From a virus, in IMG/VR virus record IMGVR_UViG_3300047318_000482, positions 1-64,000 of that record: DNA of 64,000 bases, one strand, 5' to 3'. The notes below the pieces were generated by a model, which saw nothing but the letters and a program-made list of their open reading frames with translations, ran no database searches and was not told the origin of the DNA. Position 1 is the stretch's first letter; every line of letters starts with the position of its first letter. The translations under genes and the position numbers were made by a program. This document shows positions 1 to 64,000 of this stretch, piece by piece.

Positions 1-32
1 GGGGGGGGCCCCCGGGGGGGGGGGGGAGGCCC
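1..32. other. G-run rich left edge
   Basis: Bases 1-32 are almost only G and C, with an 8-G run, a C5 run and a 13-G run. On the minus strand the segment follows the stop of the first gene, so it may be the remains of a terminator. It may equally be a contig edge or a homopolymer sequencing artefact. It does not resemble a known Streptomyces telomere. Confidence 0.4.
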
Positions 33-38
33 GAGGGT

Positions 39-527
39 CTAGAAGGGGGTGACCTGGACGTGGTAGCCGCGCCACGTGTAGCCGAACTGGCGGGCGTACT
101 CGGGTCCGTCCACGGTCATCAGTCGCGTCTTCGCACGGTCGAGGCGGGACGCGGGCAGGTTCGTGCGGACCGTGCCCGGGACGGTGTAGCCGTTCGAGTC
201 GATCAGGCGGACCTCGTACAGGGTTTCCAGGGGCAGGGCGGCCGGCCCGAACGCGACGTAGGCGATGAACCCGAGTTCGGCGTCCCCGACGAGCTGCACC
301 GCGTCGGCGAGGCGCTGGATTCGCTGGTCCTCCATGGCGGCCTCGCGCGCCAGGACCGTCTCCTGGTGGAGGAGGCCGTCGAGGCGGGCGCGGGTGTTCC
401 AGCCGGCCTCGTAGCTGTGGAAGGCGCCCTGGGTGACGAGGAGGGTGAGGGAGTCGATTTCCTTGCGGAGTGCGGCGAGTTCCGTGTGGAAGTCGGAGTC
501 GAGGTGGAAGCCGAGGTTGTCGATCAC
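39..527 (-). CDS. hypothetical protein, 162 aa
   Basis: A 162-residue soluble protein that I do not recognise. The N-terminal third is predicted helical with a heptad-like pattern (residues about 14-75), and the C-terminal half looks beta-rich. It has no signal peptide or membrane segment. It is a single-gene transcription unit: its promoter overlaps the ATTGCGTACGCAAT palindrome at 585-598, about 57 bases upstream of the ATG, and a terminator at 625-655 isolates it from the operon to its right. Sharing that operator with the big accessory operon and with the regulator pair near 21.8 kb suggests it is switched together with them. Confidence 0.75.
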   Translation of the reverse strand: MIDNLGFHLDSDFHTELAALRKEIDSLTLLVTQGAFHSYEAGWNTRARLDGLLHQETVLAREAAMEDQRIQRLADAVQLVGDAELGFIAYVAFGPAALPLETLYEVRLIDSNGYTVPGTVRTNLPASRLDRAKTRLMTVDGPEYARQFGYTWRGYHVQVTPF

Positions 528-568
528 AGGTCCCCCTGGGCCGGGTGGTGGTGTGGTGCGGTGTGTCC

Positions 569-598
569 ACCCTAGCGGTATCCCATTGCGTACGCAAT
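569..598 (-). promoter_or_regulatory. promoter with palindromic operator ATTGCGTACGCAAT
   Basis: A perfect 14-bp palindrome lies at 585-598. Read on the minus strand, TTGCGT (597-592) serves as -35, followed by a 17-bp spacer and TAGGGT (574-569) as -10. The same palindrome with the same geometry occurs at 6743-6756 and 21848-21861. A repressor bound here would cover the -35 box. Confidence 0.75.
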
Positions 599-624
599 AC
601 GTAGGACTGAGGGGCAGGCCACAG

Positions 625-655
625 AAAAGGGGCCCAACCCGAAGGCCAGACCCCT
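625..655 (-). terminator. intrinsic terminator of the 6.6-0.67 kb operon
   Basis: On the minus strand an 11-bp stem (G-C and G-U pairs) closes a TTCG tetraloop and is followed by TTTT (628-625). It lies 19 bases past the stop of the gene ending at 674. Confidence 0.8.
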
Positions 656-673
656 AACACCGCGCACGCGGCC

Positions 674-1231
674 TCACGCCGCGTCCACACCATCCCCTCG
701 CACAGGGACCGGATCCCCCGCCTTCCGAGCCCGCTCCTTCACCCGCTCCCACGTCCGAGACACCGCGTCCTCCGTCATCCCCAGCCTCTGAGCAATCGCA
801 GCCCGGGGCATGCCGCGCCGATGACCAACCTCGATCGCCATCCGTCGCTCGCTGACCGTCAGCGGCACCGGCTGCCCGGCACCAGCCAGCGCCCGGTGAA
901 CCGCCACCACGTCCACACCAGCCAACTGCCGGCGCAGCTTCGGAGAGACATCCCGCAACGGCTTCTCCACCCCGGACTGTTCCGACGGGCTGATCCGGTT
1001 GCCGTTCTCATCGAAGTTCACCCACGCCAGCGCCTCCCTCACCCCCCTCTCCGGGTCCGCGAGGGCCGCCAGAAGCACAGCCATACCCTCCAACTCATGC
1101 CGGGTCAGGCCGGACAGACGCTTCTTGACGTCGTCCGCTGACCCCTCGTGCACGTCCACGATCATGCCCGCGGCCTCGGGGAGCAGGGCCTGTGCCATGT
1201 CGCCGCGCTGCTCCAACGTCAACTCGCTCAT
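674..1231 (-). CDS. hypothetical protein with C-terminal helix-turn-helix, 185 aa
   Basis: A 185-residue protein. Residues about 137-172 read like a helix-turn-helix (RGMPRAAIAQRLGMTEDAVS), similar in shape to sigma region 4 or homeodomain-like recognition helices. The N-terminal half is acidic and helical. The start at 1231 overlaps the WhiB-like gene by ATGA, so the two are translationally coupled. It is the last gene of the operon. A partner role with the WhiB-like protein as a transcription regulator is possible but is inference. Confidence 0.7.
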   Translation of the reverse strand: MSELTLEQRGDMAQALLPEAAGMIVDVHEGSADDVKKRLSGLTRHELEGMAVLLAALADPERGVREALAWVNFDENGNRISPSEQSGVEKPLRDVSPKLRRQLAGVDVVAVHRALAGAGQPVPLTVSERRMAIEVGHRRGMPRAAIAQRLGMTEDAVSRTWERVKERARKAGDPVPVRGDGVDAA

Positions 1232-1683
1232 GCCGTCAGCTCCTGGCGCTCCGCCTTGAAGAAGTCCACGGCCCGGCGGACGATCTCGTACGAGACGCCC
1301 ATCTCCTCGGCCACCACCCGGCGCGGCACGCCGCGGTTCACCTCGGCCTCGATGTAATCCTGTTCCTCCAGGCAACGCAGGAACGCGGTCGGACCGTTGC
1401 GGATCATTCCGCGCCGCTCCGCCTCCGTCAGCCCGCCCCGAACACCCGTGTAGTCGCCGTCTTCCAGCGCGGCGTCCAAGCACTCCTCCCGCACCGGGCA
1501 GCGTCCGCAGACCTTCTTCGCCTGCCGCTCCATCTCCGCCACCTGGCCGCCCCTCCCGGACGGGAAGAAGATCTCCGGGTCGGTGGTCCGGCAGTTCGCG
1601 TCGTCTCGCCAGTCGTAGTCGCGGGTGAGCAGTCGCGCGGCACGATTCCTGGCGTGGCGGGTCGGCGTGTCCGTCGTGGTCAT
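1228..1683 (-). CDS. WhiB-like iron-sulfur transcription factor, 151 aa
   Basis: It has the four-cysteine WhiB signature: C31, then C59-x2-C62-x5-C68, followed by the G-[VI]-R-G-G turn at residues 80-84. In this family the cysteines bind a 4Fe-4S cluster and the protein contacts the primary sigma factor. The C-terminal extension (about 95-151) adds a helix-turn-helix-like stretch (RRVVAEEMGVSYEIVRRAV). Actinophage WhiB homologues (for example mycobacteriophage TM4 WhiBTM4) inhibit host WhiB2 and block septation or superinfection. This one may similarly interfere with host development. It overlaps both neighbours by ATGA. Confidence 0.9.
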   Translation of the reverse strand: MTTTDTPTRHARNRAARLLTRDYDWRDDANCRTTDPEIFFPSGRGGQVAEMERQAKKVCGRCPVREECLDAALEDGDYTGVRGGLTEAERRGMIRNGPTAFLRCLEEQDYIEAEVNRGVPRRVVAEEMGVSYEIVRRAVDFFKAERQELTA

Positions 1684-2225
1684 GAGGTGGCTCCGGGAAG
1701 GGTGTAGAGGCGGATGATCGCGCCGGGCTCGGAGAGGGCTTGAGGGTGTTCGTCGGGGTAGACCTTGCGGATCGTCAGTTCGATGATCTGCGAGTCGTCC
1801 CTGATGACTCCGGACTCGGATAGGGAGTCGAGTACGGCGCGGGCGTGGTGGTCGATATCGGTGCTGGAGCGGGTGATGGGCCAGGTCTGACGGCGCTTGG
1901 GCGCGGTCGTGGGCTTGGAAACGGTGATGGTGATGTCGATGGCGGTAGGGATGTTGGCGTAGAGGCCGTGTTGGTTCTTGATCACGCCGCAGACGAAGCA
2001 GTTGCCGGCTCGGTCGGTGTAGCCGTGTGCTCCGGTGGCTCGGCGTGCGGCGAGGATGATGTCGCGGCGCCAGGGCTTGAGGACCTTCTCGTTCGTGTGT
2101 TTGGCTCCGCGTCCTTTGCCGAGGAAGCTGATCTGTCCCTGGCCGGCAGGGGTCCCGTAGGCGACGATTTCGGCGACCTGCTGCCAGGTGGCTTCGGTGG
2201 CCGTCTCGGGGGCGGTGGTGGTCAC
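1680..2225 (-). CDS. rusA: RusA-like Holliday junction resolvase, 181 aa
   Basis: The C-terminal half matches the RusA fold: D123-I-D125, the LDSL helix, then G-V-I-R-D143-D144-S-Q and a closing R-K-V-Y strand. RusA enzymes are homodimeric Mg-dependent endonucleases that cut four-way junctions. In phages they resolve recombination or replication intermediates before packaging. A CxxC pair (C76, C79) in the N-terminal half is not usual for RusA. The GTG start at 2225 overlaps the previous stop by GTGA. At 181 residues it is longer than the 120-residue E. coli enzyme because of a 90-residue N-terminal region. Confidence 0.82.
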   Translation of the reverse strand: MTTTAPETATEATWQQVAEIVAYGTPAGQGQISFLGKGRGAKHTNEKVLKPWRRDIILAARRATGAHGYTDRAGNCFVCGVIKNQHGLYANIPTAIDITITVSKPTTAPKRRQTWPITRSSTDIDHHARAVLDSLSESGVIRDDSQIIELTIRKVYPDEHPQALSEPGAIIRLYTLPGATS

Positions 2226-2431
2226 TGGGTGAGCTCCTGGAGGGGTGTGCCGCCTCGCATGTAGGTGGCGTGTCCGGGTCGGTGGCCTACGTGGTGGAGG
2301 CCGCAGTATCGGCAGGGGTACGGGCGGAAGGCGGGGCCTCCTTCGCGGCGTATCTGGTTTGCTCGTCGTTTGGCTGCTCGGCGGGTGAAGAAGCGGGTCT
2401 TGCCGAGGCAGGACACTTCTTCCTCGGTCAC
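2222..2431 (-). CDS. small zinc-finger protein, 69 aa
   Basis: A 69-residue basic protein with C-x2-C-x3-H-x3-H in the middle (PCRYCGLHHVGH), a single probable zinc site, and an Arg/Lys-rich N-terminal half (FFTRRAAKRRANQIRR). It is probably nucleic-acid binding. The GTG start at 2431 overlaps the DUF5131 stop by GTGA, and its own stop overlaps the RusA-like start, so the three are coupled. Confidence 0.7.
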   Translation of the reverse strand: MTEEEVSCLGKTRFFTRRAAKRRANQIRREGGPAFRPYPCRYCGLHHVGHRPGHATYMRGGTPLQELTQ

Positions 2432-3474
2432 CCGGTCTCCGTCGGGAAGGCGTCGTGGGTGCGGCCGTCGAGTTCGCGGCCGGCGTTCTTCTTGCCGACG
2501 CGCTGAACGCATGCCCAGCCTTCGGTGTGGTCGTTGTGGTCCCAGTCGCCGTGGCTTTGGGTGCGGCCGTCGGCGGGATGGACGTAGCGGACGCGCTTCT
2601 CGTCCCAGGTGGAGGCTGTCGCCTTGGCGTCGCTGGTGAGCTGCACGCGGTCGGCCCACTCTCCGTGCTGCTTGTAGAAGAACGGGACGTGGCTCTGCTT
2701 GCACTGGTCGCGAAGGGAGCGGGCCCAGTCGGGGTGCATGGGACGGGCTTTGCGGCCGGACTCCCCACCGACGATCACCCAGTCCAAGGCGCGGATGTGG
2801 CCGCTGTCGCAGTTGGCGTCGGCGCAGGGGGCGCAGGCTTCGTCGTGTCCCTCTCCCTCGCAGCAGGAGCAGGTCTGCCAGATGTGCTCGTCGATCCATA
2901 CGGGGCCGAGGAGCGGTTCGCAGGACAGGAAGCGGACTGCGGCCGGGGTCTGGGTGAGGGCGGGGATGCGAATGTCGGCCCATTGCTGGTTCTCGACGGA
3001 GACGCCGAGCCACAGGTTGGGCAGGGGCCAGGTGAAGTCGCTGATGGCGAGGCCCTTGCCTTGGGCGCGGTGGCGGACCTTGTGGACGAAGGCGGGGTCG
3101 TTGAGGAGGCTGCGCATGCGGCCGTGGCGCTTGGTGAGGAGCTGGAAGGTGTGCTTGCGGGCGGCGGCCATGACGCCGAAGATCTCGGCGATCCACTCCT
3201 TGTCGATCTCGTCGTGGAAGAGGTCGCTCATGGAGTTGACGAAGACGCGGGTGGGCTTGCGCCACTTCAGGGGGTCGTTGACCTTGTCGGCGCGGATCTG
3301 GACGTCGAAGCCCCTGGGGAACGCGGCGTGTCCGCGGAAGCGTTCGGCGATGGTCTCCGCATAGCAGTTGTCACAGCCCGCGCTGATCTTGGTGCAGCCG
3401 GTTGCAGGATTCCAGGTGCGGCCGGGGGTTCCGTCGTCGTTGCGGGTCCATTCGATGGTCGTGGTCTCAGCCAT
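2428..3474 (-). CDS. phage Gp37/Gp68 family protein (DUF5131), 348 aa
   Basis: The N-terminus has the family hallmark W-N-P-x-T-G-C27-x6-C34-x2-C37-Y-A-E. The protein continues with the conserved F-V-N-S-M-S-D-L-F-H and Q-L-L-T-K-R segments, then L-S-C-E-P-L-L-G and V-I-V-G-G-E-S-G. The three N-terminal cysteines suggest a radical-SAM-like iron-sulfur site. The substrate of the family is not established to my knowledge. A second cysteine-rich insert (about residues 202-225: C-x-C-C, C-x2-C) may bind zinc. It is common in actinophages and mobile elements, here in the accessory operon. Confidence 0.85.
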   Translation of the reverse strand: MAETTTIEWTRNDDGTPGRTWNPATGCTKISAGCDNCYAETIAERFRGHAAFPRGFDVQIRADKVNDPLKWRKPTRVFVNSMSDLFHDEIDKEWIAEIFGVMAAARKHTFQLLTKRHGRMRSLLNDPAFVHKVRHRAQGKGLAISDFTWPLPNLWLGVSVENQQWADIRIPALTQTPAAVRFLSCEPLLGPVWIDEHIWQTCSCCEGEGHDEACAPCADANCDSGHIRALDWVIVGGESGRKARPMHPDWARSLRDQCKQSHVPFFYKQHGEWADRVQLTSDAKATASTWDEKRVRYVHPADGRTQSHGDWDHNDHTEGWACVQRVGKKNAGRELDGRTHDAFPTETG

Positions 3475-3691
3475 GGGGCTTCTCCTGGGAAGGTTCGGGG
3501 AGTCCGAGAGTCTGGGCGAGGGAGCTGCACGCGTCCCGGTCGTTGGCGGGGTTGTTGATCCAGCGGGCGACGAGGGCGAGGCGTGCGCGGTAGATGGCGA
3601 GGTCGTTCTCTGCGCGTGCGAGGAGGTCGGGGTGCCTGGCCTGGAGTTGGCCGGCGAGAGTGGCGACGTAGGCGGGCGTGTGGTCAGCCAT
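3467..3691 (-). CDS. hypothetical protein, 74 aa
   Basis: A helical 74-residue protein rich in Ala and Leu that I do not recognise. Its end overlaps the DUF5131 start by 8 bases and its start overlaps the upstream gene by 8 bases, consistent with tight operon coupling. No motif is seen. Confidence 0.65.
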   Translation of the reverse strand: MADHTPAYVATLAGQLQARHPDLLARAENDLAIYRARLALVARWINNPANDRDACSSLAQTLGLPEPSQEKPHG

Positions 3692-4019
3692 GGCGGCCCT
3701 CGGCGAGGACGTCGGCGACGGTTCGGCCGCGGTAGCTCATGCCCTGGGCGAGCTGCTTGGCCAGGCAGAGCGCGGTGTCGAGGTCGTAGAGGTGCTTGGT
3801 CCTCCAGTCGGCTTCGACTTCCTCGGCTTCTTCCCTGCCGAGGTCGTAGGACCAGGTGCCGTCGGTGGCGTAGTAGCGGAGGAGGTGCTTGATGCCGTAC
3901 TGGCCGTCTCCGCGGTAGTGGACGTTGATGGTGAAGGTGTGGCGGTCGTCGTGGCCTTCGGGGAGGCAGCTGACGACGTAGCGGGTTGGGAGGGCTACGG
4001 CTTCGGGGAGGGCGGTCAC
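3684..4019 (-). CDS. hypothetical protein, 111 aa
   Basis: A 111-residue soluble protein with a beta-rich first half (TFTINVHYRGDGQYG, about 28-42) and an acidic helix (EEAEEVEADW). It has no known motif. The ATG at 4019 overlaps the upstream stop by ATGA. Confidence 0.65.
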   Translation of the reverse strand: MTALPEAVALPTRYVVSCLPEGHDDRHTFTINVHYRGDGQYGIKHLLRYYATDGTWSYDLGREEAEEVEADWRTKHLYDLDTALCLAKQLAQGMSYRGRTVADVLAEGRHG

Positions 4020-4615
4020 GGCTGGGGGTGCTCTTTCGCGGTTTCGGCGTCGCTGGTGCGGGCGGCGAGGCCGTCGGCGATGGCGGCCAGGGGCAGGGGC
4101 TGGGTTGTGGTGGTGGTCTTCTTGGTGGCCTGGACGGCGTCGGCGGCGGTCTGTTTGGGGGTGTAGTGGCGGGTGTGGCAGTTGACGGCGTGGGCGGCGG
4201 CTGTGCGGAGGTCGTGGGGGGTGTGGATGGGGGTGCTGTGGTGGGCGCCTTGGGCGCAGGGGGTGAAGGCGTGGAAGGGGGCGGTGCTGTTGTCGTCGGG
4301 GGTGTAGGCGAGGAGGGCGCCGGAGGGGAAGGTGCGGGCGGCGGTGCCGTCGGGGCGCTGTCGCCAGTCGCGGATGAGGCCGTGGGGGAGGCCGTGGGTT
4401 TTGGCGGCGTGGTAGGCGGCGATCTGGAGTTCGGCGATGAACTCGGGGGTGTCGCGGGTGGGGAACGGGGCGGGGGTCTTGACGAGGGACAGGGCGGGCG
4501 GGGCCGTGGTGGTCTTGCGCGGGGGGCGGGGGGTGCGCTTGGTGGCCGGCTTCGCGGCGGGGGGCTTCTTCGCTGTGGTCTTGGCGGTGGTGTTGCGGGC
4601 CCTGGTGCTGGTCAT
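4016..4615 (-). CDS. hypothetical protein with basic N-terminal tail, 199 aa
   Basis: The first 45 residues are a Lys/Thr/Ala/Pro-rich disordered tail like those of histone-like actinobacterial proteins. A compact domain (about 50-160) follows, containing one CxxG...H cluster (residues 112-118), then a Thr-rich linker. It may bind DNA through the tail; no family is recognised. It overlaps the upstream small membrane gene by ATGA. Confidence 0.65.
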   Translation of the reverse strand: MTSTRARNTTAKTTAKKPPAAKPATKRTPRPPRKTTTAPPALSLVKTPAPFPTRDTPEFIAELQIAAYHAAKTHGLPHGLIRDWRQRPDGTAARTFPSGALLAYTPDDNSTAPFHAFTPCAQGAHHSTPIHTPHDLRTAAAHAVNCHTRHYTPKQTAADAVQATKKTTTTTQPLPLAAIADGLAARTSDAETAKEHPQP

Positions 4616-4743
4616 GACTGTTCTCCGTCCTGCGGATGTTGGTGCTGTTCGGTGGTGCTCCGGTGTTTGTGCTGGTGGGGGGTGGTGAGGAGGAGTGCGG
4701 TGAGGATGCCGATGGCGGCGGCGATCCGGTCGGGCCAGGTCAC
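4612..4743 (-). CDS. small single-span membrane protein, 43 aa
   Basis: A 43-residue protein with one hydrophobic helix (residues about 8-21: AAAIGILTALLL) and a His/Gln-rich polar tail. The GTG start overlaps the protease stop by GTGA and its own stop overlaps the next ATG. The double overlap is the main reason to accept such a short gene. Confidence 0.55.
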   Translation of the reverse strand: MTWPDRIAAAIGILTALLLTTPHQHKHRSTTEQHQHPQDGEQS

Positions 4744-5441
4744 GGCTGGAGGGCGCCGTTGACGGTGGCGGTGACGGTGAGGGCCGGCAGCTTGGTCGCG
4801 TTGGCGCGCAGTGCCTTGAGGCCGTTGATGTCCTGGGCCGTGTACTGGGATGCCTTGGTGCTGGTCTTGTAGCCGCCCCAGACGTCGCCGCGCATGAGGG
4901 GGGTCGGGCTGGTGGTCCAGGTGGCGGGGTGTGCGAGGCCGACGGAGTGGCCGAGTTCGTGGCTGACGACCTCGCCCCGGTAGATCGCGTTGGAGCCGGC
5001 GAGGGTGACGGTCTTCCAGTTGGTGAGGGCGAAGGTGGCACGGGATCCGTCGGCGGCGCCGGTCGCGGTGTGGCATTGGCTGCCGGTGGAGCGGGTGACT
5101 GTGGAGGTGAGGCGCATGTTGATGACGCGTCCGGTGGGGCAGGCGGTGGCGCCCTTGGTGATGGTGGTGGTGACGGTGAAGACGACGCCGGTGTTCTTGC
5201 CCAGTTCGGCGGCGGTGCGCTTGGCGTAGGGGGTGAGGGCGGTGCGGGAGGCGGTGTCGTAGAAGACGATCTGCCAGGATCCGGTGCCGAGATACTGCAT
5301 GCCGTTGCCGGTGGCGATCTTCCAGCCGGTGCCCAAGTAGGTGCGGGTGAGGCTGGCACTGTGGGCGCGGCCGGGTGCGGCGATGACCGCTGCGGTGGCG
5401 AGGGTGAGGGCGAACGCGGCTCCGGTTATTCGGGTTCTCAT
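4740..5441 (-). CDS. secreted metzincin-type zinc protease, 233 aa
   Basis: A Sec signal peptide is clear (R2/R4 n-region, hydrophobic 8-22, A-x-A-like end near 29). The catalytic site is H161-E-L-G-H165-S-V-G-L-A-H171, the metzincin HExxHxxGxxH motif, followed by a Met-turn candidate at M183 (PTPLMRGD). C101 and C123 could form a disulfide. It is close in size to Streptomyces snapalysin-type small neutral proteases. As an exported enzyme in a phage-plasmid accessory operon it may alter the host surface or nutrition. The RBS and ATG at 5441 follow the previous stop by 8 bases. Confidence 0.88.
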   Translation of the reverse strand: MRTRITGAAFALTLATAAVIAAPGRAHSASLTRTYLGTGWKIATGNGMQYLGTGSWQIVFYDTASRTALTPYAKRTAAELGKNTGVVFTVTTTITKGATACPTGRVINMRLTSTVTRSTGSQCHTATGAADGSRATFALTNWKTVTLAGSNAIYRGEVVSHELGHSVGLAHPATWTTSPTPLMRGDVWGGYKTSTKASQYTAQDINGLKALRANATKLPALTVTATVNGALQP

Positions 5442-5449
5442 GACGGGTG

Positions 5450-5788
5450 TTACCTCCGGGTGCGGCGGCGGGTGTGGAGGGTGGAGGTCTCGCGGCCCTG
5501 CTTGCGGGCGAGCCAGGTCTGCGCCTGCTCGATCTGGGTGGCCTTGGCCTCTTCCTCGGCGAGGTGGTGCTGCAGGTTCTCCAGGGCGGCGCGGGCGTAG
5601 CCGGCGGCGTACAGGTGCTGGGCGCGGCTGGATGTGGGGGTGATGAAGTCGAGGGCGTGGTGGGCGAAGTCCTGGAGGGTGGCGGGGTGGTGGCGCTGGG
5701 AGTCGTCGTAGGCGTCGGCGCGGCCGCGGGCGAAGTCGGGGTTGAGGGAGAACGGGGGCGGGTTGTGGGGGATCGTCGTCTGGGTCAT
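5450..5788 (-). CDS. hypothetical protein, 112 aa
   Basis: A 112-residue helical protein. Residues 15-35 resemble a small A-R-G-R-A-D-A-Y-D motif seen in phage-encoded helical proteins. The middle is Ala-rich and the tail Arg-rich (TRRRTRR). No family is recognised. It lies 14 bases downstream of the next upstream gene in the same operon. Confidence 0.6.
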   Translation of the reverse strand: MTQTTIPHNPPPFSLNPDFARGRADAYDDSQRHHPATLQDFAHHALDFITPTSSRAQHLYAAGYARAALENLQHHLAEEEAKATQIEQAQTWLARKQGRETSTLHTRRRTRR

Positions 5789-5802
5789 GGCGTGAGGGCC
5801 TT

Positions 5803-6240
5803 TCAGGCGGCGGGGGTCTGGACGGCGTGGGTGTTCGCGGCGCGGAGGATGCGGCCGATGACCTCGGGCACGGTGGGCGGGCGGGTGTCGGTGGCGTATC
5901 CGAAGCGGGCCCAGTTGGAGACGTGGGCGATGTAGTTCGGGACGAACAGGCCGGGCGCGACTTCTTCTTCGTCGACGTGGGAGTCGAGGGCGTCGGACAG
6001 GACGCGGAGGGCGGCCATGGCGCCGGCGGAGGCCTCGATGAGGCGGATTCCGGCGAGTTCGTCGGTGAAGAACTCTTCCGGGGTGCTGAGGGGGCCGCGC
6101 CATTCGGCGATGGTGAAGGCGAGGGCGCAGATGTCGAGGCGGTCGATGTGGCCGCGGGCGCCGAGCTGTTCGCCGCGGTGGAGGCCGTCGATGCCGATGA
6201 CGGCGGCCATGTCCTGGAGGGTGGCCTGGGGGTTGCGCAT
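5803..6240 (-). CDS. hypothetical protein, 145 aa
   Basis: The start at 6240 was chosen because AGGAG lies 7-8 bases upstream; a longer frame to 6294 has no such site. The protein is mostly helical and acidic, and central hydrophobic helices suggest a globular all-alpha fold. Function unknown. Confidence 0.65.
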   Translation of the reverse strand: MRNPQATLQDMAAVIGIDGLHRGEQLGARGHIDRLDICALAFTIAEWRGPLSTPEEFFTDELAGIRLIEASAGAMAALRVLSDALDSHVDEEEVAPGLFVPNYIAHVSNWARFGYATDTRPPTVPEVIGRILRAANTHAVQTPAA

Positions 6241-6315
6241 GGCGGTTCTCCTGGGTTCTTCACCCGGCCGCGTCGGGCGTCTGTGTCCCGTCACGGCCGG
6301 GGGGCTTGGGGTGGG

Positions 6316-6657
6316 TCAGTCCTGGGCGGGGGCGGGGTGCCGGTCGGCGCACAGGGGGCACTGACGGATCGGCAGGTTGAAGCCGCCGGACTCTTCGATG
6401 GTTCGGGCGTCGGGGTGGTCGTTGTCGAAGACGGCCGGGCAGACGCAGGTGCAGGAGCAGCGCAGGACTTCGCCGCCGTACTCGATGTGCAGGCCGGCGA
6501 GGGCGGCGGCGCCGAGCATGAGGGCGTTGTATTCGCCGGCGTCGCTGGTGTCGTCGGCCTGTTCGAGGAGCTGGTCGAGGCGGGTCTGCTGGGCGTGGGT
6601 GAGGTCGCGGTAGTCGACGCTGGTGGGCGTCTTTTGGGTGTGCGTCATCACGGCCAC
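6316..6657 (-). CDS. cysteine-rich hypothetical protein, first gene of accessory operon, 113 aa
   Basis: The GTG at 6657 has AGGAG five bases upstream and is preferred over the ATG at 6648. The C-terminal half has C-x-C-x-C-x-C (CSCTCVC) and a later C-x2-C (CPLC), a likely zinc site. It is the promoter-proximal gene: the operator-promoter at 6726-6756 lies 69 bases upstream, so it is expressed under the same control as genes near 0.5 and 21.9 kb. Confidence 0.65.
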   Translation of the reverse strand: MAVMTHTQKTPTSVDYRDLTHAQQTRLDQLLEQADDTSDAGEYNALMLGAAALAGLHIEYGGEVLRCSCTCVCPAVFDNDHPDARTIEESGGFNLPIRQCPLCADRHPAPAQD

Positions 6658-6725
6658 GGGTGCTCCTGGGGTGCGGGTGATGGGGCAACTGCCCTCAGTG
6701 GGGGTGCTGTTGCCTTGGTGTCTCC

Positions 6726-6756
6726 ACACTAACCCCTATTCCATTGCGTACGCAAT
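6726..6756 (-). promoter_or_regulatory. promoter with palindromic operator, accessory operon
   Basis: A perfect ATTGCGTACGCAAT lies at 6743-6756. On the minus strand TTGCGT (6755-6750) is the -35, the spacer is 18 bp, and TAGTGT (6731-6726) is the -10. The flanking TGGA(G/C)AC after the -10 is shared with the sites near 585 and 21848. Confidence 0.75.
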
Positions 6757-6776
6757 AGGCGCGTTGTGAGGGCATG

Positions 6777-6811
6777 AAAAAGGCCCCGGCCCCCACAGGG
6801 GTCAGGGCTTC
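6777..6811 (-). terminator. intrinsic terminator
   Basis: On the minus strand an 11-bp stem with one mismatch and a TGTG loop is followed by a T5 run (6781-6777). It ends the gene at 6836-7081 just before the next operator-promoter. Confidence 0.75.
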
Positions 6812-6835
6812 CTCAGGCCGGGATACGGCCGGCAG

Positions 6836-7081
6836 TCAGGAGATGGACCGGTCACCGGCCTCTCTCGCGTCGACCTCCTTCGCGTGAACGATCAGGAGAT
6901 CCGACCAGGAGGCGTAGTTGCTGCGGCCGCGGTGGATCACCTCCACGCCGTGCTTGTCGCACCAGCGCCTCAGCGTGCGGGTCCGCACCGGATGCCCGGT
7001 CCGCTCGAAGAGGGCGGACGCCTCGTCGAGGCTGACTTCGTCCAGGGACTCGGCGGAGGGGCTGAGGGTGCTGACGGCCAT
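6836..7081 (-). CDS. MerR/excisionase-like small DNA-binding protein, 81 aa
   Basis: The start at 7081 is supported by GGAGG four bases upstream. Residues about 20-72 resemble a MerR-type winged helix or excisionase: a helix, then GHPVRTRTLRRWCDKHGVEV, then a basic loop. It stands alone between a terminator and a 19-bp palindrome (7137-7155) in its own leader, which fits autoregulation. It could be a recombination directionality factor for the integrase at 24.1 kb or a transcription regulator. Confidence 0.65.
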   Translation of the reverse strand: MAVSTLSPSAESLDEVSLDEASALFERTGHPVRTRTLRRWCDKHGVEVIHRGRSNYASWSDLLIVHAKEVDAREAGDRSIS

Positions 7082-7136
7082 GAGGCCTCCCATTGATCAG
7101 CGGCCACAGTTCGCAGCTCCGGCGGCCGATAACGGG

Positions 7137-7155
7137 TCGGACCAGTTCGGTCCGA
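7137..7155. promoter_or_regulatory. palindromic operator candidate
   Basis: TCGGACCAGTTCGGTCCGA has 7-bp perfect arms with a 5-bp centre. It lies 56 bases upstream of the MerR-like gene start and 53 bases before the end of the next gene, the expected place for an autoregulatory site. Confidence 0.55.
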
Positions 7156-7208
7156 TTGTGGTGGTGAGGTGAAGAAGTGGTTGGTGTGTTGGACACGTGT
7201 ACCCAGGA

Positions 7209-7766
7209 TTAGGTTGCGTCAATGCTCCGGATTTTTTGCCGGGATGCGATGTGCTCGAAGGCGAGGCGGGCCAGGGTCCAGGTGGAGGACAGGCCGTCGT
7301 CCGTCAGGCAGCGCCGGTTGGTGCACAGGACCCGCCCGAGGGCCTGGCGGTAGAAGAGGCTGAAGGTGTTGCAGGACGGGCACCGGTGGGGTCTGACCAC
7401 GTCGAAGTCGCGGGTGCGGATCGCGTGCTCGAGGTACTGGCGGTAGATGACGGTGTCGCGGCGCTGCTGCTGGACGTCGTCGGCGTGCTGGGTGCGCTCG
7501 CGGCACCAGTCGTATACGGCGTCGGCGCGGGTGGGGGCGGGCCCGGCGGCGGGGTTGATGCTGCGGGTGTGCTGGACGACCTCGTCGACGGCGGCCTGGA
7601 TGTAGGGGCCGGTGCTGGTGTCGATGGGCAGCGGGGGGAAGACGCGGGTGGGCCGCGGTTCGGAGCTGATGTAGGAGTGGCCGGCCGGGCCGGTCACGGG
7701 GTTGTCGCGGAAGTAGCGGGCGACCTCGGCGAGGCGGTGTGCGGCGCTGTCCGTCTCCTGGCCCAT
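7209..7766 (-). CDS. hypothetical zinc-ribbon protein, 185 aa
   Basis: The C-terminal third has a treble-clef or ribbon pattern: H-R-C-P-S-C-N (about 127-133), then C-T-N-R-R-C about 17 residues later. The N-terminal two-thirds is soluble and helical with no known motif. It may be a nucleic-acid binding accessory protein. It is transcribed alone. Confidence 0.7.
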   Translation of the reverse strand: MGQETDSAAHRLAEVARYFRDNPVTGPAGHSYISSEPRPTRVFPPLPIDTSTGPYIQAAVDEVVQHTRSINPAAGPAPTRADAVYDWCRERTQHADDVQQQRRDTVIYRQYLEHAIRTRDFDVVRPHRCPSCNTFSLFYRQALGRVLCTNRRCLTDDGLSSTWTLARLAFEHIASRQKIRSIDAT

Positions 7767-8010
7767 GGGCGTCCCCGTCCCTTAGGCGGTCCCCGGGGGG
7801 CGCGGGACGTCCTCGCTCGTGCAGGGGCGCGCGCCCGGAGGCCGGATTCTGTCACTCCGGGTGATTCCGGACGCCCCATCATGGCATGCAAGTGGCGGTA
7901 GTTGAACGCTTCGTGAGAAAAGATCAACGCTCGGTATTGAATCGGCGCAGGCGCCCGCCGACCGCATGACATAAATCCCCGGCATATGCGGACAATGCTG
8001 TGGTGGGCCG

Positions 8011-8286
8011 TCAGATCAGGCCCGGGGCCTCCCGCATTCCGCCGACGACCGACTGGAGTTCCGTCAGTTGGTCCTGGTTGATGATGCCGGTCGCGTGACT
8101 GCCCTCGAGGACCCGGCCGACCACGTCGACGGTGTTCCGGAACACGGCCGCGACTTTCTCGTCGGACAGGCTGTAGCCGAGGAGGTTGAAGGATTCCTCG
8201 AGGTACTCGGCGAACTCGGCCTGTGCGGTCCGTATGGCCGGGGCCGGGGGTGGTCCCGGGTGGTGCGGTTCTGCTGCTGATCTCAT
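8011..8286 (-). CDS. hypothetical acidic protein, 91 aa
   Basis: The start at 8286 was chosen on a GGAAGG about 9 bases upstream; the longer frame to 8427 lacks one. A Pro-rich N-terminus precedes a helical domain (residues 20-88). It lies downstream of an 800-base region without genes. Function unknown. Confidence 0.55.
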   Translation of the reverse strand: MRSAAEPHHPGPPPAPAIRTAQAEFAEYLEESFNLLGYSLSDEKVAAVFRNTVDVVGRVLEGSHATGIINQDQLTELQSVVGGMREAPGLI

Positions 8287-9091
8287 TGTCGCCCACCTTC
8301 CCCGTGCGGCCGCGATGGCACCGTGCCGACGACGGCCGTGCCGGTTGATGTCGATTACGGCTGCGTCGTCGCCCCCGTTCACGCTCACGTACATGCGGGC
8401 GGGGTCGGCCGGCTCCACTGCGGGCATACGGGTCCGCCTCTCCGGCAGAGTGTCGGGAAGGGTCGTCCTGCTTGCGCCGGACGCTCCGCGGTACGGCTGC
8501 CAGTCCGAACCTTGGGATGTTCAGAGTCGCACCGATTCACACAAGTGGGTAATGACGGGGTCACTTTTCACCGTGTCGTGACCGGATTCTTTACTAGGGT
8601 GGCCCGTTCTCCCGTTACAGGTAAGGCCTGTTGGGCCGAAGACGCCTGAACTGATCACCGCGATGGTAAGAGGCGTGCTGTCCGACGGGCGATACCGGGG
8701 CGGCGGCCGCGTCCCGGGAGGGGGGTTCGGGGAGGGCATGCCGGTGTGATACACGGCAGTGTAGTCACCGACCTTGCCACGGGGTAGAGCCTTGCCCCAC
8801 CGCTTTCCGCACCCGCTCCGGTGGTGTCCGGGTGTCCGGTGGTGGCCGGGCCGCCATGACCGAGGACGGGGTTCTAGGGGGCTGCGAACGGGCTGGGGGC
8901 CCACCCCGGCGATACCGCGCCCCGGCTGGCGGCCGGCCACCCATCACCGTGGGGGGGCAGACCCGATCAACCCTGAGTGCATACCCGCACGTGAGGGAAG
9001 GGGGCGGGCCGGGGATCACTCGAACGGCTGACGCATAAACCCTGGCAACACCCCGCATATTCGACTGATCGTCAATAGCGTTTTGGTGTAC
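8287..9091. other. 805-bp region without convincing genes
   Basis: No frame here has coding character with a usable RBS. It contains an imperfect inverted repeat around 8744-8770 (GTGATACAC / GTGTAGTCAC) that vaguely recalls the parS palindromes, a GGTGTACACC palindrome at 9085-9094, and locally AT-richer stretches (9035-9085). It could hold a promoter for the 8011 gene or a cis-acting element such as an origin or transfer locus. Nothing here proves either. Confidence 0.45.
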
Positions 9092-9147
9092 ACCCCACGG
9101 GCCCCGCCCCGCCATGGTCGAACAGGCGAAAGCGGGGCCCGTGGGGT
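9092..9147 (-). terminator. terminator of parAB
   Basis: A perfect 16-bp inverted repeat (9092-9107 with 9132-9147) encloses a 24-base loop, 17 bases past the parB stop. There is no strong U tail, as is common in Streptomyces. Confidence 0.75.
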
Positions 9148-9164
9148 CCTGCGGGATGGGCCGG

Positions 9165-10289
9165 TCAGCGGGCGGTGGCCGCGCGCTTCTCCCGGTGCGC
9201 GACCAACAGGTCCGTCAGCTCGTCCAGGACTCGCTTCGGCATCTTGTGGATCAGGTACTGGGCGGCGCCGTGACTGTCCTCGTAGGGGAAGCGGATCCCA
9301 GGCAGCGTCGGCGGTTCCTCCGGCTCGTCGGAGGCCGAGGCGCGGCGGGGTTCGGGGACTGCCTCACCCTGACTGGATTGCGCTGCCGGGGCGGTCGGCT
9401 CCGCGAGGACGGCCGGCCCGGACGACTGCGCGGGTGGGGTGTATACCGCGGTATACCCCTCAGGAGCCGGAGCCGGGGTTGTGGCCGGGGCCGGGGCGGG
9501 CGAGGGGGGCGGGGTGTATACCGCGGTATACCCTTCCGCCTCCTCCGCAGCAGCAGGCTCTGACCGGACGGGCTCGGGCGGGGTGGGCTCGGGCACCGCC
9601 GTAATGCGGGGCGCTGGAGGACGTTCCTGGTCGGCCTTCCATGCCGGGTACTGCTGATCGGGCAACATCGCCGCGTAGCGGCGCATCTCCCGGAAAGCGG
9701 TCAGCTTGCCGTCCAGAACGAGCTGCACCATCTCGTCCGTCAGCCGCAGCAGGCCGATCCTCTGGCCGAACCACTGCTTCGACTTGCCCATGGCCTTGGC
9801 CGCGGACGACTGGTTCCCGTCGTGGAGGTCCAGCATGGCGCGCAGGCCGTTGGCCTCTTCGATGGGGTTGAAGTTCTCGCGCTGCACGTTCTCCGACAGA
9901 ACCGCGGACAGGAAACGGATCCGGGACTCTGTCAGATCGTGCCGCAGCAGCACGTCCAGAGTGTCCAGACCGACCACGAGGGCGGCCCGCCAGCGTCGCT
10001 CACCGGCCGCCATGACGTAGCGGCAGCCGTCGGGGAGCTGGTCGGCGTGCTCCGGGTAGAGCTTGAGGTAGGCGGCTTTGGCGACGGCGACGCAGGGCTG
10101 GAGCTGCCCGGAGCGCATGTCTTCGCCGAGCTCGGTGAGTCCGGCCTGGTCGAAGTCGAGGCGCGGGTTGAGGGGGGTGGGGGCGACGGTGTCGGGATGG
10201 ACGTGGACCAGGTCGGGTCGGCCTGCTCCGGGAACTGTCTCGACTTTGGCGCCGGCCAGCGAGGCGAGGGAGACGCGCTTGCCCGCCAT
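9165..10289 (-). CDS. parB: ParB-type centromere-binding protein, 374 aa
   Basis: The order is a ParB N-domain with the CTP-binding motif G96-E-R-R-W-R-A102, then E-N-V-Q-R-E-x-F-N-P-I-E-E-A (about 133-146), then a helix-turn-helix (about 160-185). A Pro/Ala-rich linker (225-330) leads to a C-terminal helical segment likely for dimerisation. ParB binds parS, loads as a CTP clamp and stimulates ParA. Two parS-like palindromes lie inside the linker and are translated as Y-T-A-V-Y-T at 254-259 and 279-284. The start overlaps the parA stop by ATGA. Confidence 0.93.
   Translation of the reverse strand: MAGKRVSLASLAGAKVETVPGAGRPDLVHVHPDTVAPTPLNPRLDFDQAGLTELGEDMRSGQLQPCVAVAKAAYLKLYPEHADQLPDGCRYVMAAGERRWRAALVVGLDTLDVLLRHDLTESRIRFLSAVLSENVQRENFNPIEEANGLRAMLDLHDGNQSSAAKAMGKSKQWFGQRIGLLRLTDEMVQLVLDGKLTAFREMRRYAAMLPDQQYPAWKADQERPPAPRITAVPEPTPPEPVRSEPAAAEEAEGYTAVYTPPPSPAPAPATTPAPAPEGYTAVYTPPAQSSGPAVLAEPTAPAAQSSQGEAVPEPRRASASDEPEEPPTLPGIRFPYEDSHGAAQYLIHKMPKRVLDELTDLLVAHREKRAATAR
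9441..9456. repeat. parS-like palindrome 1 (inside parB)
   Basis: A perfect 16-bp palindrome GTATACCGCGGTATAC, identical to four others at 9516, 11075, 11144 and 11215. It lies within the linker-coding part of parB. Confidence 0.8.
9516..9531. repeat. parS-like palindrome 2 (inside parB)
   Basis: An identical 16-bp palindrome 75 bp from copy 1, also in the parB linker and in the same reading frame, so both encode the same hexapeptide. Confidence 0.8.
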
Positions 10290-10951
10290 CAGCGGCGACC
10301 TCCGTAACCACGCTCCAGGGCCAGACGGAAGTAGTCCTCGCGGGCGCGCAGCGTGGTCCCGTTGTCGGCGTACTGGGTGACGACCTTGCCTTCGGACGCC
10401 GCACGCGTGTGGATCTTGTATCGGCGGATGACGGTCTTGGCCCGCGGCCAGCCCATGGCGTCGATGTACGCGACGGTGTCGTCGAGGTCAGCACGACCGT
10501 CGCGGGGGTCCCAGGCGTTGATGACGACCGTGTACGGCAGCCCGCGGGGAACAATGACGCGCTCGATGGTCCGGGCGGTGGGGTCGAACGCCAGCGGCTC
10601 GGGCGGCATCGGCACCAGGACGTCGTCGGCGATGTCGAGGGCCGCGGCCAGGATGTGCTCGTTCTCGAGACTGCCGGGGGTGTCGATGAAGATGTGCTGC
10701 CGCTGGTCGTTGTCGCCGAGGACGTCGTGGGTGACGGCGGCGAGGTTGACGGCGGTCGTGGTCTTGCCGACGCCGCCCTTCTGGTTCGCAATGACGTGGA
10801 TCTGCGCGCCGAGGTTCTTCAGGCCGGCGAGGCTGTCGGGGTCTTCGTGCGCGGCCGCGAAGTCGAAGGGCAGGTTGTCGCCGACTCGGTCTGCCCACCA
10901 GATGGTGGATCCCTGTGGGTCGGTGGAGACGACGAGGACTGAGGAAGGCAT
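10289..10951 (-). CDS. parA: ParA-type partition ATPase with permuted motif order, 220 aa
   Basis: All parts of a ParA/MinD-type ATPase are present but in unusual order. The Walker A' strand (VLVVSTD11-PQGS) is at the N-terminus, the deviant Walker A (K58-G-G-V-G-K63-T-T) comes after it, and Walker B (HIFID90TPG) follows 27 residues later. In ordinary ParA the Walker A is N-terminal and A' lies between A and B. Moving residues 1-50 behind residue 82 restores a normal ParA. The ATG at 10951 has GGAG five bases upstream. The gene is coupled to parB by ATGA and preceded by three parS-like palindromes. Confidence 0.9.
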   Translation of the reverse strand: MPSSVLVVSTDPQGSTIWWADRVGDNLPFDFAAAHEDPDSLAGLKNLGAQIHVIANQKGGVGKTTTAVNLAAVTHDVLGDNDQRQHIFIDTPGSLENEHILAAALDIADDVLVPMPPEPLAFDPTARTIERVIVPRGLPYTVVINAWDPRDGRADLDDTVAYIDAMGWPRAKTVIRRYKIHTRAASEGKVVTQYADNGTTLRAREDYFRLALERGYGGRR

Positions 10952-11074
10952 GGTGCTCCGTTCCGTGTGCTTCCCGAGCGGTGCTCGGTACTCGGACGGG
11001 CCATAGCTTCTCAGATGGTCGGGGCCGGAGAGTGGATTGGGTGGGTTTCTGACGGGGCGTCGACGCGCTGAGGG

Positions 11075-11090
11075 GTATACCGCGGTATAC
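11075..11090. repeat. parS-like palindrome 3 (upstream of parA)
   Basis: GTATACCGCGGTATAC, 124 bp upstream of the parA start and 69 bp from copy 4. Confidence 0.82.
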
Positions 11091-11143
11091 ACCAGAGGCT
11101 GCCGGACGGGATGGTCTGAGCCGGCGTCGAGGGCGGGGCGGAT

Positions 11144-11159
11144 GTATACCGCGGTATAC
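11144..11159. repeat. parS-like palindrome 4 (upstream of parA)
   Basis: An identical 16-bp palindrome in the gene-free interval 10952-11277. Spacings of 69 and 71 bp to its neighbours are close to seven helical turns. Confidence 0.82.
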
Positions 11160-11214
11160 CCTCCCCGTCCGCCGCTCCGCCGGGAGCGGAGAACCGCTGG
11201 ACCGGGAGGCGGGT

Positions 11215-11230
11215 GTATACCGCGGTATAC
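11215..11230. repeat. parS-like palindrome 5 (upstream of parA)
   Basis: An identical 16-bp palindrome. With copies 3 and 4 it fills the 326-bp interval between the parA start and the next gene, where ParB binding could also repress parAB. Confidence 0.82.
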
Positions 11231-11277
11231 ACAGACGGCCGTTGGCGCCCGACGCATCCGGCCTCAGCCCGCGATTA

Positions 11278-11439
11278 TCACGGCGTGATATTTCCCGGGG
11301 CTTCGTCGTCCTCGAGCACGTCGTCGCCTGCGTACGGCTGGCCGTCCGGGTAGGCGGGTTCGCGGAACAGGTCCTCGGGCCGGTGCGAGGTGCGGGGCCG
11401 CGGGTAGGCGGTCGACTGCTTCACGCTGGTCGCTGGCAT
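11278..11439 (-). CDS. hypothetical acidic peptide, 53 aa
   Basis: A 53-residue polar protein ending in an acidic tail (DDVLEDDEAPG). The ATG at 11439 is six bases after GGGAG; an adjacent ATG at 11442 would overlap the upstream stop by ATGA. It is the last gene before the parS-bearing interval. No function is recognised. Confidence 0.5.
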   Translation of the reverse strand: MPATSVKQSTAYPRPRTSHRPEDLFREPAYPDGQPYAGDDVLEDDEAPGNITP

Positions 11440-11669
11440 CATGTGCTCCCGGGTTGGTCGGGGGCGATGAGGGGGACCAGGTTGTCGAGCATCGCCCGCT
11501 CCACCTCCGCCAGGTAGAAGTCGCGGGCTTCGCGGTCGCCGAGGTGCTGGTGGCCGAAGTACCAGTCTGCGGTGGCCGCCCAGCAGGTCCCGTCCATGGG
11601 GTGGTAGTCGCCGTGGAGGAGGCACATGCCGTTGATGGTGATGGTGGGGCGTTCGGGTGCGGCAGGCAT
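11439..11669 (-). CDS. hypothetical protein, 76 aa
   Basis: Residues 12-40 contain C-x4-H-G-D-Y-H and a W-rich stretch (GTCWAATADWYFGHQH). The second half is an acidic helix. The start at 11669 follows a GGAGA; a GTG at 11711 is an alternative. It could be a small metal- or nucleotide-binding protein; no family is assigned. Confidence 0.55.
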   Translation of the reverse strand: MPAAPERPTITINGMCLLHGDYHPMDGTCWAATADWYFGHQHLGDREARDFYLAEVERAMLDNLVPLIAPDQPGST

Positions 11670-11744
11670 GGCCAACGCGGTCTCCGTTCGTGCGGGGTGA
11701 TCAGGGATCACGGTGCCGCAGATTCGGGGAGGTGTTCCCTCCGC

Positions 11745-12131
11745 TCAGTCGGGGAGCAGGCCGGTGAAGGACTCGGTGGCGATGAGGTGCTGAACGCGGT
11801 CCGTGAACCGGGTGCCGAACTCGGGGCCGATGCGGTGGGCGAGGGCGAGGAGTTCGGTGACGAGGGCCGCGGCGCCGTCCTCGTTCATCAGGTACAGGTT
11901 GCGGGCCCGGTCGGTGGTCTTGGCGATGCGTCCCTCGAGGAGCATGGCCAGGACGGGGTTGCCGTTGTGGGTCTCCGCCAGGGAGACGGTCGTGGCGTCG
12001 AGGATGACGGCGTTGGTGGTGTCGATGATGACGGAGTTGCGGTCGTGGGGTCCGCCGGGGCCGGCGATGTTGCCGCCGGTCTTGCAGGGGTCTCCGCTGA
12101 TGCGGCGTCCGGTCTTCTTGCGGCTGCTCAT
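11745..12131 (-). CDS. hypothetical protein, 128 aa
   Basis: A basic N-terminus (SSRKKTGRR) precedes a compact alpha/beta domain with a beta hairpin (NSVIIDTTNAVILDATTVSL, 32-51) and C-terminal helices. It overlaps the upstream gene by ATGA. Function unknown. Confidence 0.65.
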   Translation of the reverse strand: MSSRKKTGRRISGDPCKTGGNIAGPGGPHDRNSVIIDTTNAVILDATTVSLAETHNGNPVLAMLLEGRIAKTTDRARNLYLMNEDGAAALVTELLALAHRIGPEFGTRFTDRVQHLIATESFTGLLPD

Positions 12132-13183
12132 GCGTCTTCCTTGCTGGGGGCGCGGTATCCGTAGCGGGCGCGGTCGCGGGAACACTCTTCGGCGGCGGCC
12201 GCGGCAATGACGTGCGGCCAGCGCGGGTTGTCTGGGGTGATGCCCTTGATCTGCCACGAGCAGGAGTACGTGTTGTCGCCCTTCCATTCGTGGTTGCGGA
12301 CGGGGATGCCGGCCGTGCAGTCCCACTGCGCCATCCAGTACGTGCGTGCGCGGCCGCGGGTGCGTCGGGTCTCCCACTGCTCAAGTTGGACGGTGACGTC
12401 GTGGGTGTCGCCTTCGGGCATTCGCACGACGGCGGGCATCTTCTCCGTCTCGGACACCTTCCGGTTCCTGCTGGGGCCGAGCAGATGGTCGCGGGGGTCG
12501 ATGCTGAAGCTGCCGTGCATCCACTTCGGGTCGTCCCGGTGGCGGCTGTCCCGCTTGGCCCACAGATTCCAGGAGAGACGGCCGTGGTAGATGCTGAACC
12601 CGGTCTCACGGGATTCCCAGCCGACGGGGTTGAGGCGCCGCTGCACCCACGTCCCGAAGCGCTCGCTGTGCACGAACAGCGCGCCGAGCGGGCCGAGGCC
12701 GATGTGGCCGGCCAGGACGTGCTCGCTGCCGGGGTTGCCGACCTTGAGATCCATGCCGATGGTGTGGGAGCGGCCGATGACCAGTTCGGCGCCAAGGCAT
12801 CCTTCGGGGCGGGCTGGCCAAGGTCCGGGCTCGTTGCTGGCGCGCGGGGTGATGCCGTGGCGGGCGAGCTGCTTGACCACGACCGGTGAGAGTCGGCGGG
12901 CGGTCGACGTGGGCCCGGTGTAGGACTGGCCAAGGTTCCACTGCTCGGGGTCCAGGTGGCCTTGCGGTTCGGGCCGCACACCGCAGCGGTCGCACGCCAC
13001 CCAGCGGGCGCGCCGTTGTTCCTCGGGCCCGTGCCTGGAGTCGTAGCCGTCAACGACGGGCCGGTGGCCGAGTGCCCGGCAGGTGAGCATCAGGCGGGGC
13101 AGGCTGGAGAGGTGGAAGCTGCGGTGAAGGAGGACGCGAGGGTCGTGGCGGTCTTTTGCTCGGTCGATGGTGAACCAGTGCAT
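12128..13183 (-). CDS. hypothetical protein, 351 aa
   Basis: A large soluble protein I do not recognise. Near the N-terminus C35-x3-H39 followed by C64-x2-C67 could form a zinc site; the rest is beta-rich with many Trp and Gly. A CTTTACCGCGGTAAAG palindrome at 13206-13221 lies 23 bases upstream of its ATG, so it may be controlled by ParB or a relative. It heads the short operon that runs to 11278. Confidence 0.65.
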   Translation of the reverse strand: MHWFTIDRAKDRHDPRVLLHRSFHLSSLPRLMLTCRALGHRPVVDGYDSRHGPEEQRRARWVACDRCGVRPEPQGHLDPEQWNLGQSYTGPTSTARRLSPVVVKQLARHGITPRASNEPGPWPARPEGCLGAELVIGRSHTIGMDLKVGNPGSEHVLAGHIGLGPLGALFVHSERFGTWVQRRLNPVGWESRETGFSIYHGRLSWNLWAKRDSRHRDDPKWMHGSFSIDPRDHLLGPSRNRKVSETEKMPAVVRMPEGDTHDVTVQLEQWETRRTRGRARTYWMAQWDCTAGIPVRNHEWKGDNTYSCSWQIKGITPDNPRWPHVIAAAAAEECSRDRARYGYRAPSKEDA

Positions 13184-13205
13184 GACGTCTCCTGCGCGGT
13201 GGGGG

Positions 13206-13221
13206 CTTTACCGCGGTAAAG
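13206..13221. repeat. parS-related palindrome CTTTACCGCGGTAAAG
   Basis: A perfect 16-bp palindrome sharing the 10-bp core TACCGCGGTA with the five parS-like copies but with different outer bases. It lies in the 71-bp gap upstream of the 12128-13183 gene. Confidence 0.6.
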
Positions 13222-13254
13222 CGTCTCCCGGATCCGTTGGGTCGTTCCCTGCGC

Positions 13255-14055
13255 TCAGACGCGGTCGAAGGAGCGGCGCGGCTGGCCGGTGCCGGCGGCT
13301 TCGGCGCGCTTGCGGGCGATGGCTGCACGACGGGATGCATCGGTGGGGTGCGCGGCCGGGCCGGCGACGCGTTCGGCTTCTGCCACGGCTTCCGCGAATG
13401 CTGCCTCCGGCTCCCGGTTGGCGGGGAGGGTGGCGGCCCGGATCTGTCGCTCGCATGCGGCAGCGATGTCCGGGTCTTTGCAGGACCGGTCGGGCCGGTG
13501 GGTGAGGAGCTGGTGCCGGGGGGTCTGGAAGCCGGCGGAGGCGGTCTCCCGGGTACGGACCGGGCCGGGCTCCTGCGGTCGGGCCGGCTGGTCCTCGAGC
13601 TGGGATGTGGTCCGGTCGGGGGTGGCACCGACGGGCAGGATTTTCAGGGCGCGCACCGACGCCCCGCCGGGTGCCTGCTGGACGGTGGCGAGGACCTGCG
13701 CCTGGTAGAGGCGGAGTTGGGTGGCGTACGCGCTGGAGTGGGGTCGCAGGTGGAGCGTGCCGGTGTTGTGCTCGAGGCGGACCGCGGTCACGGCGTGGGC
13801 AAGGTCGGGGGCGATCGATGCCCACTGGTCGAGGATGCTTCCGCCGGTGGCGGGTGTCTCCCAGCCGTGGTCGGTCATCATGCCGGTGATGGCGGCGCCG
13901 AGGCCCAGGGGGTCGCGGCCTCCCCGGCGGATGGTGGTGCGACGGGTGGTCTTGTTCGTCTGCTGGGTGGGCCGGGTGCGGGCGGCGGCTTTGGCGGCGG
14001 CGAGGGCCGCTCGGGCGAGGTCGACACCGGATGAGGTGGGCTGCGGGGCGTTCAT
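13255..14055 (-). CDS. dciA: DciA-like (DUF721) helicase loader, 266 aa
   Basis: Residues 49-140 match the DciA/DUF721 domain: DPLGLG, then SILDQWASIAP, a strand pair, L-H-L-R-P-H-S-S-A-Y-A-T-Q-L-R-L, and a closing V-R-A-L-K-I strand. DciA binds and loads the replicative helicase in bacteria lacking DnaC. The C-terminal 120 residues are an extra Ala/Arg-rich helical region. It is coupled by ATGA to the Rep candidate, so the pair probably initiates plasmid replication by recruiting host DnaB. The start at 14055 has GGGAG seven bases upstream; 14061 is an alternative. Confidence 0.78.
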   Translation of the reverse strand: MNAPQPTSSGVDLARAALAAAKAAARTRPTQQTNKTTRRTTIRRGGRDPLGLGAAITGMMTDHGWETPATGGSILDQWASIAPDLAHAVTAVRLEHNTGTLHLRPHSSAYATQLRLYQAQVLATVQQAPGGASVRALKILPVGATPDRTTSQLEDQPARPQEPGPVRTRETASAGFQTPRHQLLTHRPDRSCKDPDIAAACERQIRAATLPANREPEAAFAEAVAEAERVAGPAAHPTDASRRAAIARKRAEAAGTGQPRRSFDRV

Positions 14056-15380
14056 GACCATGCTCCCTGGCGGTCGAGGCGCGCATTCTGGTCGATGGCG
14101 AAGTCGACGAGGCGCTTGCCGTACAGGTCGAGGGCGTCGAGTTCGTCTTCGTCGAAGTGGGCGATGACCTCGGGCCAGATACTCCAGTCCATGCGGGCGC
14201 GGCGCCGGTCGTCGTCGGTGCGCTCCGGCTCCGGGTCGGGAGCAACCGTCCCGAACAGCACGGCGAGGGAGGCCTGGTCCGCCATCTCCCGGGCGACGGT
14301 GCTGTCCTCCCAGGCGACGGCCTGCGCCAGTTCCTGCTGCTGCCGGCTGTCCATGGCGATCCGGGCGCGGATGAATGCGACCGGGTTCTTGGGCCGCCAC
14401 CGCATCCCGGAGCACATGCCGTTGAGTTCGTCGGCGATACGCAGACCGTCCCAGCCTCGGTCCGTCCACGGGCGCAGCACGAACTCGAGGCGGCGTAGCG
14501 GCACCGTCTGGGTCCAGTTGACGAGGGCCCGCACCAGCCGGACCGTCTGGCCGGCCTTTTTGACGTCGACCGCGGTGCGGCGGCGCCCGTCGATCTGGCT
14601 GCTCTGGCGGGGGATCGGGTTCTTCGGCGGCCGAGCCTGCGAGGTGTAGTTACAACCACCCACTAGATCAACCTGACTCTCTTCCTTAACCACCGTTAGG
14701 GAAGGGGGCGCAAGGCCCTCGGAGGCGGGGTTGTCCACAGGCGGGTTATCCACAGGGTCCGGCTGCTTCCGGAGGTCCACGATGATCCGCGCGGTGTACC
14801 CGGAGCCGACGATCCGGTGGCCCATGGCGTGGTCGTAGACCGCGGGGATGACCGCGGCGTACACGGTGGCGGTGGCGGCGTATCCGCGCAGGCCGAGCAT
14901 GGGGCGCACGTTGGTGCGGGTGCCGTGCTGGACCCAGGCGAGGGCGCCGAGCTCACGGAGGTAGGACACGTGCCGCTTCACGGTGGCCTTGTCGATGCCG
15001 AGCCGGGCGGCGGTCTCGAGCAGGCAGTAGCGGGCGTGTCCGGTGTCGTAGTCCATGCGGGTGGCGAGGTCTTCGGCGACCTTCAGCGTGGTGGCGTTCG
15101 CGCGGCCGTGCAGGCCGGCTGCGATCAGCCATGAGACTGCGCGAAGCCACCGACGCGGGCCGGTCGCGCGCGACTTGGTGTGGGACACCTCCTGGCAGAC
15201 GCCGCGCACGAGACCGACTTGATCAGCACTGTAATCGATCAGGTGTTCGGTTTCGATGGTGGAGGCGTGCGTGTTTCTGGTGGAGTCAGGGCACTGGGTG
15301 TCGCCCGCACGAGGGGAGATAAGCCGCGAATCGCCCTGCGAGGGGATGCCAAGCTGACAAGAGGGGGTGCGCTGGGGCAC
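14052..15380 (-). CDS. putative replication initiator with winged helix, 442 aa
   Basis: Residues about 90-155 form a winged-helix domain (ETAARLGIDKATVKRHVSYL followed by a basic wing), and the C-terminal half holds long helices (PLRRLEFVLRPW; KNPVAFIRARI). This layout is like Rep proteins of Streptomyces phage-plasmids and like helix-turn-helix initiators; a transcription regulator is the alternative. The GTG start at 15380 is the first in the frame, has a poor RBS, and may be wrong. The downstream DciA-like gene supports replication. Confidence 0.6.
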   Translation of the reverse strand: MPQRTPSCQLGIPSQGDSRLISPRAGDTQCPDSTRNTHASTIETEHLIDYSADQVGLVRGVCQEVSHTKSRATGPRRWLRAVSWLIAAGLHGRANATTLKVAEDLATRMDYDTGHARYCLLETAARLGIDKATVKRHVSYLRELGALAWVQHGTRTNVRPMLGLRGYAATATVYAAVIPAVYDHAMGHRIVGSGYTARIIVDLRKQPDPVDNPPVDNPASEGLAPPSLTVVKEESQVDLVGGCNYTSQARPPKNPIPRQSSQIDGRRRTAVDVKKAGQTVRLVRALVNWTQTVPLRRLEFVLRPWTDRGWDGLRIADELNGMCSGMRWRPKNPVAFIRARIAMDSRQQQELAQAVAWEDSTVAREMADQASLAVLFGTVAPDPEPERTDDDRRRARMDWSIWPEVIAHFDEDELDALDLYGKRLVDFAIDQNARLDRQGAWS

Positions 15381-15554
15381 TATGTACCTGCCGTCCTGCG
15401 GACATGAAAAAGCCCGCTCGGTGGTGAAAGTGGTTCGTGAGGAACCTGAAGGTCGCTCCGGGAAACCGGGGCCTTAGCTCTGAGCGCCAACTCGGAGCCG
15501 TTGCACGAGGCCGCGCACGGTGCGCCAACACCAGCGGCCAGCGGTAGAGGAAGA

Positions 15555-15572
15555 AGCCCCCGCCAAGGGGCT
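15555..15572 (-). terminator. short intrinsic terminator
   Basis: On the minus strand AGCCCC and GGGGGCT pair around a TTGGC loop, followed by TCTTCC. It lies 25 bases past the stop of the gene at 15597. The remaining interval 15381-15554 has no gene I can support. Confidence 0.6.
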
Positions 15573-15596
15573 CAGGGACCTCCCGCTAGAAACTCG

Positions 15597-16250
15597 CTAC
15601 GTCACTCGATCTCCCTCAATGGGTGGGGTCTGTCCCACACGAATAACGCGCGGGTGGTCGATGGAGGTGCGGCGCTTCAGTTCCTGCGCCCATGCCTCGT
15701 CTGTGGCTCGCCGTGCGACCTCCCGGTCGATGGCGGCCATTTGGATAGCGTCAGCGGCTGACTCGCGTCGCTTTTCTGCGGCGTCCTGCAGCGCGACCAT
15801 GCGGTCATGCGCCTTCAGCAGGCCGGCCGGGAGGGTGATCGCTGTGTAGTGTCCGCGGATCCGGCCCAACTCCCAGGAGACACGCGCCCAGTTCTGCTCA
15901 CGCGCGGCCCGCTGAACGTGGCGTCGCATCGCCTCGAGAGCGCCCAGGTTGGTCGCGTCCTCGAAGGTCTGGCCCTCCAGCGCGATGTACCACAGGTTGC
16001 GGGCGCGGGTCTTGTCAGGCCGGTCGGGGCACAGAGCACGGAGCCGGTCGATCTCCGGAGTGAGGAGAGCCCGGATCTCCTTGGCCGTCGGGGCGGCAAG
16101 GTCTTCGAACTCCTGGTCTTCTGCAAGGGAGTACCAGTGTGTGTCGGGCTGGGCCCGGTCCAACCGCTCGTACTTTGTGCAAGCGGTGCGCACCGCGTAC
16201 TCGGCCTTGGCCTGCCACTCCTCACGGGAGGGCCAGGCGCGGTCGGTCAC
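15597..16250 (-). CDS. hypothetical coiled-coil protein, 217 aa
   Basis: An all-helical charged protein with several coiled-coil-like stretches (for example residues about 145-190). The GTG start at 16250 overlaps the upstream small gene by GTGA and is preferred; a GTG at 16325 would lengthen it by 25 residues within that gene. No family is recognised. Confidence 0.6.
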   Translation of the reverse strand: MTDRAWPSREEWQAKAEYAVRTACTKYERLDRAQPDTHWYSLAEDQEFEDLAAPTAKEIRALLTPEIDRLRALCPDRPDKTRARNLWYIALEGQTFEDATNLGALEAMRRHVQRAAREQNWARVSWELGRIRGHYTAITLPAGLLKAHDRMVALQDAAEKRRESAADAIQMAAIDREVARRATDEAWAQELKRRTSIDHPRVIRVGQTPPIEGDRVT

Positions 16251-16549
16251 GCGACTGAGGGGGTAGTGGTGACAGGGCCCGTGTGCATCGGCGGTGTGAT
16301 GTTCACGCCGGAAATACGGGTCCACCTGTCTACGGGGTCGGGACCCCGGGTACTCTCTGCCATGTCAGCACCTTCGTAGCCGTTGAGTGTTGGCCTGCTG
16401 CAGAAGTCCTCGCAGACTGTCTGCCGCACCGGTCCCGCATCGATCCTGGTTACCAGCCAGGGGAGCGGGGCCGTTTTAATGCCCTGCCGCACTATCAGAC
16501 CTGAGTGGTCGTCTGGCGCTAGGCGCAGCCTACTCGTTGACGCTGCCAT
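16247..16549 (-). CDS. hypothetical protein, 100 aa
   Basis: The ATG at 16549 follows a strong purine-rich site (GGAGGGGGGACAG). An in-frame ATG at 16363 with its own GAAGG is an alternative short form of 38 residues. The product is polar with two Cys (C-E-D-F-C). It is coupled to the next gene by GTGA. The palindrome at 16572-16587 lies 23 bases upstream, so it is probably first in a regulated two-gene unit. Confidence 0.55.
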   Translation of the reverse strand: MAASTSRLRLAPDDHSGLIVRQGIKTAPLPWLVTRIDAGPVRQTVCEDFCSRPTLNGYEGADMAESTRGPDPVDRWTRISGVNITPPMHTGPVTTTPSVA

Positions 16550-16571
16550 CTGTCCCCCCTCCCTGAACTTG

Positions 16572-16587
16572 TGTCGCACGTACGACA
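16572..16587. promoter_or_regulatory. near-perfect palindromic operator candidate
   Basis: TGTCGCACGTACGACA is a 16-bp palindrome with one mismatched pair, sitting between the stop of the 16602 gene and the start at 16549. It is different from ATTGCGTACGCAAT although both have CGTACG at or near the centre. Confidence 0.5.
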
Positions 16588-16601
16588 AATCACACCAACG
16601 G

Positions 16602-17021
16602 TCAGTGCTCGCGGCCGTCCTCACCGTCCGCCGGATGCCACTCCGGGAAGCGCTCCGCCACCGCCTGCGACCGCGCCACCAAAGGACCCATCGCGAGATG
16701 CCCCATCTCCGACAAGACCTTTTGCGCCGAGCGAAGTTCAGCACCCCGCAGCTTCGGCGCCTGATACAGCTCGTGGCCCATCCACCCCGTCGCGCACCCC
16801 CGGTCGAAGATCTCCTGGACGATCGCGGGATCTACGTCCGGCCACAGGTCCTTCGCCAGAGAGTGCGGCGTCGCCGCGGACCGGACCAGGCCGGCGGCCA
16901 GCAGTCCCGCGATGTACGCGCCGGTGCACATGACGCGACCGGTCAGCACCAGGTCCACGGTGGCCGTGTCGGTCCTGGCGCCTTCGTCGGACGAGGCAGG
17001 GGTGGCGGGAACGGTGGTCAT
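16602..17021 (-). CDS. hypothetical protein, 139 aa
   Basis: A soluble helical protein whose middle (VMCTGAYIAGLLAAGLVRS, about 30-48) is hydrophobic but short and interrupted. It overlaps the WhiB-like gene by ATGA, so the two are co-expressed. No family is recognised. Confidence 0.6.
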   Translation of the reverse strand: MTTVPATPASSDEGARTDTATVDLVLTGRVMCTGAYIAGLLAAGLVRSAATPHSLAKDLWPDVDPAIVQEIFDRGCATGWMGHELYQAPKLRGAELRSAQKVLSEMGHLAMGPLVARSQAVAERFPEWHPADGEDGREH

Positions 17022-17815
17022 GCGGCAGCCTCCAACGGCGCAGACGGGAACAGCGGGCGTACATCAGCGATCCCGGCACACACCGCCGGAACCCCGGCAG
17101 GACCACTTCGGGGGCCGGACAGCTCGGCCTCCCACAAGGCGAGCTGGCCCGCCACATCGGTGAAGCGGTCCCGGCGCAGCCCCGGCACCCGACACCGAGC
17201 CTCCGGCTTCGGCGCCTCCAGCAGCCCCCGGGCCACCGCCGCCTCCAACAGCGCCTCCCGCGATGCACCCGCCGGCAGACCGAGCTGGGTCGTCAGACGC
17301 GAGCGCTGCCAGTTCGCCGTCCGCACATCCATCCCCGCCGCGGCCGCCACCGCCTCCGGCGTCCGGTGCGCCGCCAGTGCCCGCAACACCGCCAACTTCT
17401 GCGGCGTCCGCACCTGCCGGTCCTCCGCAGCCGCCACCACCTCATGACGATGCCTGACGAACGCGTTCAGCCGCTCCAAAGACCGCTGCCCGCCCAGGAC
17501 CCCGAACTCCTCCACCAGCCGGCCCTCCGCCGACACCGAGTTCGCATACGCCCGGCACTTTTCCAGTACCGGACACGCCTTACACACCCGCACCGCGGCG
17601 GCCTCCCGCTCCCGGCGTACCGTCTGGTCCTCACCGCCGTCCAGATCCGGCGGACACCACGCATCCACCGACAGCTCCGGGTCCCCGGCCGCCTTCGTCG
17701 GATCGTCGACGTCCGGCGCGCAGCCCCGGTACTTGTAGAAGCGGTGCTCGGTCCACGCCTGCCGCAGGCCGATCACATCGGTGCCCGTCATGGTGCTTGT
17801 CACGGTGCCCGTCAT
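17018..17815 (-). CDS. WhiB-like protein with long C-terminal helix-turn-helix extension, 265 aa
   Basis: The cysteine pattern C32, C54, C78-x2-C81-x5-C87 fits WhiB with one extra cysteine, and the turn is G-V-L-G-G (105-109). After about residue 115 comes a helical domain with a helix-turn-helix-like segment (RTPEAVAAAAGMDVRTANWQ). It is larger than typical WhiB proteins (80-150 residues), so it may combine an iron-sulfur sensor with its own DNA-binding part. Its ATG overlaps the upstream membrane gene by ATGA. It is the second WhiB-like gene in the window. Confidence 0.85.
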   Translation of the reverse strand: MTGTVTSTMTGTDVIGLRQAWTEHRFYKYRGCAPDVDDPTKAAGDPELSVDAWCPPDLDGGEDQTVRREREAAAVRVCKACPVLEKCRAYANSVSAEGRLVEEFGVLGGQRSLERLNAFVRHRHEVVAAAEDRQVRTPQKLAVLRALAAHRTPEAVAAAAGMDVRTANWQRSRLTTQLGLPAGASREALLEAAVARGLLEAPKPEARCRVPGLRRDRFTDVAGQLALWEAELSGPRSGPAGVPAVCAGIADVRPLFPSAPLEAAA

Positions 17816-18090
17816 GCCGGACCCCCTTCCGTGTAGTCACTCCGTACGGCCGGCACCGCCGCCAGCCCACCCGACCCGCCCGCCGCCGCATCGGCGGCCA
17901 GCAGGCCCTCCATCCGCTCCCGAAACGCGGCCAGGTCGTGATGCAGACGCGCATCCACCAGCCGACCCGCGGCCTCCTCACGCGCCAACCGGCGCCGCAA
18001 CCGCACATCCCGGCGCACCAGCCCACAAACAACAACCGCCGCGGCAAGCACCGCGGCGGCACAAACACATCGAACGGATCGGCCAGTCAC
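17812..18090 (-). CDS. small membrane-anchored protein, 92 aa
   Basis: The GTG at 18090 is seven bases after GGAGG. One transmembrane helix (residues about 9-24: CAAAVLAAAVVVCGLV) is followed by a long basic-acidic helix likely to be cytoplasmic. It lies between another small membrane gene and the WhiB-like gene in one operon. Confidence 0.65.
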   Translation of the reverse strand: MTGRSVRCVCAAAVLAAAVVVCGLVRRDVRLRRRLAREEAAGRLVDARLHHDLAAFRERMEGLLAADAAAGGSGGLAAVPAVRSDYTEGGPA

Positions 18091-18127
18091 GGCACTCACC
18101 TCCAGCTCTCGAAAACAGGGGGACAGA

Positions 18128-18295
18128 TCAGGGACGAGCCCGCCGAACGGCAGAACCCGGCCCGCGCGTGAACGACGACGGCCTGCGCCGCTCCCACCAC
18201 AACGCAACCGGCACCCCGCCCAGCGAGACCAGCAGCACCACCGGAACCCCCCACCGCACCGAGTGAGCAGCGAGCTGTAAGACGAATGCGGGCAT
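18128..18295 (-). CDS. small membrane protein, 55 aa
   Basis: It starts MPAFVLQLAAHSVRWG, then a hydrophobic stretch (GVPVVLLVSLGGVPVALWW, about 16-34) and a basic tail. GGAG lies seven bases before the ATG at 18295. It is probably the first gene of the WhiB-like operon (18295 down to 16602). Confidence 0.55.
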   Translation of the reverse strand: MPAFVLQLAAHSVRWGVPVVLLVSLGGVPVALWWERRRPSSFTRGPGSAVRRARP

Positions 18296-18360
18296 GACGG
18301 AACTCCGATCGGCGACAGCCGGGATGAGGAACGGAGGATCGAACTGATGGGACGGACAAG

Positions 18361-18387
18361 GGGCGGGGCGTTCAGATGACCCCGCCC
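18361..18387 (-). terminator. terminator after methyltransferase
   Basis: GGGCGGGG (18361-18368) pairs with CCCCGCCC (18380-18387) around an 11-base loop, 24 bases past the methyltransferase stop. Confidence 0.65.
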
Positions 18388-18410
18388 GACGGACTACAGG
18401 CGGGCGGCAG

Positions 18411-20186
18411 TCACGCGGCGGCCTGAGCCGCGTGGAGGACGGCCCGCAGGCGTGTCCCGATCCACTCGCCGACCTGCGGACTCACGGCGTTGCCGAAGCC
18501 GTCGACCTGGTTACGGGCGCTGCCCCAGACGATGAACTTGCCTTCGTAGTTGGGGAAGTCGACGTCGAAGCCGCATCCGCGGCCGACCTCGTGCGCGGCC
18601 ATCATCCGGAAGTAGCAGTCTTCGAGAGGGAGATCCTTGAGGGCGGCTCGCCATTCGGCCATCAGGAGCGCCGTTGTGTCATGGGCGGTGACCGTTCCCA
18701 CCGGGTCGGTCACCGGGTGGGGTGCGGTCTTCCCGTTCTCCTTGTACCAACCGGAGAAGAGGAGGGACTGGGAAGCGGAGGAGCCGACGAGCGTCCCGAG
18801 CGGGTTGGTGACGGGGTAGGCGCGGTAGCGGGCCTCGTCGATGGACCCGTTGTTCTTGATGGTTCCGGCGGCGGTGAGGAGGCCGGGGATTTGGTCGGAG
18901 GTGACCGTTGGCATTGCCTCGGCGTGCACGGTGGGCAAGGTGTTCTGGCGGAATGGGACGACGCCGGACGATACGACGGCGATGGTCTCCGACCCGACCT
19001 GGGTGGGTAGCGCTTCGGCAGCGCCCCGCGGGCTGCCCTGGTAGTTGTCCACGGCGAGCGCGACGGGGCGACCGGCCGAGAGGATCGATGTCTCCTGCTG
19101 GCTGGTCTGCGTGGACATCGGCTGCCACGGGGTCCGCTCGGTTCCGTGCACGCCCTTCGCCGGCATGAGGACCGCGGGGAACTCAGCGAACCGCTGACGG
19201 CAGCGTTCCGCGCGCGCCATCGTCGACGCGGCGAGGGGGCCGGTCGACCCGTCCTTGTGCTTACGGACCGGCTTGTCACCGATCCGGGTTCCGAGGTCGG
19301 TGAGGTCGAGGGCGGCGAGTGACGGGGTCATCGGCGGGACGACCGGGAACCGGCACGACGGGCACCGGTACTCGTACTGCTTGCCGTAGCGCACCGACCC
19401 GCTTGCCGGAACGCCGGTCTTCCACGCCCACACCGCCTCGACGTCCTTGTCGCAGTGGTGGCACCGGGACACCGGCCGGTGGTCGAGGTCGGGGGCAGGC
19501 AGGGACCTGTCCCAGAACGCGATGTACAGGCGATCGCGTGACTGCGGTACGCCGAAGAACATCGAGTTCAGGTACAGCACCTTGTGCCGGTAGTTGAGAA
19601 GGTCGAACTGCTTGAGCCACCACCGGTAGGTGCTGCCGTCCCCGACCTTCGTCCGGCCGAGCACGGCCGGCCCCCACGACGTGAGTTCGGTGGTGCACTC
19701 GACGAGGATGAGTCGCGGGTGGTGCTGGGCTGCGTAGTGGAGGACGCAGTTCGCCGTGGCGCGGTCACGTTCCGACTTCGTGACCCGGGCCTCGAAGTCG
19801 GGGTCTTCCATGCCGAACAGGGTCAGGCCCTGTTCGTACGCCCGGACCGTGTTGGCCTGCGAGTGGTTGACGCAGCTCACGCCTGCGACTAGGAGGTCGG
19901 CGGCGGGGAGGTCACGGGCCGAGTGGTAGTCGGCTGCGGTGGGGTCGACCAGGTCGGCGATCCAGTGCTCGGTGTCGGGGTGGTTCGCCTCATGGACCTC
20001 GATCTTATAGGCGTTGTGGTTCGCAGCCATGATCGTCGTGAACCCTGCCCGCCGGATGCCGTCCGTGAGGCCGCCGAACCCGGAGAACAGGTCGACTGCG
20101 ACCAAGTCGTCGTGGCGGAATCGGCGGCGTCTGGTGGCCGGCCGGTACGTGGCGGTCCGGATCTTCTTCTTGGACGCGACGGCCAT
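18411..20186 (-). CDS. C5-cytosine DNA methyltransferase with variant motifs, 591 aa
   Basis: Motif I D-L-F-S-G-F-G-G (about 32-39), motif IV with catalytic C105 (A-G-V-S-C-V-N-H-S), motif VI E163 (V-E-C-T), motif VIII (F-F-G-V-P-Q-S-R-D-R-L-Y-I) and motif X (G-N-A-V-S-P-Q-V) are all present and ordered. It modifies host or phage DNA, typically to evade restriction. The usual Pro before the catalytic Cys is Ser, and ENV is replaced by ECT. A two-CxxC zinc-ribbon insert lies in the middle. The start at 20186 shares one base with the upstream stop (TGATG). Confidence 0.88.
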   Translation of the reverse strand: MAVASKKKIRTATYRPATRRRRFRHDDLVAVDLFSGFGGLTDGIRRAGFTTIMAANHNAYKIEVHEANHPDTEHWIADLVDPTAADYHSARDLPAADLLVAGVSCVNHSQANTVRAYEQGLTLFGMEDPDFEARVTKSERDRATANCVLHYAAQHHPRLILVECTTELTSWGPAVLGRTKVGDGSTYRWWLKQFDLLNYRHKVLYLNSMFFGVPQSRDRLYIAFWDRSLPAPDLDHRPVSRCHHCDKDVEAVWAWKTGVPASGSVRYGKQYEYRCPSCRFPVVPPMTPSLAALDLTDLGTRIGDKPVRKHKDGSTGPLAASTMARAERCRQRFAEFPAVLMPAKGVHGTERTPWQPMSTQTSQQETSILSAGRPVALAVDNYQGSPRGAAEALPTQVGSETIAVVSSGVVPFRQNTLPTVHAEAMPTVTSDQIPGLLTAAGTIKNNGSIDEARYRAYPVTNPLGTLVGSSASQSLLFSGWYKENGKTAPHPVTDPVGTVTAHDTTALLMAEWRAALKDLPLEDCYFRMMAAHEVGRGCGFDVDFPNYEGKFIVWGSARNQVDGFGNAVSPQVGEWIGTRLRAVLHAAQAAA

Positions 20187-21067
20187 CAGGCGGCGCTCCT
20201 TTCCGTGTCGCCGCTCTGCGCGGCCGCCTTGAGTTCCTGGATGCGTCCGTCCACCAGCTCGTCGAACGTCGTCCACGCGTGCTCGGGGGGCGGCCCCTGG
20301 ACCCGGTGGTCCGACAGCCCCTTCTGCTTGCCCTCGATCTGGATCTGAACCAGCGCCAGGCGGTTGTCCCAGCAGTCCGCGATCTGCTTCATCAGCCGCG
20401 GCAGCGGGCCAGGGCCGCTCTCGGGGTCCGTGTCCTGCTCCGGTGCGGGCCGGTTGTGCTCCTCGGAGGGAGACGGCCGAGCGGCCGACAAGATGCCGTC
20501 GTCCTCAGCGCTCTTCGCGTGCTCGGTCTGTGCCTCCCGCAGATCCGACTTGGCCCACAGGTCCAGAGCGGCACCGAAGCGCATGGCCGCGTTCCGAAGG
20601 GCATCACCGATGGCTTCCTTCACGGCGTTGGGGCCCTTCTTGCCCTGGGCGTCGCCGTACCCCAGCCGGGTCTTCCCGCAGACCGTCAGACGGATCCACA
20701 GGCCACCGTCGGCGTCGAACAGGGGCAGACCCCGATCGTCCGAGGCGACCGGCTCCCAGTCCCACAGCGGGTCGGCGTCCAGCAGCCGGTTCGTCAGTTC
20801 GGCGTGCCCGACGTAGTCCAGGTGCAGATGCCAGACGCTGACGTAGTTCCCGCACTCCTTGCACTCCTGCTTCGCGTGGCGCGGGTTCTCGCACACGCCA
20901 GTACGGGAGTTGCGGCAGGCACCGCACTTGAGCCGGGGAAGGTGCTGGATCTGCTCGATCGGGAAGTCCTCGCGCAGCTTCGCGAGTCCAGCGGCCTGAT
21001 TTGGGGTGTGCGAGGTGGGGCCCTCCGCCGTCGTGCCGGTGGCGGGGGCCTCAATGCCCTGCGGCAT
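20186..21067 (-). CDS. Rad52-like single-strand annealing protein, 293 aa
   Basis: Residues about 125-175 carry the Rad52-family core: a beta strand pair (LWIRLTV) then the K-E-A-I-G-D-A-L-R-N-A-A-x-R-F-G-A-A-L helix. Upstream is a zinc site (C48-x2-C51 with C58, and C69-x2-C72). The C-terminus is acidic and disordered. Such phage annealases drive recombination and concatemer formation. It is coupled to the methyltransferase (TGATG), and AGGAG precedes its ATG. A DUF1071-type relative is the alternative label. Confidence 0.72.
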   Translation of the reverse strand: MPQGIEAPATGTTAEGPTSHTPNQAAGLAKLREDFPIEQIQHLPRLKCGACRNSRTGVCENPRHAKQECKECGNYVSVWHLHLDYVGHAELTNRLLDADPLWDWEPVASDDRGLPLFDADGGLWIRLTVCGKTRLGYGDAQGKKGPNAVKEAIGDALRNAAMRFGAALDLWAKSDLREAQTEHAKSAEDDGILSAARPSPSEEHNRPAPEQDTDPESGPGPLPRLMKQIADCWDNRLALVQIQIEGKQKGLSDHRVQGPPPEHAWTTFDELVDGRIQELKAAAQSGDTERSAA

Positions 21068-21148
21068 GAGGTCTCCTAGAGAGATCGTTCCAAAGGATCG
21101 GGGCGGCCGACCCAGGCGGTGGAGACCGGGCCGGCCACACCCGGGCCG

Positions 21149-21682
21149 CTACTCGGCGGCCTTCGTCTTACCCGCTGCCGTGAACCGGTCCACCAGCCAG
21201 GCCCCGATGACGTGCGACGCACGCGGCGCCCACCCGAACTCCGCCGCGTGATCCGCGCCGAAGTCCTCGGCACGCTCCCGCAGGGAGGCGTCCACACGGA
21301 CGTTCAGGTTGGCCTTCTCCCCGCCCGTGCCGCGGGCGGCGCGCTTGGGCTGGTCCGGGACGAACGTGCCGTCCAGGAACGCCTCCAGCGCCTTCCTCGC
21401 CTCGGTGGGGACGCTGATGTCCTGGCCCGGGTTCGCGGCGGCCGCCTCAGCGACGGCCGCATGGATCTCTTCGCGGGTGGCCTTCAGCATCTGGATCGGC
21501 AGGTTCGGCGACAGAGTGTCCGCGCTACCGCCCGCCTCGGGTGCGGACCGGCGCAGCCGGCCCCATCCGTTCGGGGCCAGGACCAGGTCCACCGCGTCCG
21601 CCAGCTCCGGCGAGTCGACCTCGCGGAGGCGTGCTGCGGCGGCATTGAGTTGGCTGCGCAAGCTGGTGTCCCTGCTCGGCAT
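21149..21682 (-). CDS. ribbon-helix-helix type regulator, 177 aa
   Basis: The C-terminal 50 residues read as a ribbon-helix-helix: strand A-N-L-N-V-R-V-D, helix SLRERAEDFGADH, turn, helix R-A-S-H-V-I-G-A-W-L. The N-terminal part is helical and Ala-rich. AGAGG lies seven bases before the ATG at 21682. Divergent to the WYL gene across two ATTGCGTACGCAAT-type sites, it is the best candidate for the protein that binds this operator, but that is inference. Confidence 0.65.
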   Translation of the reverse strand: MPSRDTSLRSQLNAAAARLREVDSPELADAVDLVLAPNGWGRLRRSAPEAGGSADTLSPNLPIQMLKATREEIHAAVAEAAAANPGQDISVPTEARKALEAFLDGTFVPDQPKRAARGTGGEKANLNVRVDASLRERAEDFGADHAAEFGWAPRASHVIGAWLVDRFTAAGKTKAAE

Positions 21683-21770
21683 GCGGTGTCCTCTCGGCGT
21701 GCGCCGTTCGGACCTGGGACGGTTCGGCGGGCGCGTGGGGGCGTTTGCCACGCCAGTCTCCCCTTTCTTC

Positions 21771-21784
21771 TATGCGTACGCCAT
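21771..21784. promoter_or_regulatory. degenerate copy of the CGTACG operator
   Basis: TATGCGTACGCCAT keeps the 8-bp core GCGTACGC and matches ATTGCGTACGCAAT at 11 of 14 positions. It is 89 bases upstream of the ribbon-helix-helix start and 64 bp from the exact copy, so a repressor could bind both. Confidence 0.55.
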
Positions 21785-21847
21785 GGGCTATGGCGTCGGT
21801 CGCCGGTACGGAACCGTCCCGGTGACCTCAACAATACCCACATTTCT

Positions 21848-21877
21848 ATTGCGTACGCAATGGGCAACGTCTATCGT
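21848..21877 (+). promoter_or_regulatory. promoter with palindromic operator, WYL gene
   Basis: A perfect ATTGCGTACGCAAT lies at 21848-21861. TTGCGT (21849-21854) is the -35, the spacer is 17 bp, and TATCGT (21872-21877) the -10, 32 bases before the ATG at 21910. The downstream GTGGACAC is shared with the site near 585. Confidence 0.78.
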
Positions 21878-21909
21878 GGACACCACACCGCACCAACCAG
21901 GGGGACCCG

Positions 21910-22344
21910 ATGAAGCTCACCAACCGGCAGCCGCAGACCAAGACCCTCGCCGACCTCTACCGAGCCATCGACCGCCACCACGCCGTCACCATCACCTACA
22001 CCGACCGCGACGGCGTCACCACCATCCGCACGATCGAGCCCTTCGAGTTCAGCACCACCAAGGACGGCAGCATCCGCGTCCACGCCATGTGCCGCCTCGC
22101 CGCCACCGAAACCCCCGACGACGCCGAGCGCACCTTCACCGTGACCCGCATCTCCGCCTACACCCTCCACCGCATCGCCTTCGTCCTCACCCGCCCCGCC
22201 CCCACCACCTACGAGCGCCCCGCGCTGGCCCCCACCGACGACGAGACCGCGCTGATCTGGTTCGAGCTGGAGCGCGACCCCGACGACGCCGACTACCGCC
22301 CCCGCGTCCGCCTCACCCAGACCGACACCAGCCTCGCCGCCTGA
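21910..22344 (+). CDS. WYL-domain protein, 144 aa
   Basis: Residues about 13-95 resemble a stand-alone WYL domain: a helix (LADLYRAIDRHH), then strands V-T-I-T-Y-T-D-R-D-G, R-T-I-E-P-F-E, a Gly-Ser turn, V-H-A-M-C-R-L and a closing R-T-F-T-V-T-R-I. WYL domains bind ligands or nucleic acid and control phage-defence and repair genes. The C-terminus is acidic. AGGGGGA precedes the ATG. It is divergent from the ribbon-helix-helix gene and under the shared operator, with its own terminator. Confidence 0.7.
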   Translation: MKLTNRQPQTKTLADLYRAIDRHHAVTITYTDRDGVTTIRTIEPFEFSTTKDGSIRVHAMCRLAATETPDDAERTFTVTRISAYTLHRIAFVLTRPAPTTYERPALAPTDDETALIWFELERDPDDADYRPRVRLTQTDTSLAA

Positions 22345-22358
22345 CCCCGGACATGACG

Positions 22359-22395
22359 AAGGCCACCGCCCCGTACGGGGGTTGGTGGCCTTTCA
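22359..22395 (+). terminator. intrinsic terminator after WYL gene
   Basis: AAGGCCACC (22359-22367) pairs with GGTGGCCTT (22384-22392), with an inner CCCCGTACGGGG stem and a short T run, 15 bases past the stop. Confidence 0.82.
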
Positions 22396-22473
22396 TACCG
22401 GTCGCGCACTGCGCAGCATAGCTTTTGACGTTGCCACGCCGCCACCCCCCGGTTTTGCAGAGAGGATCCCGTG

Positions 22474-22761
22474 ATGATCGGCGTCATTGACGTGGTCGAG
22501 GTGCTGGTCATGCTGTCCCCGGACACGGAGGCCGGCGAGGGCATGGACGTCGCCGACGTTCTGCCGCGCAAGCGGCAATCCCCGCACTACGCGCGCCTGA
22601 TGGAGGAGATCCGCCGGGAGGGGATCACGGTCCCGGTCGTCATCGACTTCTCCGGAGCGTTCCCCGAGCTCCTCGAGGGCCACCACCGTGTCGCGGCCGC
22701 TGTCGACCTGGGCCTGCCGGCCGTCCCCTGGTCCAGCGTGCCCCTGCGCATCGACGACTGA
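22474..22761 (+). CDS. small ParB/sulfiredoxin-like protein, 95 aa
   Basis: Residues about 35-90 look like a ParB N-terminal (sulfiredoxin-like) domain alone: a helix LMEEIRREGITVPVVI, then L-L-E-G-H-H-R-V-A-A-A-V-D-L-G, the counterpart of the GERRxRA box. There is no helix-turn-helix. Such short proteins occur in phages with unclear roles, and some members of the family are nucleases. The ATG at 22474 is eight bases from GAGAGG; GTG 22471 is an alternative. Confidence 0.65.
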   Translation: MIGVIDVVEVLVMLSPDTEAGEGMDVADVLPRKRQSPHYARLMEEIRREGITVPVVIDFSGAFPELLEGHHRVAAAVDLGLPAVPWSSVPLRIDD

Positions 22762-22872
22762 CACGCCGGGGGAAGGCGCCTCGGACAAGGTCCGGCATCC
22801 GGCATAGCGTGCTTGCAAGGTGCCGTGCGGGCCCCATCCTCGTGCCGCACCCCCTCTGACGTGGACGGTTGT

Positions 22873-22980
22873 AAAACTTCGGCCACCCCCCACCAGGAGA
22901 GGCTTCGCGCGCGGCGCCCCCGCACTTTCCCCGCGCACCGCCACCACCGGCCTCCTGGGTGGACGTGCCTCCGAAGTTTT
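22873..22980. repeat. imperfect inverted repeat upstream of recombinase-like gene
   Basis: AAAACTTCGG (22873-22882) and CCGAAGTTTT (22971-22980) are perfect 10-bp arms; the similarity extends inward with gaps (CCACCAGGAG versus the complement of CTCCTGGGTGG). The right arm ends 35 bases before the recombinase-like start, so it could be a binding or attachment site. The rest of the 254-bp interval shows nothing else. Confidence 0.55.
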
Positions 22981-23015
22981 GAAAGAAGATCCCCGATTCG
23001 GGCACACTAAGAACC

Positions 23016-23876
23016 ATGGATGCCGAGGAACTCCTGCACGCATGGCTCGACGGCTCCGCCCTGCGCCACTCCACCCGCGCCGAATACCAGCGCGAGATCA
23101 CCGGATTCCTCACCTGGACCGCACGCCAGACACCCCCCGTCGACCCCGTCACCGCCCGCCCCGCCGACATCGCCGCCTGGGCCGCCGCCACCCACCTCGC
23201 CCCCTACCTCGAGGGCCGGCCCTTCGACGGACCCGACGCGCTGGCCCAGCTCGCCGCCCGCCACCCCGAAGCAGCCCGCTCCCACGACCGCCGCATCACC
23301 GCCCTCACCCAGTACTACGAAGCAGCCGTGAACCGCGGCCTGATCACCCTGCCCCCCAACCTCACCGTCCTGCGCAGCGGCGTCCCCCGCCCCGCCGGCG
23401 CCAAAAACCGCCTCACCCGCATGGAACGCGCCGTCCTGTTCACCGTCATCGGCGGCTGGGGCCCCGCCCGCTCCCGCCACTACCAGCGCGACCGCCTCGC
23501 CGTGTACCTCCTCCTCGAAGGCCTGCGCCCCTCCGAAGTCATCCGCGTCGACACCCGCCACCTCTACCCCCACCCCGACGGCACCTGGGACGTCCGCGCC
23601 CCCGACGACCACGAGAACACCGGAAAGAAGTTCACCCTCGAACCGTTGACCGGCGCCGCCCTGAAGGACTACCTGAAAGTCCGGCCCGAGCCCGCCGACC
23701 CCGACACCCACAACCTGCTCCTCAACCAGTCCCGCCGCGCCCTGCAATACCAGTGGGTCAACCAGGTCGTCGGACAGATGGCCGCCACCCACCCCCTCCT
23801 CGCCGAACGCGACCCCGGCGTCACCGCCGACACCATCGCCCACACCGGCTACTGGGACACCCCGGCACCTCAGTAA
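23016..23876 (+). CDS. truncated tyrosine recombinase-like protein, probably inactive, 286 aa
   Basis: It has an N-terminal SAM-like core-binding domain (about 5-105) and the first half of a tyrosine recombinase catalytic domain: box I R171 (L-L-L-E-G-L-R-P-S-E) and a hairpin lysine (K204/K205). Where the family has H-x-L-R-H-T-G it reads D272-T-I-A275-H-T-G, and the protein ends 8 residues later, so the second arginine, later histidine and nucleophilic tyrosine are missing. It is either decayed or a DNA-binding accessory factor. It lies next to a complete integrase on the other strand. Confidence 0.7.
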   Translation: MDAEELLHAWLDGSALRHSTRAEYQREITGFLTWTARQTPPVDPVTARPADIAAWAAATHLAPYLEGRPFDGPDALAQLAARHPEAARSHDRRITALTQYYEAAVNRGLITLPPNLTVLRSGVPRPAGAKNRLTRMERAVLFTVIGGWGPARSRHYQRDRLAVYLLLEGLRPSEVIRVDTRHLYPHPDGTWDVRAPDDHENTGKKFTLEPLTGAALKDYLKVRPEPADPDTHNLLLNQSRRALQYQWVNQVVGQMAATHPLLAERDPGVTADTIAHTGYWDTPAPQ

Positions 23877-23909
23877 GATCGCAGCCACCACGCACGTTGA
23901 GAGGCAGCG

Positions 23910-24131
23910 ATGACACTGACGCCCGGCGAGTACGAGTTCACCTGCAGCGAGTGCCACGGCGACGGGTCTTTGCAGGCCGTCACCGGGGACGAGGACGACC
24001 AGCCCATCCAGGTGTGGATCCAGTGCGAGGACTGCCACGGGGACGGCACCGTGACCGTGGACGAGACGGACGCAGCCGAGCGGATCCTTGAACTCGGGCA
24101 CACGCCGCTCCGCACGCCTGCAGCTCCGTAG
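23910..24131 (+). CDS. small zinc-ribbon (DnaJ-type C-x2-C-x-G-x-G) protein, 73 aa
   Basis: Two C-S/E-x-C-H-G-D-G motifs (residues 12-18 and 39-45) make one zinc site like half of the DnaJ cysteine-rich domain. The protein is otherwise acidic. It ends one base from the convergent integrase stop. Function unknown; zinc chaperone-type fold inferred. Confidence 0.65.
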   Translation: MTLTPGEYEFTCSECHGDGSLQAVTGDEDDQPIQVWIQCEDCHGDGTVTVDETDAAERILELGHTPLRTPAAP

Positions 24132-24132
24132 G

Positions 24133-25233
24133 TCAGGCAGGGTCGGTGAAGCGGTCGACGAGGTGGTCGTACACGGCGACTGCGGCCGCGGCGTGCTTCC
24201 GCCGACGCTCGCCGGAGTCCCGGCGCCGGATGTAGCGCAGCGTCGTTTCGATCGCGGCGTGGTCGGCGTACTCCTGGATCTCCTCGACGGGCGTGTGCGC
24301 GTCGTGCATGTGGGTCAGCTTGGAGGCGCGCAGCACGTGCGGGGTGAGGTCTCTGCCCGGTAGGACGCCGGCCTGCTTGCCGAGGCGGGTGAGGAGCCGG
24401 TCGATGGCGTGCCGGTCCATGGGCTTGTCGTCGTCGTCCAGGAGGAGCGCGCCGGTGGTGCGGTCGGCGGTGGCGACGTCGATGAGGTCGCACAGCCGCT
24501 CGGGCAGGGGCCACACGCGGCCCTTGCCGCCTTTCCTGCGCAGGTCCAGGGTGCGCTGGTCGTTCGCCTCTTTCAGGTGGTGCAACTGGGCGACGACGGC
24601 TTCGGAGACGCGGCCGGCGAGCGTGTAGAGCAGGACGGGGACGAGGGCCTGGCGGGCGGTGCCGGCGGCGTTCACCAGGGCCTGGAACTCGGGGACTTCG
24701 AGGATCGGCGTGGCGGTGGTCTCGTCGCGTGGGTCGACCTTGGGCCGGTCGTGCTTGGTGACCGGGGAGAAGAGGGACTGGTTCTTGGTCTTCCAGCGGG
24801 CGTACTCGGACAGTGCGGTGAGGACGGACAGGCGCCGGTTGATGGTGCGGGGCGCCTTCCCTTGTGCCTTCTGCGTCTTGGTCCAGGTCTCGATGATGCC
24901 GGGGGTGATGGCGCCGACGAACAGCCGCTCGTGACCGCCGAGTTCGCGGGCGACTTGGGCCCAGAGGCGGAGGTCGTCGGCGTAGGCCTGCTTGGAGGTG
25001 ACGGCGGGGACGGCTTCCGAGCCGAGCCAGGAGGTAACGAGGAGGAACGTGTCACGGTCGAGGACTTCAGCGAGGATCTCGAGGCGGTAGCGGCGCTCCC
25101 CGAGACGTCGGGTGACGGGGTCGCGGGGGGCGACGGTGCCGAGCGTGTCGCGGAGCCAGTACAGGGCCTCTTGCGCGGCGCCCGGACGTTCCAGTTCCGC
25201 GCGCGGTCGCGCGGTGACGGTCCGGTCGGTCAC
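24133..25233 (-). CDS. int: tyrosine recombinase (integrase/resolvase), 366 aa
   Basis: The catalytic set is complete: R208 (L-A-G-R-V-S-E), K234/K237 in the beta hairpin, H299-V-L-R302, H325 and Y334 (T-L-R-Y-I). The N-terminal core-binding domain spans about 65-160. It could integrate the element into the host chromosome, or on a plasmid resolve multimers; no attachment site or tRNA fragment is visible. The GTG start overlaps the upstream stop by GTGA. Confidence 0.9.
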   Translation of the reverse strand: MTDRTVTARPRAELERPGAAQEALYWLRDTLGTVAPRDPVTRRLGERRYRLEILAEVLDRDTFLLVTSWLGSEAVPAVTSKQAYADDLRLWAQVARELGGHERLFVGAITPGIIETWTKTQKAQGKAPRTINRRLSVLTALSEYARWKTKNQSLFSPVTKHDRPKVDPRDETTATPILEVPEFQALVNAAGTARQALVPVLLYTLAGRVSEAVVAQLHHLKEANDQRTLDLRRKGGKGRVWPLPERLCDLIDVATADRTTGALLLDDDDKPMDRHAIDRLLTRLGKQAGVLPGRDLTPHVLRASKLTHMHDAHTPVEEIQEYADHAAIETTLRYIRRRDSGERRRKHAAAAVAVYDHLVDRFTDPA

Positions 25234-25496
25234 CGGTCTTCCTCGGGCGAGTGCTCGGCGTGGAGCTTGGCGGCCTGATCCCATGTCAAGGCGCGCCGCC
25301 CGTAGACCTCTTGGGACCCGAGGGTGTCGAGCTTCTCCAGGAGTCGCTGGGTTCGCTCCCGCGCGTCGCGAGCGGCTTCCTCGGCGTACCAGTCGACGAG
25401 TTCCTGTTGCGTGGCGTCCAGGACGACGAAGGCATCGACCACGCTGGAGAAGACTGCGAGGCGTCCGTCTGGCTGCTTGATGATCTGGTGGCCCAT
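25230..25496 (-). CDS. hypothetical protein coupled to integrase, 88 aa
   Basis: It has a beta-hairpin N-terminus (GRLAVFSSVVDAFVVLD) followed by a long charged helix (residues 30-60). Translational coupling (GTGA) to the integrase suggests an accessory or regulatory partner, but no family is recognised. Confidence 0.65.
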   Translation of the reverse strand: MGHQIIKQPDGRLAVFSSVVDAFVVLDATQQELVDWYAEEAARDARERTQRLLEKLDTLGSQEVYGRRALTWDQAAKLHAEHSPEEDR

Positions 25497-25566
25497 GATC
25501 CGAGGCTACCCCGTTCGTTCTTAACACACGTTATGCGCATCCCCCAGGGCGATCCTGCCGCGAGCG

Positions 25567-25878
25567 TCAGTCCACAGACGGGAACTCGTGCACCCGGCTC
25601 CAGAGCTGCCAGCCCCCGTCGCTGCGCTCATGCCACCCGTCGAACTCCGGTCCGTGCTCGATGAAGTGCTCCAGGACCTGGAGAGCCCACGAGGTGAAGC
25701 CGGCGCGCAATTCCTCGCGCAGTCCTGGCCTGACGACCACCCGCGCAGCTATGCCCTTGCCAACGTCCTTTACGAGCACGCAGCCGTGTACGTCCGGTTC
25801 GTCTTCACGGCCGAAGTCGACCTCTTCCACGGGCCAGCCGTAGGTGTCGTTCAGCTTGCGTTCTGCGTCCGATGCCAC
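25567..25878 (-). CDS. hypothetical protein, 103 aa
   Basis: Soluble, with a beta-alpha-beta feel and many Trp near the C-terminus (GWHERSDGGWQLW). The GTG start at 25878 is a guess; the frame extends to a TTG at 25938. It stands alone on the minus strand. Function unknown. Confidence 0.5.
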   Translation of the reverse strand: MASDAERKLNDTYGWPVEEVDFGREDEPDVHGCVLVKDVGKGIAARVVVRPGLREELRAGFTSWALQVLEHFIEHGPEFDGWHERSDGGWQLWSRVHEFPSVD

Positions 25879-25952
25879 GATCCCAGCATGCCTGACCGTT
25901 GATCGTCGCTCGGCCAAATATCCATTATCCGGAGCCAAGCGCGCCGTTGCCC

Positions 25953-26123
25953 CTACTTCCGCGCCGCCTCCGGCTCATCACGCAACAGTCCGGCCTCGCA
26001 AAGCATGGCGACTTGATGCCTGGGGTGGGACTTTCCCAGCTCGGCCCACCCGCACAAACAGCTGCTGATGTTGCGACGCTGATGCTTGACGAGAATCAGC
26101 TCGGCCGCCGTCAGAGAGTCCAT
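25953..26123 (-). CDS. small hypothetical protein, 56 aa
   Basis: A 56-residue frame beginning MDSLTAAELILVKHQRRN, with C-x-C-G-W in the middle and a helical acidic end. The composition is coding-like and it fills an otherwise empty interval, but no clear RBS is seen. It resembles the small helical proteins of actinophage lysogeny regions in size only. Confidence 0.4.
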   Translation of the reverse strand: MDSLTAAELILVKHQRRNISSCLCGWAELGKSHPRHQVAMLCEAGLLRDEPEAARK

Positions 26124-26286
26124 ACCGACAGTCTGGCTTCGCTGCCGTCGACCGTTCCCCCTGCTGCCGAGCCGTAGGGCAGCTTATCGCTGATCAGAAA
26201 TCGTGATCCCTCGGCGACGACACAAGACGACGGTGCGTCAGTTTCCTCGGCAGGAGCGATCCCCCGGTCGTGCGGCTCTTCATGTC

Positions 26287-26496
26287 CTACGACTCTTCGC
26301 GCGCGGCTTTCACGAGTAGACGGATCTGCTCACGCGTCCACCCGGTGACGCGTGCCGCCTGGGCCTGGGCGCCGCGCTCTTCGGTACTGCTCAGTGCAGA
26401 GATGACCTCGGCGCGCAGGTCGGCCCGTGCGGCATCGAGGGCCTCTTCGGCGTCGCGGTAGCGCTGGGCTGCAAGTTCGAGCTTGGCGGTGTCCAT
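26287..26496 (-). CDS. small helix-turn-helix protein, 69 aa
   Basis: A long charged helix (1-40) followed by V-T-G-W-T-R-E-Q-I-R-L-L-V-K, a helix-turn-helix-like end. Alternative ATGs exist at 26505 and 26508. It is divergent from the 26609 gene across the direct repeats at 26521-26579, which it might bind. Confidence 0.55.
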   Translation of the reverse strand: MDTAKLELAAQRYRDAEEALDAARADLRAEVISALSSTEERGAQAQAARVTGWTREQIRLLVKAAREES

Positions 26497-26520
26497 GCTG
26501 CACATCATGCCATCGGATTG

Positions 26521-26579
26521 GCCAAGTCGCTAGGCCGAATCGCTTGACAAAGCCAAGTCCCTAGGCCAAGCTCTAGGGC
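26521..26579 (+). promoter_or_regulatory. promoter region with three direct repeats
   Basis: GCCAAGTCGCTAGGCC (26521-26536) and GCCAAGTCCCTAGGCC (26552-26567) differ at one base and are 31 bp apart, three helical turns. GCCAAGCTCTAGGGC (26565-26579) is a third, weaker copy. A consensus -35 TTGACA (26544-26549) lies between the first two. The layout fits repressor control of the rightward genes at 26609-27988. Confidence 0.65.
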
Positions 26580-26608
26580 ATAAGGGAATGGCGAGCAGGG
26601 GAGACGCA

Positions 26609-27031
26609 ATGAACACCACCACCAGGAAGACCAACCGCAAGTGCTGGAACTGCAACCAGCCCGCCTCGCACGTCATGACCCGCGAGGGCTCCAACACCCT
26701 GCACGCCTGCGACAACTGCACCCGCATCGACCGCGCGGAGGCTGAGCGTCTGGGGTGGACCATCGAGACGATCATCAGACACCGCGCCAACCAGTCCGAG
26801 ACGACAGTGCAAAAGATGGCCGCCAAGCTGAGCGACGAGGCCCTGTGCCTCGCGTGGATGGCCACGGAGGGACAGCCCGTCACCCAGGAACTCGCCATCG
26901 TGCGCGGCTGGATCATGGACGAGCTGAACCAGCGCCTCGGCGACGGCCTGTTCGACGAGTGGCTGATCGCCACCGACGACAACGGCAACGGCGTCAACCC
27001 GATTGCCTTCCTCGCAACCAAAGGAAAGTGA
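26609..27031 (+). CDS. hypothetical zinc-finger protein, 140 aa
   Basis: The ATG at 26609 follows GGGGAGA. The N-terminus has C-W-N-C and 18-20 residues later C-D-N-C, a four-cysteine zinc site. The rest is helical with a W-I-M-D-E-L helix. It is the first gene of the plus-strand unit behind the direct repeats. Confidence 0.65.
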   Translation: MNTTTRKTNRKCWNCNQPASHVMTREGSNTLHACDNCTRIDRAEAERLGWTIETIIRHRANQSETTVQKMAAKLSDEALCLAWMATEGQPVTQELAIVRGWIMDELNQRLGDGLFDEWLIATDDNGNGVNPIAFLATKGK

Positions 27032-27045
27032 CCGCCAGGCATGAT

Positions 27046-27082
27046 GTGGTGCCCCGGCTGAAGCAAGCAGCCGGGGCACCAC
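27046..27082 (+). terminator. strong hairpin, terminator or attenuator
   Basis: A perfect 15-bp stem (27046-27060 with 27068-27082) and 7-base loop, without a U tail, in the 79-bp gap between two plus-strand genes. It may partly terminate transcription. Confidence 0.65.
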
Positions 27083-27110
27083 CCAGACGGTACCGAAGCA
27101 GGAGGCAATC

Positions 27111-27578
27111 ATGACGACTCAACCGCAGCCCTCTGAGCAGGAGGCAGCAGCCACTTTCGCCCGCGAGTGCACCGATCTCGCGGAAGTCGTCCTTTGGTGC
27201 GCCGACCGAGTGCGGTGGGTTGATGAGAGCCCGGCCGTACAGGACGCGGCCGACTACCTACACGACCTCTCCGTCAGGGCGCGGGCTGACATGACACCAA
27301 TTACAGGCTGGCACGGGCCTGACAGGCCGAACATCATTCGTTGGTGCGCGCAGGAGATCCACTCCATGGGCGGCGACCACAACGTAGAGAGGGCCGCCGA
27401 GTACCTGGACGACCTTGCCGTTGAAGCACAGGAGGCACGGGACGAGGTGGAGGCTCAGGCGCACCTGGACGCTCTCGTGCCGCTTGCCGAGAGCCTGACC
27501 GCTTGCGGGTGCACCACGGGTTCGCCAGGCATGTACGAAGGCCCGGCCCGGGATTGCCACCTCCACGGCGAGAAGTGA
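27111..27578 (+). CDS. hypothetical protein, 155 aa
   Basis: A strong RBS (AGGAGG, five bases before the ATG). The sequence holds two similar helical halves, each with W-C-A-x-x-[VI] and a later A-[AE]-[DE]-Y-L-x-D-L-[SA]-V (about residues 28-62 and 77-111), so it looks like an internal duplication. Cys/His near the end (CGC, CHLH) could bind metal. Unknown function. Confidence 0.7.
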   Translation: MTTQPQPSEQEAAATFARECTDLAEVVLWCADRVRWVDESPAVQDAADYLHDLSVRARADMTPITGWHGPDRPNIIRWCAQEIHSMGGDHNVERAAEYLDDLAVEAQEARDEVEAQAHLDALVPLAESLTACGCTTGSPGMYEGPARDCHLHGEK

Positions 27579-27589
27579 GGACACCGACC

Positions 27590-27988
27590 ATGGCAGACGC
27601 TGGAACCGACCTCTGGAACGTGCAGAAGTTCGACCAGATCCTGCGTGTGTACACCACCCTTGAAGCGGCCAAAGACCATGGCGAACACATCATCCGCCAC
27701 CACTACCAAGACGCCATGGACCGCCGCCGCGTGCCCGAGTCCCACCGTGCCATCGACTGGCGCATCTACTGCTGCGGCCACCTCTACGGCCCCGGCCAGT
27801 TCAACCACACCGCCTACCCCGAGACGCATGCGGAAGGATGCTGGCGGACAGAGCCCACGACGCTCTGCCTGCGCCCGTTCTGGGTCGTCAGCGGTAAGTC
27901 GGCAGGCACTGGACACACGAGTACCGACTGGGAGATCTGGCAGGGCGTGGCTTACGACCGGTTCGACCCGAGCTCAGTACTCGTATAG
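27590..27988 (+). CDS. hypothetical protein, 132 aa
   Basis: The start was chosen at 27590 (GAGGAC upstream). It is aromatic-rich with C-C-G-H-L-Y-G (about 60-66) and later single Cys residues. It ends 11 bases before a strong terminator. No family is recognised. Confidence 0.65.
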   Translation: MADAGTDLWNVQKFDQILRVYTTLEAAKDHGEHIIRHHYQDAMDRRRVPESHRAIDWRIYCCGHLYGPGQFNHTAYPETHAEGCWRTEPTTLCLRPFWVVSGKSAGTGHTSTDWEIWQGVAYDRFDPSSVLV

Positions 27989-27998
27989 ATCCGCCACC

Positions 27999-28034
27999 GA
28001 CGGCGCCCGGCCAGGGAATTGGCCGGGCGCCGTC
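27999..28034 (+). terminator. strong intrinsic terminator
   Basis: A perfect 14-bp GC stem (27999-28012 with 28021-28034) and 8-base loop followed by GTTTCT. It ends the plus-strand unit. Confidence 0.88.
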
Positions 28035-28045
28035 GTTTCTGCACC

Positions 28046-28204
28046 CTACTTCTTGGCCTGTAGCGCGAGGACGGGGGCGTGGCAGACGACGCAGAGCGGG
28101 CAGCCGCCGTACCCGTACCGGTGCGTGGGATGCCCGCAGCCCGCGCACGGGCCGACCTGCGCTGGCGCGCAGACGGGGGCGGGTGGCTTCACGGGTGTGG
28201 TCAT
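28046..28204 (-). CDS. small zinc-ribbon protein, 52 aa
   Basis: A 52-residue frame with C12, C20-x2-C23 and C35-x2-C38-x2-C41-H pairs, typical of a rubredoxin-like knuckle. No clear RBS is visible, but the cysteine spacing strongly suggests coding. It lies just past the end of the virion operon. Confidence 0.55.
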   Translation of the reverse strand: MTTPVKPPAPVCAPAQVGPCAGCGHPTHRYGYGGCPLCVVCHAPVLALQAKK

Positions 28205-28263
28205 GGGGCCATCGTACGTTCCACTTGGGAAACCCTGTCCGTGTCACTCCAGCCCATATGCCT

Positions 28264-28554
28264 TCAGCGATCCTGAATCTGCAGGTAGATCGTCCGCTCG
28301 TCGATCAGGCCGCTGACCGTGGTGATCTGGCAGGCGAGCATGCCCAGGTCGCCAACGGTTCCACCTTCCGCTCGTTGGGTCACGAAGGCGCCGTTCACGA
28401 CTGGCTCCCCGACGACAGTGACTCCCGTAGGGGTGATCACGACCGAATCGATGGTGTCGCCCACCTGCGTCAGCCAGTCGGTCCAGTCCCAGGTGTAGTC
28501 GAGCCGTGCGGCAGGGTCCTTGATGAGGGTGAAGGAGGTGGTCGTGGCGGCCAT
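28264..28554 (-). CDS. phage fibre-tail adaptor-like / Ig-like structural protein, 96 aa
   Basis: It begins with the pattern F-T-L-I-K-D-P-x-A-x-L-D-Y-T-W-D-W-T-D-W-L, seen in small actinophage and siphovirus tail or fibre accessory proteins, followed by an Ig-like beta sandwich (I-D-S-V-V-I-T-P-T-G-V-T-V) that ends with I-Y-L-Q-I. GAGG precedes the ATG. It is the last gene of the virion operon, after the fibre. Confidence 0.7.
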   Translation of the reverse strand: MAATTTSFTLIKDPAARLDYTWDWTDWLTQVGDTIDSVVITPTGVTVVGEPVVNGAFVTQRAEGGTVGDLGMLACQITTVSGLIDERTIYLQIQDR

Positions 28555-28558
28555 GGGT

Positions 28559-29794
28559 CTACCTCACTGTCAGGGTGCGGTTCTCGGCGGCTACGACGAG
28601 AACCCGCTGTTCGGCGGCGACCACGTGGCGCCGGTTCTCGGCGGGGATCTTGAAGGTTCGTTCCGGGCTGGGTACGACGGTGGACGCCTCGGTGAGCGGG
28701 CGCGCTGCGTCGATCTCCAGGGCGGGGATCAGCGTTGCGGTCTTGGCCCCGGTGAGCGGGAGTGCCGTCTCCGAACTGGCGGCGGTGGGCAGCGTGGTGG
28801 CCGCGTTCAGTTGCTGGGCCTCCTCGCCAGCACCGGCGGCGAGGAGGGTGGCCGTCTTCATGCCGGTGAGGGCCTGCGCTGTGTCCTGCGCGATGGCCGG
28901 CGTGAGAGTGGCGGTCTTGGCCCCGGTGAGCGGCAGTGCCGATTCCGTCGCGCCCGCGGATGCAATGGCGGCGGACTTCGCTCCGGACAGGGCCTGCGCC
29001 CCATCCTGTTGAGCAGCCGGGGTAAGCACTCCCGCCTTGGCTCCGGTGATGGCCTGTGCTGCGTCGGCTGCGCCGGCCGGGGTGAGCGTCGCCGTCTTGC
29101 CGCCGATGAGAGTCTGGGCGGTGCCCTGCTGTGCGGCCAGAACGAGTGTCGCGGCCTTCGTCCCGGCAAGGGTCTGTGCGGTGCCTGCTTCTGTGGCGGG
29201 GGTGAGCGTGGCCGCCTTCGTTCCCGTGAGCGGCTGTGCGGTCTCGGCGCTGCTGGAGGTACTGAGGGTGGCGCCAGCGGTGATATCGGCGGCGGTGAAG
29301 TCGTCGAACCTCAGCGCGGACACGGACTCGGCGCGCAGGCCGACGCTCGTGCCCGTGGGCACGTTGGTGTCGGTGACCGAGATCCGTTCGACCCCGTTGA
29401 CGAATGCTTTGATGGTGCTGCCGACGGCTTGGACCTTGGCGACGTCTCCGGCGACGGCGGCGACGGCGTAGGTGCCGATGACGGTGAAAGAGCCGCCGAC
29501 GACATGGAAGAGGTTCCAGGAAGATCCGTCGTTCCTGAACAGGTAGCCCGAGGTGATGTTGCTGTTGCCGCGGATCCACAGCCCGTGGCTGGCCGCCGTG
29601 GTGGCGGCCATGGTGACCTGCGCGTAGTGATCGTTGGACGCCATCGCCCCGGCGGCACGCAGGATGATCGTGCCGCCTGCGCTGCCCGATGAGAGCCGGT
29701 TGGAGATGATCGACCAGTCGCCGGACACCTCGACCCAGCCGACCCCCAAGGAGGTGGAGTCGGCGCGATCAAAGTTGTCGCTGAAGCTGGTCAC
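28559..29794 (-). CDS. fibre-like protein with lectin-like head and tandem repeats, 411 aa
   Basis: Residues 1-165 resemble a concanavalin A-like jelly roll (F-S-D-N-F-D-R-A-D near the start, R-F-D-D-F at the end). Then a tandem of about 18-residue repeats with core Q-x-L-T-G-x-K-[TS]-A-T-L (at least nine copies, about 180-375) forms a shaft. The tail is short and basic. The protein is probably surface-exposed on the virion and involved in host binding. The repeat DNA is itself repetitive and could vary in copy number. Confidence 0.75.
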   Translation of the reverse strand: MTSFSDNFDRADSTSLGVGWVEVSGDWSIISNRLSSGSAGGTIILRAAGAMASNDHYAQVTMAATTAASHGLWIRGNSNITSGYLFRNDGSSWNLFHVVGGSFTVIGTYAVAAVAGDVAKVQAVGSTIKAFVNGVERISVTDTNVPTGTSVGLRAESVSALRFDDFTAADITAGATLSTSSSAETAQPLTGTKAATLTPATEAGTAQTLAGTKAATLVLAAQQGTAQTLIGGKTATLTPAGAADAAQAITGAKAGVLTPAAQQDGAQALSGAKSAAIASAGATESALPLTGAKTATLTPAIAQDTAQALTGMKTATLLAAGAGEEAQQLNAATTLPTAASSETALPLTGAKTATLIPALEIDAARPLTEASTVVPSPERTFKIPAENRRHVVAAEQRVLVVAAENRTLTVR

Positions 29795-29796
29795 GG

Positions 29797-30243
29797 CTAC
29801 GCGGTGGAGCTGGCCCGGAAGAAGTCGGCGCCTGACAGGGTGAAGGCGTTCCCGTCGGGCGACCAGGTCAGGTCGTGCTTGGTGAGCGGGATCAGGTCGG
29901 AGTCGGTGCCCGTGGTGGTGTCCGGGTCGTAGCAGATGACGACCGCGCCGATGGCGTTCCCGGTCGGCGAGGACCAGACGACGCTTGCCATGGCCAGGGC
30001 GACGCGGTCGTTGGTGTCATCGACCGTGACGGTGACACCGGTCAAGGGCTTGCGGCCGACGGTGGACTGTTCGTTCGTGGTTCCGGCGACGACGGCGGCG
30101 AAGTCGTCCTTGTCGCGCAGGACGGCATCGCTCTCCAGACCGCTGGATTCCAGGGGGATCAGGACGAGGCCGTCGTTCGCGGCGGGGAGCCCTGCGTAGT
30201 AGGCGAGCTTGGCGAGGGCGGTGTTGAAGACGATGCTGGCCAT
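29797..30243 (-). CDS. virion-associated hypothetical protein, 148 aa
   Basis: A beta-rich soluble protein with the phrase L-I-P-L-E-S-S-G-L-E-S-D-A. This is similar in style to small actinophage tail or fibre accessory proteins. GGAG lies five bases before the ATG at 30243. It lies between the membrane proteins and the repeat fibre. Confidence 0.6.
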   Translation of the reverse strand: MASIVFNTALAKLAYYAGLPAANDGLVLIPLESSGLESDAVLRDKDDFAAVVAGTTNEQSTVGRKPLTGVTVTVDDTNDRVALAMASVVWSSPTGNAIGAVVICYDPDTTTGTDSDLIPLTKHDLTWSPDGNAFTLSGADFFRASSTA

Positions 30244-30274
30244 GGTCACTCCAGTTCTTGCGGTCGATGCGGCG

Positions 30275-30589
30275 TTACGGGGTCGAGGAGGGGGACGGGG
30301 TGGGGGTGGGCACGGTGGAGCAGATCTTGTCGGCGGCCGTACGGACGGCGTCGGACACCTTCGCCGCAGCGTCGGCGCGGAGGATTGCCCACAAGGCGCA
30401 GGTGAGTTGCTGCTGGTCGGTGCGCTGGGCCAGGCCGGTGGTCTGCCCGGAGCGGAGGGTGGCGAGACGGTCTTGGGCCTTGGTGTTCTGCCAGACGAGC
30501 AGGCCGGCCAGGCACAGCATCACGACCACCACGACAGCGATGACGGGGGTGGTGTCATGCCGGGGGCGGCGCAGGGAGGGGATGGCCAT
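30275..30589 (-). CDS. single-span membrane protein, 104 aa
   Basis: A basic N-terminus (RRPRHD), one transmembrane helix (about 15-34) and a periplasm-side helix with two Cys, ending in a Thr/Pro/Ser tail. In the lysis neighbourhood it may be a spanin-like or accessory holin protein, but no motif proves this. Confidence 0.65.
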   Translation of the reverse strand: MAIPSLRRPRHDTTPVIAVVVVVMLCLAGLLVWQNTKAQDRLATLRSGQTTGLAQRTDQQQLTCALWAILRADAAAKVSDAVRTAADKICSTVPTPTPSPSSTP

Positions 30590-30604
30590 GGTGGCCTCCT
30601 TTCG

Positions 30605-31234
30605 TCAGTGGGCTACCAGGCGCAGAAGGCCGCCTAGCAGGGAGGTGTCGGAGGGGGACGGGGATGCGGTCGGGGTGGGGCTGGTCGTGGTGGTGCGGCG
30701 GCAGACGAGGGTTTCGGGATCGTCCGGGGAGGGTTGGAGGGTGTAGCCGTCGGGGCAGGTCTGGCCGTCCTTGCCGTCGGCGCCGTCCGTCCCGTCCTGT
30801 CCACTGGTGCCGTCGCTGCCGTTCACGCCGTCCTGTCCTGCCGCTCCGGACGGGCCGGCGGCGCCAGGCTGACCGGTCGGGCCGGGTGAGCCGTCCGGTC
30901 CCGGGGCCCCAGCGGGTCCAGGCGGGCCGGGCACGGTGGACGTCGGCCCGGGTGAACCGGTGTCGCCCTGCTCGCCCTTCTCCCCCGGACTGCCCGGGGA
31001 TCCGGTGGCGTTCTGACCGGGCTTCCCGGCCGGGCCGGTAACGGGGGTGCCGCCGAGGCGGCGGACCTGTGCGGCCAGAGCGTCGCGGGCCTCGAGTGCG
31101 TCGTGGAGGGATGCGGACAGGTCCCGCATCGTGACGACGATCCACCCCAGTACGGAGATCAGTAAGGCGACGCCGACCACCCAGACCACGTCGATGCGCC
31201 GTCTGCGCCGCCGGGACGCCGGACTCTCCCTCAC
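30605..31234 (-). CDS. membrane-anchored collagen-like protein, 209 aa
   Basis: Basic tail (RRRRRR), one transmembrane helix (about 16-35), a short coiled coil (38-60), then Gly-x-y triplets over residues about 66-160, and a C-terminal Cys-containing knob with a Thr/Pro/Ser linker. Collagen-like triple helices are frequent in phage fibres; the N-terminal membrane anchor makes a host-surface display protein or trimeric lysis accessory also possible. It lies among holin-like genes. Confidence 0.8.
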   Translation of the reverse strand: MRESPASRRRRRRIDVVWVVGVALLISVLGWIVVTMRDLSASLHDALEARDALAAQVRRLGGTPVTGPAGKPGQNATGSPGSPGEKGEQGDTGSPGPTSTVPGPPGPAGAPGPDGSPGPTGQPGAAGPSGAAGQDGVNGSDGTSGQDGTDGADGKDGQTCPDGYTLQPSPDDPETLVCRRTTTTSPTPTASPSPSDTSLLGGLLRLVAH

Positions 31235-31244
31235 GATCTCTCCC

Positions 31245-31589
31245 TCACGATGACCCCTTACTGGCCAGGTAGACCTGCAGCAGCAAGAGCAGGAGGGGGG
31301 CGACGAGAGCGGTCAGCATCAGCCGTTTGTCGCCTGCTCTGCGGTTCTCCATTTCGCGCTGGTCCTGCTGCCGCTGCTGCGTTTCGCGTTCTCGGGCCTT
31401 CTCGATCTCGGTGATCCGGTTGACGGCTGCGGCATGCCGGTCGTCCTGGGCCTGCTGCTGCAGGGCCAGAAGGCTGGCGTCGACCTTGGTGTCCAGGCGC
31501 CCCGCGAGGGTGCGCATGTCGTCCTTGAGGTCCTCGAATCCGGCGTCGAGGCGACGAGCCAGCTCCCCGTTGGTCGGCTCGTCGCCCAC
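31245..31589 (-). CDS. holin-like protein with coiled coil and C-terminal anchor, 114 aa
   Basis: The GTG at 31589 follows GGAG. A long charged coiled coil (about 8-88) ends in one hydrophobic helix (L-M-L-T-A-L-V-A-P-L-L-L-L-L-L, about 91-108) near the C-terminus. This topology is common in DUF2746-type actinophage lysis-cassette proteins. It lies next to a three-span holin candidate and the endolysin. Confidence 0.7.
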   Translation of the reverse strand: MGDEPTNGELARRLDAGFEDLKDDMRTLAGRLDTKVDASLLALQQQAQDDRHAAAVNRITEIEKARERETQQRQQDQREMENRRAGDKRLMLTALVAPLLLLLLQVYLASKGSS

Positions 31590-31603
31590 AGCGGCTCCTA
31601 AGT

Positions 31604-31966
31604 TCAGGCCTGCACCGACCGCACGGCGGCGGCCGGGACGGGGGCGGTGACCTGGGTCCGGTCCCACATGCCGACGACGATGGTGACCGCGGTCAGGACC
31701 ACGGCCTGCCGCTCCGAGGACCAGTCCAGGCCCAGGCCGACGGCCAGAGCGAGAGCGGCCTGCGCGAAGCCGACCACCGCGGCGCCGACCGCGTCGTGGG
31801 CAATGATGGCGACGAGGACGCCGACGGCGGCCGCGGCCGCACCGTTGACCCAGGCCTGGGTGTCGGCGGAGGCGTTCCAGCCGAACGCGGCCGTCAGCTT
31901 CACGCAGATCGCGATGAGCGCGAGGACCGTGGCGGGCTCACGCCCGAGAATCTTTACCGGGGACAC
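31604..31966 (-). CDS. putative holin, multi-span membrane protein, 120 aa
   Basis: The GTG at 31966 follows AAGGAGA. Three hydrophobic segments (about 12-29, 40-58 and 63-79, then a fourth weaker one near 92-101) and small size immediately downstream of the endolysin gene support a holin that releases endolysin by making pores in the membrane. No family-specific motif is visible. Confidence 0.7.
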   Translation of the reverse strand: MSPVKILGREPATVLALIAICVKLTAAFGWNASADTQAWVNGAAAAAVGVLVAIIAHDAVGAAVVGFAQAALALAVGLGLDWSSERQAVVLTAVTIVVGMWDRTQVTAPVPAAAVRSVQA

Positions 31967-32001
31967 TGCGGTCTCCTTCTGAGGGATGGGGCGGGGGGTG
32001 G

Positions 32002-33291
32002 TCAAACCTTGGGAATCTTCAGGAGTGCCCAGGTCTTGGGGCCCGGGTAGCCGTCGGCGTCGTCGCCGGTCCAGCCCTGCGCCTGCTGGAACGCCTGGAC
32101 GCAGCGGCGGTCCGCGTTGGTCCAGTCAGGGCCGGGTCCGGTCGTGTAGTACCGGCCGAAGCCGAGGGCGACCAGGCGCCGTCCCAGCGCGGTGATGATC
32201 GGGCTGTGGCGGCCGCCGTGAAAGAAGGCCTTGCCGGGGAACGGCTCGTACACGGGGGCGGGCTTCGGGGCGGGCTTGGGTGCGGGCTTCTTGGGCAGGG
32301 AGCCGAGGAGTTTGACGAGGCTGGTCGCGCCGGGGACGCCGTCTGCGTCCTGGCCTGCGTTGGTGCCCTTGTAGCCGAGGGACTTCTGGAAGTCGGAGAA
32401 GTTCTTGGTGTCGGCGTCCGCCCATGCCTCGCCCTCGCCGGCCGTGGCGTTCTTCGCGAACCCGGCCTTCGACAGGGCCTTGCGAACCGCGGTGACCTGG
32501 GTGCCCTTGGCGCCGTATCCGTACTCCAGGCCGTTGATGGTGACCTTGTATCGGGCCGGGGTGGAGGCGGTGACGCCGGTGACGGCCGGGTACTTGGGGC
32601 GTCCGTAGCCGGCGATGTCGTGGACGACGCGCACGCGGCGTGCGCAGACGTTCGCGGAGTTGCCCTCGATCGTGTACACGTACTTGCCGTCGCTGGAGAC
32701 GCTGGTGACGACACCGACGTGGTCGATCGCGCCGATCTCGGAGGAGGCGTCCCAGTCGAAGAAGATGATGTCGCCGCGGCGGATCCCGGACTTGAGGATG
32801 CCGTCGGTCATCGGCGTCCACTGCTTGGCCGCGTTGAACGCGGCGGCGTGGGCGACGGTGTACGCGTAGTCCTTGCCGAGGCAGACCGCCCCGTAGTTGT
32901 CGGAGGCGTACGCGCTGACGGTGACGGTGGCGTCGCACCAGGCGAAGTTCCCGGCATACGCGGGGCCGTTGCGTTCGCGGTACCAGTCCTGGATGGCGTT
33001 GGGCTCGCCGGTGCCGAGCCAGGCTTCCATCGCCCGGATCATCTTCTCCAGGCCGCCCGTGTTGCCGCCGAGACTGCGCGGGCTGTCACTGTCCGCGGAA
33101 TCGGGCGACTGGCGCTGGCCGATCGCCTCGAGCCACGGGGCGCCGTAGACGCCGCGGTCGTCGGCGGGGCCGAACTCGGCCGCCAGGAGTTCTTCTTCGG
33201 TCGAGACGGTCGGGCCGTTGCCGGACTGCGTGAGCAGCGCGGCCTGCCGGTCCTGACTGATGTCGTCCTCGAGGGGGCGGGTTTCGCCCAT
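32002..33291 (-). CDS. endolysin: CHAP amidase/peptidase with two C-terminal peptidoglycan-binding domains, 429 aa
   Basis: The CHAP domain (about 85-225) has C119 (N-F-A-W-C-D), H191 (I-D-H-V-G-V-V) and E209 (Y-T-I-E-G-N), the papain-like triad. Two peptidoglycan-binding-type modules follow: one at about 250-335 and one at about 358-427 (F-P-G-K-x-F-F-x-G to P-G-P-K-T-W), typical of Streptomyces lysins. A K-P-A-P linker separates them. The enzyme cleaves host cell wall at the end of infection. Confidence 0.92.
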   Translation of the reverse strand: MGETRPLEDDISQDRQAALLTQSGNGPTVSTEEELLAAEFGPADDRGVYGAPWLEAIGQRQSPDSADSDSPRSLGGNTGGLEKMIRAMEAWLGTGEPNAIQDWYRERNGPAYAGNFAWCDATVTVSAYASDNYGAVCLGKDYAYTVAHAAAFNAAKQWTPMTDGILKSGIRRGDIIFFDWDASSEIGAIDHVGVVTSVSSDGKYVYTIEGNSANVCARRVRVVHDIAGYGRPKYPAVTGVTASTPARYKVTINGLEYGYGAKGTQVTAVRKALSKAGFAKNATAGEGEAWADADTKNFSDFQKSLGYKGTNAGQDADGVPGATSLVKLLGSLPKKPAPKPAPKPAPVYEPFPGKAFFHGGRHSPIITALGRRLVALGFGRYYTTGPGPDWTNADRRCVQAFQQAQGWTGDDADGYPGPKTWALLKIPKV

Positions 33292-33325
33292 GGCCGGTTC
33301 TCCTTTTCAGGGGGCGGGGAGGGGG

Positions 33326-34153
33326 TTATCGGGAGGCGTCGAGCCTGGGTTGGACCAAGTCGGTCTGGTCGCGGAGAGCCCGGTAGACGTCCAGGGACAT
33401 GCGGAAGCAGCCCTGGTCCGCCCAAGTCGCTGACCAGGAGTTTTGGACGCGGAGGATGGTGCGGGCGTAGTCGAGGCCGGTGCCGGTGTCGTCGCGGACG
33501 ACGTCCTCGAGGGCGGTGATGCAGACTTCGTGGCCGCCGGCGACGGGCGAGTCCTGCCAGCCGTCGCAGTCGTCGAGCAGGGCGTTCGGGCCGGACGGCT
33601 CGAAGAACGCTTCGTGCCAGGGCAGGCCCATGAGGACCGGGCCGGTCTGCAGGAGCTGGCAGAGCTCCTCGGCGGTGGTGGCGTGCCCGTACTGGTCAAT
33701 CAGGGTGCGGGAGCGCAGTGCTTTGGCGACGCCGAGGCCGGAGGAGCCGCAGTCGTCGTTGGGCCACTGCTGGTCGTGCCACTGGTCGGCGCGGGTGGCT
33801 TCCGCGTACAGGCCGATCGCCCAGCGTTCGGCGGCCGCGCCGTCGTTGACGTCCAGGCCGGCCGCGGCGAGGGTGTCGGCGTCGTGGAGGACGGAGACCA
33901 GCGCGGTCGCCGCGTTGGCGGTGCACGATCCGAGCGCGTCGACGTCGTCGACCCCGTCGGACAGGGTGCTGGTGCGGATGCCCTGGGCGATCAGGTCCTG
34001 CTGGTCCAGGACCGGAATCTTGGGCTGCCAGGCGGTGGGGCGCAGCGAGCCGCCGTCGTAGCGGCGCCGGTAGGCGAGGCTGCGCGGGTCGAGCACGAGG
34101 TGCCGGCCGAGCTGGCCGGTGACGTCGTACTGCTTGATGTCGAGGTCGGGCAC
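33326..34153 (-). CDS. papain-like (C1) cysteine protease, 275 aa
   Basis: The triad appears as C77 (L-G-S-C-T-A-N-A), H208 (G-G-H-E-V) and N238-S-W (continuing W-A-D-Q-G-C-F-R-M), all in papain order. It lacks a signal peptide. Located between the tail fibres and the endolysin, it may be a virion-carried protease used at entry, a maturation protease, or a lysis aid. AGGAG lies nine bases before the GTG at 34153, and the late-leader motif CAGGCGCGGGG (34183-34173) is 18 bases upstream of the start. Confidence 0.82.
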   Translation of the reverse strand: MPDLDIKQYDVTGQLGRHLVLDPRSLAYRRRYDGGSLRPTAWQPKIPVLDQQDLIAQGIRTSTLSDGVDDVDALGSCTANAATALVSVLHDADTLAAAGLDVNDGAAAERWAIGLYAEATRADQWHDQQWPNDDCGSSGLGVAKALRSRTLIDQYGHATTAEELCQLLQTGPVLMGLPWHEAFFEPSGPNALLDDCDGWQDSPVAGGHEVCITALEDVVRDDTGTGLDYARTILRVQNSWSATWADQGCFRMSLDVYRALRDQTDLVQPRLDASR

Positions 34154-34171
34154 CCGCCCGTGCTCCTGCAC

Positions 34172-34183
34172 TCCCCGCGCCTG
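34172..34183 (-). promoter_or_regulatory. late-leader motif, copy 4
   Basis: CAGGCGCGGGG on the minus strand (34183-34173), 19 bases upstream of the protease start. This copy lacks the closing GCCTG, so it would not form the full stem. Confidence 0.45.
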
Positions 34184-34283
34184 AGCTGATGTTCGTGGCG
34201 GACCGCTGTGGTGCGATCGTCCCTCGGGGGGCGGTGCGGTGGCGGGCGGAGGGTCGCCCGGTGATCTCAGGCTACGGCCTGAC

Positions 34284-34300
34284 GGGGCGTGTATTGCCCC
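34284..34300 (-). terminator. short hairpin after fibre operon segment
   Basis: GGGGC (34284-34288) pairs with GCCCC (34296-34300), 10 bases past the stop of the 34311 gene. It is weak. The interval 34154-34310 holds no gene. Confidence 0.4.
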
Positions 34301-34310
34301 CGCTGCTCGT

Positions 34311-34529
34311 TCAGGGCAGGGGGATCGGGGTGATGGGGAAGATCTGCTCGTGCCGCTCGGCGATGATGGACGCAAAGTCCGGCCCGTTGTCGATGAGCCA
34401 CTGCTGGATGACGTGGGCCAGGGCGGTCTCGTCCACGCGGCCGTTGTCGGACTGCACGTGCACGCTGACGATGGTCGGGTTCTCGTCGTGCACGCTGGGG
34501 CAGGTGAACACGTTGCTCGGGAATTCCAT
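34311..34529 (-). CDS. hypothetical protein downstream of fibre, 72 aa
   Basis: A 72-residue acidic alpha/beta protein beginning MEFPSNVFTC. It starts two bases after the fibre stop. It is possibly a small tail or fibre chaperone by position only. Confidence 0.55.
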   Translation of the reverse strand: MEFPSNVFTCPSVHDENPTIVSVHVQSDNGRVDETALAHVIQQWLIDNGPDFASIIAERHEQIFPITPIPLP

Positions 34530-34531
34530 GA

Positions 34532-37500
34532 TCAGGCCACTTTCTCGATGCGGATGTGGGAGTCGGTGTAGAGGGTGGTCACGGTGGCGCCGGAGGTCCC
34601 TTGTGCCCACTGGAGGGCGAGCGTTCCGGCGGTGGATCCGATGCTGATGAGCCCGCGGACCTGGATGCCGAACGGGGTGGTGCTGATGCCGCCGTAGGTG
34701 CGTGTGTTGGCGATGTCGGTCGACTCGGTGCGGACGGTGTAGCCCCAGACCGATGAGACGTCTTGCTGGGTGGCGTTGGTATTGGTGCCGGAGACCACGG
34801 TGGTTCCGTTGCCGAGACCTTGCCATTCCCCGAGGCTGCCGGTGGGGAAGGTCCACCCCATGAGGAAGTCGTTGGTGCCGGAGTACTTGATGTAGCCGTC
34901 GATCACGTAGACAGCGTTGGCGTCGACAGCGAAAGTGATCTGGGTGTCGGTGGTGGGGGTGACGCTGCTGGCCCGGGTGGCGTCGGTAGTTCGGCGTTTG
35001 GTTTGCCGGTTGCCGACGCCGGTGACGGCAAGGTCGCCGGTGATGGTGGCGCTGCCTGCGATGGTTGCTCCGCCGGCGGCCGTGATGTTGCCGGTCGTGT
35101 CGACCTTGAATTTGTCGACCGCGTTGAGCTGGGCGCGCAGGAGGCTGCCGGTGTGGCCCGTGTCGGCGTTGACGTACAGGGCGGTGCTCGAGGACGCGGG
35201 GGCGGATACTTCGAGGCGTGCTTTGGTGAGCTGTCCGATGCCTTGCTGGAGGTAGAGGTAGGCGTCCTGGGTGGGGTCGGCGGAGTTGCGGAACCCGATG
35301 CTTGCGTGGGCGCTGTCCAGGAAGGTGCGTCCGCCGAGGTAGACGGTGGTATCCGAGTCGCGGACCCGTTCCGCGCACCAGAAGTCGGTGCCGGACTCGT
35401 ATCCGAGGATGGTCCGCCACTTCATGTCGGTGAAGGATCCGGCGGTGAACTGGCCGGAGTTCATGCCGAGGACGGCGGCGGCGCCGCTGACGTTGATGAC
35501 GGCGCTGTTGGTGCCGCCCACGTTGGTCAGTTTCAGATTCGGGAACGCGTTGCTCGGGTCCAGTTGGAGTACGGAGCCGTTGGTGCCTTTGACGGTCAGG
35601 CCCGATGCGGACAGTTCACCGATCACGGTGCCGGAGGAGTTGTAGACAAGGATCTTGTTGGCGGAGGACTCGTTCAGGGTGATGCGCTGCCCGCTGCTCG
35701 CGGTCTGGACGAGGGCGCCGGTGACGGTTCCGCCGGTGATGGTCTTTCCGGTGATGGCGGTTGCGGACAGTGCGGTCGCGTCGACGGCCCCGGCCGTGAT
35801 CTTCGCGGCGGTGATCGCACCGTCGGCGATGTTGACGGTGTTGACCACGCCGGTCGGCAGGGTCTCCACGGTGACCTGGTCGACCTGCATGGTGCCGCCG
35901 GTGGCACTGGTCAGGAGGCGGACCGCGGGACGGACGTAGCGGACGTTGGTGTGGAGGCTGCCCGGGGCTTTGGGGTCGGGGCAGGCGGTCGTGGTGCCGG
36001 TGGCGGCGGTGCCCTGGACATATCCGGTAAACGTCGTCCACGTCGTCCCCACGCTGACGGTGACGGCGTTCGCGGCGATGAAGTGCTGCCCGGTGGTGAC
36101 GGCATTCGCGCCGGTGGAGGACACCCGGGTGGTGCCGTCGGCGGCGACACCGATCAGGCCCATGGACACGTTCGCGGTGCCCGCGGAGGGCGCCACGGTG
36201 GTCCGGACGCGGGCGGTGACCCGGTACATCGTGTCTGGGTCGTAGGGCGTGTTGACGTTGCGTTCGATGGTGACCGGGCCGGCGGCCTGGGCGACGGTTC
36301 CGCCGGCGGCGGCGTCGCTCACGCCGGTGAGCCAGGTGAGGGTGCCGGAGTCCGCGGTCTGCGTCCACAGGGTGGAGTCCCCCATGGCGTCGACCATTTT
36401 CGAGGCGATGGCCTGGGAGAGGCCGACGGTCAGCGCGGTCGCGGTGACCGCACCTGCGTCGATCTTGCCTGCGATGACGGAGTTCGCGGCCAGTTCGGCA
36501 GAGGTCACGGCCAGGGCGACGATCTCGCGTGCCGTCACCGCGTCCGCCGCGATCTTCCCGGCCGCCACTGCGTCCGCGGCGATCGAAGCGGCCAGGACGG
36601 AGTTCGCGGCGAGGTGGGTTGCTGTGACCTGTGATGCGGCGATCTTCCCGGCCGTGACGGCGTTCGCCGCGATCTCCGTTGCCGTGACCGCACCTGCGGC
36701 GAGCTCCGCGGTGTTGACCGACCCGGCCGTGATCTCCCGTGCCGTGACCGCATCCGCGGCGATCTTCCCGGCCGTGACAGCGTCCGTCGCGATGGCGCCG
36801 GCCGTGACGGATCCGGTGATCAGGTTGGTGGAGCCGACCACCCCGGTGCGGATGGCTTCCACCGTGACGGCCTCGACCTCCATCACCGCGGAAGTGGCCT
36901 TGCCGAAGTTCAGCCAGATCATGGGGCGCAGGTAGCGGACGTCGGCGTGCGTGACCTCGGGGACGCGTGGGTCGGTCGCCGGACCGGCCGGGGCCGTCAC
37001 CCCCGTCCCGGAGTGGCCCTGGATCCAGCCGACGTACGTCGTCCAGCCGCTCGCGGTGCCCAGCGTCGATCCGGCGGCGCAGCAGTAGTGCTGGGTGGTG
37101 TTGGAGGCGGCGCCGGCCCGGTTGACGAGGGTGGTGCCGTCCTGGGCGACACCGACCGCACCGATGTAGACGGTCGCCGCTCCCGAGGGGTCTTGCGCAG
37201 TCGCGCGGACGCGGACCATGACCCGGTACAGGGTGTCCGAGTCCTGCGGGATCAAAGCCGTGGAGGCGACCTGGACGTCTCCGGTGGCGATCAGGCGGCC
37301 GCCGCCGGACGGGGTCCCGGCGGGGGTGGTGTTGACGGTGAAGGATCCGCCGGATGAGGAGGACAGTTGCTGCCAGGCGGTCGCGTCACGGAACAGGTCG
37401 GCGTAGCGCTGGCTGGCGGTGTCGGCGAGGGGCCCGGTGAGGGTGTTCAGGTCGACGGCACCGGAGGCGATCTTTCCCAGGACGACAGCGTTCGCGCCGA

Positions 37501-38128
37501 TCTTCGCTGCGGTGACGGCGGCCGCCGCAATGGCGTCCGATTCGATGGCCCCTGTCGCGACTTTCGCTGCGGTGACCGCGTCGTCGGCCAGTTTCAGCGT
37601 GGTGACGGCGCCGTCGATGATGTCGTCCGCGACGACCGGCGCCGGCCCGTACGGGCCGACCGTCCCGGAGGCCGGGGAGGCGCTGCCGGAGGTGTTGCGG
37701 GCCACCAGGCGGACGTAGACGGGGGTGTCGCAGGCGTGGACGACGGTGGCGCCCTGCGCGGTCTCGATGGTGGTGACCAGCGTGGCGGGGACCGGGGTGT
37801 AGACGGGGGTGATGGAGGCGTGGACCTCGACGCGCTGCCAGTCCATCGGGATGACCGCCCCGCCCGCGAACAGGCCGTTCCAGGAGACGGTGACGCCGCC
37901 GATGACGGACGCGACGATCGGATCCGACGGCGCCGGCGGGGGCGGTCCGTTGACCGCTTGGACGCCGACGGTGCCGTCGCCCTGAACGCCGAGAACGGCG
38001 CGGACCGTGCCGGCGCTGTCGTTGACGGTGAGCGCGGTGCCTTCCAGTGAGGAGTGGTTGAGGCGTGGGGCGCGCTCCACCACCTCCAGGCGCTTTTGGA
38101 GGTGGTGGAGTTCGCGGCCGATGTCCAT
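34532..38128 (-). CDS. central tail fibre / tip protein with long K-I repeats, 1198 aa
   Basis: An N-terminal fibronectin-like region (about 60-165) is followed by two carbohydrate-binding-like domains separated by a tandem of about 10-residue repeats of the type A-x-A-V-T-A-x-K-I/E-I (over 20 copies in three blocks, for example around residues 175-235 and 400-520), typical of trimeric phage fibre shafts. The C-terminus has G-x-I-T-A-x-G repeats and a beta-rich tip. It would recognise the host. The ATG at 38128 shares one base with the upstream stop (TGATG). The frame stays open to 39244, but that extension is a shadow of the upstream gene. Confidence 0.85.
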   Translation of the reverse strand: MDIGRELHHLQKRLEVVERAPRLNHSSLEGTALTVNDSAGTVRAVLGVQGDGTVGVQAVNGPPPPAPSDPIVASVIGGVTVSWNGLFAGGAVIPMDWQRVEVHASITPVYTPVPATLVTTIETAQGATVVHACDTPVYVRLVARNTSGSASPASGTVGPYGPAPVVADDIIDGAVTTLKLADDAVTAAKVATGAIESDAIAAAAVTAAKIGANAVVLGKIASGAVDLNTLTGPLADTASQRYADLFRDATAWQQLSSSSGGSFTVNTTPAGTPSGGGRLIATGDVQVASTALIPQDSDTLYRVMVRVRATAQDPSGAATVYIGAVGVAQDGTTLVNRAGAASNTTQHYCCAAGSTLGTASGWTTYVGWIQGHSGTGVTAPAGPATDPRVPEVTHADVRYLRPMIWLNFGKATSAVMEVEAVTVEAIRTGVVGSTNLITGSVTAGAIATDAVTAGKIAADAVTAREITAGSVNTAELAAGAVTATEIAANAVTAGKIAASQVTATHLAANSVLAASIAADAVAAGKIAADAVTAREIVALAVTSAELAANSVIAGKIDAGAVTATALTVGLSQAIASKMVDAMGDSTLWTQTADSGTLTWLTGVSDAAAGGTVAQAAGPVTIERNVNTPYDPDTMYRVTARVRTTVAPSAGTANVSMGLIGVAADGTTRVSSTGANAVTTGQHFIAANAVTVSVGTTWTTFTGYVQGTAATGTTTACPDPKAPGSLHTNVRYVRPAVRLLTSATGGTMQVDQVTVETLPTGVVNTVNIADGAITAAKITAGAVDATALSATAITGKTITGGTVTGALVQTASSGQRITLNESSANKILVYNSSGTVIGELSASGLTVKGTNGSVLQLDPSNAFPNLKLTNVGGTNSAVINVSGAAAVLGMNSGQFTAGSFTDMKWRTILGYESGTDFWCAERVRDSDTTVYLGGRTFLDSAHASIGFRNSADPTQDAYLYLQQGIGQLTKARLEVSAPASSSTALYVNADTGHTGSLLRAQLNAVDKFKVDTTGNITAAGGATIAGSATITGDLAVTGVGNRQTKRRTTDATRASSVTPTTDTQITFAVDANAVYVIDGYIKYSGTNDFLMGWTFPTGSLGEWQGLGNGTTVVSGTNTNATQQDVSSVWGYTVRTESTDIANTRTYGGISTTPFGIQVRGLISIGSTAGTLALQWAQGTSGATVTTLYTDSHIRIEKVA

Positions 38129-39231
38129 CACACGCCCCCGTACTGGTAGCTGTCGGCGGGCTTGAGGCCGATGACGGTCTGGGGGCCGCCCTGGGCCTGC
38201 GGTTTGCGGGTCCAGCCGGTGATCCGGCACCAGCCCGCGTATGCGGTCCACGGGTTGTTCACGCGGACGAAGACGTCGTCGCCGGCTTGGTAGGAGCCGA
38301 ACGGGGCGGCCGCCGTGTCGCGGACGATGACCTGGTCGACGCTGCCGCGCACAGTGGTCTGCCGCCAGGTCCGTTCCTCGCTGGCACGGGTCTTGAGGAT
38401 GTCGTTGCCGTTGACGTCCGGGAGGTCCAGGACGTGCTCGTGGCGCAGCCGCCCGTTGCGGACGGCGGAGAACTGACGAAGGCGGGAGCGGCCCTCTCCG
38501 GCACCGGCCGCACCGACGACCTGGGCATATTCGTCGCCGGACAGGCCGTCCTCGGGCTCGTCGACGATGTTCACGCCGGAGGAGAAACTGATGTCCGTAC
38601 GGCGTGCGCCAAGGCGCGGCCAGCCGAGCCGGATGCGTTTGACGACGTCGGTCTTTGCGGTGTTCCAGGAGGTGGCGCACGTGTAGTCGGGGGTGGCGTC
38701 GCCCGAGACGAGGTCGTCGACCTGGTCGCCGAGGCGGGGCATCTCCCACCAATTGGAGTGGTAGACGTCCTCGGGGGTGCCGATCGTGGCCGTGGAGGTG
38801 GTGGAGTCGACGACGACGCCGAGGTCGCCGTCGTCGATGGACTGCGCGTAGGTCCAGATGTTCCGCAGGACCTGGCAGCGGTCCGCGTACGTGTAGGGGC
38901 CGCGGCCCCCGTGCTCCCCGTCGAAGTCGTAGCGTTTTTGCAGGTAGGACGACCACGACGCGGCTTCGATGGCGTAGTCGTTGCCCTGGGCGCGGACGTC
39001 CCAGATCAGGCCGCCCCATTGGAGCTGTCCGCCGGATTCGACGTAGATGAGGGTGTTGCCGGGGTCGACGACCGCCGGGTCGGAGGCAACCAGGCGGGGC
39101 GACAGGCGCCCGCTGAACGATCCGGGTCCGTTGAGTTCGTCGCCGTACTCGAGATCGACGACGGGCAGCGCGGTGGCCAGCCACGTCCCGGTGAGCGCGT
39201 TCTGGGTAAGGATCCGGTCTGGAACGGTCAT
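38128..39231 (-). CDS. baseplate/tail hub protein (ReqiPepy6 Gp37-like), 367 aa
   Basis: The pattern of an early L-E-Y-G-D-E-L-N-G-P-G-S-F-S-G strand pair, I-Y-V-E-S-G-G-Q-L-Q-W-G-G-L-I-W-D, an arm-like middle and a C-terminal OB-like part (D-D-V-F-V-R-V) matches siphovirus tail-hub (gp27-like) proteins of actinophages. It sits between the Dit-like side and the fibre, as expected for the tail tip. Confidence 0.75.
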   Translation of the reverse strand: MTVPDRILTQNALTGTWLATALPVVDLEYGDELNGPGSFSGRLSPRLVASDPAVVDPGNTLIYVESGGQLQWGGLIWDVRAQGNDYAIEAASWSSYLQKRYDFDGEHGGRGPYTYADRCQVLRNIWTYAQSIDDGDLGVVVDSTTSTATIGTPEDVYHSNWWEMPRLGDQVDDLVSGDATPDYTCATSWNTAKTDVVKRIRLGWPRLGARRTDISFSSGVNIVDEPEDGLSGDEYAQVVGAAGAGEGRSRLRQFSAVRNGRLRHEHVLDLPDVNGNDILKTRASEERTWRQTTVRGSVDQVIVRDTAAAPFGSYQAGDDVFVRVNNPWTAYAGWCRITGWTRKPQAQGGPQTVIGLKPADSYQYGGV

Positions 39232-40163
39232 CGTGGCGCCTCAACGAACTCGATGTCCGCGATCAGGGTGGTGGATCCGTCGACGCCCACCTTGCCCGCG
39301 TTGCCGGCGAATCCGGCTGCCTGGAAGCGCAGGGTCTGGGTGGAGCCGCGGTAGCCGATCGGCAGGGTGATGGTGTCACCGAGGACAACGGTGCCGCGCC
39401 GGGTGCCGGAGGCGTTGTCGTCGAGGTTGACGGCCTGAATGGTGGCCAGCAGTCCGAAGGTGGCGCGCAGGCCGCCGAAGAAGGCGGCGGTGTTGTAGCG
39501 GATCTGTCCGACGGCCAGAGAGAGGACGGCGGTGGTCGCCCAGTCGGGGATGTCGATGGGCCAGCCTGCGGCGGTGGAGAAGGTCGTCCAGGTGCTGCTG
39601 GTGCCGCTGATGTCGGTGGACAGGGAGGACGGGGACTGGATTTTCAGGGCGCGTTCGCGGCGCGGGTTGGCCACCTTCCGCAGGTCCGTGATCATCCCGC
39701 TGGTGATCGTGGACGTGCTCGAGGGGATGTCGATCCGGGCCAGCGGGATGCCGGTGCGTCCGTCCGGGATCGTCGTCGCGGATGAGGACACGCCGGAGAT
39801 GACCTGGAAGTAGGCCACGTTCCCGGTGACCGGGTTCACGCTGCCCTCGTACTCGGGGTCCTCGATCCGCAGGATGACCATGTCGGACCGGGCGCTGCCG
39901 CCGGTGGCGCTGATGGGCACGTCGGTGGTGCCGATGTTGCAGGCCGAGTAGTGGCCCTGGAAGGTGTTGACGCGGCCGCGGATCACGCCGGAGCCGTCCC
40001 CGACGGTGACGCCGGCACCCGGGGTGGTCCGCTGAAGGACTTTCAGGTCGTCGCCCTGGGTGATGCCTTCGGCGCCGGAGGCCAGGTCGCGTACGAGCAT
40101 GCGGAACTGCTGGGCGGGGTGGGTGGCCCCGTTGGTGAGGATGGGCCGGGCGAACAGGGTCAT
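39228..40163 (-). CDS. minor tail / baseplate protein, 311 aa
   Basis: A beta-rich protein with an N-terminal domain in which G-Q-G-D-D-L-K-V and V-G-D-G-S-G-V-I resemble the start of actinophage receptor-associated baseplate proteins, and a C-terminal lectin-like domain. It overlaps the hub gene by 4 bases. The exact role is not assignable from sequence alone. Confidence 0.65.
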   Translation of the reverse strand: MTLFARPILTNGATHPAQQFRMLVRDLASGAEGITQGDDLKVLQRTTPGAGVTVGDGSGVIRGRVNTFQGHYSACNIGTTDVPISATGGSARSDMVILRIEDPEYEGSVNPVTGNVAYFQVISGVSSSATTIPDGRTGIPLARIDIPSSTSTITSGMITDLRKVANPRRERALKIQSPSSLSTDISGTSSTWTTFSTAAGWPIDIPDWATTAVLSLAVGQIRYNTAAFFGGLRATFGLLATIQAVNLDDNASGTRRGTVVLGDTITLPIGYRGSTQTLRFQAAGFAGNAGKVGVDGSTTLIADIEFVEAPR

Positions 40164-40174
40164 GTCGGCTCTCC

Positions 40175-41077
40175 TCAGAGGGCGATGTAGGCGGCGCGCC
40201 AGGTCACGCGCATGTGAGAGGTGTTCGTGTTGTCGAACGCGGTGAACCGGAGCTCGGACTGGCCGGGGGGCAGGGAGAACAAGTCGATGCGGGAGGCCGG
40301 GGAAAGGGTGGAGGAGGCGTTGCCGCCGTTCTCCCGGGTGACGGTGCGGTAACCGGGCCGGGTGTCGATCTCCACCCACTGGCCGGCCGCGAGAGAGAGG
40401 GTGGGCATGGCCAGGGAGCGCCCGGACTCGGCGTGGATGACGGTGACGGTCGCGCACGGCCCGTAGATCCGCAGGATGGGCCAGGCGTCGGCGTCGCCGT
40501 CGTTGACGGCCCAGCCGGGCCGGTCCGCGGCCACCGTGCCGTCCTGCACGTAGATCGGGGCGACCACGGGAGCGGCGAATCCTCCGCCGGTGAGCCAGCC
40601 GATCGGCACGTCGGTGACGCTGTCGCTGTCCGCGTAAAAGACCGGGTCGTGAGCCAGGAACTCCATGTCCAGGGGCACGTAGCCGTGGACGACCTGCTTG
40701 TACTCGGGGTCGAGCTTGCGGGCGCGGACCGTGAGCTGCTTGACCGCCCGGCCGGGCCGCTTCATCCGCAGCGTCAGGCCCTGCCCGCCGACCAGACGGA
40801 CCGCGGCCGGGTCGGTAGCAGCCTGGAGCGCTGCGACCAGGTCGTGGCAGGCTTCCGGATTGCCCGGGACACGGATCGCGGCATCGAACTGGATCTGCCT
40901 CGCTGCCCAGTAGTCGGGGCCGGCGAACGAGCCGTCCATGGACGGCTGGTCGATGTCGTTGTCCCGAACCGGGGGTCGGCCCAGGCCGGTGGTCTCGATG
41001 ACCTGCACGTTGGTGCCGGCGCCGATGACGACGCCTCCGATGTCGTACTGCCAGTCAGACAGCTCAGCCAGCGGCAC
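40175..41077 (-). CDS. distal tail (Dit-like) protein, 300 aa
   Basis: The N-terminal half (V-V-I-G-A-G-T-N-V-Q-V, then V-R-D-N-D and the D-G-S-F-A-G-P-D-Y region) and the following R-x-[VI]-x-[VI]-x-[FL]-x-A-I-R-V pattern resemble Dit/siphovirus tail component proteins. The C-terminal half is a galectin-like beta sandwich. Its place directly after the tape measure supports it. The GTG start at 41077 overlaps the tape-measure stop by 14 bases. Confidence 0.75.
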   Translation of the reverse strand: MPLAELSDWQYDIGGVVIGAGTNVQVIETTGLGRPPVRDNDIDQPSMDGSFAGPDYWAARQIQFDAAIRVPGNPEACHDLVAALQAATDPAAVRLVGGQGLTLRMKRPGRAVKQLTVRARKLDPEYKQVVHGYVPLDMEFLAHDPVFYADSDSVTDVPIGWLTGGGFAAPVVAPIYVQDGTVAADRPGWAVNDGDADAWPILRIYGPCATVTVIHAESGRSLAMPTLSLAAGQWVEIDTRPGYRTVTRENGGNASSTLSPASRIDLFSLPPGQSELRFTAFDNTNTSHMRVTWRAAYIAL

Positions 41078-44000
41078 GGGCGGCCACCCCTCCCCTGCGG
41101 GCGCGGCGGACGCTGCGTCCGACCTGCGCTCCGATGTCCGATGCGGTGGCGCCGGTGCGGACCGCGGTCACGTTGACGTGGGTGTCGCCGCCCTGGCGGA
41201 TGATGACGACGGCCCGGGACGCGGCGACGTCGGTGATGCCCAGGCCGAAGCGGTGCGCGATGTCGGCGAGCACAGGCAGGGCGGTGCGCCGCTTGGACGG
41301 GCTGAGGGGTACGTAGCCCTCCCCGTGCGTCTCCGGCTCCGCAAAACGCACGACGCCGCCCTGGGTGGCGTAGATCCCGGCCCGAATGCCGCCGTCGGCG
41401 TAGGAGAGGTGCTTGTTCGCGCGGCCCAGGTCGGCCAGGAACTGGGTGGCCCGGGTTCCGAGGCTCTTGCCGATCTGCCCCTTGGCTTTGTTGGCCACGG
41501 CAATGATCTCGTCCTCGCCGAGCGCGGTGGTGGCGGCGACGTCGTGGATGCCGGTCTTACTCGTCTTGATCGCGGCGATGATGGAGACGAGTTCGGACAC
41601 CTCGTCGGCGGTGAGCGCGTTGTTCGCGGTCTTCGCCGCAGCGTTCGCCTTGGACGCCTTCGATTTGTCCTTGACCGCGGCGGCCGCGAGGTCCTGGGCG
41701 GCCTGGTCGTTCTCCGCGGCAAGCTGGGAGGCCAGATCCCCGAAACCTTCGGCGGCCAGCTTGGCCAGGTTGTCGGAGAACGTCTTGTTCAGGGTGTTGG
41801 CCTTGCCGAGCTGGCGGGTGTAGTCCTCGAGCGTGGCCTTGGCGGTCTTCTGGAGGTCGCGGAGGGCCTTGGACATGTCGTTGATGTACTTGGTGGAGCC
41901 GGTGGCCATCTTGTGGGCCAGCTTCATGCCGTCCTCGCCCATCGCGGCGAGTGCGTCGGCGACGTCCCCGCCGGCGCGCCGGGCGACGGCCTCCAGGTCC
42001 TTGTTCCAGGCGGTGGTGGCCTTCGCGGCGGACCTCAGCTTCTTCTCGACCGCGGTGATGTCGAAATACTCGACTTCCTTGGTCGTCCACTTGCCCTTGC
42101 CCTTGGTCTTGACCTTCTTCGTCTTGTGACCGGACTGCCCTGCGTCGGAGGCGGAGTACAGGGAGCCGGTGGTGGGGTCGTAGCGCCAGTCGGTGACGGA
42201 GCCGTCGGCGTTCCACTCGATGCTGTTCGCGTCACCGCCGAGGCGGCGCACGATCTCCTCGGTGATGGCGCGGGAGCGAGGCCGCTTGGAGGGGGCGAAG
42301 GGGACGTAGCCCTCGCCCTGCGTCTCCGGCTCCCCCCACACGCGCCACGATCCGCCGGGGGCGATCTGCGCGACGTGGTTCTCGGACCCGCCCGCGAATC
42401 GGCGTACGCCACCGCGCTGAATGCCGCCGCGCGCGTAGTAGTCGACGACGCCGCCGTCCGCGTAGTCCCGCTTGGCGACCGCGATGCCGCCGCTGCCGGG
42501 GGCGCCGACGGTGGAGAACTTGGTGACCTTGTTGGTCGTGATCGTGATGGCTCGGTCCCGCAGCGAGGCGATGGCGCGGGCCAGGGCGGCCACGTTGGCC
42601 TGCTGGCTGCCGGTGGGGACGGATACAACGACCTTCTTGCCCTTGGTGCTCTTGATCTTGAATCCGAGGGCTTCCAACTGGGCGCGGGCCTGCGCGGTCG
42701 GGGCGTTGACGGTGATGGTCTTGCCCTTGGTGGACGCGACCTTCTTCTTCACACCCTCAAGTTCGACGATGGCCGCGGCCGTCCTGGCATCGACCGTGAT
42801 GTCCTTGTCGTCCGGCGTCTCGGCCATCTTCCCGATCAGCAGGTTGAGCTGTTCCCGGGCTGCCGCAGTCGGAGCGGTGATCTTGTATTCGCGGGTGCCG
42901 GGAATCAGCTCGATCTTGTAGCCGAGATCTTCCAGTTCCCGCTTCGCGTCCTCGCCCAGCGCGTCGACCTTGATGGTCTTCGCATTCGGCACCGCCTTGA
43001 ACTCCGCCTGCACCGCCATCAGCTCGGCGAGGGTGGAGTCGACGCCGTGAGCGGACAGCAGGATGGACACCTGGCCGGGGATCAGGCCCATCGAGTCGGC
43101 GACCGTGGCCGCCTGCTCCGCGGTCAGCCCGTAGCTGCCCATCAGGTCGATCGCGGCCTTGCGGGACTTCTCCATCTCGCCGCTGGCTGCGGCCATCGAC
43201 TCCTTGAGGCCCTTGCCCTGCGAGTCGGCGAATTCGTAGGCGGCCACCGCGGCGTTCGCGGAGCCGTCGGCGACGGTGTTGAGGGTGTTGAAGAGGTTCT
43301 GGCCGTTCTTGCTGGCGGTGTCGAGCTGGCCGTTCTGCTTCAGCAGCGCCTTGCCGTAGCCGTCGGCGTGGTCGACGCCGTTGGCCAGTGACTCGTTGGC
43401 GTTGGTGAGCGCTTCGTTCACCCGGGCCTGTGCGGCCTGGAGAGAGACGCTGCCGCCGGACAGCAAATCAAGGGCCTCGCGCAGGGCCCGGGTGCGGGAG
43501 TCAGCGTCCGCGGTCTTGTCGGCGAGCGCGCCGACAGCACCCTTGAGCCGGTCGTAGGCGCTGACCCCGTCGCTGGCGCCCTTGACGCCCTCGTTGTAGT
43601 CGCGGGCGTCGGCGGCCGCCTTCTTGAAGTCGCCGGACAGACCGGACAGCCCCTTGCGCAGGTCGTCGGCGGCCTGGCCCTGTTTGTTCAGGGCGTCGCC
43701 CCCGACACCGGACTCGGGGTCAAGGACCCAGTCATGGTTGGCTGCGGCGACGTCCTCGAGGTGCTTTTGCAGCTTGCCGAGGCTGGTGCCCTGGTTGGTG
43801 TAGGCGTCGACGAGTTCCGACATCGGGACCTTCGCGGTCCGCGCGAGGTCGACGAGACGCTTCTGCCCGTCCAGCGTCGTCTTGATCTTCTGCTGCATCA
43901 GGTTCTCGGTGGCGATGGAGCGCACCGAATCGTCCACGGCGCCGTTGGAGTCGCGCAGTGCCTGGGAGAGGCTGCTGATCTGCTGCTGGTGCTCGGCGGC

Positions 44001-46334
44001 GGCTTGGGCGGCCTGCTGTTGCTTGGTGGCGAGGAAGCCGAGCCCGATGGTGGCTGCGGTGATGGCCAGGCCCCAGGGGCCGCCGAGGGCGCCCATGAGG
44101 CCGGATCCGAGTCCGCGGGCGGCGGTCCCGGCTGCGGCGCCGATTCCGCGGAGGGTTCCGGTGAAGCCGGTGCCTGTGGTGGAGGCGGTGCGGAACGCGG
44201 CACCCATCCGGCCGATGATCGGGACTCGGGTCTGGAGAACGGCGAACGCTGCGCCGTACCGGGTCAGGGATACGCCGGCCGCGGCGGCCAGTGACCGCTG
44301 TACGGCCATCTGCCCGCTCAACGATCGGAAGGCGCCGGTGACGCTGCCGCGGACGGTGGTGGCGAGCGATGTCAGACGCGGCTGGATCCGGGAGGTCAGC
44401 ATCGCGGCGAGGACGAACTGCTGGATCGGGCCGGGCAGCGCCCCGAACGCGGAGACGAGTGTGCCGACGAGGTGGCCGATCGGGCCGAGGACGACGGAGA
44501 CCGCGGATACGGCGGTCATGAGGAGGTCGAGGGCTCCGACGACGATGTCCAGGCTGGAGGCCACGGTGCTGCCCTCGCCGGTGAGGTCGCCGAAGGCGGA
44601 CACGACGGGCTGGACGCCGTCGGCCAGGTTGCCGAGGACGTCCATGACCATCTGACCGGCGTTGATGATGAGGTGGAAGAAGTCGGCGATGCCTTCGCTT
44701 GCGAGGTCCTTGAACGGTTCGGCCAGGCCCTTGGCTTCGGACTTGATGCCGGCGAACTCGGCGCGGGCGGCGGAGAGCAGGTCCGGTCCGAAGACCGAGC
44801 CCAAGTCGTTCATGTGCTGGAAGAACTGTTCGATCTTCGGGGTGGCGGTGGAGAGGCCCTTGGTGATGCCGCGGGTCAGGAACTCCAGGCCGGGCGCCAT
44901 GCCCTGGTAGATCGTCAGGCCGGTCTGTTTGGCCTGGGTCTTGAGCTGGAGCATGGCGCCGGCGAGGCCCTTGCCCTTGGCGGCGGCGATCTCGGCGGCG
45001 GCGCCGGTGTCGGACACGGCGGCCATGAGGTTGTCGAAGGAGTCGACGCCCTGGTGGGCGAGGGCGATGGCGCCGGACATGGCGGGCTTGCCCATGGACT
45101 GCTTGACGGCGGCCGCGAAGTCCTTCTGCGACATCTTGTGCTGGGCTTTGGACAGGCCGTCGATGACGTAGCGCAGGCCCTTGAAGCCGCCCTGGGCGTC
45201 CCACGCTTCGATGCCCATGGCCTTCAGGCCCTTGATCATCTGGGGGGTGGGGGCGGCCAGGTTGGCCATCATGCCGCGCAACGTCGTACCGGCGGTCTGG
45301 CCGAGGATGCCCGCCTTGCCGAGCATGCCGACCGCGGCGGCGGTCTCGCGCATGCTGACGCCGAGCCCGTGGGCGACCGGACCCGCATATTTCATTGCGA
45401 AATAAATGTCAATAATGTCACCACTTGCGGCATTTGCCGTAGCGGCGAGGGTGTCGGCGGCCTGTCCTGCCTGGTCGGCGCCCATCCCGAACTGGTCCAT
45501 CATGTCGCCGAGATACTTCGCGCTGTCGGCCGCGTTCACCTGGGCTGCGGAGGCGAGGATCAGGCTGGCCCGGGTGGAGGAGATGGCCTGGTCGGTACGG
45601 AAGCCGGCCTTGGCGAGCTCCACCATGGCCTCGGCGGCATCCGCTGCGGTGGCGCCAGGGATGGAGAGGTCGTTGCCGAGCTGGTTCGCGGTCGCCGACG
45701 CGCGCTTCATCTGCATGGCGGTCGCGCCGGTCGTCGCCCCGAACGCGTTCATCGACTGCTGGAGCTCGCCGCCCATCTTCAGCAGCTCGGCGCCGCCGAT
45801 GACGAACGCCCCGCCGGTAAGGAGGGTGGCCAGGGACATGAGCTGGCGCCGGGCGCGCCCGGACTCGTCGCCGATGCGGCGCAGGCCGCGGACGCTTCCG
45901 CCGCCGACCCGGGTCAGGCGGGAGTCGGCGCGGCGGGCCGCGTCGGCCAGGCGCAGCAGGTCCCGGACGGCGGTGTTGATCTGCCCGGACATGCTGGCGA
46001 GTTGCCGGGCGGTGGTGCGGGAGTGGTCGCCGAGGGTGTTGACGTGCCGCTGGGCGCGCTGCGCCGCGTCCCCGTAGCGGCCGAGATGGCGGGCCGCGGT
46101 CTGGGCGCCTGCTCCCAGCCGGGTCAGGTTGCGGCCTGCCGTACGGGCTTCGCGGCCCAGGGTCCGCAGGTGCCGGGTGGCCGACTCGGACGCCTGCCCG
46201 AGCTCCTTGACCTCGGTCTTGGCGGTACGGGCGGCGTTTGCGAGGGTCCGGGCGTGCTTCGCCGAGGACTTCAGGGACTGGGCGAGGTCGTTGCCGTGCC
46301 CGCGGATGTCCACGGACAGGTTCCAGTTGGCCAC
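41064..46334 (-). CDS. tape measure protein, 1756 aa
   Basis: The largest gene. An N-terminal 160-residue coiled coil is followed by a TP901-type tape-measure core (about 165-470, with F-x-T-x-x-x-A-T-A-x-Q-M), hydrophobic segments near 610-790, and tandem beta repeats around 1110-1260 (K-T-I-T-V-N-A-P-T-A-x-A-R-x-Q-L type). The motif E-P-E-T-x-G-E-G-Y-V-P is repeated near 1330 and 1680. By the usual 0.15 nm per residue rule the tail would be about 260 nm. It follows the chaperone pair as in other siphoviruses. Confidence 0.93.
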   Translation of the reverse strand: MANWNLSVDIRGHGNDLAQSLKSSAKHARTLANAARTAKTEVKELGQASESATRHLRTLGREARTAGRNLTRLGAGAQTAARHLGRYGDAAQRAQRHVNTLGDHSRTTARQLASMSGQINTAVRDLLRLADAARRADSRLTRVGGGSVRGLRRIGDESGRARRQLMSLATLLTGGAFVIGGAELLKMGGELQQSMNAFGATTGATAMQMKRASATANQLGNDLSIPGATAADAAEAMVELAKAGFRTDQAISSTRASLILASAAQVNAADSAKYLGDMMDQFGMGADQAGQAADTLAATANAASGDIIDIYFAMKYAGPVAHGLGVSMRETAAAVGMLGKAGILGQTAGTTLRGMMANLAAPTPQMIKGLKAMGIEAWDAQGGFKGLRYVIDGLSKAQHKMSQKDFAAAVKQSMGKPAMSGAIALAHQGVDSFDNLMAAVSDTGAAAEIAAAKGKGLAGAMLQLKTQAKQTGLTIYQGMAPGLEFLTRGITKGLSTATPKIEQFFQHMNDLGSVFGPDLLSAARAEFAGIKSEAKGLAEPFKDLASEGIADFFHLIINAGQMVMDVLGNLADGVQPVVSAFGDLTGEGSTVASSLDIVVGALDLLMTAVSAVSVVLGPIGHLVGTLVSAFGALPGPIQQFVLAAMLTSRIQPRLTSLATTVRGSVTGAFRSLSGQMAVQRSLAAAAGVSLTRYGAAFAVLQTRVPIIGRMGAAFRTASTTGTGFTGTLRGIGAAAGTAARGLGSGLMGALGGPWGLAITAATIGLGFLATKQQQAAQAAAEHQQQISSLSQALRDSNGAVDDSVRSIATENLMQQKIKTTLDGQKRLVDLARTAKVPMSELVDAYTNQGTSLGKLQKHLEDVAAANHDWVLDPESGVGGDALNKQGQAADDLRKGLSGLSGDFKKAAADARDYNEGVKGASDGVSAYDRLKGAVGALADKTADADSRTRALREALDLLSGGSVSLQAAQARVNEALTNANESLANGVDHADGYGKALLKQNGQLDTASKNGQNLFNTLNTVADGSANAAVAAYEFADSQGKGLKESMAAASGEMEKSRKAAIDLMGSYGLTAEQAATVADSMGLIPGQVSILLSAHGVDSTLAELMAVQAEFKAVPNAKTIKVDALGEDAKRELEDLGYKIELIPGTREYKITAPTAAAREQLNLLIGKMAETPDDKDITVDARTAAAIVELEGVKKKVASTKGKTITVNAPTAQARAQLEALGFKIKSTKGKKVVVSVPTGSQQANVAALARAIASLRDRAITITTNKVTKFSTVGAPGSGGIAVAKRDYADGGVVDYYARGGIQRGGVRRFAGGSENHVAQIAPGGSWRVWGEPETQGEGYVPFAPSKRPRSRAITEEIVRRLGGDANSIEWNADGSVTDWRYDPTTGSLYSASDAGQSGHKTKKVKTKGKGKWTTKEVEYFDITAVEKKLRSAAKATTAWNKDLEAVARRAGGDVADALAAMGEDGMKLAHKMATGSTKYINDMSKALRDLQKTAKATLEDYTRQLGKANTLNKTFSDNLAKLAAEGFGDLASQLAAENDQAAQDLAAAAVKDKSKASKANAAAKTANNALTADEVSELVSIIAAIKTSKTGIHDVAATTALGEDEIIAVANKAKGQIGKSLGTRATQFLADLGRANKHLSYADGGIRAGIYATQGGVVRFAEPETHGEGYVPLSPSKRRTALPVLADIAHRFGLGITDVAASRAVVIIRQGGDTHVNVTAVRTGATASDIGAQVGRSVRRARRGGVAARAAG

Positions 46335-46376
46335 CGGTACGCTCCTCCCTCGCTGCTCGACTCGTGCGGTGTGCGG

Positions 46377-47311
46377 TTACTGGGCGCCGAGTTCGGCGGC
46401 CAGTTGCTGCGCGGCGTGGATGTACGCCGGCAGCAGCAAGACCTTCAGGCCGGCCCCGGCCTGCCCCTCGGGGATCTCCTTCTGCTTCATGGCGAGCTCC
46501 TCGCAGCCGAAGCAGTTGTGCGTGATCGCGACGTAGGCGTCCACGTATTCGCCCTGCTCGTCGACCCACTCCGACTCGCGGGTGCCGCACTGCGGGCAGG
46601 TCCCGCGCAGGTAGTCGGAGTAGGCGAGGGCCTTGGCCCGGTCGCCGGCCGACCAGGTGCCGTCGCCAAGGCCCCGGAAAAGCGAGTACGGGATGCGGTA
46701 CTCGTGGCACAGGGCCATCTCGGCGCGGAACCGTGGGTCATCGGTCAGCCTTTTCCCAGGTCGGCCCGGGTGGTGTGCTGCACCCCGAGGGCGGCGTTGA
46801 ACATGGCGTTCGCCTCGGCGAGGGACCAGGAGTCCAGGAGTTCACGCGCCTCGGCTTCGGTCATGCCGTCCACGGACGATGCGGCGATCAGCGCGGCCGG
46901 GTAGCCCTCGCCCCACTCCTTGCCCTCTTCGGTCTCCGCCTCGGACGCCGGGTGCGCCTTGAACAGGACTTCGAAGGCTGGGCGGGGCAGCGCGCGGAAC
47001 CGGATGGCGATAGACGTCTCGTCGTAGGCGGCCTTGGCCGCGTCTCGCTCTGCGGTTGCGGTGGCCAGGTCGGCGGCTGCCTCGGCGTCCTCGGGGTGGG
47101 CCTTGGCGTACGCCTCGGCCATGTCGAAGGCCCGGCTGGCCCGGTTGTGGCGGTCGCGGACGGCCTGGTCGTCGCAGATGACGAACGTCGTCTCGGCGAG
47201 TGCCCGGTTGCGGAGCCGGTTCATCTTGTCGGACCAGTGCGCGTCGGCGGCCACAGCCTGCGCGGGCGGAGGCTGGGGGGTGGTGGTCTGGCGGGTCCGG
47301 GTGGTGGTCAT
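46377..47311 (-). CDS. tail assembly chaperone G-T fusion made by -1 frameshift, 311 aa
   Basis: The downstream frame (46377-46751) has no usable start of its own: its only ATG (46718) lacks an RBS, and the coding pattern continues upstream as R-L-T-D-D-P-R-F-R-A-E-M-A-L. A -1 slip at GGGAAAA joins it to the end of the G gene. The T part carries two CxxC pairs and a helical end. Siphovirus G and G-T proteins wrap the tape measure before tail tube polymerisation. Confidence 0.85.
46745..47311 (-). CDS. tail assembly chaperone (G protein), 188 aa
   Basis: A helical acidic protein with F-R-A-L-P-R-P-A-F-E-V-L-F-K-A-H-P near residue 113, the typical phrase of actinophage tail chaperones (a tyrosine/arginine mini-domain preceding ...H-P). 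It ends 3 codons after the slippery GGGAAAA. It lies between the major tail protein and the tape measure. GGAGG is 11 bases before the ATG. Confidence 0.85.
   Translation of the reverse strand: MTTTRTRQTTTPQPPPAQAVAADAHWSDKMNRLRNRALAETTFVICDDQAVRDRHNRASRAFDMAEAYAKAHPEDAEAAADLATATAERDAAKAAYDETSIAIRFRALPRPAFEVLFKAHPASEAETEEGKEWGEGYPAALIAASSVDGMTEAEARELLDSWSLAEANAMFNAALGVQHTTRADLGKG
46751..46757 (-). promoter_or_regulatory. programmed -1 frameshift slippery site GGGAAAA
   Basis: Read in the zero frame as CTG GGA AAA GGC TGA, the heptamer G-GGA-AAA fits X-XXY-YYZ. A -1 shift avoids the TGA and enters the T frame, which is open to 46377. Confidence 0.88.
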
Positions 47312-47329
47312 GACGGGTGGGTCCTCCGG

Positions 47330-47375
47330 TTCGGGAAGGGGACCCGGCCGGGCGCCACAGGCGCCCCTTCCCGAA
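47330..47375 (-). terminator. inverted repeat between major tail and chaperone genes
   Basis: A 12-bp perfect stem (47330-47341 with 47364-47375) contains a nested GGCGCC stem. It lies 48 bases past the major tail stop. A partial terminator here would lower chaperone and tape-measure expression relative to the tail tube. Confidence 0.65.
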
Positions 47376-47423
47376 CGTCGGGGCCCGGCCGGGCGTAGAG
47401 GGGGTGTTGCGGTCCGGCTGGGG

Positions 47424-48227
47424 TCAGCCGCCCGGCGTGGTCGTGGTCACCGTGACGGCGGGGCTGGTGCCGCCGGTCAGGGTCGCGGTCGCGGTCATCT
47501 GCGGGACGTCGGCGCCGTCGTAGGCTCCGCCGAACGTGACCGTGATCGGGGTCCCCGGGTGCGGGCCGCCCGCGCAGACGACGTCGCCGGACGCGAGGTT
47601 CGACAGCGCCTCGAGCGCGGACTGCACCGCGGCCGCGGCAGCGTTGTACGGGATGGCCGAAGTGGTCTGCCCGGACCAGGTGAGCGTGTACGTACCGCCG
47701 GTGGGGGTGCCGGTGATGGTGATGGTCTGGACTTCGTCCGTGCCGGCCGCGGGCACCGGTGCGCCCTGGAGCGGGCGGGAGGTGATGGAGCAGGTGGCCA
47801 TGAACTTCGCGGCCTCATTGTCGGCGGTGTACTGCGGCGACTGGGAGGCGACCCGGATCGGAAAGACGTCCATCGAGTTGTTCGCGGGGACGTCGCCCTT
47901 ACGCATGATCACGATGTGGGCGTTGGTGCCCTTCGCGAACAGCTGCTCCAGGTCGGCGTCTTCCTCGTCCTCGTAGAACGTGAAGCTGCTGGAGTCGGCC
48001 TTGTCGCTGCCGGGGATGGTGGAGTCGTAGGTGTCCGCCATGTCCGGCGTGTCGATCTCCTGGTTGGCGACCGTCCACCCGTCCATCGCGGCGATGTACG
48101 CGGAGAACTCGGTGCCGGCAGAGATCTCGCTGCGCGTGGGCAGCATGTCGTCGGCGACGACGTTCGGCACGAAGAAAAACTTCGACGTGCCGCGCCTCAT
48201 GTATTTCTTCGGCTTCGGAAGCAGCAT
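47424..48227 (-). CDS. major tail (tube) protein with C-terminal Ig-like domain, 267 aa
   Basis: The N-terminal 155 residues form a tail-tube-like domain (R-x-E-I-S-A-G-T-E-F, W-x-V-A-N-Q-E-I-D-T-P-D-M, then a K-A-D-S-S-S-F-T-F-Y-E strand). The last 105 residues are an Ig-like module (T-P-T-G-G-T-Y-T-L-T-W-S-G-Q-T-T, A-L-E-A-L-S-N, V-T-F-G-G), which also occurs inside the decoration protein at 52841. The position before the chaperones is canonical. Confidence 0.85.
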   Translation of the reverse strand: MLLPKPKKYMRRGTSKFFFVPNVVADDMLPTRSEISAGTEFSAYIAAMDGWTVANQEIDTPDMADTYDSTIPGSDKADSSSFTFYEDEEDADLEQLFAKGTNAHIVIMRKGDVPANNSMDVFPIRVASQSPQYTADNEAAKFMATCSITSRPLQGAPVPAAGTDEVQTITITGTPTGGTYTLTWSGQTTSAIPYNAAAAAVQSALEALSNLASGDVVCAGGPHPGTPITVTFGGAYDGADVPQMTATATLTGGTSPAVTVTTTTPGG

Positions 48228-48367
48228 TTCGTGGGCCCCTTGGTCCCGGGGCCTTCGCGGTCGCTGGGACCCGGCCCCTTACACGGTGTGTATGGGTGGC
48301 GGCCACCTGTGGTGGTGGCGTCCGCGTGGGGTCCCGCCGCGGTGCGGTTGTACGTGCCTGAATCGGG

Positions 48368-48817
48368 TCAGGCGCTGGTCAGGTCGAACCTGTACCGGCT
48401 TGCACTGCTCATGATTCCATCGGCGGCGTCGGGTGTTCCCCCCGCTTCCGCGTCGGGAGCGCGGGCGATGACGCGGGCGTCGGGCACGGTCAGGTCGTGG
48501 AGCCAGCGCCGGGTGCCCGGGTCGCGGCCGATGAGGACTTCGCGGGCCTTGTCGCCGAGCCACTCCATCTGGTCCTGGGTGCCGTAGGAGTCGGGGTCGG
48601 TCAGGTCGCGGGCGGAGATGCAGTCGACCTGGTAGACGATGCTGCAGTCCTCGTGCAGATCGGAGAACGGGGCTCCGGAGGTCTGCCGGTCGATGAAGTG
48701 CAGGATGTAGTACTCGGTCGGGTCGCCGTCCGGGACCTTCCCCTCTCCCACCGGCTTTCCCGATGCCTGAGCCAGGAGCTCCTTGATGGCGTTGGTGACC
48801 AGCCTGGTTTTGATCAT
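48368..48817 (-). CDS. tail terminator/completion protein, 149 aa
   Basis: A compact alpha/beta protein with V-Y-Q-V-D-C-I-S-A-R-D, W-L-G-D-K-A-R-E and T-V-P-D-A-R-V-I, the strand-helix order of siphovirus tail terminators (gpU/gp17-like). It sits just upstream of the major tail gene in transcription order. GAGG precedes the ATG. Confidence 0.7.
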   Translation of the reverse strand: MIKTRLVTNAIKELLAQASGKPVGEGKVPDGDPTEYYILHFIDRQTSGAPFSDLHEDCSIVYQVDCISARDLTDPDSYGTQDQMEWLGDKAREVLIGRDPGTRRWLHDLTVPDARVIARAPDAEAGGTPDAADGIMSSASRYRFDLTSA

Positions 48818-48990
48818 GCTGGTTCCTCGTGCTTCTCCCGGCCGTCCAGCGAGTGGTGGGTGATGACCCAGCCGACGGATCCGTCGTCGCACTTCACCGG
48901 CCGCATGCCGGGCCCGCAGACGCAGTCGTCGGACTCCGTGTCGTGCTCGATCAGATCGTTGACCGGGTAGGCGTGGACGCGGTTGCTCAC
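48814..48990 (-). CDS. small Cys-containing head-tail region protein, 58 aa
   Basis: GTG start with a GTGA overlap at 48990 and an ATGA-type overlap at the end. C-x-C and a third Cys (D-D-C-V-C-G-P, V-K-C-D-D) suggest metal binding. Similar small proteins lie between neck genes in actinophages. Role unknown. Confidence 0.6.
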   Translation of the reverse strand: MSNRVHAYPVNDLIEHDTESDDCVCGPGMRPVKCDDGSVGWVITHHSLDGREKHEEPA

Positions 48991-49373
48991 AGCAGGACCT
49001 CCGCGAGGGCGAGCCGCATCGACGCCATCAGTGTCGCCTCGATGAACGGGAGCGCCGGCTGGACGTGCGGGAACGGCGGCTGGTTGTAGGAGCGGCCGAT
49101 ACTGTCCGTGCCGGTGAACCCCCACTCCAGGCGCCGCCCCTGCGGCCGGTCGGTGCCCAGAGTGCAGATCGCGCCGTACGGCAGGCGCCGGGTCTCGGTC
49201 CGCCAGGAGCCGCGGTAGTCACCGGTGATGACGTTCGGGCCGGGCCGGCCGGACGCGTTTCCGGCGATGCGGGCCTTGCCGAGGGTGCCGGTGTGCTCGA
49301 CACCGTGCGCGATGGCCGGGCCGATCTTCTTCGCCGCCAGTTCCAGCTTCTCGGCGAGCTCGTCCGGGGTCAC
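48987..49373 (-). CDS. HK97 gp10-like neck protein, 128 aa
   Basis: The helix at the start (L-A-E-K-L-E-L-A-A-K-K-I-G-P), central Y-R-G-S-W-R-T-E-T and the final P-P-F-P-H-V-Q-P-A-L-P match the minor tail/neck family of HK97 gp10. This protein links head completion to tail assembly. GTGA overlaps at the start. Confidence 0.75.
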   Translation of the reverse strand: MTPDELAEKLELAAKKIGPAIAHGVEHTGTLGKARIAGNASGRPGPNVITGDYRGSWRTETRRLPYGAICTLGTDRPQGRRLEWGFTGTDSIGRSYNQPPFPHVQPALPFIEATLMASMRLALAEVLL

Positions 49374-49819
49374 GACGTGGCTCCCGGTGCCTGGTTCTGA
49401 TCGAGGGGGGTGATCCGTACGACTTCGGTGGTCGCGGCCCGGGAGGGGTCCTGGCACACCCAGGACCGGCCGATCAGCGCGGTGTTGGACGGGTCGTGGA
49501 CCTGGACGACGGTGACGATGGCATCCTTCGGCACGATCGGCGCGGTCAGCGGAGTCATCATCCGGTAGCGGGACTTCGTCTCCTGCACCCACGGCTGCAG
49601 GACGGCCGGGGTGGCGGAGATCTCCGACTGGGCGGTGCCGCCCTGCACGGCGCCCGGCCCCTCGTAGAGGACCACACGCTCCGGCCGGGTGAGCTTGCCG
49701 GTGGTCTCGTCGAGGACGGGCTTGCCGGTGGCGGGCAGTTCGACCCGCACCACGTCAAGGAGAAGGTTCTTCTCCACCCATCCGCGTACGCCGGCGAGCG
49801 CCGCATCCAGTCCGGGCAT
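49370..49819 (-). CDS. head-tail connector protein (DUF6093-like), 149 aa
   Basis: A beta-barrel type protein with a V-R-V-E-L-P strand, Y-E-G-P-G-A-V-Q near residue 53 and I-V-P-K-D-A-I-V-T-V-V-Q-V, matching actinophage neck proteins of the DUF6093 group. It shares one base with the upstream stop (TGATG). Confidence 0.7.
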   Translation of the reverse strand: MPGLDAALAGVRGWVEKNLLLDVVRVELPATGKPVLDETTGKLTRPERVVLYEGPGAVQGGTAQSEISATPAVLQPWVQETKSRYRMMTPLTAPIVPKDAIVTVVQVHDPSNTALIGRSWVCQDPSRAATTEVVRITPLDQNQAPGATS

Positions 49820-50199
49820 CAGTCCCTCCCCTGCGCCCACTCGGCAAGCTGCCGAAGGATTGCTTCGGTGACGCCCGTCTTCCCGTCGTCCAGGTCGGTG
49901 CGGTCCAGCGCGGCCCGCTCCACGGCGGCCGGGTCGAGACCGAGGACGAAGTCGGCGATGGCTTTCCCGACGTCCTGCTGGCTGGCGACGGCGACCCGGG
50001 CCAGGCCCTCGAAGGCGACGCTGTCGGCCTGCCGGGTGTGCAGGATCAGCATGGGCAGCGCGTCCGCGATGGAGTGCTCGAGCTGGTAGCCGACGACCTG
50101 CCCGGCCGGCAGGGCAGTGCCGTCGAGGCGGATGGTGGCGCTGCCGGGCTGCGCGTCGATCCGGACGCCGTGCGCGGTGGGCTCGGCTTCTGTGGTCAT
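49819..50199 (-). CDS. hypothetical neck-region protein, 126 aa
   Basis: Beta strands at the start (G-S-A-T-I-R-L-D-G-T, V-V-G-Y-Q-L-E-H-S) and a helical end. It is flanked by connector genes with overlapping starts and stops. It is similar in size to a head-tail joining or Ig-fold protein, with no specific motif. Confidence 0.6.
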   Translation of the reverse strand: MTTEAEPTAHGVRIDAQPGSATIRLDGTALPAGQVVGYQLEHSIADALPMLILHTRQADSVAFEGLARVAVASQQDVGKAIADFVLGLDPAAVERAALDRTDLDDGKTGVTEAILRQLAEWAQGRD

Positions 50200-51041
50200 G
50201 CGGGGTCTCCTGAGACGAGTCCGCGGCGGCCGTTGAGGTCGGGTCGGGGCACCCATTCCCTTATGCACCCATGGTGAGCGGCAGGGAACTCGGTGGCGTC
50301 GTCTGCGGAGCGGATCGTGCCGTCGGCGTGGTCAGTGTCCGGATGATCACGAAATCCACACTCGGGCCCGTCCACGCATTCGAACCAGACTGCGTCCAAC
50401 TCCTGCCGGCCGGTGTTGATGGCACCGTGGTTGGCGGTGACGACGGCCTGCCAGGTCAGAGCGGAGTGGGCCCACGACTGGACGGGATGCTTGGAGTTGT
50501 TGGAGTAGACGATCGTCGACAGGGGGTGGTCGGCGACGAGTTGGGCGGAGTCGATGCCGGAGTGGTTGCGGCGCAGGGTGACCTCGCGGGTGGCTGCCTG
50601 TGCGGCGCGGGCGAAGGCTTGGGCGCGGCGGACGGTCTCCTGGATGCGCTGGATCAGGTCGACGTAGAAGGTGCCGGTCAGTCCGGTGAGCGCGGCCTGG
50701 TGGTCGGCGGTCCACTGGAAGAGGGTGATGTCCCGGCCGGCTTTGCGCAGGGCGCGCAGGGCGCCGTCGCGGTAGGCGATGGGCAGGTCGGTGGCGGCCC
50801 ATCGGGTGGCGAGCGCGCGGGCAAGGCGGTCGAACTCGCCGACCTCGTCGTTGAAGCCGCTGATGATGCTGCGGATGCGGGTGGTGGCGCCGAGGGTGGG
50901 CTGGAGGCGTTCCAGGACGCGCAGCAGGTTGTCCTGGGCCGTGGTCAGGCGCTGCCAGCGTCGTACGAGTTGGGCGGTCATCAGGGCGATGAGGAGGGTC
51001 AGTTCGGTGCGGTCGTCGGTCTCCTGCACCGGGGTGGTCAT
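50196..51041 (-). CDS. minor head / MuF-like capsid protein, 281 aa
   Basis: Long helices through 210 residues end in a Cys/His tail: C229, C235, then H-H-G-C at about 262-265 followed by I-R-E-W. This pattern resembles the C-terminus of Mu F/SPP1 gp7-type minor head proteins. In many phages the protein joins the portal inside the capsid. Here it is placed after the capsid genes instead of next to portal, so the assignment is moderate. Confidence 0.65.
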   Translation of the reverse strand: MTTPVQETDDRTELTLLIALMTAQLVRRWQRLTTAQDNLLRVLERLQPTLGATTRIRSIISGFNDEVGEFDRLARALATRWAATDLPIAYRDGALRALRKAGRDITLFQWTADHQAALTGLTGTFYVDLIQRIQETVRRAQAFARAAQAATREVTLRRNHSGIDSAQLVADHPLSTIVYSNNSKHPVQSWAHSALTWQAVVTANHGAINTGRQELDAVWFECVDGPECGFRDHPDTDHADGTIRSADDATEFPAAHHGCIREWVPRPDLNGRRGLVSGDPA

Positions 51042-51376
51042 CGGCGGGGCCGTTCACGCAGGAAGAACACGCCGAGGGTGTCGCTGTCGGCGCTGTCAGC
51101 GGGGTTGGCCGGATCGTCGGGTGCGGGGGGCTGGCCGCTCTCGAGGTAGGTGATCTGGCGTTCGTAGGCCTTGATGTTCTCGGTGTAGGAGACGCCGACG
51201 ACGGAGGTGACGGTGACGGTGGCCGGCTGGGAGCGCAGGGCGGACAGGCGCTCGCGGACGACTTCGAGGGCGACGGCGCGGCCGGTGCGAAGGCGGGTGT
51301 AGCGGGTGATGAGGTCGGCGAGGTCGGTGTCGGTGCCGAGTTCGGCGAACAGCCAGGCGCGTACGGCGGCATCCAT
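51038..51376 (-). CDS. head-tail connector (gp15/gp6-like), 112 aa
   Basis: The start at 51376 has GGAGG eight bases upstream. A short helical domain (R-A-W-L-F-A-E-L-G-T-D-T-D-L-A-D-L) and a coiled end are typical for small actinophage neck adaptors. The stop overlaps the next gene by ATGA. Confidence 0.65.
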   Translation of the reverse strand: MDAAVRAWLFAELGTDTDLADLITRYTRLRTGRAVALEVVRERLSALRSQPATVTVTSVVGVSYTENIKAYERQITYLESGQPPAPDDPANPADSADSDTLGVFFLRERPRR

Positions 51377-51419
51377 GGCAGCTACCTCCAGGCGGATGGG
51401 TGGGGTGGGAAGGGTGCGG

Positions 51420-51465
51420 GTGCGGGCCCGCCGGTGGCGCCCCCACCACGGGGGCGGGCCCGCAC
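51420..51465 (-). terminator. hairpin after 51471 gene
   Basis: A perfect 13-bp stem (51420-51432 with 51453-51465), 6 bases past the stop of the 51471 gene. It probably limits read-through from the capsid genes into the connectors. Confidence 0.7.
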
Positions 51466-51470
51466 GCGCT

Positions 51471-51770
51471 TCAGTCGCCGCTGGTGCCCTCGTCAGCGGC
51501 GGCCCGGCCCCGAGACCGGCTGGACGCCGCGGTCTTCTTCGCGGCCGTCTTCTTGGCCGCAGATGCGGCCGGCTTGGTGTCGCTCTTGTCGTCCCCGTCG
51601 TAGGCGCCGTCGGTCTTGGCGTCGGTGTCGGGGAGTTCACCGTCCTCCCAGGCGTCCGGGTTGGTGACCAGGGCCGCAAGGCGCGGCTCGGGCTCCTCTC
51701 CGGGCAGCAGGAGGACGGTGCGGTGGCGTTCGGGATCCCTTACGTGCACGGCCTTGCGGAGCTTGGCCAT
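51471..51770 (-). CDS. small protein with Lys/Ala-rich tail, 99 aa
   Basis: Residues 1-50 form a small beta-rich domain (A-V-H-V-R-D-P-E-R-H-R-T-V-L-L-L-P-G). An acidic linker and a histone-like tail (A-A-K-K-T-A-A-K-K-T) follow. It lies five bases after the major capsid stop. It may be a head-associated protein binding DNA or lining the capsid. Confidence 0.65.
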   Translation of the reverse strand: MAKLRKAVHVRDPERHRTVLLLPGEEPEPRLAALVTNPDAWEDGELPDTDAKTDGAYDGDDKSDTKPAASAAKKTAAKKTAASSRSRGRAAADEGTSGD

Positions 51771-51775
51771 GGCGA

Positions 51776-52825
51776 TCAGGCCCCGAGGACGGTCGCCGAG
51801 ATGTGGATGTCCGGTACGTAGAGCACCGGCATGCCGATCGCGGCGCCGCGGGTGTAGATCTGGACGGGGTTGTCGTCGACGTGGGTGACGACGACGATTC
51901 CGGGGGCCTCTTCGCGGGTGAGGGCCGGGTTGGTGCCGGAGGTGAACTGGGCTGCCTCGCGGGTGACTCCGAACTGGGTCTGCGCCCATTCGGAGGCGGG
52001 AACGTCCGGGATCATGATCCACTTGTTGTCGGGGATGACCCGCTGGTAGACGTCGTCGTTCCAGACTTGGACGTCGTAGATGACGATCGGCGGGAGGCCG
52101 TAGCGGGCGCGGACGGCGTCGACCTCGAGCGGGGACAGCGTGGTGCCCGGGTTGTTCGCGGCGTTCTGCCCGTAGAACGCGATCTGGTACTCCGCGTTCG
52201 CCGCGAGCATCGAGCGGGCGCGGCGGGAGGTGACGACCTCGCGCGGCGCGGGGGCGCCGGAGTCGATGAGGTAGTCGATCCAGGCCCGCTCGTCCGACAG
52301 GGGGGTGGCGGTGGGCTGGTCCCACAGAACGGCCGCGGTCGGCATGTTCAGGGCGGGGACGTTCCAGTTGACGTCCAGGCCCAGGCCCGGCAGGGTCACG
52401 CTGCCGGTGGCCAGGAGCTGGCCGGCGGCGAGTTCCTGCGCGGTCTGGATGGACTCCACGTGCCGCTCGACGTCCGAGTACAGGAGGTCGATGTAGGCCT
52501 GGGTGTCGGCGCCGCGGCCGACGTCGAGGAGGATCTGGTCCATTTCGGAGACGGCGAGGGTCTGGCCGAGGGCGGGCAGCATGCCCTCGTTGACGACGCG
52601 CTCGGCCTGGCGCTTGGCCATGGCGGTCGGCGCGTCGTAGGCCCGGAACTTGGCGGCGTTGACGCGGCGCTTCGCGGACGTGGTGCGGAACTTGACGCCC
52701 TGGATCTGCGTCTCGGGCAGGACCTCGCGGGTCAGGCGGTAGTTCGCCGGGGTGTCCATCTGCCGGGCGAAGACCGTCAGGTCGGCGGCGTTGGTGTCGC
52801 GCAGAAGGAGCTCAAGGGCTTCCAT
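51776..52825 (-). CDS. major capsid protein (phage lambda E / major capsid E family-like), 349 aa
   Basis: The N-terminal helix, the Y-R-L-T-R-E-V-L-P phrase and the long spine helix (residues about 65-125), the T-P-L-S-D-E-R-A-W-I-D domain and the C-terminal I-Y-T-R-G-A-A-I-G-M-P-V-L-Y-V-P-D-I pattern match the gpE-like HK97-fold capsid family. Flanked by decoration and connectors. Confidence 0.88.
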   Translation of the reverse strand: MEALELLLRDTNAADLTVFARQMDTPANYRLTREVLPETQIQGVKFRTTSAKRRVNAAKFRAYDAPTAMAKRQAERVVNEGMLPALGQTLAVSEMDQILLDVGRGADTQAYIDLLYSDVERHVESIQTAQELAAGQLLATGSVTLPGLGLDVNWNVPALNMPTAAVLWDQPTATPLSDERAWIDYLIDSGAPAPREVVTSRRARSMLAANAEYQIAFYGQNAANNPGTTLSPLEVDAVRARYGLPPIVIYDVQVWNDDVYQRVIPDNKWIMIPDVPASEWAQTQFGVTREAAQFTSGTNPALTREEAPGIVVVTHVDDNPVQIYTRGAAIGMPVLYVPDIHISATVLGA

Positions 52826-52840
52826 CGTCTGCTCCTCCTA

Positions 52841-53590
52841 CTAGCGGTAGTGGATGTTGACGCCGGGCGCGGTGGCGGCGACGTCGGTGGGGTCGAACGG
52901 GACCGGGCACTGGTCGGCGAAGACCTCGCCGTGCCAGAGCAGTGCGCCGCCGGCCTTGGTGCTGCCGGGGTTGAAGCTGATCTCGGAGACGAGGAACCCG
53001 GCGAGGGTCTCGGTGCCGTCGGTCGCGGATGCTCCGCCGCCCGCGGTGGTGGTGGCGATGGCCACGGCGGGGCTGGATCCGCCGGTCAGGGAGGCGGTGC
53101 CGGTCATCGCGGGCTGGTCGTCGCCCAGGTACTGGCCGCCGAACGTGACCACGATCGCCGTGCCGGGGTGCGGGCCGCCGGAGACGGCGACGTCACCGAC
53201 GTTGATGTTGGACAGCGCCTCGAGGGCTGCCTTCACCTGCGCCGCTGTCGCGTTGTAGGGGATCGCGGCGGTGGTCTGACCGGACCAGGTCAGCGTGTAG
53301 GTGCCGCCGGTGGGGGTGCCGGTGACGGTGACGGTCTGCACCTCGGACCGGGGACCCGAGTACGGGGCGTACAGCCCGGACGCGGTGACCTTGCCCAGCG
53401 GGATGCCGGACTTCATGACGTTGCGGCCCTGAAGGACCGGGTTCGCGGAGACCGCGTAGTGCGTGCCCTGCGTGAACTTGCTCAGGTCGAGCGCGATGGT
53501 GTTGGTGTCCTGGACTCCTACCAGGGACGCGAGCCACGGCCGGTCGGCGGTGACGCTGTCCGTGTAGGAGTAGGGCTGGAAGTCGTTCAC
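52841..53590 (-). CDS. capsid decoration protein with inserted Ig-like domain, 249 aa
   Basis: Residues 1-80 are a lambda D / K-type decoration start (N-T-I-A-L-D-L-S-K-F-T-Q-G-T-H-Y, G-I-P-L-G-K-V-T-A-S-G-L-Y). Residues about 83-190 are an Ig-like module nearly identical to the tail-protein module. Then the decoration fold resumes (E-T-L-A-G-F-L-V-S-E-I, A-L-L-W-H-G-E-V). So the module sits in a loop. The GTG at 53590 has AGGAG six bases upstream. Confidence 0.83.
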   Translation of the reverse strand: MNDFQPYSYTDSVTADRPWLASLVGVQDTNTIALDLSKFTQGTHYAVSANPVLQGRNVMKSGIPLGKVTASGLYAPYSGPRSEVQTVTVTGTPTGGTYTLTWSGQTTAAIPYNATAAQVKAALEALSNINVGDVAVSGGPHPGTAIVVTFGGQYLGDDQPAMTGTASLTGGSSPAVAIATTTAGGGASATDGTETLAGFLVSEISFNPGSTKAGGALLWHGEVFADQCPVPFDPTDVAATAPGVNIHYR

Positions 53591-53675
53591 GGCCTTCTCC
53601 TGGTGTAAAGCGGCGTGCGGTGACAGCAGCACCGTGCGGTGCGCGTCCACGAGGAGAGGGCGTGGTCCCGTTGTC

Positions 53676-53699
53676 CCGGCCCCCGGTGAAGGGGGCCGG
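53676..53699 (-). terminator. hairpin after scaffold gene
   Basis: CCGGCCCCC (53676-53684 complement arm) and GGGGGCCGG (53691-53699) form a 9-bp GC stem with a 6-base loop, four bases past the scaffold stop. It may set the ratio of scaffold to capsid transcripts. Confidence 0.65.
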
Positions 53700-53703
53700 C
53701 GGT

Positions 53704-54450
53704 CTATGCGGTGGCGCGTTGGTGGCCGCGCAGGCGGGCCATTTCGCGTCCTCGGTCGCCGGGCTTGCCGGTGGCCGTCTGTCGGGAGGGCGGGCCGCCC
53801 GCGGGTGCGCCGCCGGGCGCCGGGGGAAGCTGGGTGGCGGGCGGGACGTTGGTGGGTGCGACGCCGAACAGTTCGGGGCGGCGTTCCCTCAGCTTCGTGG
53901 CCGCCTCAGTGACGGCGGCGTCGTCCGCGTCGTCGGGGACCCGCAGGAGGGCTGCGGCGTCCTCGAGGTCGTCGCCGGTGGCGCCGAGCCCGACGAGGGT
54001 GGCGCGCCGGTTGGCGTTCCGCTCCCGGGCGATGGCCGCCTTCTCGCGGGCGTCGGCTGCCGCTTCGCGGTCGGCAAGCGCCTTCTCCCGCTTCTGCTGC
54101 TCGGAGAGCTGGGCTTCCTCCGCCTTGCGGGCGGCGACGATGAACGCCTCGGCGTCCTCGATGCTGCTGAAGCCGTACTTCTCGGCGAACTCCCGGGCGG
54201 CCGCGCGCTTGCCCTGGGACTTCTCGCGGGCGGCGAGCGCATCGACTTCGGCCTGGGTGAAGGTGCGGGAGGCGGGCGGGCCCGGCTTGGGAGGATCGGC
54301 GGCCGGCGGTTCTGTGGCGGGCGGTTCGCCGCCGCCGTCGTTGTAGAAGACGGCGAGGCCAGCAACGCCGGTGTACGGGTGGGCCCAGCCGGTGCGGGCG
54401 CGAGGTCCGCGGGCGACCGGTCCGAAGCTGTTCTGCGCGGGGCGACGCAT
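53704..54450 (-). CDS. capsid scaffolding protein, 248 aa
   Basis: A disordered Pro/Gly N-terminus (to about 60) precedes a long charged coiled coil (E-K-S-Q-G-K-R-A-A-A-R to R-E-R-N-A-N, about 68-155), an acidic spacer and a basic end. This is the normal build of scaffold proteins placed between portal and capsid. The ATG at 54450 is ten bases from GGAGG. Confidence 0.75.
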   Translation of the reverse strand: MRRPAQNSFGPVARGPRARTGWAHPYTGVAGLAVFYNDGGGEPPATEPPAADPPKPGPPASRTFTQAEVDALAAREKSQGKRAAAREFAEKYGFSSIEDAEAFIVAARKAEEAQLSEQQKREKALADREAAADAREKAAIARERNANRRATLVGLGATGDDLEDAAALLRVPDDADDAAVTEAATKLRERRPELFGVAPTNVPPATQLPPAPGGAPAGGPPSRQTATGKPGDRGREMARLRGHQRATA

Positions 54451-54476
54451 GTGTACAAGTCCTCCCAGACTCGTTC

Positions 54477-54497
54477 CAGGCCCCGCGCCTGAGATCA
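54477..54497 (-). promoter_or_regulatory. late-leader stem-loop motif, copy 1
   Basis: On the minus strand CAGGCGCGGGGCCTG folds as a 5-bp stem with a GCGGG loop, preceded by GATCT. It lies 26 bases upstream of the scaffold start. The 11-base core CAGGCGCGGGG recurs at three other late-gene leaders. Confidence 0.6.
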
Positions 54498-54512
54498 AGG
54501 ACACCACAGATG

Positions 54513-56408
54513 TCACTCGGTGTTCCCCCCGCTCCCCTGCTGCCCCTGCGGGTCCTCCTCCAGGGCCGGGTCCGTGTCGTCCGCGGGGAGGCCGGGCAGG
54601 GTGGGTGCGGGCGGTGTCGGGTCGGGGTTCAGGTCGATGCCGAGGAAGTCCCCGACCGCACCGGTGTCCCCGGTGGCGTCGGCCAGCGCGCGGGCTTTCT
54701 CGAACTGCCGGGACTGGATCCGCTCGATTTCCTCGCCCACGTCTTCGATGGGGAACCCTGCCTCGACCAGCATCTTCATCGCGGTCTCCAGGGAGATGAC
54801 CTTGTCGACGCTGTTGGTGACCTGCTCGAGGATGGCGGCCTTGTCGGTGGGCGTGTACGGGCCGAACACCAGCTTCGCGGGCAGCACCTGGACGCCTGCC
54901 CAGTCGGGGTGCTGCCCGGCCAGGTTCAGGCGCTGCACCATCTTCAGGAGCAGCGCGTACTTGTGGTCGCGGGCCAGGCGCATCCCGCCGATGAGGGAGT
55001 CGAGTGGGCCGAGGCTGACCTGCATCGCGAATCCGGAGGGGACCTTGGACGGGTCGAGGGTGCCCAGGGCGACGGCGGGAAGGCGGGCGACGTTCGCGGC
55101 GCGGTCGGCGAGGTCGTGGCGGTGGTCGCGGAGTTCGCGCAGGGCGGGGCTGGTGTCGACGGTGAACAGCTTGCCGTCCTGGCCGAGTTTGAGGACGGCG
55201 CCGGGGCCGATCTGGTACTCGCTGCGGTCGGTGCCCGCGCCGGCGATGCCGACCATGGGCAGGCCGGTGGTGGCCGATGCGCGCGCGGAGTCGGTGTCCG
55301 AGCCCTGGAGTTCGTCGAAGACCTGCAAGACCTTCGCCAGGGACGACTGGCCCCAGTGCTCCTCGGCCGGCGGCACCGTGTTGGGGACGTGGAGGACCGG
55401 AATGAAGTCGAGCATCAGGTCGAGGTGGTCGAGGACCTCGCCGTCGCCGCGGGTCGCGAACGTTGCCGACCCGAGCGGCAGGGTGTCGACGTCGATGTCG
55501 CCCTTGAGGTCGCCGATGTTCCAGGTGGCGTCGGTGAGGTAGCAGGTGATGCCGGACGGGGCGTCGTTCCACGCGTACTGGCGGGTGATGCCGCCGGTGG
55601 CGGGGTCGATGACGTCGCCGCGGCCGATTGCTGGCACCAGTTCCCCGTCCGGGCCCTCCGCGGTGACAGGAGCGCGGACGGCCCTCTTTCCGGATTCGTC
55701 GATGCCGGTGGCGGTGGCCGGGCCGATCGGTCCGAGCTCGTAGGTGATGCGCCGCAGCCGGGGCTTCAGGCCGCGCTTGGTGTCCTCGGGTAGCTCCCAC
55801 GCGAAGTGGATCCGGTCGGGGTACTCGCCGCCGTCGTCGTCCTCCCCGATGATCGGGAAATAGAAGCCGGGGTCGGTGACCCGGAGGGTGACGCGCTGCT
55901 TGCCCGGGTCCCAGGCCAGCCGGTACACGCCGTCGCCGAGGGAGACGGCCTTGCGTTCGGCCTGCTGCATCCGCATCGGCAGGAGTTCGGCCTCTGCCCA
56001 CTCACGCAGCAGGTCCTGGACCTTTTCGGCGGCCGCAGTCTCCGGATCGGGTTCGCCGTCGCCGTCGCCGTCGTGTTCGGCGCCGGGGACGGCGATGTGC
56101 TGCTCGCGGCCCAGGACGTGGGCCAGGAGCGTGTCGATGAACATGGACGGGTCGCCGAACTCGCGCCGGTCCGCGGCCTCGGGTCCGTCGACAACGGAGG
56201 CGATCTCGGCGGCCTGGTTGTTGTCGTAGGCCGCGAGGAGTTTGTAGGCGGCGAGGCGGCGGGCGTCCTGGTCCGGGACCCACATGGCCTGGGCTTCGGG
56301 GAACACGCGCCGGTTCGGCATCCCCTGGGGGTCGCTGAAGACGGGCTTGTAGTTCAGCCACGACCAGCCGTCAATGATGAGCGCCCTGGTGGTCGCGATG
56401 AGGCCCAC
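54513..56408 (-). CDS. portal protein, 631 aa
   Basis: It has typical portal features: N-terminal W-L-N-Y-K-P-V-F-S, a long first domain ending in R-M-Q-Q-A-E-R-K-A-V-S-L-G-D-G-V-Y-R-L-A-W-D-P (about 145-170), a stem region with I-H-F-A-W-E, and helical clip domains toward the end. The ring forms the DNA gate at one capsid vertex. The GTG start at 56408 has GGAGG upstream, and the leader carries the same stem-loop as the scaffold and terminase genes. Confidence 0.85.
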   Translation of the reverse strand: MGLIATTRALIIDGWSWLNYKPVFSDPQGMPNRRVFPEAQAMWVPDQDARRLAAYKLLAAYDNNQAAEIASVVDGPEAADRREFGDPSMFIDTLLAHVLGREQHIAVPGAEHDGDGDGEPDPETAAAEKVQDLLREWAEAELLPMRMQQAERKAVSLGDGVYRLAWDPGKQRVTLRVTDPGFYFPIIGEDDDGGEYPDRIHFAWELPEDTKRGLKPRLRRITYELGPIGPATATGIDESGKRAVRAPVTAEGPDGELVPAIGRGDVIDPATGGITRQYAWNDAPSGITCYLTDATWNIGDLKGDIDVDTLPLGSATFATRGDGEVLDHLDLMLDFIPVLHVPNTVPPAEEHWGQSSLAKVLQVFDELQGSDTDSARASATTGLPMVGIAGAGTDRSEYQIGPGAVLKLGQDGKLFTVDTSPALRELRDHRHDLADRAANVARLPAVALGTLDPSKVPSGFAMQVSLGPLDSLIGGMRLARDHKYALLLKMVQRLNLAGQHPDWAGVQVLPAKLVFGPYTPTDKAAILEQVTNSVDKVISLETAMKMLVEAGFPIEDVGEEIERIQSRQFEKARALADATGDTGAVGDFLGIDLNPDPTPPAPTLPGLPADDTDPALEEDPQGQQGSGGNTE

Positions 56409-56427
56409 GAAGAGTTCCCTCCGTCTT

Positions 56428-56448
56428 CAGGCCCCGCGCCTGTGATCA
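56428..56448 (-). promoter_or_regulatory. late-leader stem-loop motif, copy 2
   Basis: CAGGCGCGGGGCCTG on the minus strand, preceded by GATCA and overlapping the last codon of the nuclease gene. It is 19 bases upstream of the portal start. Confidence 0.6.
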
Positions 56449-56832
56449 GCGTACGGGCAGGGTGGAGTCGGGTTCCCCCGGCTGTTCGGGCAGCGGCACC
56501 GTGCGGCGGCCGCCGTCGTAGCCGACGGCGTGCCCTGCGGTGACGAGGTCGCTGTTGAGGACGTGGGAGTCGGCGACGATCGTGGCGAGCAGCCGACCGA
56601 ATTTCTCGCGCCGGTCCTTGACCGTGCGGATCAGCAGGTCGGGGCCGTGCTCGGCGATCCATGCGGTGGTGTAGGCGGTGGCGTCGGTTCCACCGACAGT
56701 TCCGTGCTCGGGGCAGTTGATGCCGAGGAGACGGATCCGCTGCCGAGTGTGGATATCGAAGCCGACGTCCACGAGAACGTCCAGGGTGTCGCCGTCCACG
56801 ATCTTCACGAGGCGGGCGGTGTATTCGTACAC
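56446..56832 (-). CDS. staphylococcal-type nuclease (SNase/TNase), 128 aa
   Basis: The OB-fold nuclease core is intact: V-D13 or nearby G-D-T (D-G-D-T at 13-16), R34-L-L-G-I, P-E42, and K-F-G-R80. These match the catalytic R35/E43/R87 of micrococcal nuclease. No signal peptide. Sited between terminase and portal, it may trim host or packaged DNA, or degrade competitor DNA. It is unusual inside a packaging cluster. Confidence 0.88.
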   Translation of the reverse strand: MYEYTARLVKIVDGDTLDVLVDVGFDIHTRQRIRLLGINCPEHGTVGGTDATAYTTAWIAEHGPDLLIRTVKDRREKFGRLLATIVADSHVLNSDLVTAGHAVGYDGGRRTVPLPEQPGEPDSTLPVR

Positions 56833-56850
56833 GGGGTGTCTCCCAGGGGG

Positions 56851-58467
56851 TTAGCGGCGGCCGCGGAGGCGCTGGTCGGTGTAGTGCCGGGTGCCGAGGC
56901 CTTCCTGGGCGGGGTCGGCGAGCTCGGTCATCGCATGGACGGCGGCGTCCATGCGGTCGGGTGAGTCCATGCCGGGGATCCAGGTGACCATCTGGCCCTC
57001 CAGGCGGGGGAACTCGCCGAGGTGGTGGACGAGGCCTTGGGCGTAGAGCTGGGCAATCGGCTCGGCGCGCAGGCGTTTGCCCTGCTTGGCGTGCACCTCG
57101 ATGATCGACGGCATGAGCAGGCCCTTGGTCTCCCCCTGCTGGGCAAGGGTCTTCCACGCCTGCCGGATGATCTGCTGGGCCATGTCGCCGCCGAAGTTGG
57201 CCTCGACGACGATGGCATCGGCCTGGTACTCGATGGCCAGGCGGCAGGCTTCGATGCCCCAGGTGTCAGCGCCCATGCGGCCGGATGCATCGGCCAGCAG
57301 GTACAGGTGTCCTTCGCTGTTGCGTCCTGCCGCGCACAGGCCGGCTTCGTCGTTGCCGTCGCCTTCACCGCCGGCGTGGTCCACGGCCACGATGGTCCGG
57401 GTGAGGTCGATGCCGCGGAATGCCATGGGGGTGATGCGGTTATCGGTGATCCACGGCCATTTCCACACGCCGCCCTCAAGCGGGCGCGGTTTCTGCATGT
57501 AGAGGGACCACCAGACGCGTTCCCCAACCGCGCGGCGGATCTTCTCGAGGGCTTTGCTGCCGTAGCGGATGGGCCACAGGGGGCGGCCGATCTCGCGTCC
57601 CAGGGCGTCGTCGTCGCTGTCGGCGATGGCGGGCAGGTCGAGGATGGTCCAGTCGTCGGCGTCCTCGCCCGCGAGGATGCGTCCGGCGAGGTCCTGTTCG
57701 TGCCAGCGGGTCTGGATGACCAGGATGCTGCCGCCGGGTTCGATGCGGGTGTTGAGGACGGACGTCCACCAGTCCCACAGGCGGCGCCGCATGGTCGGGG
57801 ACTCGGCGTCCGCGGCGTCCTTAATTGGATCATCGACAACTGCCAGGTGGGCGCCCTTGCCGGTGAGGCCTCCGCCGACGCCGGCGGTGACGAGGCCACC
57901 TTCGAGGCGTTCCCCGGTGTCGGGGTCGGCGAGGTCGAACCGGTTCGCAGCCTTGGAGCCGGAGTGCAGGGCGAGGCCGAGCTGGGGGCCGTAGGAGACG
58001 ATCGCGTCGCGGATCCACCGGCCGTGGTCGTCGGCCAGGTCCGCAGAGTATGAGGCGATCATGACGCGGTGGTCGGGGTGTTTCGACAGGTACCACAGGG
58101 GCGCCCACCGGGCGGCACGCCGGCTCTTCCCGTGCCGTGGGGGCATGGTGATGAGGACCTTGCGGGGCCGGCCGCGGGCGATGTCGCGGAACACCTGGTC
58201 GATCAGGTCCAGGTGGCGGGCCTGCTTCTCCTTGCCGTCGGTGAGGATCGCCGACATGGAGCCCGGGGACCGCTTCAGCGCCATGTCCCGTTCGACTCCG
58301 GCCAGGACGGTGCGGAGTTCGGGGCTGGCGTACAGGGCGATGCGGCGGCGCTGGGCACGGTTCAAGCGCCGGTACTGGGCGACGGTCTGGAGGAGTTCCT
58401 CCGCCTCGCGGACGATGTCGCTGTCGTCCTGCCGCGGGTGAGACTCAGGTGTCGCCGCGGTCGTCAT
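56851..58467 (-). CDS. terL: large terminase subunit, 538 aa
   Basis: The ATPase half has Walker A M-P-P-R-H-G-K-S (108-115), Walker B L-A-V-V-D-D-P (208-214) and the C-motif region Q-T-R-W-H-E-Q. The nuclease half has acidic strands V-D-H-A-G-G-E-G-D-G-N-D-E-A-G and V-E-A-N-F-G-G-D and the closing D-R-M-D-A-A-V-H-A. It translocates DNA into the capsid and cuts it. Its start overlaps the small terminase end by 23 bases. Confidence 0.95.
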   Translation of the reverse strand: MTTAATPESHPRQDDSDIVREAEELLQTVAQYRRLNRAQRRRIALYASPELRTVLAGVERDMALKRSPGSMSAILTDGKEKQARHLDLIDQVFRDIARGRPRKVLITMPPRHGKSRRAARWAPLWYLSKHPDHRVMIASYSADLADDHGRWIRDAIVSYGPQLGLALHSGSKAANRFDLADPDTGERLEGGLVTAGVGGGLTGKGAHLAVVDDPIKDAADAESPTMRRRLWDWWTSVLNTRIEPGGSILVIQTRWHEQDLAGRILAGEDADDWTILDLPAIADSDDDALGREIGRPLWPIRYGSKALEKIRRAVGERVWWSLYMQKPRPLEGGVWKWPWITDNRITPMAFRGIDLTRTIVAVDHAGGEGDGNDEAGLCAAGRNSEGHLYLLADASGRMGADTWGIEACRLAIEYQADAIVVEANFGGDMAQQIIRQAWKTLAQQGETKGLLMPSIIEVHAKQGKRLRAEPIAQLYAQGLVHHLGEFPRLEGQMVTWIPGMDSPDRMDAAVHAMTELADPAQEGLGTRHYTDQRLRGRR

Positions 58468-58996
58468 CCGGGTCGTCTTCGTCGGCGTCGGTGTCTTCCC
58501 CTGCGTCGTCGGGGTCGTCGTCTCCCACCGTGTTGATGAGTCTGCGGAGTTCGGCGGCGCTGACGTCCGTGATCGCTACGGGGCCGCCGCCGGGCCCGGC
58601 GAGCTCGTTCTTCACTGGCATGTCCAGGCCGTTGAGCTTGGCGCGCCGGTCCAGGAGCCGCAGCACGGTGTCGACGGCCCGAACGTCCAGGACGTGGTCG
58701 ACGACGTCGCCGTCCTTGTCAAAGACCGGGCTGGGTTTAGTGGCGCGCGGCCATGCGGCCTCGAGGAGGGCGTCCAAGCGTTCGTTCTCCTGCTGCCGGT
58801 AGATGCTGGCCTCGGCTGCTTCCTCGTCTCGGTGGACCTGGAGGGCGCGTACGAGGTCTTTGCGGGCGGCGCTGTCGCTGGCGTAGCCGAGGGAGAGGAT
58901 GCGTTCGTCGTCGTAGCGAACGCCTTCTCGGCGGAGCTTGAGGAGCTTGGTGCGGCGGACGGTGGTCTCGTCTTGTTTCAGCTTGGACGCTGCCAT
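58445..58996 (-). CDS. terS: small terminase subunit, 183 aa
   Basis: An N-terminal helix-turn-helix (R-R-T-K-L-L-K-L-R-R-E-G and Y-A-S-D-S-A-A-R-K-D-L-V, about 14-60) is followed by a coiled-coil oligomerisation region and a very acidic tail (D-D-P-D-D-A-G-E-D). This is the standard small terminase build, which recognises pac or cos sites. The start at 58996 is followed by overlap into terL. A pac/cos site cannot be located by eye. Confidence 0.8.
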   Translation of the reverse strand: MAASKLKQDETTVRRTKLLKLRREGVRYDDERILSLGYASDSAARKDLVRALQVHRDEEAAEASIYRQQENERLDALLEAAWPRATKPSPVFDKDGDVVDHVLDVRAVDTVLRLLDRRAKLNGLDMPVKNELAGPGGGPVAITDVSAAELRRLINTVGDDDPDDAGEDTDADEDDPDDDRGDT

Positions 58997-59039
58997 GGCG
59001 GTGGGGCTCCCGCTCGGTCGCTCGGTTGTGTGATTGTTC

Positions 59040-59052
59040 GGCCCCGCGCCTG
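59040..59052 (-). promoter_or_regulatory. late-leader stem-loop motif, copy 3
   Basis: CAGGCGCGGGGCC on the minus strand, 43 bases upstream of the small terminase start, in the divergent gap with the lipoprotein gene. GATC appears 8 bases away. Confidence 0.55.
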
Positions 59053-59119
59053 TGTCGAATGATCGCCGATTTTGGGGATTGTGTTCCCCCGGGGGTGGGT
59101 TGGCGGGATGCTGCCCGGC

Positions 59120-59818
59120 ATGAGTGAGATGCGCAGGGGGTGGGCGGCTGCTGCTGGTGCGGTGGCCGTGGTGGTGTTGGCGGGTTGCGGGGGCGGCTCG
59201 GGTTCGGATGTGAAGGCGAGTTCGCCGACGCCGTCGGTGACGGTGTCGGAGGATCCGGCGACGGAGGTGCCGGAGGAGACGGAGCCGGAGTATCCGCCGG
59301 GGCCGGAGGGGGAGATCGACAAGAAGGCGGATGAGGAAGGCTGGACGTACGACGAGATCTATGACTCGGCGTCGGCGTTCGTGTCGGACATCTGTGAGTC
59401 GCTGCCGGATCAGTCGAAGGACTATTCGGGGGCGCAGTGGCTGGCTGAGGGCGGCTACCTGAAGGATGACGGCGCATCGATCCTGGATGTGGGGGTGCCG
59501 AAGCTGTGCCCGAAGTGGTCGAAGACGTTGAAGTCGGCGGAGGCTGGCACGTACGTCCGGTACATCGGGTCTGGAGAGTACGAGGTGAAGGCGCATCCGA
59601 AGCCGTACGACCCGGAGTCGGATTCTGATGTGCAGGAGATCAAGCCCGGTACGTATGTGGCGCGGGGTGAGATCTCGGACTGCTACTGGGAGCGGACGGC
59701 GCCGGACGGGACGATCCTCGCGAACAATTTTGTGACGCAGGCGCGGGTGATCACGGTGACGCTGCGGGTGGGCGAGTTGTTCAAGAACGACTGCGGGATG
59801 TTCAAGCCGGTGGGCTGA
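59120..59818 (+). CDS. lipoprotein, probable lysogenic-conversion (moron) gene, 232 aa
   Basis: The signal peptide MSEMRRGWAAAAGAVAVVV ends in lipobox L-A-G-C (C23). A Pro/Glu/Thr-rich linker (about 28-70) precedes a globular domain with a few Cys (for example C-E-S, L-C-P-K, D-C-Y-W, D-C-G). It is the only plus-strand gene in the virion region and has its own terminator. Surface lipoproteins of prophages often exclude related phages. An ATG at 59108 is an alternative start. Confidence 0.82.
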   Translation: MSEMRRGWAAAAGAVAVVVLAGCGGGSGSDVKASSPTPSVTVSEDPATEVPEETEPEYPPGPEGEIDKKADEEGWTYDEIYDSASAFVSDICESLPDQSKDYSGAQWLAEGGYLKDDGASILDVGVPKLCPKWSKTLKSAEAGTYVRYIGSGEYEVKAHPKPYDPESDSDVQEIKPGTYVARGEISDCYWERTAPDGTILANNFVTQARVITVTLRVGELFKNDCGMFKPVG

Positions 59819-59841
59819 CGTAGCGCCCCGGGATGTGGGAA

Positions 59842-59885
59842 GGCCCCGCTCCGCTCTCCGGGGGACTGGAGTGCGGAGCGGGGCC
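59842..59885 (+). terminator. terminator of lipoprotein gene
   Basis: A perfect 13-bp stem (59842-59854 with 59873-59885) with an 18-base loop, 24 bases past the stop. A G10-type run follows at about 59905. Confidence 0.82.
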
Positions 59886-59944
59886 GGGTGCTCGTGGCTG
59901 CCGGGGGGGGGGTGGCCTCGAGCGGTGGGGGTGTGGGGTTCACG

Positions 59945-59986
59945 GCCGGCCTCGCCTTGGCGCGGGGACACTAAGACGAGGCCGGC
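59945..59986 (-). terminator. terminator of transfer operon
   Basis: A 10-bp perfect stem (59945-59954 with 59977-59986) with a larger loop, 60 bases past the traB-like stop. It separates the transfer operon from the lipoprotein gene. Confidence 0.7.
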
Positions 59987-60045
59987 TGTGCACTTCTGAT
60001 GGTGGTACAGGATCGCGGGTTTGTCCGAGGCGCCTTCCCCCTCGG

Positions 60046-62313
60046 CTACTCCCCCGTGAGTACGGTGCCCAGCCCGTACTTGCCGCGGACGGCCTGGCCG
60101 CTGCCGGGCATGCGGTGGATGCGCTGGTCCTTGACGAGGCGCGAGAGCCGGTTCTCCAGGGTGGAGTCGGTGAGCTTGGTGAGGGCCTGGATGTCGTCCT
60201 TGTGGAGGTAGGTGGTCTCCTCGCCGAGGGGGTCGGCTGCGTCCTGGAGGGCGGTGAGGATCTTTTCGTCCGCGGTGGGTTCCTTCGGCGGGGCGGGCAG
60301 GGCCGTGCCTCCGCCGCCACTCTGGCCGGCTTCGTCTTCGTCGTCGGGGAGGATCGACGTGCGGCCGATCTCGTGGCGGTTCTCCCATCCGGGCCAGTCC
60401 GCCGGGTGCTGGACGGCGTCTTCGTCGATGTAGGGGGCGGCGGACTCGAGGATGAAGTCGCGCATCATTTCCGCTGCTCCCCCGGGTCCGAGGGTGTAGC
60501 CGAGTCCGTAGGTGGATTCGGGGTCCTGGAGGGCGACGGTCTCGTTGTAGATGAGGGGCCGGCTGACGTCCCAGGCCGGGGGGATCTGGCCGGGGTCGAC
60601 GCCTTCGAAGCCGGTGGTGACGAGGTTGGACTGGTCGGAGTCGGTGCGGAGCATGACCAGGGAGCCACCCTGGATGACGTTGGTGCGCAGGGCGGTGGAT
60701 CCGCCGAGCTTGTCGGCGTTCACGGCCTGGTTGACGACGGTGAGGATGATGCCGAGAGAGCGGGCCTTCGCGGCCAGCGCCTCCACAATGATCTTTGCTT
60801 CCTTGCGGTGCTCGACGAGCTCGGACAGGGGGACGTGGGCTTCGTCGAGGATTACGCGCACCCACGGCCGGCCCGGGGTGGGGGTGAAGTTCTTCATCTT
60901 CAGCCGGGCGGACTCCTCGATCCGCCACTGCAGGAGGGCGTAGGCGACGCGCAGGGCGCGCATGCAGCCGTCTTCTCCGAGGCCGGAGTAGCAGGCCATG
61001 GTCTCGACGTCGGGGTTGGAGGAGCCCTTGGGGTCGGCGTAGATGATGGCGTGGCCGTTGACGTGGTCGGCTAGGGCGACGATCTGGATGAGTCCGCCCT
61101 TGCCGGATCCGGTGACGCCGGCAATGAAGAGGTGCTTGGCGCCCAGCTTGGGGTCGACGAACTGGATGCGGGCGGGGAAGCCGGAGACGTGCTGGCCGAT
61201 CTGGACGTAGCCGCCGTCGGAGATTTTCAGGACGTGGGTGCCGGGGAAGGGCACGCCTTGCTTGAGGGGGTTGTGCTTCATGAGGCGGACGGTGCCGCGG
61301 CGGGGGTCTCCGGGGACGGGGCTGTAGGAGCAGAGGAGGGTGTTGGTGCGCAGCGCGCCGGCGAGGGCGGCGCGGTCGGGGACGGGGAGTTTGTCGAGGT
61401 TCTCGCCGGCGACGACGTAGGCGACTTCGCCTCCGGTGTTGGGGTCGGTCTGGGCGTCTTCGAGGTGGGTGCCGGCCATGACGCCGCCGCTGCGGGCGGC
61501 CCACTTGCGCCAGGCGCCCTGGAGGGTGCTGGTGTCGAGTTCGAGAGGCGGGACCAGGTTGACCGTGAGGTGGCATTCCCCGGCGTGGGCACCGGTTTTG
61601 AGGGTGATCCAGTCGGCGGGGATGCCGTAGAGGCTGGAAATGTTGTCGCGGTTGACGGAGACGGACGCTCCGGTGGGGGCGGTGATGGTGCCTTTCCAGA
61701 GGTGGCTTCCGTATCCGGTGACCTGGAGTTCTTGGCCCTTGTGGCTGCCGGTGTCGCGGTTGGAGACGTACGTGTACCAGCGGTGGGCGATCTGGTCGGC
61801 GGGGGTGAGGGGTTCGGGCACGGTCGGGGCGGCTGCGGGGGCGGTGGGCGCGGTGTGCTTGGGGGCGCGGACCCGGCCGAGGACCTTGCGGAGTTTGATG
61901 GGGACGAATCCGACGGCGGCAAACCAGCCGAGGGAGACGATGCCGGGGATCGGCTTGGCGGCGATGTCGGCCCAGCCGAGCATCAGCGCGTCGGATCCCT
62001 CGCCGCCCAGGAGGGCGCCCATGGCGAGGGCGACGCCGCTGGTGAGGGTGGAGATGGCGAGGGGCACGCTGTGTGCGCGGAGGATGTCCCCGGGCAGGTG
62101 CCGCTGTAGGCCCGGTGGGAGCCGGTTCATGTAGTTCGCGGTGGTGAGGGCGGCGGCGCCGCCGTAGGCGATGGTGGCGAGGAAGGTGGCGCTGGCGTCG
62201 AGGAAGGGGATTCCGGCGCCCATGGCGAGGGGGGCGACGCTGGTGGCGATGGCGATGCCGCGTTCGGTGCTGTGGGCGGCCAGCCGGCTGGTGGTGTTGG
62301 TGTTGCTGGTCAT
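60046..62313 (-). CDS. traB: TraB/FtsK-like conjugative DNA translocase, 755 aa
   Basis: The N-terminal half has four hydrophobic segments (about 20-38, 44-58, 84-103 and 121-138). The motor domain has Walker A G399-V-T-G-S-G-K405-G-G and Walker B V-I-L-D490-E, with the RecA-like Q-A-V-N-A-D region after. The C-terminus is a winged-helix gamma-type domain (D-E-K-I-L-T-A-L, about 685-750) used by TraB to bind 8-bp clt repeats. TraB-type hexamers move double-stranded plasmid DNA between mycelia. Its presence next to a full siphovirus module marks a conjugative phage-plasmid. Confidence 0.9.
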   Translation of the reverse strand: MTSNTNTTSRLAAHSTERGIAIATSVAPLAMGAGIPFLDASATFLATIAYGGAAALTTANYMNRLPPGLQRHLPGDILRAHSVPLAISTLTSGVALAMGALLGGEGSDALMLGWADIAAKPIPGIVSLGWFAAVGFVPIKLRKVLGRVRAPKHTAPTAPAAAPTVPEPLTPADQIAHRWYTYVSNRDTGSHKGQELQVTGYGSHLWKGTITAPTGASVSVNRDNISSLYGIPADWITLKTGAHAGECHLTVNLVPPLELDTSTLQGAWRKWAARSGGVMAGTHLEDAQTDPNTGGEVAYVVAGENLDKLPVPDRAALAGALRTNTLLCSYSPVPGDPRRGTVRLMKHNPLKQGVPFPGTHVLKISDGGYVQIGQHVSGFPARIQFVDPKLGAKHLFIAGVTGSGKGGLIQIVALADHVNGHAIIYADPKGSSNPDVETMACYSGLGEDGCMRALRVAYALLQWRIEESARLKMKNFTPTPGRPWVRVILDEAHVPLSELVEHRKEAKIIVEALAAKARSLGIILTVVNQAVNADKLGGSTALRTNVIQGGSLVMLRTDSDQSNLVTTGFEGVDPGQIPPAWDVSRPLIYNETVALQDPESTYGLGYTLGPGGAAEMMRDFILESAAPYIDEDAVQHPADWPGWENRHEIGRTSILPDDEDEAGQSGGGGTALPAPPKEPTADEKILTALQDAADPLGEETTYLHKDDIQALTKLTDSTLENRLSRLVKDQRIHRMPGSGQAVRGKYGLGTVLTGE

Positions 62314-62359
62314 GGCGATCTCCTTCGCGGGAAAGCAGGTACGGGCGGGCCGGGGTGGG

Positions 62360-62749
62360 TTATTCCTGGGTGAGCCAGTCGTTGTCGACGTCGTGGATGC
62401 CGGAGGCCGGGGAGGCGTTCACCTGTTCGTGGATGCCCTGGTGGGTGGCGACGGTCTCGTCGTGGCCGGCGCGGGCGAGGCGGGTGGTGGTGTCCCCGGC
62501 GGACGCGTACTTGATGGCTTGCTCGGACACCCCGGTCATCAGCTTGGCGAGGTGCTGGCATTCGGCGACGGTCTCGGGGTCGACGCGCTTTGCGCCGATC
62601 CCGTCGGCGACCCGGGCGGTGTCGGTGGCCTCCTGGTCGATGAACTGGGACCAGCCGCGGAGGTTTTCGGCGTCGGAGCCGATCTCCTTGGCGAAGTCGG
62701 TGACGTCGCGGACGAACTGCTCGTAGCGGAGGTCGGCCACCGCAATCAC
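62360..62749 (-). CDS. helical protein of transfer operon, 129 aa
   Basis: Mostly coiled or alpha helical (heptad pattern about 8-60), acidic, and coupled to the upstream gene by GTGA. The order (this gene, then traB) is that of small spread or transfer helpers in Streptomyces plasmids. Family uncertain. Confidence 0.6.
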   Translation of the reverse strand: MIAVADLRYEQFVRDVTDFAKEIGSDAENLRGWSQFIDQEATDTARVADGIGAKRVDPETVAECQHLAKLMTGVSEQAIKYASAGDTTTRLARAGHDETVATHQGIHEQVNASPASGIHDVDNDWLTQE

Positions 62750-64000
62750 TTCCTGTACCAGTTGAGTTCGGCGGGCTTGGTCAGGGGGCTGTCGCAGACG
62801 GCTTTGTAGATGCCGTCGTAGCGGATGCTCACGTTGGTGAGGACGACCTGGGTGCCTTCGGCGGCGCGGACGACCCGCTTGTGGAGTTCCTGCGCTTCGC
62901 GGATCTGGATGGTCGCGGCCTCGTGGAGGCGGGTGAGGACGCCGATGAAGCGGTCGCCGCCTTCGGTCTTGAGGCTCTTGGCCATCTCGACGAACGTGAG
63001 GGCCTTCGCGGCCTGCTCCTCGGCGTGGGCCTGGAGCTGGCGGGTGCCTTCGGCGGCCTTGCCCATGCTGACGGCTTTCTCGCCCATGCGGCGCTCGTAC
63101 TGCTTGAGGTTGCGGACCTCGCCGCGGGAGTACATCTGGCCGCCGTCAAGGACCACGTCCTTGTCGGTGACCTCCTTGACGTCGATGGGATGCGGGCCGG
63201 ACGTCTGCTGGTCGTCGCTGGAGGCGGTCACGGGCTGGTCCTCCGGGTCTTGGGCGCGCTGCTGCTTGCGGGTGGCGTGGGCCTGGTCGAGGCGGGCCTT
63301 TTCACGGTCGGCGGCGTCGTTGATGTCGCGGTGGCCGTCTTTGAATCCGTCGCGGTAGGCGCGGACGTGGGCGGTGACGTGGGCGGTGCGGGCGCCGTCG
63401 CGGTAACCGGCTTCGCGGGAGGGCTGGGTGCGGATCGGGGTGCCGTCCGCCTTCTTGGGTGCGGTCTTGTCCGGGGTGGTCTTGTCCGGGGTGGTCTTGC
63501 CGAGCTTGCCGGGTCCGGTGCTGCCCTTGGGGGTCTTCTTCAGGCTGGCCTTCGTCCCGCCCACGTTCTCCTTGGGGGCGGTGGCGCTCGCCTGGCCGCC
63601 GCCGGTGCTCTTGGCATCGGGCTTCCGGGGGGTGTCCTTGCCTGCGGGCGCGGCCGCAGCGTCGGTCTTCGCTGCCGGTGCCGGCGTCTTCTTCAGGGAG
63701 TGCTTCGGCGTGGCCCCGCTGCCATGGGTCTTGCTCTTCTTGTCCTTGGTGAGGCTGATGCCGGAGGAGTCGCCGCAGGTGGCCGTCTCCGTACGCGCGC
63801 CCGCGCCGGTTCCGGAGTTGTGCTTGGCGGGCGTCTTCCCGCCCTTGCCGCTGCCGGAACTGTCGGTACGACCACTCTTGTCCTTCCTCAGCGTCTTCGA
63901 GTCGGACTGGTGTCCTCCCGCTCCGTGACCGGACGTGCCGCTGCCTCCGCGGCCGCCACCGGAGCCGCCAGATCCCGTACCACCGCTTCCCGTTCCGGCC
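62746..64000 (-). CDS. partial gene: large protein with low-complexity N-terminus, C-terminal 417 aa
   Basis: The frame is open from 62746 to the right edge (no stop in 1255 bases), so the true start lies outside the window. The N-terminal half seen here is Gly/Ser/Lys/Pro/Thr-rich and disordered. From about 63400 leftward the sequence becomes a Y-R-D-G-A-R, Y-R-D-G-F-K-D-G-H-R-D helical segment and then a long coiled coil. A GTG at 63564 is the only internal start and has no good RBS. It may be a transfer or nucleoid-associated protein. Confidence 0.65.
   Translation of the reverse strand, partial: AGTGSGGTGSGGSGGGRGGSGTSGHGAGGHQSDSKTLRKDKSGRTDSSGSGKGGKTPAKHNSGTGAGARTETATCGDSSGISLTKDKKSKTHGSGATPKHSLKKTPAPAAKTDAAAAPAGKDTPRKPDAKSTGGGQASATAPKENVGGTKASLKKTPKGSTGPGKLGKTTPDKTTPDKTAPKKADGTPIRTQPSREAGYRDGARTAHVTAHVRAYRDGFKDGHRDINDAADREKARLDQAHATRKQQRAQDPEDQPVTASSDDQQTSGPHPIDVKEVTDKDVVLDGGQMYSRGEVRNLKQYERRMGEKAVSMGKAAEGTRQLQAHAEEQAAKALTFVEMAKSLKTEGGDRFIGVLTRLHEAATIQIREAQELHKRVVRAAEGTQVVLTNVSIRYDGIYKAVCDSPLTKPAELNWYRK

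Follow-up and report, generated by a model that had tools for sequence, protein, structure and literature searches.

ParA proteins with exchanged Walker A and A' blocks on plasmids and phages of Streptomyces and other genera

Few NTPases are as common as the ParA-type ATPases, which, to our knowledge, have been seen with one order of nucleotide-binding motifs only, namely Walker A, A' and Walker B. The solved small ParAs that give the best sequence and fold matches in the PDB to the protein described here, ParF/TP228 ParA and Synechocystis ParA (3cwq), have this canonical order. Reordered motifs are found in other P-loop NTPases, the circularly permuted GTPases of the YRG/YlqF type (G4-G5-G1-G2-G3) and cpRAS (G3-G4-G5-G1-G2), in which function is believed to be kept (PMC2430557). 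The major capsid protein of BPP-1 has a non-circularly permuted HK97 fold, two adjacent elements being naturally exchanged while the fold is kept (PMC3863775). For the parA genes of pZL12, pSLE1 and pSAM1, annotated plainly as ParA, the order of motifs is unremarked in both the records and the open-licence papers. In passages of a survey from 2026 that deals with ParAs of Streptomyces plasmids, the ATP-binding residues are noted as conserved and motif order goes unmentioned (PMC13245405), and full-text searches of the open-licence literature brought up no permuted ParA, MinD or SIMIBI protein.

The protein described here is encoded in a stretch of 64,000 nucleotides (the window; positions 1 to 64,000 of IMG/VR record IMGVR_UViG_3300047318_000482). 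In its translation the A' motif (VLVVSTD11PQGS) is followed by Walker A (NQK58GGVGK63TT) and then by Walker B (IFID90TPG), with K63 and D90 only 27 residues apart. An earlier sequence-only reading of the window had claimed this order, and the swap of two adjacent blocks behind it, and both claims are borne out. The deviant P-loop KGGxGK[TS] with its signature lysine is intact (K58-GGVGK-T64), and the aspartates of the A' and Walker B motifs are D11 and D90. By motif content the protein is a small ParA of type I ParABS that lacks one common feature of the class, the order A, A', B. It shares the motifs and the C-terminal half with ParF/TP228 ParA and 3cwq. Since the C-terminal part stays in last place and the first two blocks alone are exchanged (A'-A-B-C instead of A-A'-B-C), the rearrangement is not a circular permutation with new termini. 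In this respect it differs from the YRG/YlqF-type and cpRAS GTPases.

The extent of the exchanged blocks was determined by a transposition scan, in which the block boundaries were moved on a 3-residue grid and scored against a canonical Micromonospora ParA (L051). The optimum was the exchange of residues 1-48 with residues 49-81, which scored 709 vs. 571 for the protein as written. When all six orders of the three blocks were scored against seven canonical-order ParAs, A-A'-B came out on top every time (702 against L051), and together with the scan this rules out a misreading of the alignment. Restored to canonical order, the window ParA aligns end to end, over 98% of its length, with plasmid ParAs of Micromonospora and Verrucosispora, to which it is 61-62% identical. 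In a Dactylosporangium genome, HMMER matched the query in three blocks, whose order in the DNA was canonical (query residues 46-79, 3-48 and 84-218). The curated model NF041546 matches the window ParA in two stretches with 71.6 bits, below its cut-off of 180; the canonical relative L038 is also below the cut-off (83 bits), but matches in a single stretch (7-216). Profiles that expect A-A'-B score the swapped ParAs in pieces, and searches with them therefore understate these proteins. A hidden Walker A upstream, within a longer open frame of 322 aa, was also considered and rejected, as this stretch is the array of parS-like sites and matches neither block better than shuffles do.

Table 1. Features of the parABS locus in the window (positions are those of the window).
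Feature	Position	Strand	Remarks
parB	9165..10289	-	374 aa (ParB_N + HTH_ParB); start codon shares one base with the parA stop (TGATG)
parS-like palindrome GTATACCGCGGTATAC	9441..9456	.	inside parB, translated YTAVY
parS-like palindrome GTATACCGCGGTATAC	9516..9531	.	inside parB, translated YTAVY
parA, block-swapped ParA ATPase	10289..10951 (incl. stop)	-	220 aa; Pfam AAA_31/CbiA; phrog_164 ParA-like; NF041546 in two stretches
Block B+C (aa 86-220)	10292..10696	-	Walker B HIFID90TPG and unchanged C-terminal ParA part
Block A (aa 50-85)	10697..10804	-	strand of Walker A, then deviant P-loop K58GGVGK63TT and helix alpha1; second block here, first in canonical ParAs
Block A' (aa 1-49)	10805..10951	-	A' strand (contains D11-P-Q-G-S) and helix, then LPFDF strand and helix; first block here, second in canonical ParAs
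parS-like palindrome GTATACCGCGGTATAC	11075..11090	.	upstream of parA
parS-like palindrome GTATACCGCGGTATAC	11144..11159	.	upstream of parA
parS-like palindrome GTATACCGCGGTATAC	11215..11230	.	upstream of parA

The gene has the surroundings of a ParABS system of type I: parA is followed by a parB of ordinary type with ParB_N and HTH domains, and a putative centromere site is repeated (Table 1). The unbroken frame, the ATG with a proper ribosome binding site (GGAG) and the coupling to parB had also been reported in the sequence-only reading and hold true; start codon, GGAG and parB overlap are kept in nearly all swapped parA loci. The palindrome occurs in five exact copies in the window, 0 being expected in shuffles, and sites in both places, upstream of parA and within parB, are kept in close relatives. 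Position, palindromy and repetition make these copies candidate parS sites. The two copies in parB are read as GYTAVYT in a proline-rich linker, where close relatives have one or two, and the candidate centromere sites therefore double as coding sequence. The source record (90,525 bases) contains genes for terminase, major head, minor tail and endolysin proteins, which identify it as the genome of a phage of the same kind as pZL12 and pSAM1, and the parABS locus suggests that it is kept as a plasmid. This phage-plasmid also encodes a DNA methyltransferase of 621 aa (18411-20276, minus strand). Beside the large terminase gene there is a 1043-aa frame (58445-61576, minus strand), which a phage family named RNase E matches over the last 180 residues only.

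At least 38 further distinct proteins share the swapped order. They come from Streptomyces, Kitasatospora, Embleya and Actinocorallia (contig L024), and include the ParAs of pSAM1, pSLE1, pFRL2 and phage ZL12. In tblastn searches 34 plasmid records matched the window ParA end to end and in one piece at 63-97% identity, and phage ZL12 (one phage with two database entries) did so at 65%. Scanned viral contigs and genome contigs had 9 and 24 swapped-order loci, respectively, although these collections share members with the plasmid set. After deduplication there were 37 distinct proteins including that of the window, with two more in L076 and L079; in each of these the order was taken from the sequence itself, and for the other plasmid matches it follows from the ungapped span. 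In a genome census centred on loci from genomes other than the window's record (L015 and Dactylosporangium), full-length swapped matches were found in 13 of 394 genomes sampled from the genus to which L015 belongs (Streptomyces) and in one of 395 in a class-level sample around Dactylosporangium. Besides phage-plasmids, the carriers include linear plasmids, for instance pFRL2 (with a MOBF relaxase), an S. atratus plasmid of 898 kb and an Embleya replicon of 3.1 Mb. The suggestion that the swap is a natural variant of a phage-plasmid group is thus upheld as regards its natural origin, but not as regards its restriction to phage-plasmids, as linear plasmids and Actinocorallia have it too.

The active-site residues of the swapped ParAs are strictly conserved. 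In 30 aligned proteins D11, P12, Q13, S15, the whole stretch N56-Q57-K58-G59-G60-V61-G62-K63-T64-T65, D90-T91-P92-G93 and R176-R177-Y178-K179 are invariant. The A' aspartate, the P-loop and the Walker B aspartate must therefore still meet at one site. The new junction has a GA dipeptide in 36 of the 37 swapped ParAs, with near-fixed spacings, and none of the canonical sequences examined has GA before Walker B. The median pairwise dN/dS is 0.30 (0.29 for block A', 0.41 for A and 0.27 for B+C), these ratios being rough because many of the pairs are close to saturation at synonymous sites; between the parA of the window and that of L005, dN is 0.057 and dS 0.729. Judged by these substitution rates, the swapped parA is under purifying selection. 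On the whole, the sequences indicate that the swapped order, conserved across a family of Streptomycetaceae plasmids and phage-plasmids, is a real and inherited rewiring of the ParA enzyme core, and very likely a working one.

The known MinD/ParA folds have the A' and A strands on either side of the Walker B strand, and the three begin from one common edge of the sheet. An exchange of A and A' would consequently rewire loops alone. The sequence-only reading had asked whether beta1 and beta2 trade places in the sheet; they need not, and strands kept in place with three loops rewired would be the simpler solution. AlphaFold2, run with the alignment of 30 swapped ParAs, gave a best model with a mean pLDDT of 84.6 and pTM of 0.88, and the predicted elements (E5-9, H15-26, E30-33, H38-47, E50-54, H63-78 and E86-90) are as expected for both blocks. 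The five models disagree, however, their mean pLDDT falling from 84.6 to 50.0, whereas those of the canonical control L038 are alike (85.1 to 79.8). The predicted fold is confident but model-dependent. In sequential Foldseek comparisons with ParF (4e03, 4dzz and 4e07) the swapped model had TMt values of 0.57-0.63 and rmsd of 4.8-6.5, while the canonical control had TMt values of 0.84-0.86 and rmsd of 2.9-3.1. Such a low sequential score should be expected of a rewired chain on the same architecture, and a wrong model would look similar. Foldseek against viral models found nothing beyond short local or unrelated matches.

We put at roughly 80% the probability that the swapped protein serves as ATPase in a ParABS system of type I, with its first two beta-alpha blocks transposed, folding as the usual ParA sheet and going back to a single probable swap. 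Transposition of these blocks in the gene would have turned A-A'-B-C into A'-A-B-C, and the chain would still fold with each strand in its usual place, only three loops being rewired and the right-handed crossovers and helix faces retained. Like other small ParAs, the protein would bind ATP and the nucleoid, form a sandwich dimer and hydrolyse ATP under stimulation by ParB, and it would move those plasmid copies to which ParB is bound at GTATACCGCGGTATAC sites. Probably there was one swap event, in which the 5' part of the gene was tandemly duplicated and the first A and last A' copies were then lost; direct transposition of block A would be an alternative route. Among the loci examined there was no duplicated intermediate (A-A'-A-A'-B), and no remnant of a lost block was found beside parA.

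The nearest canonical-order relatives of the swapped ParAs are plasmid ParAs of Micromonospora, Verrucosispora and Dactylosporangium (e.g., WP_112583584 and WP_176096110). The parA-parB arrangement is common to both, but the canonical proteins have the order A-A'-B, no GA junction and a longer A-A' linker. In the four nearest ones (L011, L038, L051 and L052) the Walker A-A' spacing is 48, about 10 longer than the 34-39 of the other canonical ParAs of the family, which might be a trace of rearrangement. Trees were built from the unaffected C-terminal part and from the re-ordered full length, and in both the swapped ParAs cluster strongly.

Several other explanations of the swapped order may be considered. 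Apart from the oddity of the order, nothing speaks for a rearrangement of a normal parA during assembly or cloning of this record. Dozens of plasmids, phages and genomes that were sequenced independently have identical order and breakpoints (63-99% identity), among them pSLE1, for which PacBio and Illumina reads were combined in the assembly (PMC4487206) and whose ParA has the swapped form. The homologue search proposed in the sequence-only reading turned up the same order in dozens of proteins; an assembly error and a misread alignment, which that reading had named as possible refutations, both fail because the swap is in frame, under purifying selection and common to at least 38 other proteins, and an artefact is extremely improbable. 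A decayed or non-ATPase form retained for another role, for example as operon regulator, would fit the unusual motif order and one member without a normal C terminus (L009/L026, Streptomyces sp. WAC08241), yet the catalytic residues are all invariant down to proteins 66% identical to that of the window, dN/dS is low in every block, and it is the swapped ParA that adjoins parB and the parS-like sites. This makes decay very unlikely. The aberrant member itself (L009/L026:3001-3645) enters an unrelated reading of 276 aa past residue 215, which suggests a frameshift or sequencing error near the C terminus.

The retention of the usual sheet and the single origin have rivals of their own. The A and A' strands could trade positions in the sheet, or the A' block could be exchanged between dimer protomers, with the coupling of the switches altered. 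The variation among the AlphaFold2 models would agree with this, the strand order is deduced from known folds, and the short GA junction, which is conserved, could favour one wiring as well as the other; exchanged strands, however, would move the invariant active-site residues apart, which loop rewiring, to judge from the known fold, would not, and we regard such an exchange as unlikely. It is somewhat less doubtful that the swap arose more than once, or that the canonical order of the Micromonosporaceae is its reversal. The best trees need two order changes, since the canonical Micromonosporaceae ParAs (L011, L038, L051 and L052) fall, weakly supported, inside the swapped group. A single swapped clade is nevertheless not rejected (p-AU 0.33 and 0.36), and the common breakpoints and GA junction fit one event, so that a repeated origin or reversal is considered rather improbable.

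It is fairly likely that these proteins are deviant Walker A (SIMIBI) ATPases with a segment permutation that is natural, heritable and non-circular, their function being kept by topology-neutral rewiring of three loops; for ParA/MinD-type proteins this would apparently be the first such case described. While the capsid protein of BPP-1 has almost no sequence identity to proteins of the other order, swapped and canonical ParAs are about 60% identical. The survival of both orders at this level of identity is an unusual opportunity to examine the mutual dependence of chain order, fold and switch motion, as well as the way in which rearrangements of this sort pass through evolution.
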